Below are positions 1 to 64,000 of a DNA stretch of 64,000 bases, one piece after another. Source of the stretch: Chlorophyllum brunneum (taxonomy: Eukaryota > Basidiomycota > Agaricomycetes > Agaricales > Agaricaceae); the NCBI GenBank assembly GCA_963576785.1, contig OY756140.1, forward strand, positions 3,224,001 through 3,288,000. Reading direction: 5' to 3'. The notes under the pieces were generated by a model. It searched no databases, was not told the origin of the DNA, and worked only from the letters and a program-made list of their open reading frames with translations. How positions within the stretch are numbered: the stretch's first letter is position 1; every line of letters begins with the position of its first letter. The position numbers and the translations under genes are program-made.

Positions 1-2142
1 GTCTCACTTGTGTTGAAAGTTGATAGCTTGTTATTTTATTTTTAGTCTTTTTTTTTTGTTTCAGTGTTTTCTTGCCCTTATATCATTTGTTTACCTCTGT
101 AGGTAGAGTATTTCTCATTTATACATAGTATCCCATATTCTTAAGGTCCAGCTTTTTCTTATGGACCTCAGGTTTATAGTAATCTGTATCTATATTAAAT
201 TCTTACTAATATATAGTTTTCTCTTGTGGACCTTAGTTTACAAGCATCATTAATACCTACTATTGTACTTACAAACTCTAAACTTATTTTCTTAGGTTAT
301 AGGCTCTAATCCAAGTGAGACAATATCTAAGATGCTTCATTTTCTGAAGCTCTCAGATAAAAATGACAATTTTTGGTCTAATAATATGAAGACTGCATTG
401 TAGGTCCAATATCTTTGGCTTTTTATTGATATGGTTTACTTTTATTACAATAGACTGAGAGGGAAAGGAAAGAAGCCAAGAACTTCCATAGAGATATATT
501 GGTTGTATAACTTTGTTTGTCTTGCCCTTAAGTACAAGGAAATATGAACCATAATAGGAAAAGTCCTAGAAAGTGACTTTTCAGGCCTTTTGAATGGCTG
601 TTACATTGAAAGAGAGAGATTTTGTTCTCCAAAACCACTAAGAAAGGATTCTGTCAATAAGAATAGGAATATCTGTGGGCAAGATACAGATAATTACCTA
701 TATTGGCTGTGATCTGATGGTACTACAATAGGCTTGATATGAGATACAGTTAATTTCTCTCAATGTGAGTACATAGCTAATGCTACAACTTCATAAGAGA
801 TATGGGATTTGTTATGATCAATCCATGTTACCCAATGTCAGGGGATTATAGTTCGTTATCTTTACCAAGAAATCTACTTAAAGAGATAGGATAAATGAAC
901 TCCAATGTCTGATCATTTTTTTGTGTTTATTGCCAAATACTAGAAGCTAAAGAAAGGCTGGATAAGATACAAATCATTCATATAATACTGCTTTTGCTTT
1001 CATATACAAATATCTAGGAGGTTGTCAAATAAGGCCTTCTTAGCAAAGGGATAAACCTTATCTTGGAACTAGTTACTACTAAACTTGTTGCTATTTATGA
1101 ACACTTGCTGCAAGACAAACAGGCAAGAGAGAGATTTTGGAGAAAGTAAAGATCTTATTCTCAAAGCTGAGTGGTTTTTCAAGTAAAAGTAGTGGAAAAG
1201 ATAGTAAAAAGTCAAAAAAGAGAAAATGAAAGCCAATATATCATAGACATTACTTTGTCTATTAGATATTTTGACTATACAATACTCAACTATTCAACCA
1301 TGCCAGGTTTCTTGGATATTTAGTGGGAGCTCCACATAAATCTGAATTTAAAAGTGATAAATTATGGATGTTGGTAGGAGGAGGGTGGTTGGAGGTAGCA
1401 GTCATATTATATCCATATCTTCTTGTCAACTCAGGAAGTACTTCAAGTTCTTGAGCACTATCAACAAGATTGAAATATCAAAGTCCAAAGTTGTACAACT
1501 AGTTGAACCTATGGGATATAGATAAGTAGCTAAAATTTTGAACTCTGATCAGTACATCAGTTTGAACCTTGTTATGGCCATGGGTGGCTGTTGGATTGTG
1601 AGGGCTTCCTACTTTGTCCTGACCCACCCAACCAACACATGGTTCATGAAGCACAAGGCTCCCAACAGCTAATAGGCAGTAACTCCAAATACTTTCCACA
1701 AGTACAACAACTCACTGTGGATACCACCTGCAGAAATATGAAAAGAAAGCAAGGTAGAGGAAATGATGAACAACGAAAACAGGCCAAATGCCAACCCGAA
1801 AATTAGGAATTCAAGTAACATGAATTTCTAGAGGGCATATTCAAGGAAACAACTTTATACCACATATATTAGTAAGGTCCTTATTGCCTAGTGTTATGCA
1901 ATACTCTAGTATATGTATGTGGTGAAACAAACAGGTTTTGTGAGTTTCTCATTGTGTGCCGAGAATTGTTACCTCGCCACAGACAACCAGCACCTACAGC
2001 ACAGCTCATACATGGATAGCGACTGCATAGTGTGGCATGTTCTTGGTGTAAGACAGAACCTTGACAAGTAAGGCTTGTGGACAAACACAAAATTATCTTG
2101 TCATCTGCTACAGAAAGCGCGACCAGGCATTTTGTTCGACAG
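1..2142. other. AT-rich gene-free stretch
   Basis: No intact gene is supported here. The first 1.3 kb is strongly AT-rich compared with the rest of the window and holds a decayed retroelement, described separately. From about 1.35 to 2.14 kb only short open frames occur, without recognisable motifs or splice structure; the last part is the 3' flank of the LSM-domain gene on the minus strand. Confidence 0.6.
11..1340 (+). mobile_element. Decayed Ty1/copia-like element (5' LTR, PBS, gag relic)
   Basis: A stretch beginning TGTTGAAAGT at 11, a common start for copia LTRs, runs to about 293. It is followed by a sequence resembling a degenerate initiator-Met primer-binding site (GGTTATAGGCTCTAA, 295-309). 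From 331 a frame reads like the start of copia gag, with KLSDKNDNFWSNNMKTAL, then a stop, then a YLWLFID stretch matching the usual LW..VDG pattern of gag N-termini. Stops and frameshifts interrupt every frame afterwards, so the copy is dead. No integrase, reverse transcriptase or 3' LTR is visible inside the window. The order LTR, PBS, gag supports the call; the individual matches are weak. Confidence 0.4.
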
Positions 2143-3602
<1,460 letters not shown>

Positions 3603-3677
3603 CTGACGTCATCCTGTCTCTCTTTCGGTGTTTAGCACTGTGTATTTGGTGTTTAGCACTGTGTATCCCTCTCTCTC

Positions 3678-4442
3678 ATGAGTCTCCTCTACAATCTCCT
3701 CCGCTCAACCTCCCAGACCGGCGCAGACAGCGACGACGACCTCGTCAACGTCGCCTCCCCCGTCACCTCCCCCTCCCACACCCGCCCCCCATCCCCAACC
3801 CTCAAGGGCGCTGCAGCCCGCCCTGTCCCAAGGCCCCTCCATCTCACCACCCGCAGCCCCACAGACCCTCTCCGTGCCCTCCCCACAGAGCTCTCCCAGC
3901 GCATATTTTCTCACCTCACCCTCGGCGACCTTGCAAAATGCTCTCTCGTCTCGAAAAAATGGAATCGCAGCCAGACAATCAACTACGGTCCGTCCCAGCA
4001 GACACTCCAAGCCCGCTGTCAACTGACTCCTCACCCTGTAGTCTGGTTCCAGCACTACCGCGAAGACAATTTTCACGACACAAGCGTGCCCCCCGGCAAG
4101 TGGACTAAGCGAGAATCTAAACAAAACTGGGTTCGTCCTATCATGCCACCTCACACAAATCTGATTCCTTGCCAGCGAGTCATCCATCTCAAGACCATGC
4201 AAGAGCGCTCTCCACCATCCACCCCCTTCTCCCACTTTTCTTCCGCCTACAATTCCGGATCTCACACTCCCCGTGAGATCAGAGAAGAACAGTGGCTCCT
4301 TGCCTCCGCCAAACCCAACAAACTCGAGATGCGCGAATTGTACAAGGAACTCGGCGGTCGCAAAGCTCGTTCAAAAGTAAAACTCGGCAGCACAGGCAGA
4401 ACCCGTGATAGAGGTGGCTGGGCCGATGGCGAAAACTGGTAG
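3678..4442 (+). CDS. F-box protein
   Basis: An F-box lies near residue 65-110: LRALPTELSQRIFSHL followed by LGDLAKCSLVSKKW, the pattern that docks to Skp1 in SCF ubiquitin ligases. The whole region is open as one frame, but two stretches look like introns: 3988-4041 (54 nt) and 4131-4175 (45 nt), both GT-AG and both multiples of three without stops. Removing them gives NYVWFQHYRED and SKQNWRVIHLKTM, which read more naturally as the conserved W/F-rich follow-on to the F-box. The N-terminus is Ser/Thr/Pro-rich and the C-terminus basic. No WD40 or LRR repeats follow, so the substrate is unknown. Only 85 bp separate its stop from the SMN start. Confidence 0.75.
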   Translation: MSLLYNLLRSTSQTGADSDDDLVNVASPVTSPSHTRPPSPTLKGAAARPVPRPLHLTTRSPTDPLRALPTELSQRIFSHLTLGDLAKCSLVSKKWNRSQTINYGPSQQTLQARCQLTPHPVVWFQHYREDNFHDTSVPPGKWTKRESKQNWVRPIMPPHTNLIPCQRVIHLKTMQERSPPSTPFSHFSSAYNSGSHTPREIREEQWLLASAKPNKLEMRELYKELGGRKARSKVKLGSTGRTRDRGGWADGENW

Positions 4443-4527
4443 ATCTTGCTGTAGTAGACACATCTAGACCCTACATTATGTTAGATCTAATTGCGACCCT
4501 TGAAATCACTTCTTTCCTGTCACTTCC

Positions 4528-5267
4528 ATGGCCTCACGCTCCCTCGTCTCCTACGACGACATTACTCTTCCTTACGACCCCCCTCAATCCATGTCTCAAC
4601 CTCCAAAGAAACGCAAGCGCAACAATAAAAAAGCATCTCACCACAAGGATGACTCTACCCCAGCACATGATGTCCTCCCCAACGAAGAGAGCCGTGAGCT
4701 CACAAACGAAGAAATATGGGACGACTCTGCTCTCATAGACGCATGGAACGCCGCCATGGAAGAGTACGAAGTCTACCACGGACCAGATAAAGGCTGGAAG
4801 AAAGAGCCAGTACATAAATCTCCTCTGTCCATATCATCTTCCCTCCCCACTTTTCCCAGCTCACACTTTTAATAGATGGTATAACATTCCACCGTCCAAA
4901 CCTAGCACTAATCTCCAACATCGACAAGAAACCACCAATGACGAATCAGACTCCAAACCTATCGACTTTGACACCTATGTTCCTACCCACGACCCAACTC
5001 TCTTCTCACTTTCGGAAGAAGACCATCCAATTACATATAATCCTAATGTCTCGCAGGACGAAGCCTTTGAACGAGCAGTCCAAGCTAGTTATTGGTCTGG
5101 CTACTGGACAGCCATCTACCATGTATATTTCTCCTTTTCTACTTGAACACAACTCCTCACACCCACTTCAGAGCCTTCGCCAGAACCAGCCAGAACATGC
5201 AGATGCAGAACAAGATGGTGAGGACGAGGACGAAGACGAGGACGTTTTCGTATCTACACAACGATAA
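4528..5267 (+). CDS. SMN1: Survival of motor neuron (SMN) homologue
   Basis: Three exons (introns 4827-4875 and 5123-5171, 49 nt each) join to 213 residues. The N-terminal part holds the Gemin2-binding helix EIWDDSALIDAWNAAMEEY. The C-terminal part holds a YG box, YWSGYWTAIYH, running directly into LRQNQPE, matching the order seen in animal SMN. SMN forms the oligomeric core that loads Sm proteins onto spliceosomal snRNAs. A Lys-rich stretch (PPKKRKRNNKK) follows the N-terminus, and the tail ends in an acidic run of Asp and Glu. No central Tudor domain is visible, as in S. pombe Smn1. The 5123 intron matters: reading through it would end the protein inside the YG box. Confidence 0.85.
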
Positions 5268-5440
5268 TCCTGGTTGTACATTCCATATATTAGTAAGTAC
5301 GACTTCCTAGAGCGCAATTTCTACATCCAACCGCGCAAGGTAAGAATACACATCCGGTGACATGCGATACTTGAGTATACCCGCAAACACCATCAACGAG
5401 CGTGACTTTTTACGAATCGAAGCAAGCGTCTACTCATACA

Positions 5441-8360
5441 TCAATAAAGTGTCAAACCAATATCATGATACAAACGCACCATCTGCCGAGTCGCATCTGC
5501 AACCATCGTGCTCTTCACCTTTTGATGCACCCCCGCAAGCGCATCCATCGTAAGTGGTAGATACACCTGCAAATTCCTTTGCACACTCTCATGCAAATCT
5601 TTAAACTCTTCCGCCCTCTTCGTAATCTTCCCCACGTCCCCACTCAACGGCACCAAATCCGTCGACTCCAGTACCTCCAAAGCCACTTCCGGCTTCCCAT
5701 TCGCCTTTGCCTCAAGCGCTTCTCTAATCTTCAGCAATTTCACCACCGCATCTCTATTCTTGCCTACTGCCCTGTTGGTCCTCTCGTAGTGCCGTAGGAT
5801 TTCACTTGCAGTTCTCTCGATGCTCCGCGCTTTTTCGTCTAACCCAGGCTGGGCAATTGTATTCCCCAACGCCGTCGCCAGACACGCTACGACGGTACCA
5901 TAATCGCCTGCAAGATTGTACAGTTTGATCGCTTCTGAAATCCGGTCATTTTCTTCCGAATTCCGTGCCGCACGAATAAGAATATGTTCGTTGTATTGCT
6001 TGGCATCCGTAAGCCGAAGCAGTGGTGCGCCTTGTTCAATAACACCGCTCTAGGATCAAAAGGTCAGTGATTCGAAACAAAACGCAATGAAAATACACGC
6101 ACGAATCGCGATCCATCAGCTCTGAATCCACCAACGAGCTCCTCCCAAGCAGGTCCGCTGTTCGCCAGTACAATTATCTTCCTTACGAGCTCCCACGCTG
6201 TCTCAACCTGTTCTTTGCCCACCTCGCCTTGATCCGCCGATAGGCAAATGGTATACACGTATTGCAACGCTTCCTTTGCGTCCATCTTGACAAATTGCCG
6301 TACATACCGCCAAATCAGGGTCGAGAGGCTCAGCGCCGGAGGGGACGTAGGAGAGAGTGACACTAAGACGCAGACGTTCAGAGAAAAAGGAACGAAGGTA
6401 CAAGCTGGCACGCACATGGTGTTACGTCTGATGTCTCTGAACGCGAAGGCACGCGTAAGAGGCCATGGTATGCCAAAGCAATAGCCAAGTGCACGGCCTC
6501 GATTTCCGTTTCCGAGTTTTCCCAAAGCGCCGCAACAGCCTAAACGTTGCATCTATCAGAAATCATTGCAGTCAAATCAAGACCACCTTACACGCTCAAA
6601 TTGGCCACAGATGAGCAGCACGCTAGGCCAGATCTTCCTACCAGGTTGGTTGGGAGGCCCGTCAAAATGACGTTCACCATAGCCAAGTAAGACCTCGGCG
6701 AGTGCACGAAGGCCACCTTCTTCGTCCTCGTCGACCTACAGCAGTTCATAAGCTCGATTCTTGACATCGTCGTTCCAACGTACCATTGCCAATTGGAGCC
6801 ACAACCAATCCTCCGTCGTCGCAGTCACCTGAGGCACATTCCGCCTTGAGGGCTCAAGCTTGCCCATGAGCTTGTACAACGCCAGTTTGAACGGGTCAGC
6901 CGTCGATGAATGCAACATGTGTGCATTGTACACTGTCTGTAGATGGTCTCGGTGTGCTTTCGGAAGCCTGCCAACGAGATTAAACGTTGCATCCATAAAG
7001 TTGAAACTGTTGAAACGTACTTGCGCTCAGGAGACTCAATCCAAGTCTTAAAGTGGTTGATGAAACTGGCCTCTCGATGCTCAATGACTTGTTGATTCTG
7101 CAAAGCCTCTTGCAAAGCCTCCTGCACATGGCCCGTCCGGACAAGGAAATAAAGCTTGGCCCATATAGGCTGACCCGCAACGAGCTCAATCCTATCCTCC
7201 CATTCTCCATTCTTGTAGAACCTAACTGCCAAGAATGCCCTGACTTTGTTGCTCACGCTAGGATCACCTCCTAGCCTGGCCTCAGTGGGACGCGCCTGCA
7301 CAGTCCTCTCTAAAACATCCCAGTATTGCTCCTCTAGCGCCTCCCTCGCACCACGAGCGATTTGTTTGCGGAGAGCAGCCGCATCGCGAGATTCTGGGTC
7401 GCCGAGGTAGGTACGGGCGTGTTTGCGTTCAAAAAGAGGGGCATTAAGGATATGGGCGCCTGCGTGCTCGATGGGGGGGAGTGCGGGAGGTTCGTCTGTG
7501 ATTCTTGCGAGGATGTGGAGAGCTTGGGCAGTTTGAAGGACGCGGGGCTGTGGAACAGTGTCAGTTGCTTTTTCGACACCAACTTGCAATTCACGTACAT
7601 CAGAAGCAGAAAGGGTGAGAGAAGCATCGATGAGGGAATGAACGATTGGATAGGACGTGCCCTTGAGACGCGCAGTGTTAAATTCTGTGATGATACGGTC
7701 GTAAGCCATCATCTTGCTCTGCATCTGCAGGGTCAGGCTTGGAGCATTGGACGTGCTTGCTGTCTGCTGGACGGTCAGAGGACATATAGTATGGAATCAG
7801 GTCCACTTACAAGAAGACTGCCCTTTCCATGAGTACTCTTCCTGAGCTCGATGGACTTGTTATCTCCTCCAACGCGTCCTCCCAGCTCCTCAAAGACACG
7901 CTTCTTCTTTGCCTCCCAATCCTTTTGACTCCTCTCCTCCAGCACTCGGTAAAACTCTTGCTGCGTGTCCTTTCTCCCTTCCTCAATAGTAGAGATGAGG
8001 TTCTGCTCATGAGCATGGCGGAGGTAGCCTGCAACGTCTGTGTCCTGCAGCGCCTGCAGCGGCGTGAACGTTGTCGAAGTATTTAGATGGGCAATAGAGT
8101 TTGTAAGTGCAGAAGCATCAACATGGGCCTGTGCAAGGAGAAAGTTGCTAGCAAAAGACCGTTAAGTAGATAGAAATGCGAGAACAGGAGACTGCATACG
8201 CGCGATCTGCGTCTGTCGAGGTTCCCGGCTGACGCGAGACGAGACGGCGAGACTGTGCCTCTATCTGGTCGAGCGAGAGGCGCACTGAGGGGAGATCTGG
8301 CCTGTTGAGGTGGTTTGTGAGGTTCCTGGAGGCATTGAGGAGCGCTGAGAGGTCGGCCAT
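5441..8360 (-). CDS. NIC96: Nucleoporin Nic96/Nup93
   Basis: A scaffold nucleoporin of the inner ring of the nuclear pore, here in eight exons. The N-terminal part reads LLNASRNLTNHLN then LPSVRLSLDQIEAQSRRLVSR, the conserved Nup93 start. A coiled middle (EFYRVLEERSQKDWEAKKK) is followed by the alpha-solenoid, with YWDVLERTVQARPTEARLG, TEDWLWLQLAM and LIWRYVRQFVKMDAKEAL. Introns placed from splice sites and frame: 8149-8199, about 7767-7810, 6968-7020, 6736-6783, 6540-6591, 6363-6415 and 6050-6102. The 6736-6783 intron (48 nt) contains an in-frame TAG, so it must be removed. The ATG at 8358-8360 starts MADLSALL, and ARP5 starts 86 bp away on the other strand. Confidence 0.88.
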
Positions 8361-8447
8361 GGTGATGTCAAGAAATATGTCCAAGCGCGTTGCAGGCCAG
8401 GCGTTGTTTGCCTCCGCCCACAGAAACAAACACCCAGGACTCCCTCC

Positions 8448-11140
8448 ATGGACAGCGACCTCGACAGCAAAATATTCTGCATTCCCCCTCTCTCCCTGTC
8501 CTCCCCACCCCCACCCCCGCTCGACTACGACGGCATCACAGGCGACATCATCATCGACAACGGCGCAACTACTTTCAGATGGGGATTCAGCCAGCACGAG
8601 CCACGGACTGCACCAAACGTCGTCGCAAAGTACAAAGAGCGCCGCAACAATAAACCCCTTCTCCTCTTTGGAGAGGCAGTCGACTGCGAAACAGGCGCAA
8701 GGGGACAGGCAAGGACTCCCTGGGAGGGCGATGTTCTCCTCAACTTTGACGCGCTCGTATGTCCCCATATCTCTACCACACACTGGTCCAACTAACACAC
8801 TCGGCAGGAAAATGCTCTGGACTATGCTTTCTTGCAAATGGGCATCAATACAACTACCATAGACCATCGCATCTTTATGACCGAACGATTAGCCACTCCC
8901 CTCCACTCTCGTGCCCGTATGTCCTTGCCCCAATTCCATACTACCGCCCGCTGACACTAACTTCCAGTCACCTCTGAGCTACTCTTTGAACTCTACTCCG
9001 TTCCAGAGGTCACATACTGCATAGATGGTGTCATGTCCTTTTACAAGAACAACGGTTCAACCAAGCCATTTACTTCCGACGGCCTCATTGTGTCATTTAA
9101 CACCGCCTCTACGTCTGTCATTCCAATCATCAATGGAAGGGGAATCTTAAGCAATGCAAAGAGGTACGACTTTATCCCGTTCACTATCTCCGCTACTCAC
9201 TCCGTTTCGCAGGATTCCGTGGGGTGCATTCCAAGCATCCGAATACCTCCTCAAGCTCATCCAACTGAAATACTCTAGTTTTCCTACACGCGTCACCTCT
9301 ACTCAGACCAATGTTAGTTCCAGCTCTTGACCTTATCTTCCCTATCTTACAACCCCCCGCAGTGGATGCTCAAAAACGTCTGCTGTTACACTCCTGACTA
9401 CCTCGCCCATCTCCGCTCCCTCAATACACCCAACGCCTTACGCGCCTCAGAATGTATCATTCAATTCCCCTTCACCGTTCCAGCTCAAGAAGAAAAAACA
9501 GAAGAAGAGTTAGCGAGAATCGCTGAAAAGCGTAAAGAGCAGGGCAAGAAACTTCAAGAAATGGCCGCCAAAAATCGAGCAGAGAAATTGCTTCAGAAGG
9601 AGAACGATCTCCAGTATCTAACAGCCCTTAGGGAAGGCAAAGCTTCAGATACAAAACGCGAGTGGATGGTCCGTGTGTTTCCTCTATCCTTCTGATTTGA
9701 TGGTAATGCTCATATTCGTTTCCAGAGCAAATTACACTCGGAAGGTTTTGACTCCGATGCTGCCCTCGATCAGGCCATCAAGAAGCTCGACGCGCACGTT
9801 AGTAGAGCCCGCAAAAAGGAGCAAGGTATCATTGAACCGGACGAGCCCGCTGTACGTATCTCCCAGTCCAGCCTATACATCTACATATCCACTGAACCCT
9901 GTACACAGGAAGAACCCTCGTTCCCTCTCGTTGATGTTCCCGATGCAGAGGTGCTTTGCCACTAGTGCTATAGATAGCATCACCTAACCAATTCTAGCTC
10001 GACGAAGAAAGCCTTAAAGAAAAGAAGAAACAAAAGCTCATGAAGGCAGGTTACGAAGCCCGCCTCAGAGCACGTAAGGAAAAGGAACGCGAACGAGAAG
10101 AGAAGGAACGGGAGGAGAAAAAGGAGGAAGAAGAGCGCGAAAACGATCTTGAAGCTTGGTCGAATCGTCTACGATCAGAACAAGAGGCACGCCAAGGATG
10201 ACTCCCTACACCCTTCTATAGACTTAAGACCTTTGATTTTCAGGCACTCATGACCCGCATCAAAGATCGCACTCGGCGTAGAGCTGCTCTGAGCGACCGG
10301 AAGAGTGCAGCTGCGCAAGCCCGGATGAAAAGCATTGCCAACTTGGCAAGCGACGACCGTGTTCCCAAGAAAAAACGGAAAGGTGGAGGAGAAGACATGT
10401 TTGGAGCCGACGATGAAGATTGGGCTATCTACCGCAAAATCGTACGTGCAGAAACCCTTCCCTCCTCGAATACTCCTAACAAGCACGCTCAGAATATAGC
10501 AGCGGTATCCTCAGACGAAGAAGACGACTTGAGCCAACTCCAAGTCGTCGAACAAAAACTCCTTCAACACGACCCCAGATTCACGATTCAGAACACACAT
10601 GCTTCACTCAGTTCTCAGCGCTCTGCCCTTCTCACTGCGTTCAAACCTGGCTATGAAGAAGGTGACATGAGAGGTCACGCCCGTATTCACCTCAATACTG
10701 AACGTTGGCGAGTGTGTGAGACATGGTTCTCACCCAGTATGGCTGGCGTTGATTCAGCCGGGATTGGTGAAGTGATCCAGAATGTTCTTGCGAGGTTCAA
10801 CGGGGTGGAGAAGGGACGCCTGGTTAATGTGAGCCCTCACATTACTTCCGCGTGCGGGGTCTAACATATAATTTAGAACATCTTCCTCACGGGCGGGCCT
10901 TCCCAGCTACCCGGCTTATCAGACCGACTCTTCGCCGCCCTCAGACCAGTCCTACTGCCCGAAATGCCCATCACCATCCACCAAGCCCAGAATGCCACCA
11001 TGGACGCTTGGAATGGGATGAACCAGCTCAGTGAATCTGCAGAACACCGTGGATACACCAGGCAGGATTACGAGGAGCACGGTGCAGAGCGGATGAGGAA
11101 GTGGTGGGGAGGGAACTGGAATAATGTAATCGATTCCTGA
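8448..11140 (+). CDS. ARP5: Actin-related protein 5 (INO80 complex subunit)
   Basis: An actin-fold protein of the INO80 chromatin remodeller, needed for nucleosome engagement and for Ies6 binding. The start reads DIIIDNGATTFRWGF, the phosphate-1 loop of actin-like proteins, followed by PRTAPNVVAKYKERR. Later exons give ELLFELYSVPEVTYCIDG and DGLIVSFNTASTSVIPI (second nucleotide-binding region). A long charged insert (EEKTEEELARIAEKRKEQG to REREEKEREEKKEEEE) is the Arp5-specific insertion, and RRRAALSDRKSAAAQARMK is typical of the family. The last exon begins NIFLTGGPSQLPGL and ends at the stop 11138-11140. About ten short introns interrupt the gene; the first is 8757-8807. Confidence 0.9.
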
Positions 11141-11314
11141 CCCTTGTAGGACATCTTCTTGATTTCTGTTTACTGAAAGATGTTGTAAATCAGGACCCTA
11201 GATCACAATGCATCAGAGATATAAACAACACGATTCACCAAGACAAGGTCATAAGATAAGCAGACAGATGCGGTACGCGCTATAACTTTGTCGGATCTGT
11301 CTGTATGGTTTCTT

Positions 11315-12276
<962 letters not shown>

Positions 12277-12781
12277 GATTCCGGCCACGAGCTTCTGGCG
12301 GAAGATACCAAGCAACCCGTACTTAAATAGATTTTCGCGGATGCAAACAATCATGTCCCGTCATCCGCAGCACAGCTTCAGCACGGAGCTCCAGTCAGAA
12401 AGGAGCCAAAAATTAATTAACACTGCGGAGCCCTGGCGACCGCCACAATGCATCAAAAGATGGGGTGGTGACTGCTCACTGTCAGCTCTCGGAATTCGTT
12501 AGGCATCATGACTAAAAAGACCCTTAAATAATCAGGAATGGTCTGATACGATGGATATCAGAAACGCATAAAAGTCATCAACGTAATGTATTACTACAAA
12601 AGAGAGCCCGAGGAATGTAAGAGACCGACAACAGTGGAGGTGTAGCTGAATCTGTCACAGAGCAAAATAAAATGATGTTCATTCAGCGGGGGTAAATGAA
12701 TTATTTGCCGAGTCGGAGGTAGAGGTGGGAAATGGGTGTATACAGGATATACAATGCCGACTGCGCGAGTGAGCCGCGCCT
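12277..12781. other. Gap between Rab pseudogene and SEC4 3' end
   Basis: This 505-base stretch is the upstream flank of the pseudogene and the 3' flank of the intact Rab gene. I see no further coding motifs, RNA gene or clear repeat in it. Confidence 0.5.
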
Positions 12782-13676
<895 letters not shown>

Positions 13677-13766
13677 GTTGTGGTAAGAGGCAAGAATGAA
13701 ATGAAATGTTGTTTGAGCCTCACTAAGCACGTGGCAGGTCACTACACATGCACATCACTACACTAT

Positions 13767-15777
13767 CTACACCTGGCCCTCCAGTGCTGTCCTTTCCCGT
13801 CTATGGTGCAAATACGCCATTACTCCAAACAGGAAGGACCCAAACACAGCGAACGATCCCGAAAACACAGCGGGTCTCCACCAGATGAACTTCTCTGTTA
13901 GTAAGGCGCCCTCTACTGGTGGACCTAATAATACCAATTATAGACCTGTGCCTTTTCCGATTATTGCAGATACATACCAACAAGCGCACCAACGCCTGCG
14001 ATGTCCAGGTCAGAAAGAAGTGTATAATAACCAGGCACTGCCTACTCACCACATAGCGCAAAGGCGACACCCATACGCAGTCTAGCCGGGTAAGTTGAAA
14101 CGGATAAGTCAGGGTGAGGAATCACTCACCCCAGTTCGCTGATATCATCTGATAGCACGGCAATTAGTGGGGCCATGAGCGCTATAACTACAATATTTCC
14201 TATTGAATTAGCCACTAGTCAAAGATATCGATAAGGCACTTACATGCTCCACCGATGAAGCCGTACAGTACCCCAAAGACGACGAAGCCAGCCACTGAAG
14301 TTAGGCCGGTCATGGCATAAATCAGAACCGCACCCATAGCTGTCGCAATCGCGATCAAAGGGCAAGGGGGAACTATTTTTACTAGAAACCCAGGAGAAAG
14401 ACGGCCCAGAAAGCTGGATCCGTTCAAAATAACCAACTTTGTCAAAGGGAATGAGCCCAACTCGACACTTCTCGCAACCAACTGAGCTCACCGAATAGAA
14501 AGCAAAGTTTTCGCTCAAGCCGCGCTGGGCTGCATCTAACTGAAGAAAGAAAAGTGGGAAACACAGGCCAAACGGGAAGAGCATTAGCCTTTGGACCATT
14601 AATTAGAATTCGCAACAACTCAACGACGAGATACAAACTCACGCAAGTCCAGCAAACACAAATGGCGTATCTTTTACGAATCTTTTGACAGATTTCCACA
14701 AATCAGGGTTTTGCTTAGGTGGTGGTAGTCGAGGATGCATGAGAAGGCAGGCGATTATCAGCAGGCCAGCATTCATGCCCGCGCTCGCTCGAACAGCGTT
14801 GCCGAATCCTACCTTTACGAATAGGTTGTTGAGCATGATTGGGTGGATTATTGCGCCAAGGGAGGACCCGGCCGCGACGATCGACATGGCAAGGGCTCGT
14901 TTCTTGAGGAAGTAATGGGATAGGACGGCTATGCTCGGCACATACATGAGCCCAGCCCCGAGCCCATGTCCTATAGCTTGTGCGAGAAAGTTCTATTGAT
15001 GCTTGAGAATAAAGCAAGAGTAGTTTATATGGCGAGAAGCCGCACCTGATAGACGTGATCCGGATGGCTGAGAGATAGCATGAAGAGGGAGAAGATGATT
15101 AGGGCGGAACCGCCATAGGTAATGTAATAACTTCGGAAAATCAATATCGTTCTGCTGTGTGGCAGAGGAACCACTTACAAGTAGCCTTTGTCGTACAGCC
15201 TTCCAGCGACAATTCCAGATGCGATCACAAGGAAAGCATTGACACTGCCAATCCACCTGTTAATCGTTCAGTAGGGTGCCTTGTTACCGCTCCCGAAGTT
15301 ACTCACGATATTGTCGAGGGGCTCTCAGACGTAATGTAGACTCTAGTGTAGTAATCTATAGATTTGAGGTGTTAATATCCGTCCGTAGGGAGTTTTTGCC
15401 ATAGATCCCACCTTGATAGACGCCAAATGATGTTGTGTACCTGGTGACAATCAGAACAAGCTCCGGGTGTTGTATACATTTCGTGAGAACCTACCCAAAA
15501 CCGACCATTTGGGTGCAAAATCTAATACAAAGACATCAGCAGTCTTCAAGAAAGTGTAGGAGAATGTCGCATACGATCCAGCAACACAAGTCCAAGCTTT
15601 CCATCCGCCGTCAGGAAAATCAGGAATGATTTTCGAGGGCTCAGGGTCCTGGAGATGGGTAGGCTTATCGAAGGACTGGACAGTATTGATTTTGGGTTCA
15701 CGGTGGCTGCTGTCAGTTTCAGGAGCTTCATTCTCTGTAAAAGAGACGTTGACAACTTTTTCCTGTTCTCCAGCCAT
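13767..15777 (-). CDS. MFS transporter, monocarboxylate-porter type
   Basis: A 12-helix major facilitator of the fungal MCT-like group (relatives of Mch and Esbp6 proteins), in many exons. The cytosolic N-terminus reads PDFPDGGWKAWTCVAG, the hallmark PDGG..AW motif ahead of helix 1. Splicing after GS gives SFCTQMVGFG. Central helices are encoded by GHGLGAGLMYVPSIAVLSHYF followed by KKRALAMSIVAAGSSLGAII, then the loop RLPPPKQNPDLWKSVKRF. The end reads LLTEKFIWWRPAVFSGSFA and finishes at 13767-13769. The ATG at 15775-15777 (MAGEQEKV) is the first in-frame ATG; an upstream extension would need a GTG. The substrate cannot be told from sequence: monocarboxylates, riboflavin and others occur in this group. 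It lies in the plasma membrane or vacuole by family analogy. Confidence 0.82.
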
Positions 15778-16271
15778 GTATTCACGCAAGAGTGTTAGCA
15801 GGGGATGTGTGAGAGAGGGCGTGTCAAGGGGGAGCACTTTTCTAGTCGACCGGGTGCTTTGTGTTGCGTTATCCTTGCCGAATCGGCCGTGGTCATATAC
15901 CTAACCGCGTCGTTGGATCATGGATCATGTATTATGCGCCACCAGGTTATTTACTGTCATTCACATCCGGGGTCGGGTTGATTCAATCAAGTTCGAAGAC
16001 GTCCTCGAGTCAATCGTCGTTCTCGTTGCTCAGAAGCGCATAGGAAGCCGTGGCAATAAGAAAGTCCTGAGTAATCCCGCTGGACAGTCTGTGGGTAAAA
16101 GCGAAATGTCCGGTATTAAGCTTGAAGAACATGTGTGTTTTTTACAGAAATGGAAATGGAATCATGTAGCCGACTAGATCAGCGCCGTGCGTGACGGTGT
16201 GTGTCATGACCCGTACGCAACAGACCCGATGGGTCGCACAGATGATCGTGCCTGCCATAGCGCAGTACAAG
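15778..16271. other. Intergenic, MFS gene to tRNA
   Basis: This is the upstream flank of the transporter gene and the 5' flank of the tRNA. No coding motif, repeat or further RNA gene was recognised. Confidence 0.5.
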
Positions 16272-16350
16272 GGCGCTATAGTGTAGTGGTTATCACTCAG
16301 GATTCTGATTCCCGAGTTCCTGAAACCCAGGTTCGAACCCTGGTAGCGCC
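16272..16350 (+). tRNA. tRNA-Gln (CUG) with 8-nt intron
   Basis: A complete cloverleaf: acceptor GGCGCTA pairs with TAGCGCC. The D arm is GTGTAGTGGTTATCAC, identical in style to yeast tRNA-Gln. The anticodon stem is CAGGA with TCCTG. The T arm is CCAGG TTCGAAC CCTGG. With a seven-base anticodon loop TTCTGAT the anticodon is CTG at 16305-16307, which decodes CAG. An extra eight bases (TTCCCGAG, 16309-16316) sit between positions 37 and 38, the standard place for a nuclear tRNA intron. CCA is not encoded. A T-run follows as Pol III terminator. Confidence 0.88.
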
Positions 16351-16355
16351 TTTAG

Positions 16356-16360
16356 TTTTT
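16356..16360 (+). terminator. Pol III terminator of tRNA-Gln
   Basis: TTTTT starts five bases after the tRNA 3' end, the usual RNA polymerase III stop signal. Confidence 0.75.
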
Positions 16361-16434
16361 CGGAGGTGTCTGGTTACACGTGACCGGTACATGAGGTCAG
16401 GGGTCCACGTCGTCCTCCTCAACTTTTGAACACC

Positions 16435-17628
16435 ATGTCGAGTGCCGCTGAGCGTGCTGAAGCTCGCCGGAAAGCCATCCTTGCAAAGCGTGGCGACCGT
16501 CTCGCAAAGCTCACCACTACTGCCAGGGGCGACGAGGGCGCATATTTCAACGACGGTGCGCTCTAACTTTACTTTTACTCGTCGCATAACTCATGTTTGC
16601 ACTTAGAATCTTCTTCGTTTTCAAAAGCGTTCCTCGGCGAGGATGCCACTACAGATATGCCAACTCCTCCACGCTTGTCCGTCTCTCCTTCTCCCGGTCC
16701 CACACCCAGCAAGTCAACTGTAACATCACCACCCACAGCACCGACATCTATCCCCACATCCTCAGTAAAAGCGGATTCTCTCTTCGGCGGCATGGATGAG
16801 TCTGTGTGGTCTCCGGACCTCCAGGAACAGTTCCGTCAGGCACTTCTGAGTGCCAACCCCCCTCATCCTAAACCTTCCAGTCGTGTACCCAGTGGTGCAT
16901 CCGCCTCCGGTCGAGATTCCAGTCCAAACCCTTTGGGCCCAGGGGATAATCAGGCCGAAGTCGACCCCCTTGCTGACCTATTTTCTGCACTTGGTGGTGG
17001 TGGTGGTGTTCCCGGTCGGTCGGGTGGTTCAGACATGTTTAGCCTTCTCCAACAAATGCGACAAGGGCCGCAGATTTCGAGTCCAGAATCACAGACCCTC
17101 AAGCGTGATAAAGCGATCAGAAATTTGATCCAGCTCGTGTCAACCTTGCTTTTGTTGGCGTATTTCGTGTTTTTCCTTGAACCTGCTGCGTACAAGCAAC
17201 GTGTTGGGTCACTGGATGTGGGCAGGTGGACGAGATGGGCCATACTTAGCGAGAATGTAAATATGTCGGAGCTGCTCTCTACCTTCAAGGTGCAACCTCA
17301 ACCGGTATGCACCTCGACTACTTTTGTTGCAGTATTCTGACAGTTCCTTCAGGCGTTTTTCTGGGGATTTGTTGCATTGGAAGTTGCCGTGCAATTCCCC
17401 AGTCTTCGAAATCTCGTTGTACGTCACTGCTTTCCCATTTGTGGCTGCCGCTGATCAGATTTTCGTCAGACTTTCCGCAGGGACACCACGTCGCCATTGC
17501 GCTCTCTGGGACCCTTCGCGAAAATCCCGAGTCTTATCAGTACCGTCCTCCTACTCCTCAATGCGCTTGGTGGCATAGTCTTTGGGCTGGGAGTCATCGT
17601 TCTCCTTGCGGGTTATAAGCGACCTTGA
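16435..17628 (+). CDS. GET2: GET complex subunit Get2/CAML-like membrane protein
   Basis: Four exons (introns 16556-16606, 17305-17352, 17419-17469) join to 347 residues. The extreme N-terminus, MSSAAERAEARRKAILAKR, is the short basic helix by which Get2 binds the Get3 ATPase in tail-anchored protein insertion at the ER. A long Ser/Pro/Gly-rich linker follows, including a run of Gly. The C-terminal third has hydrophobic segments: LIQLVSTLLLLAYFVFFLE, FFWGFVALEVAVQF and ISTVLLLLNALGGIVF continuing into LGVIVLLAG. This gives three membrane helices near the C-terminus, as in Get2. The layout and the N-terminal motif support the name; overall similarity in this family is always low, so moderate certainty remains. 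Confidence 0.72.
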
Positions 17629-17734
17629 CTTCCTTTGTATCTCCATCTTTGGGTTCGTAATGTCGGGTAATCATTGAGTCTAGATAATATTATTCGCCAT
17701 AAACGAGAAGTATAACAGCGCAAGGTATTAGTGG

Positions 17735-18364
17735 TTATGAGGCTCTTGGCTTAGGCATTGCGGATTTGCCGGTGCTCTTGGGCGTTTGGGCTCTACGATG
17801 CTTGTGCTCGTTCTCCTCGCCAGGTAGAAGTGGTAGTCCTTCAGCTGCCCGCAGCTTCTTGTGTTCCCGCCATGGGTCACCACCTGCCGCATCCATGAGT
17901 TCCCGAACGATAGTCGTCGACCACTTTTTGTCCATTTCAATAGTCCGTGTGCTTCCCGAAGCTATGAAGCAGAATTAGTCCCCAGCTACGAATAAGCATG
18001 TGTGACCACCCACAATAAGTCAGCTCGATATTCTGCTTAACATGCCCCTCTGCTTTCCAAATCTTGTCCACCTCAATCTCGACTGACGGGTTCGCCCACC
18101 GAATGCGTGGTAGTGTTTCCTTCACGAAATACCTGCCAGCAGACTTGCGTAAGCATATAAAAGCCCTCTTACAACTTGTAGCCACACATTTATCTCTCAC
18201 CTAGAACCAAAACTATTATTCTTTGCACTCCAACGGACCTTGAGATTTGTGACTCCCGAAAGCTGGAGCTTCGGGTGCTGGTTGAGGTGTTCAAGGACCT
18301 GAGAGAGTCTGGATGGGCCTTGTTTTAGGGCTTTTGATGAACGTGCAGCCACTACCGCAGCCAT
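17735..18364 (-). CDS. MRP49: Mitochondrial ribosomal protein, L51/S25/CI-B8 fold (mL61/Mrp49-like)
   Basis: Three exons (introns 18133-18200 and 17962-18013). The sequence runs SKALKQGPSRLSQVLEHLN, then NLKVRWSAKNN, FVKETLPRIRWANPSVEIEV and QNIELTYSSGSTRTIEM, with an extended basic C-terminus. The layout LPRIRWANP..EIEV followed by a beta strand of the I-L-Y type fits the thioredoxin-like L51/S25/CI-B8 domain of small mitoribosomal proteins; the fungal member with this form is Mrp49 (mL61). It could also be another member of the fold such as mS25. The ATG at 18362-18364 was chosen because it directly precedes a basic Ala-rich start that could serve as a mitochondrial presequence. It shares a 145-bp divergent promoter with VPS72. 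Confidence 0.6.
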
Positions 18365-18509
18365 CGATGATTCCTGGACGTACGCGTGTAGGACGCGTAG
18401 AAGAGGAAGTTGCGGGGGGTTGGAAGGCGTATTTGGTTGTGTTTGGTTGAGAGGGTAAGTGGACCTGCAGGGACCAATAAGTCCACCACCACCCACCATC
18501 GCAGAGGAT

Positions 18510-20344
18510 ATGGAGAATCTCGCAACCCGTCGTTCGCGGAGGAGCACCGCTGGGAATCGGTAGGCACTCCTTCCTCTTCTTCCAATCATGTCTTTGGACC
18601 TCCAGCACCCGCTCACGACTACTCAGTATGGAAGCGGCATTGGCGGAAATGGCCCTCGATGATGTCAGCAGAGATTTGGAGGATGACAAGGAGTTTGTCA
18701 ACGCAAAGGGTGCGTTTATAGGGCTTACATTTTGTTGGCTGGGGCTAATAAGACCATAGATGAGGAGGATATATTCGAATCCGACTTTGCCAGTACGGAT
18801 GAAGAAGCGAATCGGGAGGACCTCGATGAGGAGGAGAAGGCTATTCACGATGAAGAGAAATCTGCTCGCAAAGTATTTCCACAACTCATCTCTACTCTAT
18901 TCAATCACTAATAATACACCTTCAGGCCGCGCGAGCACGTCTGGAGAAGCGGACCGCGGCGGCGCATGCCAAACAAAAGGAGACCTTCAATCCCCAGGCA
19001 GTCGCTCCAGTAATTAAGCTGAAACCAAAAACAAGTGCGGCTGCCGTTCCAGACGCCAGTGGTCAAGATGTGCCAAGGCGAATTGGGCAGAAGAGAAAGA
19101 GCCAGCGGAGACATACTGTCCTGAACACCAGCGCCACTGACACCAGGGCCAGGGAAGCTGGTGAAAAGAAGGTGTGCGCACCTGGCTAGATAACCGTTTA
19201 TCTTCGCTCATAGCGTCCCTAGGCCTCTGCGCCGAAGAAATTCAAACCTACTGTCCGGTCGTTTTCTCAGGCCGAGCTGATTCAAACTGCACTGGACAAC
19301 GAGGAAGGCAACATTAAAGAACACAAGAATTACCTCAGCGTAGAGGAGGAGAAACGAAAGAAGGCTCGAGCCATCAAGATGCCTGCCGTTGAAGGTCCTC
19401 TACTTCGTTGGGTCAGCAAGATTGAAGAGGAAAAGTTTAAAGTCAACGTTGAAGTAACACCTCCTCAACCTCAGGCACCTGCTGTCCCATCCTATCCAAA
19501 CTACCCTCAGAGCTATTATAACGCGTACTATACCCAACTATTTCAATATCTTGCTGCTCAATCAGCCTCAGCGTCTTCGTCTTCAAGCAATGTCCCTCAG
19601 GCTGGTTCAAGTTCCCAACCTGCTGCTGGTCAAACTTCGACGTCACAATTGGCCATTGCACCCGCCACTTCATCTTCTACGCCTTCTGCACCGACTGCGT
19701 CGTCCGCACCAGCAACCGCTGCAACAGCCCAGACAACACAAACAGCCGCGTCCGCATTCTCGACGTTCCGACTGCCGACTACCCCTTCTGCCTATCCCTA
19801 CGGACTTTATACCCCCACCCCCACAACAACAACTGCTGGAGCGATTCCAACGACCAGTAGCACGTTTCACTCTTCATTATTCACTCCTACAACGGTACCA
19901 GCACCCGCACAACCTCAACAAAAGCAGTATGTTGAGGAAGAGCGCACTGAAAATGTGACGAAGAACTATGTGATTCACGAGGCCGGTCAGCGTGAAGGAA
20001 TTGCAAAGCCGCCTTGGAAGGATACGATGAGGGCCATGTTTGGTGAGCATGTCAAGTGGGAGGAGCTCAAGGTGCTCAGTGGGAAGGGACGGCCTTTAAG
20101 TGAGTCCGCAAATAAGTGTTCATCACTCTCAGTAACTTGCTAACAATTCTGTTCAGGTCGAGTGAAGCAACGGTGTGCGATTACTGGCCAAAGTGCACCT
20201 TATTTAGATCCACGCTCAGGTGCGCCGTTTGCCGACGCGGAGGCCTTCAAGGTGCTTTCAGATATCCTTGAGCACCACTATATCTGGAGTCCCGAGCTCG
20301 GGTGCTACATTGGTCGAGATGAAAAAAATTCGTTTTCTATGTAA
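18510..20344 (+). CDS. VPS72: VPS72/YL1 (Swc2), SWR1-complex H2A.Z chaperone subunit
   Basis: The nuclear YL1 protein binds the H2A.Z-H2B dimer in the SWR1 remodeller. Exon 1 gives MENLATRRSRRSTAGNR, spliced (intron 18560-18626) to MEAALAEMALDDVSRDLEDD, the conserved YL1 N-terminal H2A.Z-binding start. Acidic exons follow (DEEDIFESDFASTDEEAN), then APKKFKPTVRSFSQAELIQ and EEEKRKKARAIKMPAVEGP. A low-complexity Pro/Ser/Ala/Thr-rich insert occupies the centre. The C-terminal YL1 domain reads KQRCAITGQSAPYLDPRSG followed by PFADAEAFKVL, ending at the stop 20342-20344. The insert is long for the family. The first ATG at 18510 is supported by the RRSRR motif found at the start of YL1 proteins. Confidence 0.9.
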
Positions 20345-20722
20345 GAAAGCAAAGCTCGAAAGCATATCGACAGTATGCAATTGTCTAGTTATACAAAATT
20401 GCGTATCCTGATTGAGTCCACTTACAGGAACACATTACGGGTGCGAAAACGAAGATGACTATACTACTTGAACGTCGTCAAATATTGCTGACGAGTTCGA
20501 ACAACGATCCGTTTTTCCTTCCAACAGCAACGCCAAGTGATTGTGGTATACAATGAAATGCGAATGCCCCGATCCGAAATGATGATGACGAAGAGTGGAC
20601 CCCGGCCGAAAGAATAATGATTGCTTAAGAAAAGGTCAACGTTAGCAGTGAGATAGGAGTCGAAAGAAAAGAATGCTCACGCATGATGATATGAATCATG
20701 ACCAGAGGGCGCTGCGTGATGT
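20345..20722. other. Downstream flanks of VPS72 and pheromone gene 1
   Basis: There is no protein gene here. The right part (20428 on) belongs to the duplicated pheromone unit. It contains a likely 3'-UTR intron of pheromone gene 1 on the minus strand, 20624-20680 (57 nt): donor GTGAGC, branch-like CTAAC, acceptor AAG. Confidence 0.5.
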
Positions 20723-20860
20723 TCAGGCAATCACACAGTAGGCGGGGTTACCTCCACCACTAGTCTCCTCGTTCGAAGGAATAGATGTGGTAGGATCCTC
20801 AGAATTTGTTGAGGACGAGGATGAGAAAAAGTAAGAGGTGAGGCTGGTAAAGGAATCCAT
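20428..20860 (-). repeat. Pheromone-unit duplication, copy 1
   Basis: This segment is a diverged copy of 21511-21898. Both contain, on the plus strand, GAACACATTA near the left end, an AACGAAG stretch, a CGTCAAAT-like stretch, the 3'-UTR intron and the pheromone ORF in the same order. The unit repeats with a spacing of about 1.06 kb, measured from left end to left end. Confidence 0.6.
20723..20860 (-). CDS. Lipopeptide mating pheromone precursor 1
   Basis: A 45-residue single-exon ORF, starting MDSFTSLTSYFF and ending GGGNPAYCVIA. CVIA is a CaaX box: the Cys would be farnesylated, the last three residues removed and the Cys carboxymethylated, as for fungal a-factor-type pheromones. A Glu-Glu pair (SNEET) about ten residues before the Cys is the likely internal processing site, which would release a short peptide with the core SGGGNPAYC. 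The ORF is matched by a second copy at 21785-21898 that shares the MDSF start, the SxPxNEE stretch and the whole end GGGNPAYCVIA. A TATA-like TATAAA lies about 100 bp upstream (20961-20966). These genes act in B-type mating recognition through STE3-like receptors; no such receptor was found in the window. Confidence 0.92.
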   Translation of the reverse strand: MDSFTSLTSYFFSSSSSTNSEDPTTSIPSNEETSGGGNPAYCVIA

Positions 20861-21784
20861 TTCAGTGCGACGGGAGGATGACTTTTGGTTGAGGTGTCAA
20901 GTCGCTAATGGTTTGTACTAGGATGAAATCCTGAAGTTCAGGCGTCTCCATTCCCCAACTTTTATAACAGGCGGAGGCATAAAGGGGTCTCGGGTAAAAA
21001 GCATAGATGGGCGCCTCTGATTCGCTCTAATTGTTGTCCTGGCACCAGTGGGGATACACACATGTATGGTCAGAAACAATAAGACAGGGGTGGACATCAC
21101 AGGGATGAGGGATATATTTTCCGGAATATTGTCAGAATGTTGGTCTGTGAAGACACGCCTGTGCATCTTCTGACTTGTAGAGACAAAAAGCGAGCCGACA
21201 TCACGATTACCTCCTTCCATTTTTGGTGTTTTCGCGCTTATCAATCTATGGGCTATTCTTATCCTCGTCCGCGGCTGACCGACAAAACCAAGTCTGGACA
21301 CAGGTACCGTACCTCATGTGCTAAGTCTTGTGTATACAGATCTGGGGTGATGAACTACGCTGAATTTGGTTAAGTCAAGTCTCTCCGCCGGTAGGTTTAG
21401 CACATTGACGGAGTTTACGGTGACATAGGTTTTCACATAGTTTTCATGTTTTTATACAAACTAGAATCAGCAGTAAATACAATAATAAGCGTGTTCTGAT
21501 ACACATGAAAGAACACATTATCGGAGAAAACGAAGGCGATATAGTATCAACGCCGTCAAATGGGTATCGACGCGTTACGAAAAACAATGGCCTCAGTAGG
21601 TAGTGGTGATACAGGGGTGTGAAGAAAGAAGGCTGAAAATGATGGTGGGCATGAACGAATAATAATAGAATGTTGTTGATCTAAAAGAACGCGAACGAGT
21701 CGTAAGAATAGGGGGGAATACATGAGGTAAAGGACTCACGTCGGTAATGTGATGTCATAATTTGGAGACGAGTTGCGAGTACGC
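20861..21784. other. Promoter of pheromone 1 and downstream flank of pheromone 2
   Basis: No credible protein gene lies here. The left part is the promoter of pheromone gene 1, with a TATA-like box at 20961-20966 and an element at 21073-21097 shared with pheromone gene 2. From 21511 the second duplicated unit begins. It includes a 3'-UTR intron of pheromone gene 2 at 21681-21739 (59 nt, GTGAGT to TTTTAG on the minus strand). Confidence 0.6.
21073..21097 (-). promoter_or_regulatory. Shared pheromone-promoter element, copy 1
   Basis: The plus-strand sequence GAAACAATAAGACAGGGG followed by TGGACAT is nearly repeated upstream of pheromone gene 2 (22004-22030). It contains ACAAT, the core that HMG-box factors bind. 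Fungal pheromone genes are commonly driven by HMG-box regulators such as Prf1, so this is a candidate pheromone-response element. The role is inferred from conservation alone. Confidence 0.5.
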
Positions 21785-21898
21785 TCAAGCAATCACGCAA
21801 TAGGCAGGGTTTCCGCCTCCACCGTCCTCCTCGTTGGTGGGGAGGGAAGAAGCGGGGTCCTCAGTAGGAGCGGAGAAGTAGGTGATGAAGGAGTCCAT
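21511..21898 (-). repeat. Pheromone-unit duplication, copy 2
   Basis: This is the counterpart of 20428-20860. It is shorter because its ORF and spacer are shorter, and it keeps the order of shared blocks. The divergence in the middle suggests an old duplication. Confidence 0.6.
21785..21898 (-). CDS. Lipopeptide mating pheromone precursor 2
   Basis: A 37-residue single-exon ORF. It starts MDSFITYFSAPTEDPASSL, continues with a PTNEED stretch, then a Gly run, and ends NPAYCVIA. The CaaX box CVIA and the acidic processing doublet (EE/ED) match precursor 1. The predicted secreted peptide cores differ slightly (a Gly-rich DGGGGNPAYC against SGGGNPAYC), so both could signal to the same receptor or to related receptors. 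A TATA-like GATAAAAG lies about 65 bp upstream (21960-21967, minus strand), and the shared promoter element lies at 22004-22030. A 3'-UTR intron begins 45 bp after the stop, almost the same distance as in precursor 1. Confidence 0.92.
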   Translation of the reverse strand: MDSFITYFSAPTEDPASSLPTNEEDGGGGNPAYCVIA

Positions 21899-22588
21899 GA
21901 GTATCGGTTAGAGTTCGTTTGGTAGGATATTCTGGGGACTTGGCCGCTCTACCGCCTCGCTTTTATCTGTCCACACGAACTGTAGAGAGGCCTCAGGACC
22001 AGGAGAGACAATAAGCCAGGGGGACAAATGTCACTAGAGCAAGACAGCGCAGCTGAGACAAGGGTGTTTCCCCGGTCAATGTCCGGTAGGCGTCATAGCA
22101 AGAAATTCTCATATGCTTCATCGGAGTGGTTTCCATTCTCAGCCGCTCGGTGCTAATCAGCGCATCCCGTCCCCGGAGGTTCCGATGCGTTTCTTATTGT
22201 CTTGAATTTCATTTAGGGAAATTCTCATGAGCCGTGAATACTGCTGATGCGATCTGCTTCCCACAGCAAGTCATCCCACAAGGCCAGACCACGTCCCCAT
22301 CGACCCACATTTAGCTGCTCGGAATGAAGAGACACCCGGATGCCTTGTTTATTCTTCTATGCGAAAGCATACACTCTGCGGGTGCCTGAAGGGTTCTCGT
22401 TATTGTTGAAGTTTAAAGTGAGAGAAGAGCAAACGTGGGAGTGCGACTGATGACTAATGATCAGAAGCTGTAGCCACGCGGAGACAAACAAAGTACGTCT
22501 CCGCGCACTGAGTGACGCTGGCGCAGTTGTTCAGCTCGCAACGCTGGACAGTCCAACACCGTCGCGAACAACAACGACAGCAGACGCA
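21899..22588. other. Promoter of pheromone 2 and 5' flank of VPS35
   Basis: This 690-bp stretch holds the promoter of pheromone gene 2 (TATA-like box at 21960-21967; shared element at 22004-22030) and the upstream region of VPS35. No other gene was seen. Confidence 0.5.
22004..22030 (-). promoter_or_regulatory. Shared pheromone-promoter element, copy 2
   Basis: The plus-strand sequence GAGACAATAAGCCAGGGG followed by GACAAATG matches the element at 21073-21097. It lies about 105 bp from the start codon, against about 213 bp in copy 1, but is upstream of the TATA-like box in both. Confidence 0.5.
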
Positions 22589-25500
22589 ATGGCGCTACCA
22601 GCACCAGAAGAGGGAAAACTTCTCAGTGAAGCCCTCAACACCGTCAAGATTCAGGTACAACAAATGAAGCGACATCTCGCAAGTACCCCAGTATATCCAG
22701 GATTCCTGCCCTAACGCGTATGTGTCCGACAGGAATTAGATCAGTTGATGGATGCCCTCAAAAGTGCAAGTCTAATGCTTGCAGAACTGAGGACGTCATC
22801 CTTGTCGCCCAAGCAATACTATGAACTGTGTACGTCCACTGGGCGGTCTCCAGGCTGCTTTTATTGAGCTCCCTTCAGACATGGCCATATTCGATGCGCT
22901 TCGACATCTGTCAAATTATCTCTATGATGCACACACCCAGGGTCGACACCATCTCGCTGACCTGTATGAACTTGTGCAATACGCCGGCAGCATCGTTCCT
23001 CGTCTCTATCTCATGATCACTGTCGGTTCCGTCTATATGTCAATACCAGAAGCACCTGTCAAGGAAATCATGAAGGATATGATGGAGATGTCGCGGGGTG
23101 TTCTACATCCCATTCGAGGTCTTTTTTTGCGTCACTATCTTAGTGGACAGACGAGGGATAACCTACCTGTTACACTGGAGCCAGGGTGTGTCGTCTCGAA
23201 GATTGTGCGACCCCTTGAACTTAAATCTCCTTATTCTAGCCCTGCTGGGTGCTTGCAGGACTCAATTTCTTTTGTCTTAACTAATTTTATTGAGATGAAC
23301 AAACTTTGGGTCCGCCTGCAACACCAAGGTCATTCTCGGGACCGCGAAAAACGCGAGGTGGAACGACGTGACCTTCGCATTCTCGTTGGCACCAACCTTG
23401 TACGGCTCAGTCAACTGGATGGCGTGGATTTGGATCTGTACCAGAGGACTATCCTTCCAAGCGTCCTCGAGCAAGTTGTTAGCTGCAAAGACGTCATCGC
23501 CCAAGAGTACTTGATGGAGGTCGTTATTCAGGTGCTTGCGTCTTCATCTGATAGCTTTTTGGTCGCCATTCACCTCCACCTAGGTTTTCACCGACGAATT
23601 CCATCTCCACACCCTTGGGCCCTTCCTCTCCGCGACCGCTCAACTCCATCCGAAAGTGAATATTAAACAAATTGTTATCGCCCTTATTGACCGCCTTGCG
23701 GCATATGCTGCGCGAGAAGCAGAGAGTGAGGACCCAGAGGAGACCAAACGCCAAGAAGAGGCTGCAGCCAAACGTCTTGCAGAGAAGGTTGAGGAGCAGA
23801 AGACGAGGGCCAGACAGAGCGGTGCCCACCAAGTATCATCACCAACTTCGCCCACGTCTGAATCTCACAATGCTTGGGCCAATCCTATCTCTCCCGCTAT
23901 CGAGTCATCGACATCAATGGAGCCCGAGAAATCATCCATCTCTGAATCTCCCAGTACACCCAGCACTGACATGAAGAGCAGGGAGAAGGAAGATCCTCCC
24001 GTTCGCAAATTCAGAGGTGTCCCGGAGAATGTTCGGCTGTTCGAAGTCTTCTGGAAACAGGTCGTAGAGCTGATTAAGGTGTGTGTATGTGAAATTCTTG
24101 GGCAGTTCTCCGTTCTTATCCTCGATTCTTCCAAAGGCTCGACCAGATCTCTCCATTCAAGATATCACAGCCCTTTTTGTCTCCTTAACCAACCTGTCTG
24201 TTAGCTGCTATCCCGATAGACTGGAATATGTGGACCAAATTCTTGGTTTCGCAGCCGAAAAGATCAGAGAATATGTAGATAAGTGAGCCGCCTCGTAACT
24301 CTCACTATTTCTGAGCTGATGTGTGTTGCAGTCCGGATCTACACGCCCAACAGACAACAGCAAATCTTTCAGCACTGCTTGTAGCACCAATCAACTCTTA
24401 TCAATCCGTCCTTACATTACTCGCCATCCCTAACTATGCCCCTCTACTGACACGACAATTGTTCTCCACCCGCCGTTCAATAGCGCATTCTATCATATCA
24501 TCAGTTCTCAAGAACGAAACAATAATAGAGACGCCGGAAGATGTGGATGGTGTCTTGGAACTTTGTCATGTTCTTATCAAAGACCAGTCCGATTCTGCAG
24601 CCAATCTAAACCCACCGAATGGTCAGCATGCTCACGTCAGAGATTTACGGAGACAGGGTCCATACTTCGTTGAAAGAGAAGAAATGGCAGAAGAACAAGG
24701 ATGGGTGGCGCGAATGGTACATCTTTTCCGTGCGGAATCCCTTGATGTGCAATTTGAAGTACGTCATCCTTACTCCCCCCTCTTTGTCTTTGACATCATT
24801 ATATGTAGCTTTTGCTATCTGCACGTCGACATTTTGAAACTGGAGGTGACCGGATGCGGTTCACCTTCCCGGCTCTCATTACTTCCTCCATCAAGCTTTG
24901 TCGCCGCTACAAGAACAGCAAAGGCATGGTCAGCGCATTGTTTTATTGTTCCGGATAATTCTAGGTCCTCACCCCATATCGTGATACAGGACAGCGACTG
25001 GCAGACCAAAGTCACAACAATTCTGAAATTTATCCGACAGCTTACGTCAATACTGGCCACACAAGTGGAAGCACCCTCGATTGCCCTGCGATTATTCCTT
25101 TTGACCGCCCAGATCTCGGATGAATGTGGCTTTGAAGACCTAACGTATGATTTCTATGTACAAGCCTTCACGGTCTACGAAGACAGCATATCAGAATCCC
25201 GAGCACAACTCCACGCAATCACGCTCATCATTGGTACTTTGGCTAGTGCAAAGGTTTTTGGTGCCGACAACTACGATACGCTCATCACCAAGGCAGCTCT
25301 GCACGGTGCTAAGCTTCTCAAAAAGAGTCACCAGGCTACTGCCGTCGGGCTTGCGAGCCATTTGTGGTGGCAGGAAGCAAACGCCCCCGATGATGCTGAA
25401 AACCCAGAGCAAGAGAAGAAACCGGAAAAATCTCCGGTGAAAGAGGATGATTCCGAAGATACTGTCAAAGCCGTTCGTTTCCTAATACCCCTTATTCCTA

Positions 25501-26012
25501 CACATTTTGACGATTATTTTGGGCACAGTATCCGCACCAAGACAGCAAACGTGTCCTGGAGTGTCTCCAGAAATCCCTTCGAATTGCCAACTCGGCTATC
25601 GAGGAGATTGTGACCGTTCAGCTATATTGTGATACCCTTGACCAATACATATACTACCTTGACCGGGGCGCACCAGCAGTACGTAGTCCATCATCTTATA
25701 CATACCGGCTCCGAGGTCTCATTCACTAAATCACAGGTTGCATCCAAGTTCGTCAACAGCCTCGTGGAACTTATCACGTCCAGCATCGACAATATTTCCT
25801 CTCCCGATGTCCACCCGTCACAGCGTGCCCCTCCTGGCCTTATTGAAGGTGTACAGACACCCGAGATGATTACACGACATTTCCGGAACACTCTGGTACA
25901 TATCCAACGAAGAAAGAACGCGGCGGCAGAAGTTCTCAACACAGAAGCTGATCCAAGATGGAACGAGGTTGACGTAGTGGGAGCATGCCTGAAGATGGGT
26001 ATTGTGCGGTAA
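22589..26012 (+). CDS. VPS35: Retromer subunit Vps35
   Basis: The cargo-binding alpha-solenoid of retromer, which recycles membrane proteins from endosomes. The conserved start is [20 protein letters not shown], spliced to [19 protein letters not shown]. Next come [37 protein letters not shown] (the PRLYL motif that binds Vps26), [33 protein letters not shown] sequence and [18 protein letters not shown] low-complexity Ser/Thr/Pro and Lys/Glu-rich insert of about 90 residues follows [15 protein letters not shown], not present in animal Vps35. The C-terminal half includes [20 protein letters not shown] and ends with a [11 protein letters not shown] stretch. Intron 1 (22679-22732) has a GCAAGT donor. 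The 54-nt intron after LEPG is a multiple of three and stop-free. Confidence 0.93.
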
Positions 26013-26311
26013 GCCATTCGGCGGTCTCTGTCGTCGCACCGCCTTGTGTGCTGTATGTCTGTACGACCTTCGATGCTGTAACGCTCCCTGTATATTCGGA
26101 ATCCCCTTTGTTGTCAGTTATCCTTACCCTCGTTCTGCGACCCATAATAATTACATGAATATCAGTCGCTTGCCATTCGAGTACTTAGTATTATATTCTA
26201 TGCGTTCTATCCATGCTCCTTTCATGTTCTGTTTCAAGATCCTTCTCTGCCGTCGTTCAGCCCGTCTGAGCCTTGAGATTCTTCCAAAGCGTCACATGCA
26301 TGACCCCACCA
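26013..26311. other. 3' flank of VPS35
   Basis: This short gap separates VPS35 from the decayed transporter; no gene signal was seen. Confidence 0.4.
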
Positions 26312-27550
26312 TCACAATCTGAACTGCAACATAATTAACCACACACCAACACCTCCGAACACGACTCTGGTAACTCCACCAGTGTAGTTACTGTACCGAA
26401 TCGTCATGCTAATCTTGCCATTCCATGATGCAGGGAGCTGCTTGGATAACAGGCTCAACGTACAGGTGCTGGCCGAGTTAAATCCAAGTGCAACGAGGAA
26501 CCAGCAAACGAAGACAGTACCAAAATTGACCCTGTCGGTATGCTAGATAGCGAGCATGATGAGAAAGCTTAATGACGAGCCGGTGGTGAGTGTCGTTCGG
26601 TCTTGGATTATACGAGCATGCCGAATGTTTGGCAGCAAGGGGGCCAGGGTGGCTACCCCACCAAGGGCAATAAGGTTCCCGGCCTGATATGGCGAGTAGT
26701 TGAACGCACAGTAGTGAAGACCGGGATGTTAGCTTCCCAGCGGCGAGGATAAAGAAGCGTGTCACCGCATAGTAGCACATGCAGACGATCACACCCATCC
26801 GGTGCTTCGCCTATCAAGGTCGCGAAAACTCATACCCCCTGACTTTGAGGAAGGAGCATTGACTGTGGCCTCCCTTGTGGGAAAGTAGGTGGACGGTTCA
26901 GCAGGAGAGGTATCGGTGGAGGTTTCCTCAACATGCTGTGCACACAACAACCTGAGGGGGGAAAGAACGTTTTTGGGAACCGTCACCTCCTCAAAGATGA
27001 GGCGACTAAGCATCCAGAAACTAAATCCATGTACCGACCATGATCCACCCAAGGCTCGCGTACCCGTTGAATAGTTGGTTGGAGAAATAGACCCTGTGGA
27101 GCAGGCCGCCGAGGAAATGGCCGGCGGAGGGACGCAAGCCCTGGCCATGGACGACCCGACTTGCGAGCATGGTCCGCCCCCAGACTCCCACCATGCGAGG
27201 ATCAGAACAATACCGCTGAGTAAACACTAAAGATATAAAACCAAAACCAGAAACAATACGCCCAACGAGGGTGAGATAAAGAAGAATGCCAGTGCATGGA
27301 GTGAACCGTAGCAGCATACGCGATGTTGAGGGGCCGCACATAAACTCCTGCGAACCAGTTAATATGATAGGGTGAAAGGTTGGCACTCTGATTGTATTTA
27401 TCGATGAAACATAGGGCAAATCCTGACAGCAGCGCTTGCGGGGCTACGATGATGGGGAACGAAATACGGACGCTAAAGGTGAGCCCCGATGAATGAAGGA
27501 CGGAAATAATTTTTACTCAGCCCGGAGCAAGGTGTTGCCTATGATGTGAT
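26312..27550 (-). pseudogene. Decayed MFS-like transporter
   Basis: Minus-strand frames hold pieces of a polytopic carrier in the right order but in changing frames with stops. From the 5' side: FPIIVAPQALLSGFALCFI; LVGRIVSGFGFISLVFTQRY, which resembles the LxGRxxxGxG MFS motif; SLGWIMVGTW; FWMLSRLIFEEVTVP; YSPYQAGNLIALGGVATLAP; and a last piece VALGFNSASTCTLSLLSKQL, then SNYTGG and a stop at 26312. Introns cannot reconcile all frame changes: stops occur inside helices. I infer an inactivated MFS transporter; the exact subfamily is not known. The 5' limit is uncertain and might extend to about 27.9 kb, where a short open frame without homology is present. Confidence 0.5.
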
Positions 27551-28136
27551 TTCAGAGGTAAATTCAGTTCCGGATTGCCCCCAATCGCTGCTGCGCCCGC
27601 CGTTCGGATAGCTCGCTCGGGTGATGAATTATGTTGGAGCATCCCATGCCGTTGAGTCTGGTCCGATCAGTGACCCAGCAGAACCTCGTGTGGGTGGTCT
27701 AGTTTCCCTGCCTTCATGCACACGGCCGGATCGGGATCGAATGTCAACTGTGGAGGTTTCGGGGGTTACTTGAACAGACATCGCGCTGCTAAGTCGGGGA
27801 TGGTGGTGAGGACACTCGATATCTCCGACCAACGAGCGACTGTTGAGACTATTTATATCTCCATTTGCCGGATGGAACGCATTGTATGAGAGGGGGTCCG
27901 GTTCCAGGATAGCGTGAGTCATCTTATTGCGTTGACTAAATTTGAGGGAATAATGGAAGTTGGGTGCGTGAGCCACTGAAGGAAGCCAGTGTTTATCTGG
28001 GCTTGGTTGGTCACTCGTAATTGAGGTAGAGTACTGAAGAGCTACAACTTAAATAATCAGAGATCTTCTCCAGACGGAAAACGTTTAACCATGTCTTCGG
28101 AACCTTACAGTGTCATCCAATACTTTATACAACAAT
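27551..28136. other. Gap between decayed transporter and aminopeptidase
   Basis: This 586-base stretch has a minus-strand open frame (27629-27976) of polar, low-complexity character that may be the lost N-terminus of the transporter. There is no firm gene call. Confidence 0.4.
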
Positions 28137-29784
28137 TTAAGCAGCAACAACTTCATGACCACAAGCCTGATGGCGACGATGATTGGGCGAAAGAGCAACA
28201 CGTTCAGTCGTAATTCTATCGGTGGCTTGTCGAGGAATACCACTCAGCGAGGTGGCATAGGTGGCAATCGCATCAGCTATTGCTTTGGTGTTCAGGACCC
28301 AGGCGGGAACATTCAGGTTGTCAATAGTGTCACATGCTTGATGATAACAGACATCATAAGCAACATTGGCCTGACCACCCCACCTATGATGTTTGTGGGT
28401 CAGTGGACAGTTGAGAAAAAAAGGGCTAAAAAAATATACCATGCAGCTTCCTCTGCAGTCTTGATACCTTCTGCACCCGTGAAGAGGCCACCAGCAGGGA
28501 TACCAACATCCAAAAATGGACCATAATCACTACGACCATCGAACGCAGTCGGAGCGCTCTTCTGATTGGCAGCTTGGAAGAAGTTCTCGAAAGTCTTCTC
28601 AATATGATCGCTTCCCGGGGGCCCCGTGATATTGAAAGCGCTCCCATCACCATCGTAGATAAAGTAGCCAAAGTTTGGGGAGGCTACCATATCAAAGTTG
28701 AGGTAGAGCGCAATTGTGGCGCGCTCTTCCTGTGAAAGACTCGCAACGTAGTGGTCAGAACCGACCAAACCGAACTCTTCTGCAGTCCAGAAGCAGAAGC
28801 GTACTGCGTTCTTGATGCTGAATCGAGGAAGCTGGAGAGCCAGTTCTAGGATCGACATTGAACCAGAACCGTTATCGTTTATGCCCTGACTTGGTCGTTA
28901 GCCATGAAGGAACAGAACCAAGCATGAAGGACATACGGGACCAGCAGGAACAGAATCAGTGTGACCACCAGCGGAAATGACATTATTTTTATCTCCGGTC
29001 TTAGAGGTAGCAATAACATTGCTAGTCCAGCGATCTTCATTGGTCGCTTCCACATGAAGACTTCCGACAACTTCCTCTCCCCCCTGTATAGCGGCAACCA
29101 GTGCTTTGCCATCGATACCAGATATGGCGCCAGCAGGGACATACGGACCCAAGGGATTCGAGACATTACCAAGTGTCCCCCCACCAACGGCGGCGTCTTG
29201 GTTGTTATAGATGATAGCGCCGGCAGCACCGAGGGCCCCACAAAGCGCAACCTTTTCGGCAAAGGAACAGTTACCGCGGATGATCAGGGCGATCTTGCCA
29301 GAGACATCAGCGGGGAAATCGCCCTAGCACAATCGAGTTAACTAATGCGTTACATGTTATGAGGCAGAATGACACGTACCTGGGTACACCCAAGATTGCT
29401 CACAATAGTTAAAGGAGCATTGGCATCCCCACTGGGTCCATACGTGAACCAATCGGTGTCATATTGGACCCCACTGGCGGAGAACGCTGCATTTCCATCT
29501 GAGTAGAGGTAGGGGAAAGTCTGCAGGTGGGTGTCGTAAAAACCGGTCTTATCAAGGCTGGACTTGATATACTCGACAGTCTTGTTATGGCCAATTGAAC
29601 CAAATGCTCGTGTATGAGCGCCGTTAATATCGGCAAAGCGTGCAAGGGCACGCGCGTGTCTGAGTAGATTTTTCTCGGAAACAGTAGCCTGGTACGACTT
29701 GGAGGAGACAAGAGGTTTTCCGTGTCCACCACCACCGGCGATGGCAATGTTCGCCAATGCGAGGAGGAATAGTAGCCCAAACAT
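28137..29784 (-). CDS. Secreted/vacuolar M28 zinc aminopeptidase
   Basis: An M28 family di-zinc aminopeptidase with an inserted PA domain, similar to yeast Ape3 (aminopeptidase Y). The ATG at 29782-29784 gives the signal peptide MFGLLFLLALANIAIA; the open frame extends further upstream but only with a TTG start. A PA-like domain is seen in SGKIALIIRGNCSFAEKV. Metal ligands follow: GGHTDSVPAGP, NDNGSGSM, FCFWTAEEFGLVGSDHY (general base Glu and a metal Glu), NFDMVASPNFGYFIYDGDG (Asp) and YDVCYHQACDT (His). All expected ligands are present. The end runs past the catalytic domain with a short basic tail. Potential N-glycosylation sites such as NKT and NCS suit a secreted protein. It is probably used for releasing N-terminal residues from peptides in the vacuole or outside the cell. 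Confidence 0.9.
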
Positions 29785-31437
29785 TGGAAAGTAGACGAGT
29801 GGAAAATGTGTCGAAGCCAATACTCAGGGCTTCATCTCGAGAAGTAACAAGGAGCCTTATAACGTATCCTGTAACCATCCCGGCGGCTGGCCAGGTCCGG
29901 AAAGCAGGGTTAGCGGAATAGCGAGTAGTCCAAGAAGTTGAGCCGAACATGCGAAACGGCATCCGCGATGCGCAAAAAGGGTGATAAGATGACCTTTGCT
30001 AATCATGATGGAGATGCGTGGGCGATAGGGGGTGATGATACACCTTCGAGGTGCTTCGTTAGGTGGAACTCGTATGCTACACCTTTGCCAAGAACAAGGA
30101 CGGGAAGCTAATGTGATGGCTTAAATCAACAAATGCTAGGATCCTTACCAGCGGTATTTTGTAAGACCTTCGTTTCGAAGAAGTCGACAATGGTACGCCA
30201 CGCACCCAAAATTACTCCTCGGAAAGACAGCGGCGTCTTGATCAATGCACATGCAACCATCAGCAGGCGACCTCAATGTTTTTCGCGGCAAGATCGGCCT
30301 GGGGGACGGGTCTTAACTTGGTGATAATACATTTGAATGAACATGGGACCTGCAAGAACGAAATAACTTAACCTCTTGGCGGCGCAAGAACATGTGCTTC
30401 GGCCAGGGTCGAGTAAACAACAACAATACACGACTTCGCATCTTCTCCCCATACCCTCGTTGCTGAAGATTGGATACAGACAACTTATTTTAAAGTGTGC
30501 AGTTGTATTCCAGGGAAACAGCTCTTGGCAGATCACATAGTCCATTCCACCAGCAGTCCCTAAGGACAAGCATCCAAGCAATATGGGAGTCCAGCCTTCC
30601 GCTGCCTAACATCCCAGTAGGTGTTGTATAAGTCCCGAGGGAAATTGGACTGTTTCTTGGTAGAACCAATAAATCGGAGGGCCAGATCCTCGGAGGTGCC
30701 GTTATTCAGTCGCGCCCATGAACCAAGATTTTAGGGCTCTACATCGGAGTGAATCCAGGGAAATAATTCTTCTCCACATTTCGTCTTCAACTCTGGAAGT
30801 TTACAGACGCTCAAGCACACGGGGTATTTGTTCCCAGTCAATGGTCTGCGCGGGTCATCTGAACCACACTAACGTCGTATGGATATTTTTCTTTATGGGC
30901 ATGTACTGGCAATATAAAATCAACACTCCCGGTCTGGGCTAGTAGCGTCGAACACCCGTAACCGTCTTCGACCTTTTTACTTCTCTTCGACATGGGCGTT
31001 GACCTGAATACAAAGGGGTCGGGGTTTAATCTCAAGTTTACATGATGCGATCAAGAGTTGGTGGGACTCGTAGGTAGTGGTTACAACCTAGAATTTGAGA
31101 TCCACGGCCTCGTGTGGTATAACCAGGCTCTACATCCTGATATGAGGACTGTTCGAAGCATTAATTACGGGATCCAGGTTGGAATATAGGATTTATCGGA
31201 TCCCGTTCGAGCATGTCCTGTAGTATCTCCATGTCATTAACGGCCAGCGTACGAGGTTGCTGATTGAATCATTCGTGACAAAAACTTTAAGAGAGGCTAA
31301 TAAAAGCCTGGTGGCATATCCACAGAGCAATGGAACTAAAACAAAAAATAATATACACGCAGCGACAATAACATCACGAACCAACACAAAGTTAGCGGAA
31401 CCACGACTACTAGGATCTAACACAATCTCCTCAGCAT
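29785..31437. other. Gene-poor block with coding traces
   Basis: No intact gene was found in 1.65 kb. On the minus strand a few short stretches look like old exons: 30609-30725 (LNNGTSEDLALRFIG and NFPRDLYNTYWDV) and 30133-30255 (ALIKTPLSFRGVILGAW and TIVDFFETKVLQNTAG). Between them every frame is interrupted. I do not recognise the family. A separate hydrophobic minus-strand frame (31193-31441) directly abuts the VPS27 stop and is likely chance. Confidence 0.4.
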
Positions 31438-33822
31438 TCACAAATCGATTAGCATCGCCTCTTTCCTTCGCTCACTCTGTACGACCCCGTTGTGCATCGA
31501 AGTATCATACATCGGTGTCGTGGTCGGCACAAGAGGAAACTGAGGTAAACTGTTTGGCTCCTGGTTCATCATCACATTCTGCTGTTGTCTTTGTTGGTGA
31601 TGCTGTGGTGGGGGAGGGGGCTGGTACTGTGGTTGATAAACCGGATGAGTGATCGTGTTACTCCTCCCGGGCTGTGTGCCCTGGTTGTGTTGATAGTGAG
31701 GTTGTGGCGTCGTGGTGTAAGGAATCGAGGGAGGTGAAGGGGCGACTTGTGCGTGCGCGACCTGCAGGGATTGTTGTGGTTGTGATACTGGGATGATGGG
31801 TGTAGCTGGTACCGGAGCTGTCGCAGTCATCGGAGATGGTACGAAAGTGGGGGCCTGCATGGGTGGTGGTGATGAAATGACAGATTGAGTTTGTTGCGTC
31901 TGTTGCATTGGGAGTGGCGAGGCTACATGCTGTGGTGCGGGTATTGGTGTTTGCGATGGTAAGTACTGCTGGGTAGGTTGGCTTTGACCGGCATATGTCC
32001 ACTGTGGTTGAGTAGTGGAAGGTTGTTGGTACTCTTGCCGTACATGCGGAGATTGGGGTGTATATTGAGTAGAAGGCGCTTGGAATGATGGGCCGGGTCC
32101 CTGCGGTACGGGAGTCTGTGAGTTTGTCCATTGGCTCTGGGGTGCGGGTTGATATTGTTGCTGTGGTGATTGAGAGGTTCTCCAGCGGGGATGCATGACT
32201 TGTTCTGTCAAAATCTGATCGTACAACTTGACAGCCTGTGAGAGCTTGTCGTGCATATTGGAAAGTAGTTCTAGGAGTGTGCGTGTGAGGGAATGAACTT
32301 GAATCTTTGCTATTCTACTCACGCTCTTTCCGACCAGCATCATCAACACTTAACGCCAGCTTTGGTCTCAAGCTACTTGCTTTCTCGTACAACTCCGTAA
32401 CCGCAGGGTACTTCGATAGGTCACGCCCACCATTTGCCTGTACTTGCTCCACGGTCTGGTTGAAGGTCATGATGGCGTCCGTCTCCAGCCCGTCCAGGTC
32501 ATAAGCAGGGAGTTTAGGAAGAGGAGGCTGTGTCGGAGTTGGAGTGCGAGATTGCTGTCGCGCATACTCGGGTTGATATTGATACTGAACGTGCTCGACC
32601 TTAGGAGTCTCCGTAGGCGCACTTGGTCGGGGTGCATATGCTTCGCGCAAGCTTGCTTCGATGGCGGCACTCAACTCCGGGTCGTCCTCCTCGTCGGTAG
32701 CGGTCTTCCTGTCCGAATATCCCCTATCAACTATAGGTGGTTCCGAAGGCTGCCAGCTTGACGGGCTGGAGTAAGAGGGAACGTAGCCACGAGAATCGTT
32801 GGCCTCTTTCAAAGAAAGCTCGATGGCACGTTGAAGTTCAGCATCCGCTAATTCCTGGCCACTTCTGTGCCGGGATGGATTGGGGGCAGAACGATGGCGT
32901 TTATCCCTAAGAAGATATTAGAGACTCCTCTCAGCATGAAGGACTGAGACTCACAACTTGTCCGCTTTGCGCGTCAATTTGGTGTAGCAACCATCACAGA
33001 CACGGACCTCCTGAGTGATTCCGAAATGGGGTAAAGGAAGTGATTTAGAAGAGCACTGGTGATCGAATACTTGGCCACAGTTCCTGCAATGATGCTTCCG
33101 ATTGGTAAATGTGAAGGCGGTTCGACATCGTAGACAGACATCTGAGTCTATCCACTCAGGAGCTGTTTGTGTATCAACCATTGCGGAATTAGCAACAGCC
33201 ATGTCCCTGGGAGGGAATTTGTATCCTAAATTCCTGCGTGAGGTGTGAAGAATATGAAAGACTCCATTTATGTACCTTCTCCCTGAAGAGTCTTGTAAAC
33301 CTGACCGACGTACCCCAGTGCATATCTTCCCTCGAAAGAGGAACTCCAATTTTGTAGTAACCGAAGGATATTGGTTTTGACTTCATGATTGAGACCCGAA
33401 ATCTTGAGTATGGATACGAGGTTGTCTATAAACTCCCTTGATGCAACCTCAACAAGGAAGTGGTCGCCACCGTTCTTGACGCAAGTATCTGTGAGCTACC
33501 GAGAGGCTAGTTGAGTTTCAATATCTGTTTGTGAAATGAGCGGGACATACTCCAAGAGCCAAGAGTTGAACGTTCGGATTCTTGTGGTTCAAACGACGCT
33601 TTAAACCACGCATTGCATCTTTGGCAGGGACGGATTTGGAGCGTATCTGATCACATATTTCGAGGTTCAGGGCGATATCTTCCGAACCCGCTGGCAAGAG
33701 TTCGGACGTCGCTTTGTCTGGCTTATTCGGTGAATATTGGAGTTGGTCTGGTTGGTGTGTCACTGACCAATTGCATCATCTAGCTGGGAGGTTCCCCAAA
33801 GCCATGCACCTAGGCCCGACAT
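31438..33822 (-). CDS. VPS27: ESCRT-0 subunit Vps27 (VHS-FYVE-UIM)
   Basis: Vps27/Hrs gathers ubiquitinated cargo on endosomes and recruits ESCRT-I. The first exon (ATG 33820-33822) gives [18 protein letters not shown], spliced over a 50-nt intron to [20 protein letters not shown], the VHS domain start. [19 protein letters not shown] continues the VHS. The FYVE finger, [20 protein letters not shown] followed by CGQVF and CDGCYTKL, has the basic RKHHCR motif for PI3P binding and the paired zinc cysteines. Two ubiquitin-interacting motifs follow ([12 protein letters not shown] and [14 protein letters not shown]). A helical region ([20 protein letters not shown] to [16 protein letters not shown]) is the GAT-like Hse1-binding part. 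The C-terminal 250 residues are Gln/Pro-rich, and the protein ends EAMLIDL, a clathrin-box-like LIDL. Confidence 0.92.
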
Positions 33823-34895
33823 GTTTCGTTAAGCGTTCAATATGGCTGCGTAATGGTAGAGTGGAAATGATATGAGAGAAAGGACGTAGGTGGTTCGGCT
33901 GAGAGGTTTGCAAGAGTTGACACTGGGCAGATAGCGCAGGGATCAGCTGACTAAGCAATACAACACCACCGCAGAAATTAATTTCCAATATGATTCACTT
34001 TCCAAGCTCAAAGGAGAACCGAGGACTGCGAAGGCAAGGCGCAAATGACGCTGGAGACTGAGCACCAGGCGAGCAATGTGCACGGAATGTGTGCCATGAG
34101 CGGCCATCAGTCGGAGTTGCTGTCATCACTGCGCGTCTGATTTTCGGACCTTGAAAGAGCTGAAACGCACTCCTTGCTCATCATGCATCATGAACGACAT
34201 GAGTCCAGAGCGAGTCAGAGCAAGCGCAGCCTCACAAGCGCCCGAGCTCGGGGAAGGAGATCAACATGAGCAAATAACAAGCTGCGATTTCCAGCGCAGC
34301 GATCCATGGCTGCAAAAGAGGAGAAAACCACATCAGAATCTGACCTCCATGTCGTGTTGCACATACACACAGACGATGTGGCGGGGAAGACCGTACCAGC
34401 CCGGATTTCTGCGCCTGTTGCTCGAGGGGAGCAGTTGTGTGTGACATGATTTGTCAACAATGTGACGCGTGAGTGGCCTTGTGTGCCGGCACTGACTTGT
34501 AGCGGAGTCGAAAAGAGAGAATCGCCATCGCTGGTTGTCTTCGACCACCACCCTCATCCTCCAAACCCCTTCAGTCGGCCGTCCAGCTGCCCTCTGATCG
34601 TCTGCTTATCTGCAATTTCGATACTCTCGTCCATCCGCGTTTTTTGGGTCCAGCAGAACCAGCAATCTCAGGCTTTCCCTCGCTTTTGGTTGCTCAACCA
34701 AAGTCGCAATTCTTGGTCTTCGACGCGCCCAGCGGCACCCGAATCCACCCCAAAACCTCCCTGGATCTTATATTTGCCTTCTAACACCCCTTAATTAACT
34801 CTTTGGACCTTTTTGCGCTCGATTTTTTTCTCTTTCACCCTTTCACCATTTTGGATCTTCCCCCCATTCCTTACCCATACAGTCCCTAGTTCACA
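33823..34895. other. Divergent promoter region of VPS27 and RPB1
   Basis: This 1.07-kb stretch lies between two divergent start codons, long for this compact neighbourhood. The last 100 bases before RPB1 are pyrimidine-rich (for example TTTTTTTCTCTTTCACCC near 34825), typical of strongly expressed fungal core promoters. Short open frames on both strands lack motifs. Confidence 0.5.
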
Positions 34896-37800
34896 ATGCT
34901 TGGCCATCAGTTTGCATATTCTGCGGCTCCTATACGCAAAGTGAGGGAGGTCCAATTTGGCATTCTCTCACCAGAGGAGATCGTGCGTCGCGCCCCCACT
35001 TCAGTCTCTCACCTACCTGCTGACAAATTATTTTTTCTTTCCTCTAGAAAGCTATATCTGTCGCCAAAATCGAGCATCCTGAAGTTATGGATGAGACTAC
35101 CCATAAACCCAAGATGGGCGGTCTGATGGACCCTCGAATGGGAACAATAGACCGAAATTTCAAGTGCCAGACGTGTGGTGAGGGGATGTCTGAGTGTCCA
35201 GGGCATTTTGGTCATATAGAGTTGGCGAGGCCTGTTTTTCATCCGGGTGCGTTGCTTTCACTATACGCTCTACCTGCTCTTTGACCATCTCTGCCTTTTT
35301 CAGGGTTTATTGTGAAAGTGAAGAAGATTTTGGAGTGTATATGTGTAAATTGCGGGAAACTGAAAGCCGACATCGTGAGTCGAATCTTTCCTCTGCTCGT
35401 TTCGCACCCCACCATCCCAATTTTCTGGGGGCTCTCTCCACTCACCATGGGGAACCCCAAACCCGCACCACGCCAGTTCCCTTGACAATCGAGGGCGTTC
35501 TTCCACCCGCTGCGGGGGAGTCAGGGCGCGCGTTTTCGGTCGCTTGATCGCCGCGTCTTTCCCATTGCATCCGCACGGTGCTTGGTTGGACACGAGGTTG
35601 CGGGTGAAATGGGGGGCTGAACGAGGAGTGCGAAAACATATCTTGCTATGGTTGGAAAGGTCGGCCCTTCTCTACTGTAACGCAGTGTGAGATGTGTGTC
35701 TTGGGTCACTGCACATAGACTCGTTGGCTATTGCCCCCTGTTGTTTCCCGACTTGTCCAGATGCTGGATAAACTCTCCTTGTGTAGACACCGATGCTGAC
35801 CACTTGATTTGCATATATTTCTGTCGATATTACACATCCTCGACGCTCACATCACCTACACTCCACGTTACTTGTTATTATATTAAGTCGGATCCCAATT
35901 TCGCGGACAAAATTCGCCATATTCGCGACCCAAAAGCTCGTATGGCTGTCGTTTGGTCCCATTGCAAGACCAAGACTATTTGTGAGCCTGATGATATCAA
36001 GGATGAAGGTGCCGAACCGGAAAACGATGAACCTAAAAAGGGTCACGGTGGATGCGGTCATGTCCAACCTCAGATCAGGAAGGAAGGCTTAAAGCTCTTT
36101 GTCCAATACAAAAAGACAAAGGATGACGATGACGTTTGTTTCTTTCTCAAATCTATCTACCACCGCGGGTACTAATCTTTCTGGATGAAACAGGAGGCCA
36201 AGTCTATGCAGCCTGACAAGCGCCTCATCACCCCTTCAGAGGTGTATACCGTCTTCAAAAAGATGTCAGATTCCGATCTTCATCTCTTAGGTCTTTCCGA
36301 TGAGTATGCACGACCTGAGTGGATGATTCTCACCGTCATGCCCGTACCACCCCCTCCTGTCCGTCCCAGTATCGCTGTTGACGGTGGTGCCATGCGTAGT
36401 GAGGATGATTTGACCTACAAACTTGGTGATATCATCAAGGCCTCCGCGAATGTTCGTCGGTGCGAGCAGGAAGGTGCTCCCGCTCATGTTATTTCTGAGT
36501 TCGAGCAGCTTCTACAGGTAGCGACGTCCTGTTAGTTTTTTTAAAAATTCCTGACTGACCCATTGGTAGTTCCACGTCGCGACGTACATGGACAATGACA
36601 TCGCAGGTATTCCTCAAGCTCTTCAGAAATCCGGTAGGCCCGTGAAAGCTATCCGGGCTCGACTGAAGGGCAAGGAAGGTCGTCTACGTGGCAACCTAAT
36701 GGGCAAGCGTGTTGATTTCTCCGCTCGTACCGTCATCACTGGTGACCCTAATCTGGAATTGGACGAAGTCGGGGTACCGCGGAGCATTGCCATGAACCTG
36801 ACATTCCCCGAACGCGTGACACCCTATAATATCTCTTACCTTCAAGAACTTGTGCGGAATGGTCCCACTACGTATCCTGGCGCGAGATATGTTGTCCGTG
36901 ACACTGGAGAGCGGATAGATTTAAGGTATAATAAGCGTGCCGATGCTTTCTTGCAGTATGGTTGGATTGTGGAACGTCATCTCAAAGATGGAGAGTAAGT
37001 GGCTCTACTTATATCCATACTTCGGTCTGATATACATCTATCACCATCTAGCTTTGTGCTGTTTAACCGACAGCCCAGTTTGCACAAAATGAGTATGATG
37101 AGTCACCGTGTTCGGTTGATGCCCTATTCCAGTAAGTCGCCTGTGCTGTGTCAGCTACACGCGCTAAATTTTCTGGTTAGCTTTCCGATTGAATCTCTCT
37201 GTGTAAGTATGGCTGCCATGACGGCTCCGACTATCATCTCATGATTCCCCAGTACACCTCCGTACAATGCTGATTTCGATGGCGATGAGATGAACATGCA
37301 GTATGTATTTCTTCCATGCGATTCCTGTTCTCCGCTCAATCCCCGTTTTAGTATCCCGCAAAGTGAAGAGACAAGAGCTGAACTATCACAAGTAGCATGG
37401 GTTCCCCGACAGGTCTGTGCCGCCATGTTCTGAAGTAACCTCGGTTCTTATTCTATACCAGATCATTTCTCCGCAAGCCAACAAACCCGTCATGGGTATC
37501 GTGCAAGACACACTTTGTGGCATCCGGAAATTTACTCTTCGTGATTGCTTCCTGGATTGGAATCAAGTCCAGAATATTCTTCTCTGGGTTCCTGACTGGG
37601 ACGGCTCCATCCCCACACCAGCCATACTCAAACCAAAGCCACTGTGGACCGGCAAACAAATACTCAGTATGACAATTCCCCGGGGTATCAACATTCAACG
37701 ATCCCCCGACCCCAAGTCATCGAATCCTGTTTTCGATGACGGTATTCTGATTGAAAACGGGGAATTGATCTTTGGCATTGTCGATAAGAAGACTGTTGGT

Positions 37801-40800
37801 GCTACTCAAGGCGGTCTCGTCCACGTTGTGTTTCGTGAAAAAGGTCCCGAAATCACACGACAGCTATTCACTGGTCTCCAGCGTGTCGTTAATTACTGGC
37901 TGTTCCACAACGGTTTCAGTATTGGTATTGGTGACACCATTGCTGATGTAAAGACTATGTCCTACATCACCCAGACCATTGCGGACCGCAAAGTCGAAGT
38001 CGCGAAAATCATCGACGATGCCACTCATGACCGCTTGAAACCCAAGCCCGGTATGACCATTCGTGAATCCTTCGAGAGTATGGTCGAGCGCCAGCTCAAC
38101 TTGGCTCGTGACCAATCTGGTCAATATGCCCAGAAGCACTTGAAGGAAGATAACAATGTCAAGCAGATGGTGGTCGCTGGTTCCAAAGGTTCATTTATCA
38201 ACATCTCGCAGATGTCTGTTTGTGTCGGTCAGCAATCCGTTGAAGGTCGTCGTATTCCGTTCGGTTTCCGTCACCGCACGTTGCCGCACTTTACGAAGGA
38301 TGATTTCAGTCCAGAGTCGAGAGGTTTCGTCGAAAACTCGTACTTGCGCGGCCTGACGCCCCAAGAGTTCTTCTTCCATGCCATGGCCGGTCGTGAGGGT
38401 CTCATCGATACCGCGGTCAAGACCGCAGAGACAGGTTATATTCAGCGTCGTCTCGTCAAGGCATTGGAAGACGTTATGGTTTGTTATGATGGCACGGTTC
38501 GCAACTCGCTCGGCGACCTCATCCAGTTCATTTATGGTGAAGATGGGATGGATGGTGCTTTCATTGAGAAGCAGACCATCGAAACCTTTGGTCTGAATGA
38601 CAAGGAGTTTGAGCACAACTACCGTGTTGACGTGACTGACCCTGCTGGTGGATTCTTGCCCGGTGTTCTTCAAGTCGGTATCGACGATAGTTCGCTTGAG
38701 CTGCAGTCTAAGCTTGACGCAGAATTCAAGCAAGTCGTTCAGGATCGCAAGACCCTCCGCAGCTTTATCTACCCTCGCACTCCCACGACACAGCCACACT
38801 ATCTTCCGGTCAACCTTCTCCGTATCGTCCAAAACGCTTCACAGATCTTCCATATTGATCGACGGAAGCCAAGCGATCTCGAACCCGCGTATATCGTCGA
38901 TGCCGTTCGAGAACTCGGGAACCGTCTCGTCGTGGTTCGTGGCGACGATCCTTTGAGCGAAGAGGCTCAGGAGAACGCAACCTTGATGTTCAAGATGCAC
39001 ATCCGAGGAACGTTCGCAACTCGCCGCGTTCTGGAGAAGTTCCATCTCACCCGCGAAGCTTTTGATTGGGTCCTTGGTGAGGTTGAGTCGAAATTCAATC
39101 AGTCCGCTGCCCACCCTGGAGAAATGTGTGGCACCCTTGCTGCTCAGTCCATTGGTGAACCTGCTACTCAGATGACACTCAATACTTTCCACTACGCTGG
39201 TGTGTCAAGTAAGAACGTAACGCTGGGTGTACCGCGTCTGAAAGAAATCATCAACGTCGCCACCAACATCAAAACTCCCTCCCTTACTGTCTACCTCGAA
39301 TCCGAGATCTCCCGTTCCGCTGCACTCGCGAAGAACGTCCAGCAAGAGTTGGCATATACTTCACTACGGACTGTTACTTCCGCTGTCGAAATCTGGTACG
39401 ATCCTGATCCAAGCTCGACCATTATCGACGAGGATTCCGTTTTCGTCGAATCTTTCTTCGCCATCCCTGACGAGGAAATCGAGTCGAAGCTCCACCTACA
39501 GTCACCATGGCTCCTTCGTCTTGAGCTGGACCGTGCCAAGATGATTGATAGGAAGCTTACCATGCATTACGTCGCCAGCCGCATCGCGGAGAGCTTTAAG
39601 ACGGACCTCTTCGTCATTTGGTCGGAAGATAACTCGGAGAAGTTGATCATCCGTTGTCGTGTGTTGGGTAGCCCGGATAAGGACGATGAAGGTTATGGTA
39701 CCGTTGAGGAAGACATCTTTTTGAGGCAGTTGGAGAACACCATGCTTAATTCCGTCAGCTTGCGTGGTGTGAAGGGCATTAATAGGGTGTTCTTGACAGA
39801 GGCAGACAAGGTTGTCGTGTCATCTGATGGCAGCATCCAAACCGGCAAGGAGAAAGAGTGGGTACTAGAAACGGACGGTGTCAACCTGAAGACTGTGATG
39901 TGCATTGATGGGGTCGACTTTACCCGGACATACTCGAACAGCTGCGTTGAAATCTTCAACGTGCTTGGTATCGAAGCAGCCCGCGCAGCAATTATGAAGG
40001 AGCTGCGTGGTGTCATTGAATTCGACGGTTCTTATGTCAACTACCGTCACCTCGCACTCCTTTGTGATTTGATGACTCACCGTGGGACGCTCATGGCCAT
40101 CACTCGTCACGGAATCAATCGCGCCGATACAGGAGCATTGATGAGGTGTTCATTCGAAGAGACAGTCGAAATCTTGATGGAAGCAGCAGCTGTGGGCGAG
40201 AAGGATGATTGTCATGGTATCGCCGAGAACGTCATGTTCGGCCAGATGGCTCCTATGGGCACAGGGGCCTTCGAGGTTGCGCTGGATATCGATATGCTTA
40301 AAGATGCCATCGTTGATCATAGCTTGCCCGTCCAGTCTATGCTTGCCGCTCAACTTGACGATGGCATGACACCAGGGCAGGTAGCGATGACACCTTATGA
40401 TACCAACTCTCCTTTGTGGCATGACGGCATGTTCAAGGGCGAGTCAGCGTCGTTCACTCCTCTGGCCTCTAATGGAGGCGAAGATGCGGCGAGTTTCCAG
40501 TACCTTGGATACGGTCAAAGCCCGCTCGGTGCTGGTGGAATGTCACCTGCTGGGCCCGGATACAGCCCGAGTTCCCCGAATGCCTACTCACCAACCTCGC
40601 CCAGCTTTGTCCCACAGTCGCCTTATGGAGGCGCTACGTCACCTTTCGGTACGTCTCCCTACGCGACATCACCCTTCTACGACAGAAGCAGAGGACCCAC
40701 ATCCCCAACGTACTCTCCAACTTCGCCTACCCTCAACCTTACGTCGCCGGCGTACTCGCCAACGAGTCCACGCTATTCCCCTACGTCACCTTCCTTCTCT

Positions 40801-41416
40801 CCCACGTCGCCGCGCTACAGTCCGCAGTCGCCCTCGTTCAGTCCTACTTCTCCACGCTACTCACCTACTAGTCCCTCGTTCAGCCCGGCGTCACCGAGAT
40901 GTAAGTCTCATATAGCTCCTATTCTGCGAACACATGCTGAAGATGCCTCACTTTCTAGATTCCCCAAGTAAGCTCCTCATAACCTATTTCCGGTGGACGA
41001 CTACTAACTATGAACCTAGCTTCTCCTCGTATGAGTCCGTCTTCGCCGAAATACTCACCTACCTCTCCTATGGCCTCACCTTCATCACCCAAGTATTGTA
41101 AGTAATTTTCTCACACTCTTCAGCCAGCTCAACTGACATCACGAATAGCCCCTACCTCACCCGCCTATTCCCCTGCATGTGAGTATTTCCTCCCAGACCC
41201 GTGTGCCACCTTTGCTAATGTCTCTCCGCTACTCAGCTCCTGCGTACTGTGAGTACAGTAGCACGTACCGTGCCAGACCAAGTCTAACCGTACCTTGTTA
41301 CAGCTCCAACCTCTCCAGCATACAGTCCAGCGTCACCTCAATGGTCTCCTGCAAGCCCTGCCCAGAATGGAACGGGCAGGGCCCACTCATACCAGTCAAA
41401 TCCCTCTTGGGACTGA
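34896..41416 (+). CDS. RPB1: RNA polymerase II largest subunit Rpb1
   Basis: The catalytic subunit of Pol II. The start is [20 protein letters not shown], then [20 protein letters not shown] (zinc-binding clamp head), HPPN-type clamp exons, [20 protein letters not shown], the catalytic [10 protein letters not shown] motif holding three Mg-binding aspartates, and [18 protein letters not shown]. The trigger loop region reads [20 protein letters not shown] followed by [15 protein letters not shown]. The CTD begins near 40550 with [15 protein letters not shown] and continues with about two dozen full or partial heptads. Five introns cut the CTD (40901-40958, 40968-41019, 41098-41148, 41179-41236, 41249-41303), all phase 1. 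The tail after the heptads ends SYQSNPSWD with the stop at 41414-41416. The intron after KLKADI (35375-35887) is 513 nt, ten times the local norm. Confidence 0.96.
35375..35887 (+). other. Unusually long RPB1 intron
   Basis: This intron has donor GTGAGT after KLKADI and acceptor TTAAG before SDPNFADKI. It is 513 nt, while nearly all others in the window are 45-60 nt. No open frame in it has recognisable motifs, and I could not identify a C/D or H/ACA snoRNA in it by eye. Confidence 0.6.
40901..41303 (+). other. CTD intron cluster with 9-nt and 12-nt microexons
   Basis: Exons between the five introns are 40959-40967 (9 nt), 41020-41097 (78 nt), 41149-41178 (30 nt) and 41237-41248 (12 nt). All are multiples of three and begin and end in phase 1. 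Joined, they restore heptads such as [14 protein letters not shown] and YSPASPA without breaks, which is the evidence that the microexons are real. Confidence 0.85.
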
Positions 41417-41722
41417 GGTGCTTGGTGAACGTACTTGTCTTGTTTTCTGCATAGTTAACATGCATCACATCTACTTTTATACACATCCCTGTAGAATAGC
41501 ACATCCGACTATTAAAAGTCCGCTAGTTGACCCCTTTCGCTTCTTTATGTTCACCAGTGCCTGTGAATACATGCTTGTCCTTTGTTGGTAGATACTGTGG
41601 ATGAAATGCTTGGATTTGTCGGGATGGGAGGGTATTCTGTGATCCGCTTCCGTCTTATATAATCCCACTTCCATCCCACCTGCATGGCCTGACGCGCTCT
41701 CCTAGAAAATCATCTCCCCGCA
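41417..41722. other. 3' flank of RPB1 and 5' flank of the MYST gene
   Basis: This is a 306-base tandem intergenic region; only transcript-end and promoter sequence is expected, and nothing specific was recognised. Confidence 0.4.
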
Positions 41723-43757
41723 ATGCCTGCACTGTCTGCGGCCCAGTCAAGCCGTGATTCACGCGTATATGTTGTTGATAAGGATGGCATGCAAAGTGAG
41801 ACAAACATACATCCTGCACCTGCAGTATTTTGTGACGAAAAATGCCACCCAGAATATGTCCACATTCTAGAAAGAACTGGAGGCCAAGTTTACGTTCATT
41901 ACATCAACCAGGACAAGAGACTCGACGAATGGGTGGATGAAAGCGACTGCAGACCAACAGACGATACTTCCGACCGGAAAGAAGGTAATTCAAGAAAACG
42001 AAAGCGACATACGCCTGCTTCCAGCCGACAAGGCTCGCACAGTGATGATACCCCCCCAGCACATGAAGATGACGTTCCTCTGACGGAAGAAGAGATTGAT
42101 CTGCAGCAGCACAAACAAATAACTGCGCAGCGCAATTTCGAAACCGTACATTTTGGCCATTGGCAAATAAAAACGTGGTACGTTCGCATCACCCCTCTAC
42201 CAGTCTTAATATCATAAATATGACGTGTTAGGTATTTCTCCCCATACCCACTCACTGACGAAGAAGAATCATCTCAGCCCTCCACTGGACCAGGACCGAA
42301 GATTCCTGGAGTTGCAAGAACAACCGCACGGTCGCATGGAAGAACTGTTGATATTCTCGCCGGCGGTCTCCACCGACACCACACCGATGGGCACAGGGCT
42401 GACCTCTACGTTTGTGATATGTGTTTCAAGTACATGGCAGATCCCGTTTCTTGGGAATTACACAAGGTATGTCTAAACCCCCAGGACCTCATGGCTGGAG
42501 CTGATAACGAACGGTCTCAGAAACAATGTGAATTCAAACACCCACCAGGGCGTAAAGTGTATCAAAGAGGCTCGCAAACGATATGGGAAGTAGATGGTAC
42601 TCAGCAGAAGGTAACTCCCCCTTTGCCACTACGCCACGTACTTACTAGGAGGTTAGTTATATTGCCAGAATCTAGCATTGTTTGGGAAGCTATTTATTGA
42701 CGTGAAGACACTATTTTTCGATTGTGATAATTGTGAGTGGGAAACATATGCAATCAACCTCAGCTCCCTAACAACCCGTAGTCCTTTTCTATATTCTGAC
42801 AGATGCACTACCTACATGCGATATTATGCTCGGGTTCTTTTCCAAAGTGAGCCAAACCACACACTTTACTTGAATATTACTCGACAACACTTTTCCCAGG
42901 AAAAAATTTCCTACGATGACTACAACCTTGCCTGCATAATGACCCTCCCCCCATACCAGCGGCAAGGCTATGGTTCTATGATGATCGAATTCAGTGCGGA
43001 ACATCCTTACAGCTATACCTGCCCCAGATTAATATGTACTCAGGTTACGAACTCTCGCGACGGTCAGGTAAAGTTGGTACTCCCGAAAGACCTCTATCAG
43101 ATTTGGGCTTGCGAAGTTACCTCGCATTCTGGGTGGCCCGTATTATCCGTTTCTTCCGGTACCAAATCCTCACTACCTGCAGAGACGAGATTATTGATAG
43201 ATCCTTCTCCCCAGTCGCGTGCTATCGGCACTCCCTCCCGAATACCCCCGCGTGCGAACAGTAGGGAACCTGCCAGACTTGACAAAAAATACTCTGGGAG
43301 ACGTGGAAGAGGTCCAAAGACGAAGAAAGCGGGCCAAGGGGCGGGACGGTGAAGTTATCGACATTGTGAAAAGCGCGTCACCACTGAGCACGTTCGATGG
43401 TAAGTCCAGCATTTGCTCTCATCAGAACAGTCCCCAGAACAAACCATCCACACAGATCCCACATTCACAACACATCGAGTCTTTGAGATCGCCCAACGCG
43501 AAGATGGTGCCGCAGAGATCCACGTTAGCGTGCAATGTACATTAGCTGACATTGCACGAGCAACGAATCTGCGGATTGAAGATGCAGCTTTCGCTCTGAA
43601 TGAGTGCGGATTATTGATGCGGCGGCTTACCCAAGGCGAAGAGGACGAGACCATCATGATCACGAGAGAATTGGTGGAGAAGGTAGCAGAGGAGAGAAGG
43701 GTGAAAATAGCAGTCCTGAGCCTGAACCATGTACTGCTGGATAATGACAAGTTCTGA
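41723..43757 (+). CDS. MYST-family histone acetyltransferase (MOF/Esa1-like)
   Basis: A MYST lysine acetyltransferase with an N-terminal Tudor-knot/chromo barrel: [19 protein letters not shown]. After a charged linker (SRKRKRH) comes the MYST domain: the C2HC finger [20 protein letters not shown] followed by CEFKHPPG, then [39 protein letters not shown], the acetyl-CoA loop [19 protein letters not shown] and [18 protein letters not shown]. The catalytic Glu region (SYEL..) and the Q/RxxGxG/A loop are intact. The C-terminus ([31 protein letters not shown], then a winged-helix-like [19 protein letters not shown]) is longer than in Esa1. The intron after FFR (56 nt, about 43160-43215) is needed to join [15 protein letters not shown] infer histone H4 acetylation; whether this is the Esa1 orthologue or a second MYST is open. 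Confidence 0.85.
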
Positions 43758-43854
43758 CACGTCTTATCGGACTTTTACTTGAATTTGTGTATACTAGTAG
43801 GGTGTATGGATGGTCAGTCTTTTCAGGAGTAAGATGTATCTATACACCAAGACA

Positions 43855-44876
43855 TCAAGAGCCATAAAAAAGGACTCTGGATGGATCGTCAACCCCCCCA
43901 AATGACCCTGCACCCTCCCATGAACCCCAGCACGCGAAATCGTTAGCCAATTGACCATGCTCTACGGTGAGCGATGTCCTTTTCATGGGGCCCAGGGGTG
44001 GAGAACTGTAGAGTTTTTCAATCACGTCCTCGACGGATGTTGAGGTGATCAAAATTAGTTTTCCGGAAGGTTTGAGTATCTGTCGGAGAGTTTGGATAAG
44101 GTTAGCATTTGTAACCTGATATTGCATTCCCATCAGCAACACCATCTAGACGAAAACATACACATAATGAACGAACCTGATTGAGAAAAGGCGGATCAAG
44201 AACGACCAAGTCGAAGAATTCCCTAAGTTCTTCCGGGAATTTATCTGGCTCGTGAAGATCATATGGGACGTATTGGGATGGTGCCAAAACCGCAAAACGC
44301 TGATCGATTTCCAGTAGACGCGTGTTGTACAGAGGGTGCAGATGCTGAAAAGCGACAAATGCGGTAGGTGCACAGACGAATCCGATTGACGCATTAATGG
44401 AGGGCTCTAGTTCGTTGATCATATTCGCAAGACGATGAGCAAATGAGGTGCTATACCTGCACAGATGAAGAGGTTAGCGGGTGCTTATGGAAGATAGGGC
44501 GGTGAGTTTGCTTGCCCTATTGCCAGCGAAGGCCTTGAGTAGGGCTATCCGTGTCTTCTCCGAAGGTGGCGTGTGGCACGAAGGATACTCACCAAAACTG
44601 GCTCAACTGCCAATCCTCCCTAAAGGCAAGGCGATACTCATCCACGCTAATCATGGCCTTGGCTTTCTCGTGAGTTGCAGTGGTATCGTGAAGTTGACCG
44701 GCAACTTGTTCCATATCTCTCTCAGCTATGAGTTGCTGGAATCTTCGTTCCTCGTCGGCTTTACTGGAGAAAAAATTATCTAATAGGGTAAGAGTGGTTG
44801 GACTCAACGAGGGTGGTGAGCCAGAGAAATCAGAGAGAGGTGAGCCGGGGATGGGGATGTCAATGAGGTCGTGCAT
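43855..44876 (-). CDS. EFM5: Protein-lysine N-methyltransferase Efm5 (eEF1A)
   Basis: A class I methyltransferase of the N6AMT2/EEF1AKMT1 family that trimethylates a lysine of translation factor eEF1A. The N-terminal helix region reads EERRFQQLIAERDMEQVAGQ, then DWQLSQFW, the conserved DWQLSQFWY stretch. FVCAPTAFVAFQHLHP and LLEIDQRFAVLA carry the SAM-binding core, and DLVVLDPPFLNQ is the DPPF catalytic motif. The C-terminal part (KPSGKLILITSTSVEDVI; NDFACWGSWEGAG) matches the family. Three or so short introns are present. The start is the ATG at 44874-44876. The gene is divergent from ADE8 with 250 bp between start codons. Confidence 0.9.
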
Positions 44877-45126
44877 CGGCAGTACAGTGTAAAGAGAAGT
44901 GACTGGGGATTAGTCTGATAATTTTTTTGATGAATCAGGGAGGCACGATGGTTTCGGCCCGAGAGAATCGGTTCCTGCTCGGGTTTGGATTGGTTGGACA
45001 CTGATGGAATCCAGGCAGGTGCAGTGTTCCTCATCACATATCGATCATGGAGGTGGAAAAGATGAAGAGGAGTGATGTGATTGGTCGCCGCTCGTCTCAT
45101 CTCTTCCTCATCACTCTCACCCCGTC

Positions 45127-45911
45127 ATGGCTGCAAAGAGGCGCGTCGTAGTCCTCATTTCAGGCTCAGGCAAGCGATAAAGTCGTCCTAGTGTTCCAGA
45201 GCTCATTCTCAACTAGGCACAAATCTTCAGGCACTCATCGACGCTCAGAACACGCCTGCACTGCCAGACGCCGAAATCGTCCTTGTTCTCTCCAACAGAA
45301 AAGCTGCCTATGGTCTAACACGGGCTGCTTCTGCCATTCCACCTATCCCAACCGCGTATCTTGCTCTCCAACCCTTCTTGAAAAAGAACCCTGAGAAGAC
45401 GAGGGAGGACTACGATGTGGAAGTCGCACGGATCGTATTGACTGCGAAACCGGATGTCGTGGTTCTTGCTGGATGGATGCACATCCTCAGCGAAATTTTC
45501 ATCGAGATTGTGGAAGGTCGGTCAATGCTGGACGGCCTTGAACCGTCTGCAGCACCGATCCCTGTGATCAATCTCCATCCTGCCCTCCCAGACGCATTTG
45601 ACGGTGCGAACGCGATAGAGAGGGCATACGAGGCCTTCCAGAAGGGAGAAATAGAGCACTCTGGCTGTATGGTCCATCGCGTTGTCAAAAATGTGGACAA
45701 GGGGGAGCCGGTCGTCGTCAGAGATGTTTCGATTGAGAAGGGGGAGCCCCTGGAAGCATTCGAGGAAAGGCTTCACAGGGTCGAGCACGAAATCATCGTG
45801 CAAGCGACAAAAAAGATTCTGGAGCAGTACGTCCTTTCTACGCTGTGCTCTGGGTGTCTCCTGACATGGACAAAGACCGTGCTAGGGGTTTATACCACAG
45901 CTTCTGTATAA
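45127..45911 (+). CDS. ADE8: Phosphoribosylglycinamide formyltransferase
   Basis: GAR transformylase, the third step of purine synthesis, moving a formyl group from 10-formyl-THF to GAR. Exon 1 is MAAKRRVVVLISGSG, spliced to TNLQALIDAQNTPALPDAEI; GSGTNLQALI is the phosphate-binding loop. EIVLVLSNRKAAYGLTRA follows, then VVVLAGWMHILSEIFI, NLHPALPDAFDGANAIERAY (catalytic His after Asn, LHPALP) and HSGCMVHRVVKNVDKGEP with the catalytic Asp. Intron 1 (45170-45216) has a GC donor: CAG then GCAAGC. The 3' end is uncertain: unspliced, the frame ends at 45911; a GTACGT donor at 45829 would shorten it to end at 45885 (EQPC), which looks more natural than the hydrophobic read-through tail. Confidence 0.9.
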
Positions 45912-46041
45912 TATCATGTCTACTTGGCCAGCTATCTTATTATCGGCCCTGGTCACATGATCAAGTCAGACTTTAAATAGCCTCTCATTAGAGCCGTGAC
46001 TTGATTCTGACCCTCCACTTTCCACTTTCCACTGAGGCGTC

Positions 46042-48447
46042 ATGTATTCCTTCCTCCCTGACGAGCTTCTCAAAGAAATCCTCGCTCCTGCTCTTCGCAT
46101 CCCCGACATTTCATTCGCGTCCACAGCAAAGACAAGTCCTTTTGCCAAGTACGAGAGGAGCACCTCGGCCTATCTCCTCGTTTGCAAGGACTGGCTGCGC
46201 GTCGCGACGCCCTTATTGTATGACGTGGTAGTGCTTCGATCAAAAGCTCAAATACAGGCTCTCGCATGGGCCCTCAAGTCAACACCTGAGCTTGGAACAT
46301 TCATCAAAAAACTGCGCATCGAGTGCAGCTATAGCGCTTTTCTATTCGCGATTTTGCAAGTTTCGAGGAACCTGACCGACCTATGTCTTTCCCTTGAAAT
46401 ATATTCACAAGATAATATTTCGGGTATTTGCAAAGGATTGGCTTTGGTCCATCCCCGCAGGATTATCCTTTATGATCCCTTGAAGCGCACACAAGCATAT
46501 AATCAAAACATCCTCACGCTCGTCGCGACCCTTTGTGTAATGATACCGAAATGGACGAATCTGGTTCGTCTTTCATCATGCAGTCGCATGTACTAGTTGC
46601 GACTCTCAATGTCCAGATTGCATTTATTCTTCCAGACTCCCTGAACTGGAGATTCGTCCTCGACTTCACTCTTGTTGATGCACTCTGTCAAAGTCCATCA
46701 CTGCAGGAGATAGGATATCCATACGAGGACCAATCTTTTATTACTCAATTAGCAAAAATTCCAACTCTCAAGAAAATTTTCGTACGTAGGGGGTTCTGGG
46801 TGCTCCATGGTCTCGAATCCCCGTTATACCAAAATATCCCCGAGATCGTCAAGAAACACCCAGAGTTAGCTGGCTTAGTATCCTGGAGAACGTAAGCCCC
46901 ATCTCACTATCACATCTCCTATTCACTCCTTATTTCGTCAGGGATGATCCTGACGAATTAATGCTACCTCGTTGTTCAAGCTGTTCTTCCCCAAAGCCCA
47001 TTGGGATAGACAGCGAGTGGTTCCAGGAATGTCCATCTGTGGTTCTGGAAAATATCCTCGTATATGCAATGGACATACCTGAACTCCAAGACAAAGACAA
47101 TCGAACCCGCGGAAAGCAGTGGCTTCGGAGCTTCAATCTTACTTATCGACAAGGGCTAATGCTTGTGTGCAAAAGATTTTATGTTCGTATCGTCATTCAT
47201 GACGGCATCCTTGCTAACCAAAGTTGCAGGAACTTGGCATCCGACTCTTTTATCAATGCATCCTCGTTCAATCCGGCGAAGATCTTGACCAGTTTTCGAG
47301 ATGCTATGCGGCACGAACGGAGTTGGGAGAATTCACGAGATCCTTCTTTCTTCTTTCCGACCCCTTCTCCTCCTATGATCTCCGAAAGTTGACCGTTATT
47401 TTGTCCTTCTGTCCAAATCTCCGACGTGTGGGATATCTTGATTCCTGTTGGATCAGCTGTGGCTATCCCAGGTTCAAGCTGGATTGGCCAGTGGTATCTA
47501 CACTGGCGTCCCTGAATAGCGCTAGGCTCATTGATCTTGAGGTCCACCTAGAGGCTGAATGCGTCCCCCGGAGGGACTTGGCAATACTCTTGGACTTTAC
47601 CAGTCTCAGGAGTTTGCATTGGTATTCCGAGTCAAACTTCCATTTTGATCCGGCGACAATATCTAGATCTGCTTTATGCTGCTTAGAAACACTGGTTTGT
47701 GCGACTAGAGACGAAACCTTTCTTGGTATGATGAATTGCCTGGAGTCAGTCCTCCCCACCACCACCTTCCTTCGCGTAACTCTGAAACCTCCCAACTAGC
47801 CTCCCCCGTATCGATTCCGTCCATTTTCCGAAACTTGAGCAATGTCCGGGGTTGTCCTCATTCCTTATGACCCACGGCTCGAAGCTCCAGTACCTTGAAA
47901 CGACTGTTGTCTTGAGTTTCAATTTGTTTGAAACTTGTCCCAACCTCAAAGTTCTCATCCTTCCCCATGACTCGTCCACCATTCGGACTGGAAGAGGCCC
48001 GGTAGGTGTTGCAGAGAAAACGTCCAAGTCCAATCCGCTAAATACCACCATCTTGGTAGAAACCCAAGGCCAACACCTTTACTTGTTCCCAAGACCATTT
48101 CCTGGAGGAAATCAAGATTAACACCCTTATATCTGGAAAAGGCACAAGAGAGTATTTCGCATTCCTTGAATATCTTGACCTATCTCAATTCAAGAGTCTC
48201 CGTCGCATTCGAATCTTTCAATGTTCCTGGCCTACTACCGAGTGAGTATGAAACACTTGCTTCAAATATATTACCCTCAAACAGTGTCCACACCTCTCAT
48301 TCATCGATCTGTAGGCACGAAATAAAGCGTAGTTTCTGGGTACCCTGGGCTGAGAGACTCCAGAGGATGTATTCAGTCGACATTACTGATGGGTCCGGGA
48401 AACCTTGGATACCCCGGCTGAAGGTAAAAGGGAGAGGCGGGAAGTGA
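46042..48447 (+). pseudogene. Double F-box gene with frameshifts
   Basis: The ATG at 46042 starts LPDELLKEILAPALRIPD, an F-box of the type expanded in mushrooms, then SAYLLVCKDWLRVATPLLYD. Splicing across 46564-46616 and 46890-46942 carries the frame into a second module (ECPSVVLENILVYAMDIPEL then QGLMLVCKRFYELGIRLFY), a second F-box-like start, followed by LRR-like Leu-rich sequence. The coding signal continues through 48.4 kb but changes frame at about 47790 (FLRVTL to PRIDSVHFPKLEQ) and at about 48090 (before LEEIKINTLISG) with no workable intron. Either these are two fused or adjacent F-box genes that have decayed, or undetected splice forms exist. I call it a probable pseudogene from 47.8 kb on; the front half may still be made. 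Confidence 0.55.
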
Positions 48448-50381
48448 AATACGACATTGGGTTGATATTTCCACGACGTTGGTGCTGTATGGTTTCGCTC
48501 TTGATTTAAATCATATTTTCTTTAGAGTACGCTCACTTAGTATTAGCTTACATGTTTAGGTGTATAAAGACGGTTCAATCAACTTATCAACGATCTGTTT
48601 CGAATCGTCCAGATTTCTCTTCAAGGAATACGGAGTTCTACTTCTCACTTTGGAGTTCCTGTTCCACCTTGGGCCGCGTAGTGCCCTCCTTGCTCATGCA
48701 ACACCTCCAAGTGCCATCATGTTTCTGCTTTTACCAACGAATGTCAAGATAAATTTGGCATTCCTGCGGCTTTCTCTGGAGTGACTATATTTTGGTGCGG
48801 TTGATTCTTCGTCTGTGATTAGAACATTCTACCACCTACCCGGTGTCGGGATCGCAGTGAAGGGTGAACCATTTACACGATACTCTTCGCATGTCTATAC
48901 ATGTGTAAAAGTTGCTCAAAATGCACTCTGCCTCGGCCCTTGGTCCTGGGTCAAGCGGTGAAGGGTTGGATGAGCACATAAATACTGATATTATTCATTA
49001 TTTTATGCTCTAGATTTTAATACACAACATTCGGACACCTCCGTGCTGTGCACATGTCCAAGGAATTTGCGTGGAAGTTGTTTAATGAGCTTAGAATGAC
49101 TAATGCCAAGAGTGCCACTCGGTATATAACGTGCCACCCAAGCCCAAGATAATCTTCCCTCCTACGGCAATTATGTATACCCGTGCTGGAATCGCCAGCA
49201 ACCACCTGAACTCCGAATGCTCTCAGTTTGTGTGGAGCATGGAGAATTAATTGATGATGGATTGATGGGAACCATGGACTTGGCACGTGGCCCCGGAGAT
49301 CAAATATTCAAACTGTAAGCAGTGCGATCGTCCCTGATCGGCCTCGAGTTGAACACTGCTCACTTACTACCTATCTGCGGTCCCCAGTCCCAGGGGCACT
49401 GGTTCACAGTAATTCGCTTAACCCACCAAAGCTCGCATCAAATTCATAGCTGCTTGCTGCGCGTGGCTATAACAGGAATTCAAAATGTAAGATGGAATCT
49501 GCTTTGTAACGTGAAGCTGTTCCGGGATAACTCCTTCATGTATATCCGACCGCTTTCAATCCTAGGTCATGACGGTTCTCCAGTCGCTTGTTTATCCAAC
49601 CTATTCTTGCTCGGGTCATAGACAAGAAGTTTGTGAACCGAATGAAACGTGGGTTCTATCATTCACGAATTCCTCTTGCGCTCTTTTGGTAGAGAATTCA
49701 GAGGATGAATTGTTCTCCGCCGTTGGCCTCCAATGAGGCGTCGCCAGGTGACCTGCTTTTGATCACAGAAGAAGTGCTTCGTCAACGAAACTGATCTCGC
49801 CATGTGGCTTGCGTTATGGGAAGTCAATAGAGCGGTGTCGCTTTCGGTGACTTGTTCAACGTCACGAGCGCGAAGGTGAGGGAAAATCATTTCGAAATCG
49901 GTTCATAGCATTAATAATGCCTGAACAATATCTGCGCAACATCATCCAAAATTGCCCAAGAATATTCCAAAACCCGATAAAAAGTTTCAGGGGCCGATGA
50001 GACGACGGGTTTGGCACATATGTCAAGTTCAACGTGGCCCGGGCGCCTGACCCGCTCCGTGAACAAACCCAACAAACGATAAACGAAACTATGCTTTATT
50101 CTCTATTAATAGGACCAAAACGTGGAGGTGCCGCGAGGTTTTACCGCTAACACCGCTGTACCATGGGGGAGAGCTGCACCGCTTTCGTGAAGGGTCAAAT
50201 GACGATACCACCAGTCAACTGCAAGCTAAACTTCGGGTTATGCGTCGGACAATTAGCTCGGAAACAATATGTCGTTGCACCCTCTTAATCCTCGTCATCT
50301 TGGTATATAAGATGGAGTGGAGTACTGGCTAGGCATTCAACATCCTCAGTTGAAACATCTGGTTTGCTCACGTCGCTCAAA
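48448..50381. other. Gene-poor flank upstream of xylanase
   Basis: Almost 2 kb have only short open frames without motifs. The rightmost 80 bases are the xylanase core promoter. I see no transposon ends, tRNA or repeats by eye. Confidence 0.5.
50304..50310 (+). promoter_or_regulatory. TATA box of xylanase gene
   Basis: TATATAA lies 72 bases upstream of the xylanase ATG, the distance usual for regulated fungal secreted-enzyme genes. Confidence 0.65.
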
Positions 50382-52340
50382 ATGCACAAATTCCTCGCTT
50401 TTGTTTCCCTCGCTATCTTCGCCAGCCAGGCCGCTGCTCAGCAGCAAGTCTGGGGACAATGTTGGTTACTACTATCTTGAGTCTACACTTTTCCTAACCT
50501 TTCTCTTCGTCTAGGTGGAGGTATTGGCTGGACTGGACCCGTCAGTATTTTTATGGAATTGCAATGGTCTCGTACTAATATGATGTTGTCGACAGACTAG
50601 CTGTAGGTTACACCATTGAAATGAGTGCGACAGGCACAAGCTAATCCTCCCAGGTGTCTCTGGAACGACCTGTGTCTTTGAGAACGACTGGTATTCTCAG
50701 TAAGTCGAATAATGCAAACAAAATCATCTGGATGCTGACTAGAGCTGTGTAGATGCCAACCCGGTAGCGGCGGCGGCACTACCCCTACACCCACCACCAC
50801 TAGCAGCAGCGGAGGTTCAACTGGTACCCCCAGTGGCGGTCTCAACAGCCGGTTCACCTCTCATGGCAAGAAGTTCTGGGTCAGTCTCTAGAGATCGTAA
50901 TGCCGGGATCGTGCTTATTATTTCATCTCATGTAGGGTGCCGCCGCTGATCAAAACACCATCGACATTTCCGGTACGTGGCTTTTTCGTTTTTACTGACG
51001 GTACAGATTATCTGATGTGGTATGGACAGCCAACCAAGCTCTCTTGAAGTCTAACTTTGGTTGCGTGACCCCCGAAAACTCCATGAAGGTGCGGCAGGAT
51101 TATCTTCGAAACAACCGGATGGATGCTAACTGAGTTTACAGTGGGATGCCACTGAACGTACGACGTCTTTCCTGATATTCTACCAACAGTAGTATTTACG
51201 CAGACGAAACGACCACAGCCAACAGGGGACAATTTACCTTCAGCGGTGCTGACTTCCTCGTCAACTGGGCTACCTCCAACGGCAAGATGATCCGTGGCCA
51301 CAACCTCGGTATGTTCTCCGCGCCCTTGAGCCCTCGATTTGATTTTGTTAATTGCTGGCAACAGTCTGGCACTCGCAGCTTCCTAGCTGGGTCTCCTCAA
51401 TCGGCGACAAAAACACTTTGGTATGCTTTTAACAAGGTTCATAGGGATTTGGCCGGCTGACACTCTTATTAGACTTCAGTCATCCAGAACCACATCGCCA
51501 ACGTCGCTGGAAGGTACGCCGGCAAGCTCTACGGTAGGTTACATTTGTTGTTTCTTTTGACCTATTGCTGATCGCCTTCTCCGCAGCTGTGGGTATTCAC
51601 GCTATCAAAGCTTTGTAAACCAGACTGACTTGATATTTCCCTCATGAAATAGTGGGATGTTTGCAAGTACGTCTGAGCTCATCAGAACTTAGAGAATGGA
51701 AAACTAATATGTCCACCCCAGTGAAATTTTGAACGAAGATGGTTCCCTCCGCTCCTCTGTCTTCTCCAACCTTCTCGGCGAGGTACTTCCCCGTTCTTGG
51801 CCGTCCAAACCTTTCTAACCACCCCACCTAGTCCTTCGTCAGCATCGCCTTCCAAGCCGCCCGCCAAGCTGATGGCACTGCCAAGCTATACATCAACGAC
51901 TACAACCTTGACTCGAACAACGCGAAGGTCCAGGGAATGGTTGCCCTCGTCAAGCGCACCAACGCAAACAGCAGGCTCATCGACGGTATTGGTACCCAGA
52001 TGCATCTCAGTGCTGGAGGTGCTGGTGGTGCGCAGGCCGCTCTCACTGCTCTTGCTAGCACTGGAGCTGAGGTCGCGATTACTGAGTTGGATATTGCCGG
52101 TGCTGCACCCAATGACTACACCACTGTTGTCAAGGCTTGCTTGGCCACTCCTGCTTGTGTTTCTATCACCACCTGGGGTGTTGCTGATGTTGTACGTCTT
52201 CCTCCGTTTGAGTCTTTTCGATTGGAGGGGGGCTAACCTTGTGATTTCAGAACTCGTGGCGTGCCAGCTCCACTCCCTTGTTGTACGACAACAACTACCA
52301 ACCCAAGCCAGCTTACACCGCTGTCATGAACGCCATGTAA
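50382..52340 (+). CDS. Secreted endo-beta-1,4-xylanase, CBM1-GH10
   Basis: The signal peptide [20 protein letters not shown] is followed directly by a family-1 cellulose-binding module ([12 protein letters not shown], then [11 protein letters not shown]), a Thr/Ser/Gly/Pro linker and a GH10 barrel. GH10 motifs: [33 protein letters not shown], the acid/base Glu in [21 protein letters not shown], and the nucleophile Glu in [11 protein letters not shown]. The end reads [16 protein letters not shown] with the stop 52338-52340. The gene has many small exons; the CBM1 is built from exons of 26 nt (50515-50540) and 7 nt (50596-50602). It cleaves xylan outside the cell, while the CBM1 anchors it on cellulose. 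The CBM1 at the N-terminus is usual for basidiomycete GH10. Confidence 0.94.
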
Positions 52341-52512
52341 GGGGTTGTTTCTGGAGGAATGTAGACAATTCTTCGATACCAAAGCAACATTGCATTTGTT
52401 CGGAGCATTTATATAACGTCGGCGAAAACAATTATTTTTATTTGACACTGGATAGCGAGCACGTTGAGGCAAGCCAAAGAAATTTGTGAGCCAAGTAAGG
52501 AACCGTTGGGGA

Positions 52513-53507
52513 TCAGATTGCACTATAGGATTCTTGCAACCTAGCGACGACCGCTTCGAACCTCTCGGCTGGGACCAACATCATTCTCGCCCTGACATCT
52601 AGGCCAAATGAATTCCTTTCCCTTGGTTCGCTTGGTGCATTGGTGAATTTGTAATCGAGGTGATGAAGGGAAAGAGTGCGGATTGCATCATCTTCTGGGT
52701 GGAAGGGGAATATGCCATCCGCGGGTGGTTCAGGCTCGGGTTGCGATAGAGTCGGTCTCGACTTTTTGGGTGAGGATGATTTTGATTTTGAGCGGTTGTG
52801 GGGTGCTGAGTTGACGAGGGCAGACTCTTCCTCGGGTGAGAGGTAATAATTGCGGGAGATGAAGAGGAAGTGTGAAAAGGCGAAGGGCTCGTTCTGAAAA
52901 ACCGGTTAGTTGCGGAACGAGAATTCAAAGAGGAATTTTTACACACGTTGGAGATTGCCTGTCTCAGTTCGTCCGCGAGCATCCTGTACATCGGGGGAAT
53001 GACCTGAACAGGCATGTTGATCAAACGCTCGCAGATCACGAGCCCCACATGTTGCTGATTTTGTGAAAACAGGGTATGGAGAGTTGTGTGGAACGCCTGG
53101 TCTCCCGAGGCAGCGACCTTTTCGAGGCAATAGTTGGCAATAGCCTTGACAGACGGATGCTGGTGGTGGATGTGCATGTTGAGTACGGTGAGCAGAGCGT
53201 ATGGGTCACTCTCGATGCCATCTGTCTTGATGGTGGTGCCTATGGCTGGCTGTGCAAGAATAAGATCTGTAAGCTGGTTAGTACTGAAAAGCTCAGCATC
53301 TCGTTGGAACAGCTGTTGGAGAAGTCTGTTGATTGCATGGAAGTCGACACCTGGGTTCGGATTGCAAAAGTCAAAGTCGACGTTTACAAGAGACTACTGT
53401 TCTGCTGAGCCAGCGCGAATAAACGAGAAATACGGGAGACATACGACGTCTGAAGCAGAGTCACTGTCGATGTGCGCCGAGTCGTTGTCTGCCTGTTTGC
53501 GTTTCAT
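52513..53507 (-). CDS. BCP1: Bcp1/BCCIP family protein
   Basis: The N-terminus is acidic with KRK at residues 2-4: MKRKQADNDSAHIDSDSASD. It splices to VNVDFDFCNPNPGVDFHAI, then LLQQLFQRDAELFSTNQLTD, QPAIGTTIKTDGIESDPYAL and QNQQHVGLVICERLINMPVQ, all characteristic of the BCP1/BCCIP family. A second intron follows DELRQAISN, then EPFAFSHFLFISRNYYL. The C-terminus FGLDVRARMMLVPAERFEAV closes the fold. Yeast Bcp1 is a chaperone of ribosomal protein uL14 and acts in nuclear export of Mss4 lipid kinase. A low-complexity Pro/Ser linker lies before the last strand. Start ATG 53505-53507; the proline dehydrogenase start is 115 bp away on the other strand. Confidence 0.88.
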
Positions 53508-53622
53508 GGTCAGAGTGATAAGCAAGATCACCCCGTCTATTTAAAGCGCGCACGTGCGCCTCTTCCAGTGTCATGTGACTGACGCGCTAATATTTAATGA
53601 CCGGCCTAAGATCCGTTCGCCA

Positions 53623-55743
53623 ATGTTCTCTCTCTTCCGCCGTCCTCTCTGCCCTCCCCATGCATTCTATCGCAGGTCCTACAGACCACTGGCCGGCATA
53701 GCTAGCCTCTCCGGAGGCCTCCTCCTCGCTGCTGGCTATGTCTATGCCGATTCCATGGAAGATAATGTTACCAGACAGCCCCTCGGAACTCTCATCCGTT
53801 CATATGCAGTCTTCACCATGTGCTCAATACCACCGCTCGTGGACCATTCTCCAAAGATACTCAGTGTCCTAACAAGTGTTCCAGGTATCCGCCATGTAAC
53901 AGAGGCAGTCGTCCGAACCACATTCTTCAATCATGTACGTCCCCAAACACCCATGCACCGTACTCCCGGATCTAACACTCCTGAACATGCAGTTTGTCGG
54001 CGGTGATACTGCGGAAGGTACATTACCCCTTCTGCGCGCATTCCGTAGAGCCAACAAGGGTGCTCTCCTGGCTTACTCGGTCGAGGTCGACCCCGCTTCT
54101 GCTACTTCACATTCCAGCAGTGGAACCATGTCCAAGGATCACCTTCCACACAAGCAGATCATCAAGGAGATGGTTCATTCCATCGATGTCGCTGCTGATT
54201 TTGAGGACTCTCTAAGCGACGGTGGGAGACGCACCTGGGTCGCAGTCAAGATAGTGAGTCAGCAAAACGGTTGTCTGCGACCTCTGCTCACGTACGTAAC
54301 ATCGGTATCAGACCGCACTCGTACCAAATGCCCAAGCCCTGATTAATCTATCGAACCACATTCTACAATCTCGTGTTCTCAAGCCTGACCCGGTCCCATT
54401 CCCGGGTTGTCCACGATCCACGGACCTGGATGTTATCCTCCTATCCACTGCTTCATCTTTGACATCCCTGACCAAAGAAGACATCGCAGACCTGTATGAC
54501 CTATACAAAGATCTTTATCGCGTGTGTGAACATGCCAGAACTCGAGGCGTCAAGGTTATAATTGATGCTGAATGGAGGTGCGTGTACAATATAATCGCGG
54601 TACCCCTTATATTAATGACGTCACGCGACCACTCATCACCCGGCATGGACAGTTGGTATCAGCCCGCCATCGACGCCGTCGCGCTCGCGCTAATGCGTGA
54701 ATTCAACACTCTTTCCAATATTCAATCCACTGTGCAGCCCCTCGTCTATACTACTTATCAGGCTTATCTTAGAAGGTAAGGAAGGCTGCCTGCCCTGGCG
54801 TCGATCTCCACGATAGGCAACTCTATAAATAACTTACGCATCTCGCTTCAACCCTAAACCTAACAGGACACCATCGCATCTGGCACTTTCCCTCGAGGAT
54901 GCACGTAGGAACAATTACTCGCTTGGAGTCAAGCTCGTTCGTGGCGCTTACCATCCTTACGAACTTGCCGCACACAAATCCAAGGGATCTATGTCGATAT
55001 CACCAGACGAACTTCCACCGGTATGGTCAAAGAAGGAAGAAACGGATCGATGCTATAACCAATGCGTCAAGATGCTGCTCGGTGCCGTTCGGGAAGATGT
55101 ATCTATCGGGAAAGATATTCAGGCTTCCACGGTTCCTAGTGTCGATTCGAACCCGTGGAGCAAGTGGCTAAAGGGTCATGTTGTCTCCAATCCAATCAAG
55201 AAGCTCATACCATCCGCTCCAAGCCCTGAAAATAAGCCACCTTCAGTCGGGATTCTCTTCGGAACACATAATTGGGAAAGCGTCAGACTGATACTGCAAG
55301 AGTTGTTGCATAACGGCTTGGCGGAGCCGATGCCGAATGAGCCAAGACAAGAAGACGGCCAAGTCGTGATTGGAGTGAAGCCGGAAGTTGTAGAACGCGT
55401 TGCTGTTGCTCAACTTTTCGGTGCGCAACTGTTAGTAAATATCTTCTGTTAAACTTGACTTACCAGTGATTAGGCATGAGCGATGATCTCACTCAATATC
55501 TCGTTAATCGGACGAGGGCAACCATACCATTTATTATCAAGTCCGCCCCTTCTCCCTCTGAGTCAATTTGTGCTGATCTCCTCATGATTTAGATACGTTC
55601 CATATGGTGCTCTCGAAGAAGTCATGCCCTATCTGAGTAGACGTGCAATCGAGAACAAGTCGGTGCTTGGTGATGGCAAAGCCATCGAAGAACGTAAACG
55701 AGCCGGTAGGGAGATTTGGAAGAGGATCACTGGTCAATCATAA
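53623..55743 (+). CDS. PUT1: Mitochondrial proline dehydrogenase
   Basis: An FAD enzyme oxidising proline to pyrroline-5-carboxylate, the first step of proline use. The first 30 residues (MFSLFRRPLCPP, then RRSYRPLAG) are Arg-rich without acids, a likely mitochondrial presequence, followed by a hydrophobic stretch. Domain motifs: FVGGDTAEGTLPLLRAFRRA, the FADH strand VKVIIDAEWSWYQPAID, TYQAYLRRTPSHLALSLEDA, YSLGVKLVRGAYHPYELA (Arg-Gly-Ala-Tyr motif), ILFGTHNWESVRLIL, and the end VPYGALEEVMPYLSRRAIEN. The ATG at 53623 sits at the start of the presequence; longer in-frame extension upstream is not conserved. Ends at 55741-55743. Confidence 0.92.
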
Positions 55744-55911
55744 CCCCGTCGTGTATAATGTTCACAGCCTATCCTCACGCCTGTATTTTAGCCTAGGAAT
55801 CGACCGGCGATGAGCTCCATTTTCATAATTCATAATCTAATAAATCTTGATTAACTAAAATATACACATACAACACAACAAGATAAAGAACATCAACAAA
55901 TATCAAAGGTA

Positions 55912-58900
55912 TTAACGTTCCCCGCTAGTAAACGATAACCTGAGTCCGCCAGACGAGGTTACCAACCGCAATGTTGACTCTGGACCAAAGCCAAGCTTTT
56001 CTTCGGATCTTTTCGTCTCCACGATCTCTTGTTCGGTAGAATAGATGATGTCCCGTCGCTGAAAGTCGACAGTATCCGGTGTAAGGACATCCTCCCCGCT
56101 TGTGATCGAACCAGAAGACAAAGTTGCCACGGGAGAAGGTGGCTCTTGGGGATCCTGGGGAAGGAATGTGGATTCTGCTAAGGGTTGCGTAAACTCCGGT
56201 TGTAGGTCCCCTTTCTCCTCGAACTGTACCTGGTGAGGCAACCCGGATCCATGTACCCAAGTAGAAGAATCCATGATCTCATGCGGGACCATCGTATCTC
56301 CCTCTTTCGCGGAATCATGTGTCAGGGGTAGCGAAATCGACACGCCAACGGGACCACTCTTCAACCCTGCCCAAAAACTCGACATACTGAGGCTCTGAAA
56401 CAACCCGTGACAAGCCTTGGGCACCGAAACAGTACAGTCCGATGCCATTGAATTCCTGGTCACGCCAACAAAAGTACCAGAGCCAGAAGTGACGTCAGGA
56501 CCACGAGGAACGGTAGTCGTAGCCGAGGTCTTCGAAACAGGAGGCTTGGAGCTTACAGCTGCAGGTGGAGGAGTAGTATACGTAAACCCAATGCCGCTTC
56601 CAATCTGACTCAATCCACTTGGTAGATCCGCAATTTGTTCAGCATAGGCAGAACACCTGAACGCTGCAACGGACTTTGGCCTCTTGCGTAATTTCTGTTG
56701 GATTGAAGCAGTGCTGAGATTGAAGAACCGGTGTGGATAAATCAAGGAACGCTCTTTTCGCAAGCTCCAAGCACGGGAGAAAGACATCTTCATGGGGGTC
56801 GTTAAAGAGTAGTCCGAATGCACGGAGAGCTGTTCTTCATGGTCTAGAGTCTCCCAGATATCCGGAAGAGGTCTACGAGTACAAGGGGCAGCCCGGGCTC
56901 TGTCGATCAGTAGTTCTTCGCTTCTCGGCGAGTTATCTTTTTGCTCTTGTCCCAGGATGTCGGACACATGGGCATAACTGACTTGATCCAAAACCGTGGT
57001 GGACTGTGCAAGCGGCTGGACCGAGTTAGATAGCAATACACTAGATTGTTCCCGTACGCCTGGTGTCGCGAACGGTGACCTTAGAAATTGGGGTGCTGCC
57101 TGACCGAAGGATTGTTGAAAGTTCCCAGGTCCGAGTGCACTCACTCGGGGAGAAAAACACTGTTCGCATGTAGAGAACCTGGCGCCATTCGAACTTTTGG
57201 AAGGTTGGGTCACATTGGACACAAGAAAATCTCGAGGTAGAGGAGCTACGCTCAGCATTATCAGTCGAAGGCATTCTGCTTCAGTGAGTGACCATTACCT
57301 GGCGTTCTGTGCCTCACTACCTTCCCCCAGTCCCTAAACGAAAAGCAAGTTCAAACTCCCGGTGAAAGTATGATAAAATGCCACACACGCATTAGAAAAA
57401 TATGGATGACGCTGGATATCATGCGTATTCGGTCGCATGGCTGGATTGCGTTCGAGGCACTTCAAATCATTAGATAGATCAGGCTGCCTGGAGCGACAGT
57501 GTGTTCACCTTCAGTATCAAATCCCGAGCAATCGGATTGATGAATCGTATTGCCGTGCTTGGGAGACTTTCACACATGATTTTGCTAGTGAGTTGTTCCA
57601 CATCGGGTTCGGAGTCCGCATCGCAAAGAAACGCGTGCTTAAGAATCCGATCAGCAGTAAACTCAAGCCAGGAGATGTTGCTTACTTTTCCATGGAACAT
57701 GTAATACAGTACCATCCCAAAAGACCAAGAATCAACCAAAGAATCGTGATTCCATCCTAGTAAGAACTCTGGGGCCCGATATTGTTTGTTAGTCTGTTCC
57801 AGTGTATCCTGAAGATGTTTTCCGTGTGGTCGGAGAATGATTCCATACTCAAGTCCGGAGAGAATGATGTGGCCATGTCTATCGAAGATGATCGTACCGG
57901 GAGATATATTGCGGTGAGCGATCCCAGCATCATGGAGAGAACATAAACCCATTATCTGGAGATAGAACAGTGAGTGGTCAGAGTATGGAAGGCGCTATAG
58001 ACGCACAATTTCACAAGCATAGAAAAACACCTCTAGGGGACCAAACACACCATATCGCCCTATGGCATCTGCAAGGGTGCCACTGGGATAGTTATCCTAT
58101 ACAGACAGCTGAAGTGACATTAAGGTGGCTCGATAAAAGGACGCACCATGATGACGTAGATGTAGCGGCCATTCTCAAAAGTCCAGTGCAGGAGCGGGCA
58201 AAACGAGTTACGAACATCCTTGACCTTTTCCAGAATAGCCAATTCAGTCCATGCCCGCCGCGTCTGGAGCATTTTCTTGATAGCATATATGCGGCCGTCG
58301 GAGCGCCTGATACAGATTCCTACCTCGGAGTCTGAAGAAGATGATGGGCTAATCAAGAAATCTTCCAACGATGGTCCTCCCTCAACGCGGAAACGCCTGG
58401 ATTCCGGAAGTAGTGACGAGAGGGAGCCGGCGCGCACAACGAGGCAATCTTTCTGCAGTTTTTTGACGGAAGAAAGTGAGTGTGCTCTTGAATGCGAATC
58501 CTCACTTGAATATTCCTACATCAGTGGAATAAGCCGAGCCGAAAAATCTGCTCAGAACACACACGTTCTCGACATCCTGATCACGAGCCCATTCAGGAGC
58601 TGTATCTCTGATACTAATATATTGCTGCAAAAAGACGAGTGAATAACCAGTCGGAATTAACAGAATGTGTGACACACTAACCCCAGGGTCGCAGCTCAAC
58701 TCGATGCTGGAGGGGTCCTGTTTGTGCTCTTCGGTAGAAACGTCTCCCAAGACCTCGGGTAGGATACTCTGAGAGATTGGTAAAAACATATTATATATGA
58801 CTCGTGAACCACCCACTCGAAAAGAAAGAGAGTCGAAACGCGGAGTCTCCAGCCGTGGAATTCTATGTATTCGGGGTGGCGTTTCAGGGAGAGTGGTGTA

Positions 58901-58963
58901 CGGATAAGACTGCACCACTTTAGAAGAGGAATGACAGAAGAAGAGCCAGCTTACAAGGGGCAT
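55912..58963 (-). CDS. Probable pseudokinase with long disordered C-terminal tail
   Basis: The kinase-like domain lies in the middle. GRIYAIKKML carries the Lys of strand beta-3; ENGRYIYVIM is the hinge region. The catalytic loop reads GIAHRNISPGTIIF: Asn replaces the catalytic Asp of HRD. The DFG position reads LSGLEYG, losing the metal-binding Asp. NKQYRAPEFLLGWNHDSLVD followed by SWSFGMVLYYM keeps the APE and the structural Asp; CLERNPAMRPNTHDIQRHPY keeps the final Arg. The loss of two catalytic residues suggests a pseudokinase. Splicing (50-nt intron from CCAG to GTAG, about 57241-57290) joins the kinase to a 430-residue Ser/Pro/Thr-rich tail ending at 55912. A 10-nt microexon (GAATATTCAA, near 58500) keeps the frame upstream. 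The start ATG at 58961-58963 is uncertain. Confidence 0.7.
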
Positions 58964-59427
58964 TCTGAGTAAGGGTATCGCGAGAGGTAGCGCTGATGGT
59001 GGTTTGGGAAAGAACTGCGTGACGTCACATCCAGCATTGGACCCACACAGCACGACCCCAAAATCTGCTCTCGTTGGCTGAAAGTTCTCCGTTCAGATAT
59101 CGGATCCTGGCCCAAGCACTAGGGACATATTCAAAAGGTTGTTTTTCTCTGTGTGTTCTGGTTTTCTTATTTCCTTACTTGTATAAAATCGGGGAATGTA
59201 ATCGTTATATATGTACATAATACAGCAGTGTCCCCTGTTTCGGAGACTGGTTTGGATTATTTGGACGTATAGTAGGAAATGTATGGCGAATGGTAAATGC
59301 AGGAGCACAGATATTAGGAATAATTAACAACCTAAGGCACAATATTCGAGAGGCCCATGAGATCACGCACTCTACGTGATCTGAAAAAGAAACAAAGGGC
59401 CTGGCAATCTGAGCAGCTTGAAACAAG
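58964..59427. other. Gap between pseudokinase and zinc-finger gene
   Basis: This is the upstream flank of the kinase-like gene and the 3' flank of the zinc-finger gene, both on the minus strand. The open frame at 58964-59053 continues the kinase frame upstream, but only from a GTG codon. Nothing else was recognised. Confidence 0.4.
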
Positions 59428-60665
59428 CTACCGACCTTGTGTGGACAAGAAGGACTGCAGGAGAGCCTCGCAGTAAATACCATCTCGATTAGCAAGTACC
59501 CACCACAACACTCCCTCAACCTCTGCGTATGACAGAGGGCGCTGAGCCTTCGCGAGGATAGGCATGAGTTGTACCGCGCGCATAGACACGGTGGCGGTCT
59601 CGCGCAACGTCCAGGGATCAAAGACATCTTCGATCGGAGGTGCTGGGGGAAGTTGGGGGTCACACTGATGGGTTGTTAAGTCGGCGAGAAACTCGGCAGA
59701 CAGACGGTCCAACCAATTGTCTCCATAGTGAGGTTGTTTGCCTTGAGGTTGTCCAAAGATATCGGGTGCGGAAGAAGTGCCAGGGATGGTGGCACCATAA
59801 CCAAGGAAGCCGGAAGCCCCAGCGGACGCGTGGGGGAAGGCATTCTGAAGTTTGGGGGAGGTGGGTTCCAACTTAACGTCTGGGACTAAACCGCAGTCGA
59901 CGCGGGAGCCAGATGGCTCAGACGATGTCCAAGAGTTCAGAGCCGACGGGAGGTTAGACGAACTCTTTTCCTGGTCCCGAGACAAGTTTACAATCGGGAA
60001 TTCGATAGGAGGAACCTGACCAGGGTCTGCAACCCCGACACGCCGCACATATTTCCAAAATTCCAGAGGGACTGTCCCGCCGTTCCGAATAGCTCGAATA
60101 ACATGTCTCTTTTTATGGCGGTTCAAAGACGAGGGGTCAGTGCAGCGGAACTCGCAGAGCCCAGCCCCATCCGACCACCCACATTGTTGATCCTTGTCGC
60201 GAGTGCTGGCGAATATGTCAGCTTTACGCAATTTCTTATGGGTGAAAGGAGAAGCGCTTACTGTGTCTTTGAGTGTACCTTGAGATTGACCTTCTGGCTT
60301 GCAGTGTAAGAGCAGCCTGGGAAGTCACAATGAAATGGCCTCCTGTAATCATTGTGAACATGAGCAAAGACAATTCATTATAGTGGTAACGTGACGCCAT
60401 ACCGCTGCGCTTCGTCGCCGTGCATACCGCGAAGGTGCCTAGCGAGGTCTGACTGGCGAGAAATGGTCGTGCCACATATAGGACAGACAACACGGTTTTC
60501 CTGAATAGAGGATTATTATATCTTGAGTCAAAGACGCATGAAGAATACACAAGCTGGACCGACCTTGTCTGCTTTCACGGGCCAGGGCCAAGGCGACTTC
60601 GAGCTACGGGTGTGGGGACGGACGCGGTGGGTTCTATAACTTAGGGGAGATCCGGTGAGAGCCAT
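59428..60665 (-). CDS. C2H2 zinc-finger protein, putative transcription factor
   Basis: The start MALTGSPLSYRTHRVRP leads to three C2H2-like fingers. The first is VVCPICGTTISRQSDLARHL with a following RGMH. The second is HCDFPGCSYTASQKVNLK followed by VH. The third is larger, CGWSDGAGLCEFRCTDPSSL then NRHKKRH. The rest is Ser/Pro-rich with an acidic stretch and a C-terminal region with FLADLTTHQCDPQLPPAPP and EVEGVLWWVLANRDGIY. Introns separate the fingers (for example GTCGGT after KADK). This fits a nuclear DNA-binding regulator; its targets are unknown. A TATA-like box lies 92 bp upstream. The stop may be at 59428, or the final exon may be trimmed because CAAGGTCGGTAG offers a weak donor. 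Confidence 0.75.
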
Positions 60666-61353
60666 GTCGTGTAGAGGAGTGGTAAGTCCGGGAGAGTATT
60701 TTCAAACGGTACAAAGATATCTGGGAAGTGTGGACCCACCCCCGACTGGCGACTCATTATATAGAGATTGGCGGATTGGTCTTGGCCTAGTTTTTTAAAA
60801 TACTTTAGTTGGAAGTTCCAGGGGTACTTTCTATCTAAGGAAAATCATTGATTGGTTCAGACCCAATTTCTTGACAAATTTCCGGGAGAGGCAGGTCTGA
60901 TGCCATGGGTTTTTGTTTAATTCCTCGTTTCCTGTGTTGAGAAACAAAAAAGACGATTTACAACTACTAGAAATAGCAAATTTGTGTTGCCATGCATGCG
61001 CTTTGGATAGCCGGGTGGGATTGTGCCGAACACGCGTCCAGTGCCATCGTGCCATCGCGGTGCATCGACCGCCGCTTTGGCGGTTAGATGGCTCGCCTGA
61101 GTTGAAAGTCACGCGTGCACGCGGCCGTACCGAAATACACTCTACATGAACACGGTCATATAGAGCCATGGGACTGAATGTGTGTGGCAATAGATAATAA
61201 GATAATGTTCTAATAGTACAATGGTTGCGGAATGGTATCTAAGTTACATATGTGAATCTCAAAGGGGAAGAAGAATTAGACGAAGAATAAAATAAATAAA
61301 AGATGATCGAAATTTAAGCAAGCGTAAGCATATAAAAAACGTTCCCGAAGCGT
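60666..61353. other. Upstream region of the zinc-finger gene and 3' flank of the next gene
   Basis: This 688-base region includes the zinc-finger promoter. The GC-rich stretch 61010-61140 has small open frames without motifs; no RNA gene was recognised. Confidence 0.5.
60757..60763 (-). promoter_or_regulatory. TATA-like box of zinc-finger gene
   Basis: On the minus strand it reads TATATAA, 92 bases upstream of the ATG at 60665. Confidence 0.5.
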
Positions 61354-62477
61354 TTAGAGTCCAAGCGATGCCTCTTCCAACGCCTGAGCATCAACCAAAT
61401 CAGACGTTTCGTGATATAACTGCTTCATCCGTTCCATAATAGCCTCAAACTCCTCAGAGTTCCTACTGAGGCGAAAAGAATAGTTGATAGATCCGCCATA
61501 CGAATCAGATTTGATGATGCGAGCCCTCTTGACTGGGCTGGAAGGAGGAGTACAAAGATCATCGCAGCTTTCTGCCGTAAAATAGCTGAAATCACTGGTG
61601 TCAAACTCGGGCTCGGAACCGACCTCACCCTCAACGGTGGGGACTTTCGCTTCCTCTCCAGCCTCTACCGCAGTAGCAGTAAGCTCCTCCCCTTCCGAGT
61701 TCGAGTGTGAAATCTCGATGTTGCGATCGAACAATATCCTGTGACGGATAGCGCGAGCACGATGTATACGTTTTTGCTGAGAGTCGGATCGAGCGAAGAC
61801 ATTAGGCACGTCCAAAGAGGTATCAGGTTGGATAGTGATGGAGTCAATAAGACCAGGATTTTCTTCATCACCGAAGAGAATTGAATGGCGGTGGGCTCGA
61901 GCGCGAGAAACGCGAGCGTTACGAGTACAGGTTTTGAGCATCTCACGGGCAGGGTTGAGGCGACTCCTTCTTCGTTGATATATTGGGGTATAGTTACACT
62001 CCCCAAAAGGTTCATCCACCTTTTCGTCCGCTTCGACTTCAAAAGGTGGGGGTGGAGAAAGAGGTAGAAGGTCGTCTCTGTTCTTGCGTATCGATGTGGG
62101 TCGTGGCGGTGGTTCCTCCTTCTCGATGACTTCAAAGAAGCGGGCCTCGATATCAAAGTTGCTCGCTTTAGACGATTTAGAGGTGACGACGCGGGCTGAG
62201 GAAGAGCGAAAGTGCGGTTAGCCACACTTGCCCCTGAAAGTGAGACACAGGGGCACCTCCATGTACCTGGGCAAGAAATCCGTGGTGCCACCCACTTCTC
62301 CCTTGCAGCCTCAGCGTCGACGTTGTTGGTGAACCCAGTGAGATTTGCCTTGGGGGTGCGTTGGCGTATGACCTTGGACTTGATGGTGGCGTACATGTCG
62401 CATACAGCGGTACCAACAATAGCGAATGGTTTTGCGATTCCTGTCGCGATGGCTTTGAGAGTCGAGAAGCCGAACAT
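61354..62477 (-). CDS. Uncharacterised basic/acidic protein
   Basis: The ATG at 62475-62477 starts MFGFSTLKAIATGIAKPF, a short hydrophobic-amphipathic stretch. One intron (about 62201-62274, GTACAT to CTCAG) joins RISCPA to RVVTSKSSKASNFDI. Then come PPRPTSIRKNRDDLLPLSPP, a repeated short motif (VSRARAHRHSILFGDE and IHRARAIRHRILFDRN, an imperfect duplication), an acidic section (EVGSEPEFDTSDFSYFTAE), LCTPPSSPVKRARIIKSDSY with a possible CDK site, and an end NSEEFEAIMERMKQLYHE likely to form a helix. No known domain is recognised. The internal duplication RARA.RH.ILF is the only structural hint. Confidence 0.6.
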
Positions 62478-62710
62478 CTCGCCTTGTATGTAGGATATGC
62501 TCGAAAAAAAAAAGGTGAAGGGGCTGAAGAGGTGGATTCAAGGTTTTTATAGAACAGAGGCTGACCATGTACCGATCGAACACAACCATGTCTGGGTGAT
62601 GACCATGACTCGAGGACATGATAGTATTCCTGGGTCTGTGGATATATGCAATATATGACGAGGTACAGGGAAGTAAGGACAAAACTTGAGGTCTGAGATA
62701 CCAGGAACTA

Positions 62711-64000
62711 TCAGCTTCTCTTCAGTTTGGCTGCTATGGCATCATACACATCGCCTGCACCCGACAGAGATGAGGAGGAGCTTTGACTAGGAGGGACAGG
62801 GAGTGGGTGGATAGTCCCCGGCGACTCTGAGCGAACGTGGAGAGGGGGCAATCTGGCAGGAAGTAGGGTGGTCGGAATGGCCAGGGTTGGTAATGTAGGT
62901 GATAGCACATGGTGAAAGTCTTCCCCTGGCCGAGGTTTTGTTCCTGCAGCAGTGTATTGATCCGTCAAAGACTTGGCCCTTGTGACGATGGGCTCCTCAT
63001 AAAGATATAGCGAGCCATCGTCAAAGATGGTGCTCGACGAGACGCTATTGGCCATGGGGGCGTAAGCATTGCGTGTCGCCACCCGAGGTTCAGGTCTTGG
63101 CAGGAACAGAGGCACAGGCTCCAACGAATTCGAGTATCCACTGAGGTCCTTTCGCGAAAGGATACTAATAGCGCGCTGAACTTCTCCAGCGGACCCAGAA
63201 CCCTCGCCGTCTGCCTCGCGTTTAGACAGAATGAGAGTCTTGAACTCCTGCCTCCTCTCTTTAGCCATCTTCCTTCTAGTACTAAGACACAGTAGACCGG
63301 CCACTAATATAATTCCGGAGACGACTGAAAGCGGGACAGCAAAGGCAGCAGTCGGGACAGGACGTCGAGAGAGAAGAATATCGGGTTGGGTTGAGGAAGA
63401 CGGTACTCCGATACGGGGCGGACTAATTGCCGTGATATTCGGGGTCATAAATCCTGAGCTGACGCTTGGGGAGGCCGATAAATGCTTTGCAGCTCCCACA
63501 GAGCTTGTTGGGGAGTCTGATGCTTTCGTTGAGGTGGCCGATACTTCAGCGGGACCAGAAGAAGGGGCTCGGTCACGGGAAGTAACTGCAGTGCTAACAG
63601 TGAACACATTTTACCATTAGCCGAAGAGAATAACCTACCACCAAGCTCGAAAACCGGAGAAGTGAAAACGTTCCCGAAGTTGTCCTGCATTTCTAGGCAG
63701 TATTCGCTCTTCTCAGAAGCCTCTGGTGCAGTTCTACACGGGAAAACCTTCAGCGGCTGCCACGAAGGCGGCGATACGAGTCACCCACATAGTGATCATA
63801 TATCCATCTTCTGCTTCCTGAACCTGAGGCCAAATAGCCGTTCCACATTTCTCGTCCTCCCCGCCGCCACCACCTCTACCATCGAGACCCTTCGAAACCC
63901 CTCCTGCTGCATTGAGTACTTCGCACAGCTTGAAACTCGGAGATACCACAGCCGATGTCGACGTCCATTTTCCAACAATCGTATCCCCATGATTATACGT
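62711..64000 (-). CDS. Single-pass membrane protein with Ser/Thr stalk, 5' end outside window
   Basis: The C-terminal part is one large exon. A Ser/Thr/Pro-rich stretch (SATSTKASDSPTSSVG) is followed by the membrane helix AFAVPLSVVSGIILVAGLLC, then basic TRRKMAKERR, and a Ser/Pro-rich cytoplasmic tail ending AIAAKLKRS at 62711. Upstream exons on the minus strand carry CLEMQDNFGNVFTSPVFELG, spliced over 63585-63638 (GTAGGT to GCAG), and a further exon with IVGKWTSTSAVVSPSFK continuing to the window edge. This gives an extracellular domain, stalk, one helix and a tail. The family was not recognised; similar layouts occur in fungal cell-surface sensors. The open frame starting at 63607 is not the start: it uses GTG inside the intron. 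Confidence 0.6.

What the first reader, a model, noticed from the sequence alone, without database searches (positions are those of the whole stretch)
20723..21898. Two unlisted mating pheromone precursor genes in tandem
Seen in sequence: two minus-strand mini-ORFs of 45 and 37 codons, both starting MDSF, both with an acidic doublet ahead of a Gly-rich stretch, and both ending NPAYCVIA. Known: basidiomycete pheromones are short precursors with a CaaX end recognised by STE3-type GPCRs. Inference: this is a B/P-R mating-type locus fragment or a non-mating-type pheromone outpost. ORF finders with a usual length cut-off miss them. The two predicted peptides differ by only a few residues, so they may be redundant or recently split in specificity.
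Basis: partly seen in the sequence, partly recalled or inferred. Interest (0 to 1): 0.88.

Follow-up and report, generated by a model that had tools for sequence, protein, structure and literature searches.

The report
Non-mating-type mushroom pheromone gene pair
Two tiny neighbouring genes in a mushroom-type fungus encode precursors of short lipid-tagged signal peptides; they belong to a known, poorly understood class of mushroom pheromones that lies outside the mating-type locus and may let the fungus sense itself.

Summary
In detail: both minus-strand ORFs are where stated, both reach the Pfam Pheromone cut-off, P2 only just, and 150 Markov controls of 64 kb gave no such ORF. They are not part of a B/P-R mating-type locus: all 22 listed STE3 matches in the 38.9 Mb genome lie on contigs C10 and C1, none on the window's C2, and the two receptor-linked pheromone genes, on C10, have other peptides. 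The pair belongs to a second family here: one intact and one decayed copy 52-54 kb away, and one gene on C5. Relatives in Agaricus and Coprinopsis fit the published non-mating-type consensus. So: new members of a known kind. New details: an upstream element ACAAWAAG at all five loci but not at the two mating-locus pheromone genes; a C5 core identical to an Agaricus one; an unlinked receptor near dynamitin, a reported neighbour of Schizophyllum's orphan receptor brl4. Most likely role: secreted farnesylated self-signals read by non-mating STE3-like receptors. Receptor pairing is untested.

The parts
20723..20860 (-). P1: pheromone-like precursor gene, 45 aa, C-terminus NEETSGGGNPAYCVIA
   Evidence: PF08015 29.3 bits
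21785..21898 (-). P2: pheromone-like precursor gene, 37 aa, C-terminus NEEDGGGGNPAYCVIA
   Evidence: PF08015 22.3 bits as a protein, 14.9 bits in the genome search; close relative P0001
20960..20966 (-). TATA-like box of P1 (TATAAAA, 106 bases before the ATG)
21960..21966 (-). TATA-like box of P2 (ATAAAAG, 68 bases before the ATG)
21076..21083 (+). ACAATAAG element upstream of P1
21183..21190 (+). ACAAAAAG element upstream of P1
   Evidence: position -330; window coordinates worked out from it
22008..22015 (+). ACAATAAG element upstream of P2 (within AGACAATAAGCC)
22193..22200 (-). second ACAATAAG element upstream of P2
20675..20680 (-). GTGAGC, possible 5' splice site of a 3'-UTR intron of P1 (possible end at 20624; read by eye)
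   Evidence: the strict intron pattern was not met
21734..21739 (-). GTGAGT, possible 5' splice site of a 3'-UTR intron of P2 (possible end at 21681; read by eye)
   Evidence: the strict intron pattern was not met

Best explanation
P1 and P2 are two members of a small family of non-mating-type, pheromone-like lipopeptide precursor genes in an agaricomycete. Shown: intact mini-ORFs, pheromone family, no STE3 match on this contig, three further relatives in the genome (two intact, one decayed), many relatives in other mushrooms, a shared upstream element, and a C-terminal core better conserved than the rest. Inferred: the cysteine is farnesylated, the last three residues are removed and the end methylated, the N-terminal part is cut off after EE, and the roughly 10-residue Gly-rich peptide is exported. 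It would then act as a common ('self') signal made by every nucleus whatever its mating type, read by one or more of the non-mating STE3-like receptors, for example the C1 receptor (position like S. commune brl4) or the receptor pair at C10:1452-1457 kb, which has no recognisable pheromone gene beside it.
For: ORFs, Pfam and chance control. Genome-wide STE3 and Pheromone maps. Relatives whose sources call them 'pheromone-like peptide' (Agaricus bisporus), 'Pheromone' (Macrolepiota) and 'fungal mating-type pheromone' (Coprinopsis cinerea); the C. cinerea core GGGSGNGAYC (e.g. P0009) equals the non-mating-type consensus given in PMC8305134 section 15. The C5 gene's EEKNGGYGNNAYC is identical in A. 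bisporus P0007. ACAAWAAG occurs at least twice within 400 bp upstream at 5 of 5 family loci, against 0.7% of random 400-bp stretches, and at 0 of 2 mating-locus pheromone genes. Core conserved; in 16 C-terminal codons synonymous changes exceed non-synonymous ones in 3 of 3 comparisons. The C1 receptor has a dynamitin gene about 2 kb away, with an asparaginase gene between; PMC8161036 section 20 names dynamitin and Con-6 as neighbours of brl4 and calls these receptors orphans.
Against: No expression data, no peptide detection, no receptor assay. P2 is only just over the Pfam cut-off and P3 is below it (22.3 and 17.4 of 22 bits; lower still). The strict 3'-UTR intron pattern fails for P1, P2 and P3. 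The upstream element was found after looking, four of the five loci are paralogues in one region, and it is absent within 600 bp upstream of five receptors; at the sixth (R1) it lies about 0.9 kb away. Con-6 was not among the families matched by the 9 ORFs scanned near the C1 receptor. The sources' own label for the C. cinerea relatives is 'mating-type pheromone'. Nothing here ties a given peptide to a given receptor.
Confidence: 0.85

Rival explanations
1. The pair is a fragment of the B/P-R mating-type locus and determines mating specificity.
For: Pfam names the family 'Fungal mating-type pheromone', and sources give that name to C. cinerea relatives; the precursor layout is that of B pheromones.
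Against: No STE3 match on contig C2. Receptor-linked pheromone genes lie on C10 with other cores. One predicted family core is identical in A. bisporus, unlike multi-allelic mating pheromones.
Confidence: 0.03
2. The genes are non-mating pheromone genes, but their peptides act through the B mating receptors (a general booster, or a former B ligand) and not through the orphan receptors.
For: PMC8305134 (passages) suggests that the pheromone-precursor-like genes of bipolar A. bisporus could activate the receptor STE3.2, orthologous to mating-type receptors.
Against: If this fungus is tetrapolar (not known), a ligand made by every nucleus would switch on its own B receptor unless no B receptor recognises it (reasoning, not a result).
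Confidence: 0.1
3. The genes are redundant leftovers of an old expansion, prenylated or not, with little or no signalling role.
For: One copy in the region is decayed: no in-frame ATG and an altered end, although it keeps its upstream elements.
Against: Core codons change mostly synonymously; upstream elements are kept at 5 of 5 loci and TATA-like boxes at P1, P2 and P3; close relatives exist in other sources.
Confidence: 0.12
4. The ORFs are chance open frames.
For: They are only 37 and 45 codons long.
Against: 0 matches in 150 Markov controls, Pfam hits and full-length homologues.
Confidence: 0.005

Closest known systems
Agaricus bisporus pheromone-like peptide precursors (PMC8305134: section 15 read, other passages seen; records P0002, P0007)
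   Same: 44-54 aa, MDS/AF start, charged doublet, Gly-rich core, AYC-VIA end in the two records, no pheromone precursor gene linked to the PR-orthologous receptor; the C5 core is identical to P0007
   Different: P1 and P2 carry NPAYC, not NNAYC; three of the four A. bisporus genes flank a centromeric island and at least three have EST support, with an intron in the 3' UTR, which I could not show for P1 and P2
[quoted passage not shown]
   Same: Gly-rich core and AYC end, described as non-mating-type (records)
   Different: a few core residues differ; two-module precursors occur among the wider relatives, and the one used as query found no such gene in this genome
B mating-type lipopeptide pheromones, e.g. 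of Flammulina velutipes (ER doublet, predicted mature ERHGQGMAYTC; PMC5100862, passages)
   Same: small CaaX precursors with the same kind of processing signals
   Different: linked to STE3 receptors; P1 and P2 are not receptor-linked and have another core

Membership tests
Fungal lipopeptide pheromone precursor (PF08015) | profile match over the curated cut-off | tested here: met
   P1 29.3 and P2 22.3 bits as proteins, cut-off 22; P2 only just, and 14.9 in the genome search
Fungal lipopeptide pheromone precursor (PF08015) | small precursor, MD-x-F start, C-terminal CaaX | tested here: met
   aligned with the two other family genes and the two C10 pheromones and with 18 homologues
Fungal lipopeptide pheromone precursor (PF08015) | charged doublet about 10-15 residues before the C-terminus | tested here: met
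   EE followed by 13 residues in P1 and P2; the feature as stated in PMC5100862 and PMC3140503 (passages)
Fungal lipopeptide pheromone precursor (PF08015) | farnesylation, cleavage and secretion | not testable with these tools
   needs mass spectrometry or a response assay
[quoted passage not shown]
   no STE3 match on contig C2 among the 22 listed
[quoted passage not shown]
   TSGGGNPAYC, DGGGGNPAYC against the consensus of PMC8305134 section 15; P for G/N is a difference
[quoted passage not shown]
   only one genome of this fungus was searched
B / P-R mating-type locus | receptor and pheromone genes clustered | tested here: not met
   receptor matches lie at C10:1452-1457 kb, C10:1561-1568 kb and C1:2171-2172 kb; the C10:1561-1568 kb cluster has the linked pheromone genes

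The most novel reading that the evidence does not exclude
These peptides are the missing ligands of the orphan STE3-like receptors (brl4-type) of mushrooms: a mating-type-independent self-signal used for hyphal self-sensing, switched on together through an ACAAWAAG element that resembles HMG-box sites (resemblance recalled, not tested).
Probability: 0.3. Interest if true: 0.7.

Novelty: new member of a known kind. Interest (0 to 1): 0.38.

Why it matters
Mushrooms keep several STE3-like receptors that do not control mating; PMC8161036 (section 20, part 1 read) states that those of Schizophyllum commune are so far orphans and offers self-pheromones as possible ligands. A genome with a compact set of four intact non-mating precursors, a receptor in a brl4-like position and a shared upstream element gives a short list of peptide-receptor pairs to test.

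Tried and rejected
Mating-type fragment: rejected by the receptor map. The single-sequence protein search found nothing; alignments did. Strict 3'-UTR introns within 300 bases: met for C5 and B1, not for P1, P2, P3, the decayed copy or B2, background 14%. A GTGAGY within 100 bases after the stop is seen in P1, P2 and C5 but not P3, background 3.6%, so the intron claim stays weak. Around the three other genomic copies of AGACAATAAGCC (5 kb each) there is no pheromone-like ORF; one 50-aa ORF ends CLFV but lacks the MDxF start. A two-module precursor used as query matched only the known C2 genes; an ERRGGGGNCYC-type precursor matched nothing (which says that an empty answer shows nothing). Searches for print: NPAYC as a string (one unrelated paper), CVIA with pheromone and mushroom, non-mating pheromone genes and orphan receptors; the library is open-access only.

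Full report
Observation. The window holds two minus-strand mini-ORFs, P1 (20723-20860, 45 aa) and P2 (21785-21898, 37 aa), as described. As proteins both match Pfam PF08015 at or above its cut-off, P2 only just (29.3 and 22.3 bits against 22); in the six-frame genome search P2 scores 14.9, below it. A degenerate DNA pattern for NPAYCVIA occurs twice in the 38.9 Mb genome, both times here, with no match of the reversed control. In 150 Markov controls of 64 kb no comparable ORF arose; the window has two. They lie between a YL1-domain ORF (19223-20143, +) and Vps35-domain ORFs (from 22791, +).

Genome context. The window is part of contig C2 (3224001-3288000) of an unnamed 14-contig genome. The 22 listed STE3 matches fall in six places: C10 at about 1452.7-1453.7, 1456.0-1457.0, 1561.9-1562.9, 1563.3-1564.3 and 1566.6-1567.6 kb, and C1 at 2171.2-2172.2 kb (the grouping is mine, and the tool scores only its best candidates). 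Mini-ORF scans of the fetched stretches (C10:1443-1466 and 1551-1578 kb) found two receptor-linked pheromone genes, C10:1565335-1565511 (ending CVVA, with an ER doublet) and C10:1567971-1568147 (ending CIIA). Near the 1452-1457 kb pair the only ORF marked CaaX-like is one of 26 aa ending CVFI without the MDxF start. The two C10 pheromones score 35.1 and 18.8 bits, the second below the cut-off. The likely B locus is therefore C10:1561-1568 kb, and P1 and P2 are elsewhere.

Family in this genome. Besides P1 and P2: P3 at C2:3299013-3299147 (+, 44 aa from the MDSF start...NEETGGGGNPAQCIIA; 17.4 bits, below the cut-off); a decayed copy from C2:3298101 (no in-frame ATG, end CVTT); and a gene on C5:169521-169673 (-, 50 aa from the MDVF start...DEEKNGGYGNNAYCVIA; 29.5 bits). 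The P3 and C5 frames are open further upstream (65 and 75 aa from the first ATG); the inner starts are chosen by likeness. P3 and the decayed copy lie 52-54 kb from P1 and P2, on the other strand; between the two places (L035+L036 against the window) the three matches at E <= 1e-3 are all within the coding parts.

Relatives. The first protein search, with P1 alone, found nothing. A four-sequence alignment found 18 proteins at E <= 10, and a wider alignment 155 at E <= 1, of which 120 were listed. Named sources include Agaricus bisporus, Macrolepiota, Coprinopsis, Tricholoma, Hypholoma, Hebeloma, Laccaria, Pleurotus, Serpula and Pisolithus. P0001 resembles P2 over its whole length with an identical core; P0003 resembles P3; the C5 gene's EEKNGGYGNNAYC is found in A. 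bisporus P0007. Of 121 records held, 116 have Cys at position -4. PMC8305134 (section 15 read; passages) describes A. bisporus pheromone-like peptides and gives the non-mating-type consensus of C. cinerea and L. bicolor. PMC4101180 (passages) reports four precursors in Pycnoporus resembling presumed non-mating-type ones. So the class is known; these are new members.

Selection and regulation. In the last 16 codons P1/P2 differ at 7 codons synonymously and 2 non-synonymously, P1/P3 at 5 and 3, P2/P3 at 6 and 3. ACAATAAG occurs within 300 bp upstream of 5 of 5 family loci, in 1.2% of random 300-bp stretches, and not upstream of the two C10 pheromone genes B1 and B2; of its 5 occurrences in the window 3 are upstream of P1 or P2 and 2 (18012, 46212) are elsewhere, and one lies within the stretch of a C10 receptor gene (1566976). 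Widened to ACAAWAAG, at least two copies lie within 400 bp at 5 of 5, against 0.7% of random stretches (a background that includes the P1 and P2 promoters); 0 of 2 mating-locus pheromone genes and 0 of 6 receptors (start codons approximate) have one within 400 bp. Receptor R1 (C10:1453.77 kb) has three copies 898-965 bp upstream; R1 was examined over 1000 bp, the other genes over 600. The longer form GACAAWAAGC is present at the four C2 loci but not at C5 (read). When five random 300-bp stretches were drawn 3000 times, one draw shared an octamer among all five. Caveats: the element was found after looking, and the four C2 loci are paralogues. The 12-mer AGACAATAAGCC occurs 7 times in the genome, 4 of them at these loci; its reversed control occurs 2 times.

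Mechanism. Shown: genes, family, unlinked position, conserved core, shared upstream element. Inferred from knowledge of the family: farnesylation, removal of the last three residues, methylation, cut after EE, export. Inferred with less certainty: action on non-mating STE3-like receptors. The C1 receptor has a dynamitin gene about 2 kb away (L042:1348-2587), with an asparaginase gene between. PMC8161036 (text parts 1-3, and section 20 part 1) gives dynamitin and Con-6 as neighbours of S. commune brl4, calls Brl receptors orphans and suggests self-pheromones as possible ligands. Con-6 was not among the Pfam families of the 9 ORFs that I scanned there, I made no search aimed at it, and no receptor tree was made.

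Verdict. A real, ordinary-looking set of members of a known but little-understood class; the mating-locus reading fails. Interest comes from the candidate ligand-receptor list and the common upstream element.

Noticed in passing
P0001-P0121 (homologues): 63 of 121 homologues held carry two pheromone cores in one precursor, the first with an internal C-aa-X; in the 12 commonest tails listed (56 of the 63) H, Q or R follows in 51. In 40 of the 63 the last 8 core residues, Cys included, are identical. How the internal core would be released and prenylated is unclear. Multi-copy precursors are known from rhodotorucine A (recalled).
   Followed up: partly
C10:1454657-1454731 (L022): Three ACAATAAG elements within 75 bases, 898-965 bp upstream of a receptor gene that has no recognisable pheromone gene nearby.
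   Followed up: partly
C2:3298101-3298217 (L036): Decayed pheromone-like copy beside P3: core NEEDDGGGNPAYC kept, no in-frame ATG, end CVTT; it keeps three upstream elements.
   Followed up: partly
window 37396-40971: RNA polymerase II largest subunit (Rpb1 domains 3-7) in one long ORF.
   Followed up: no
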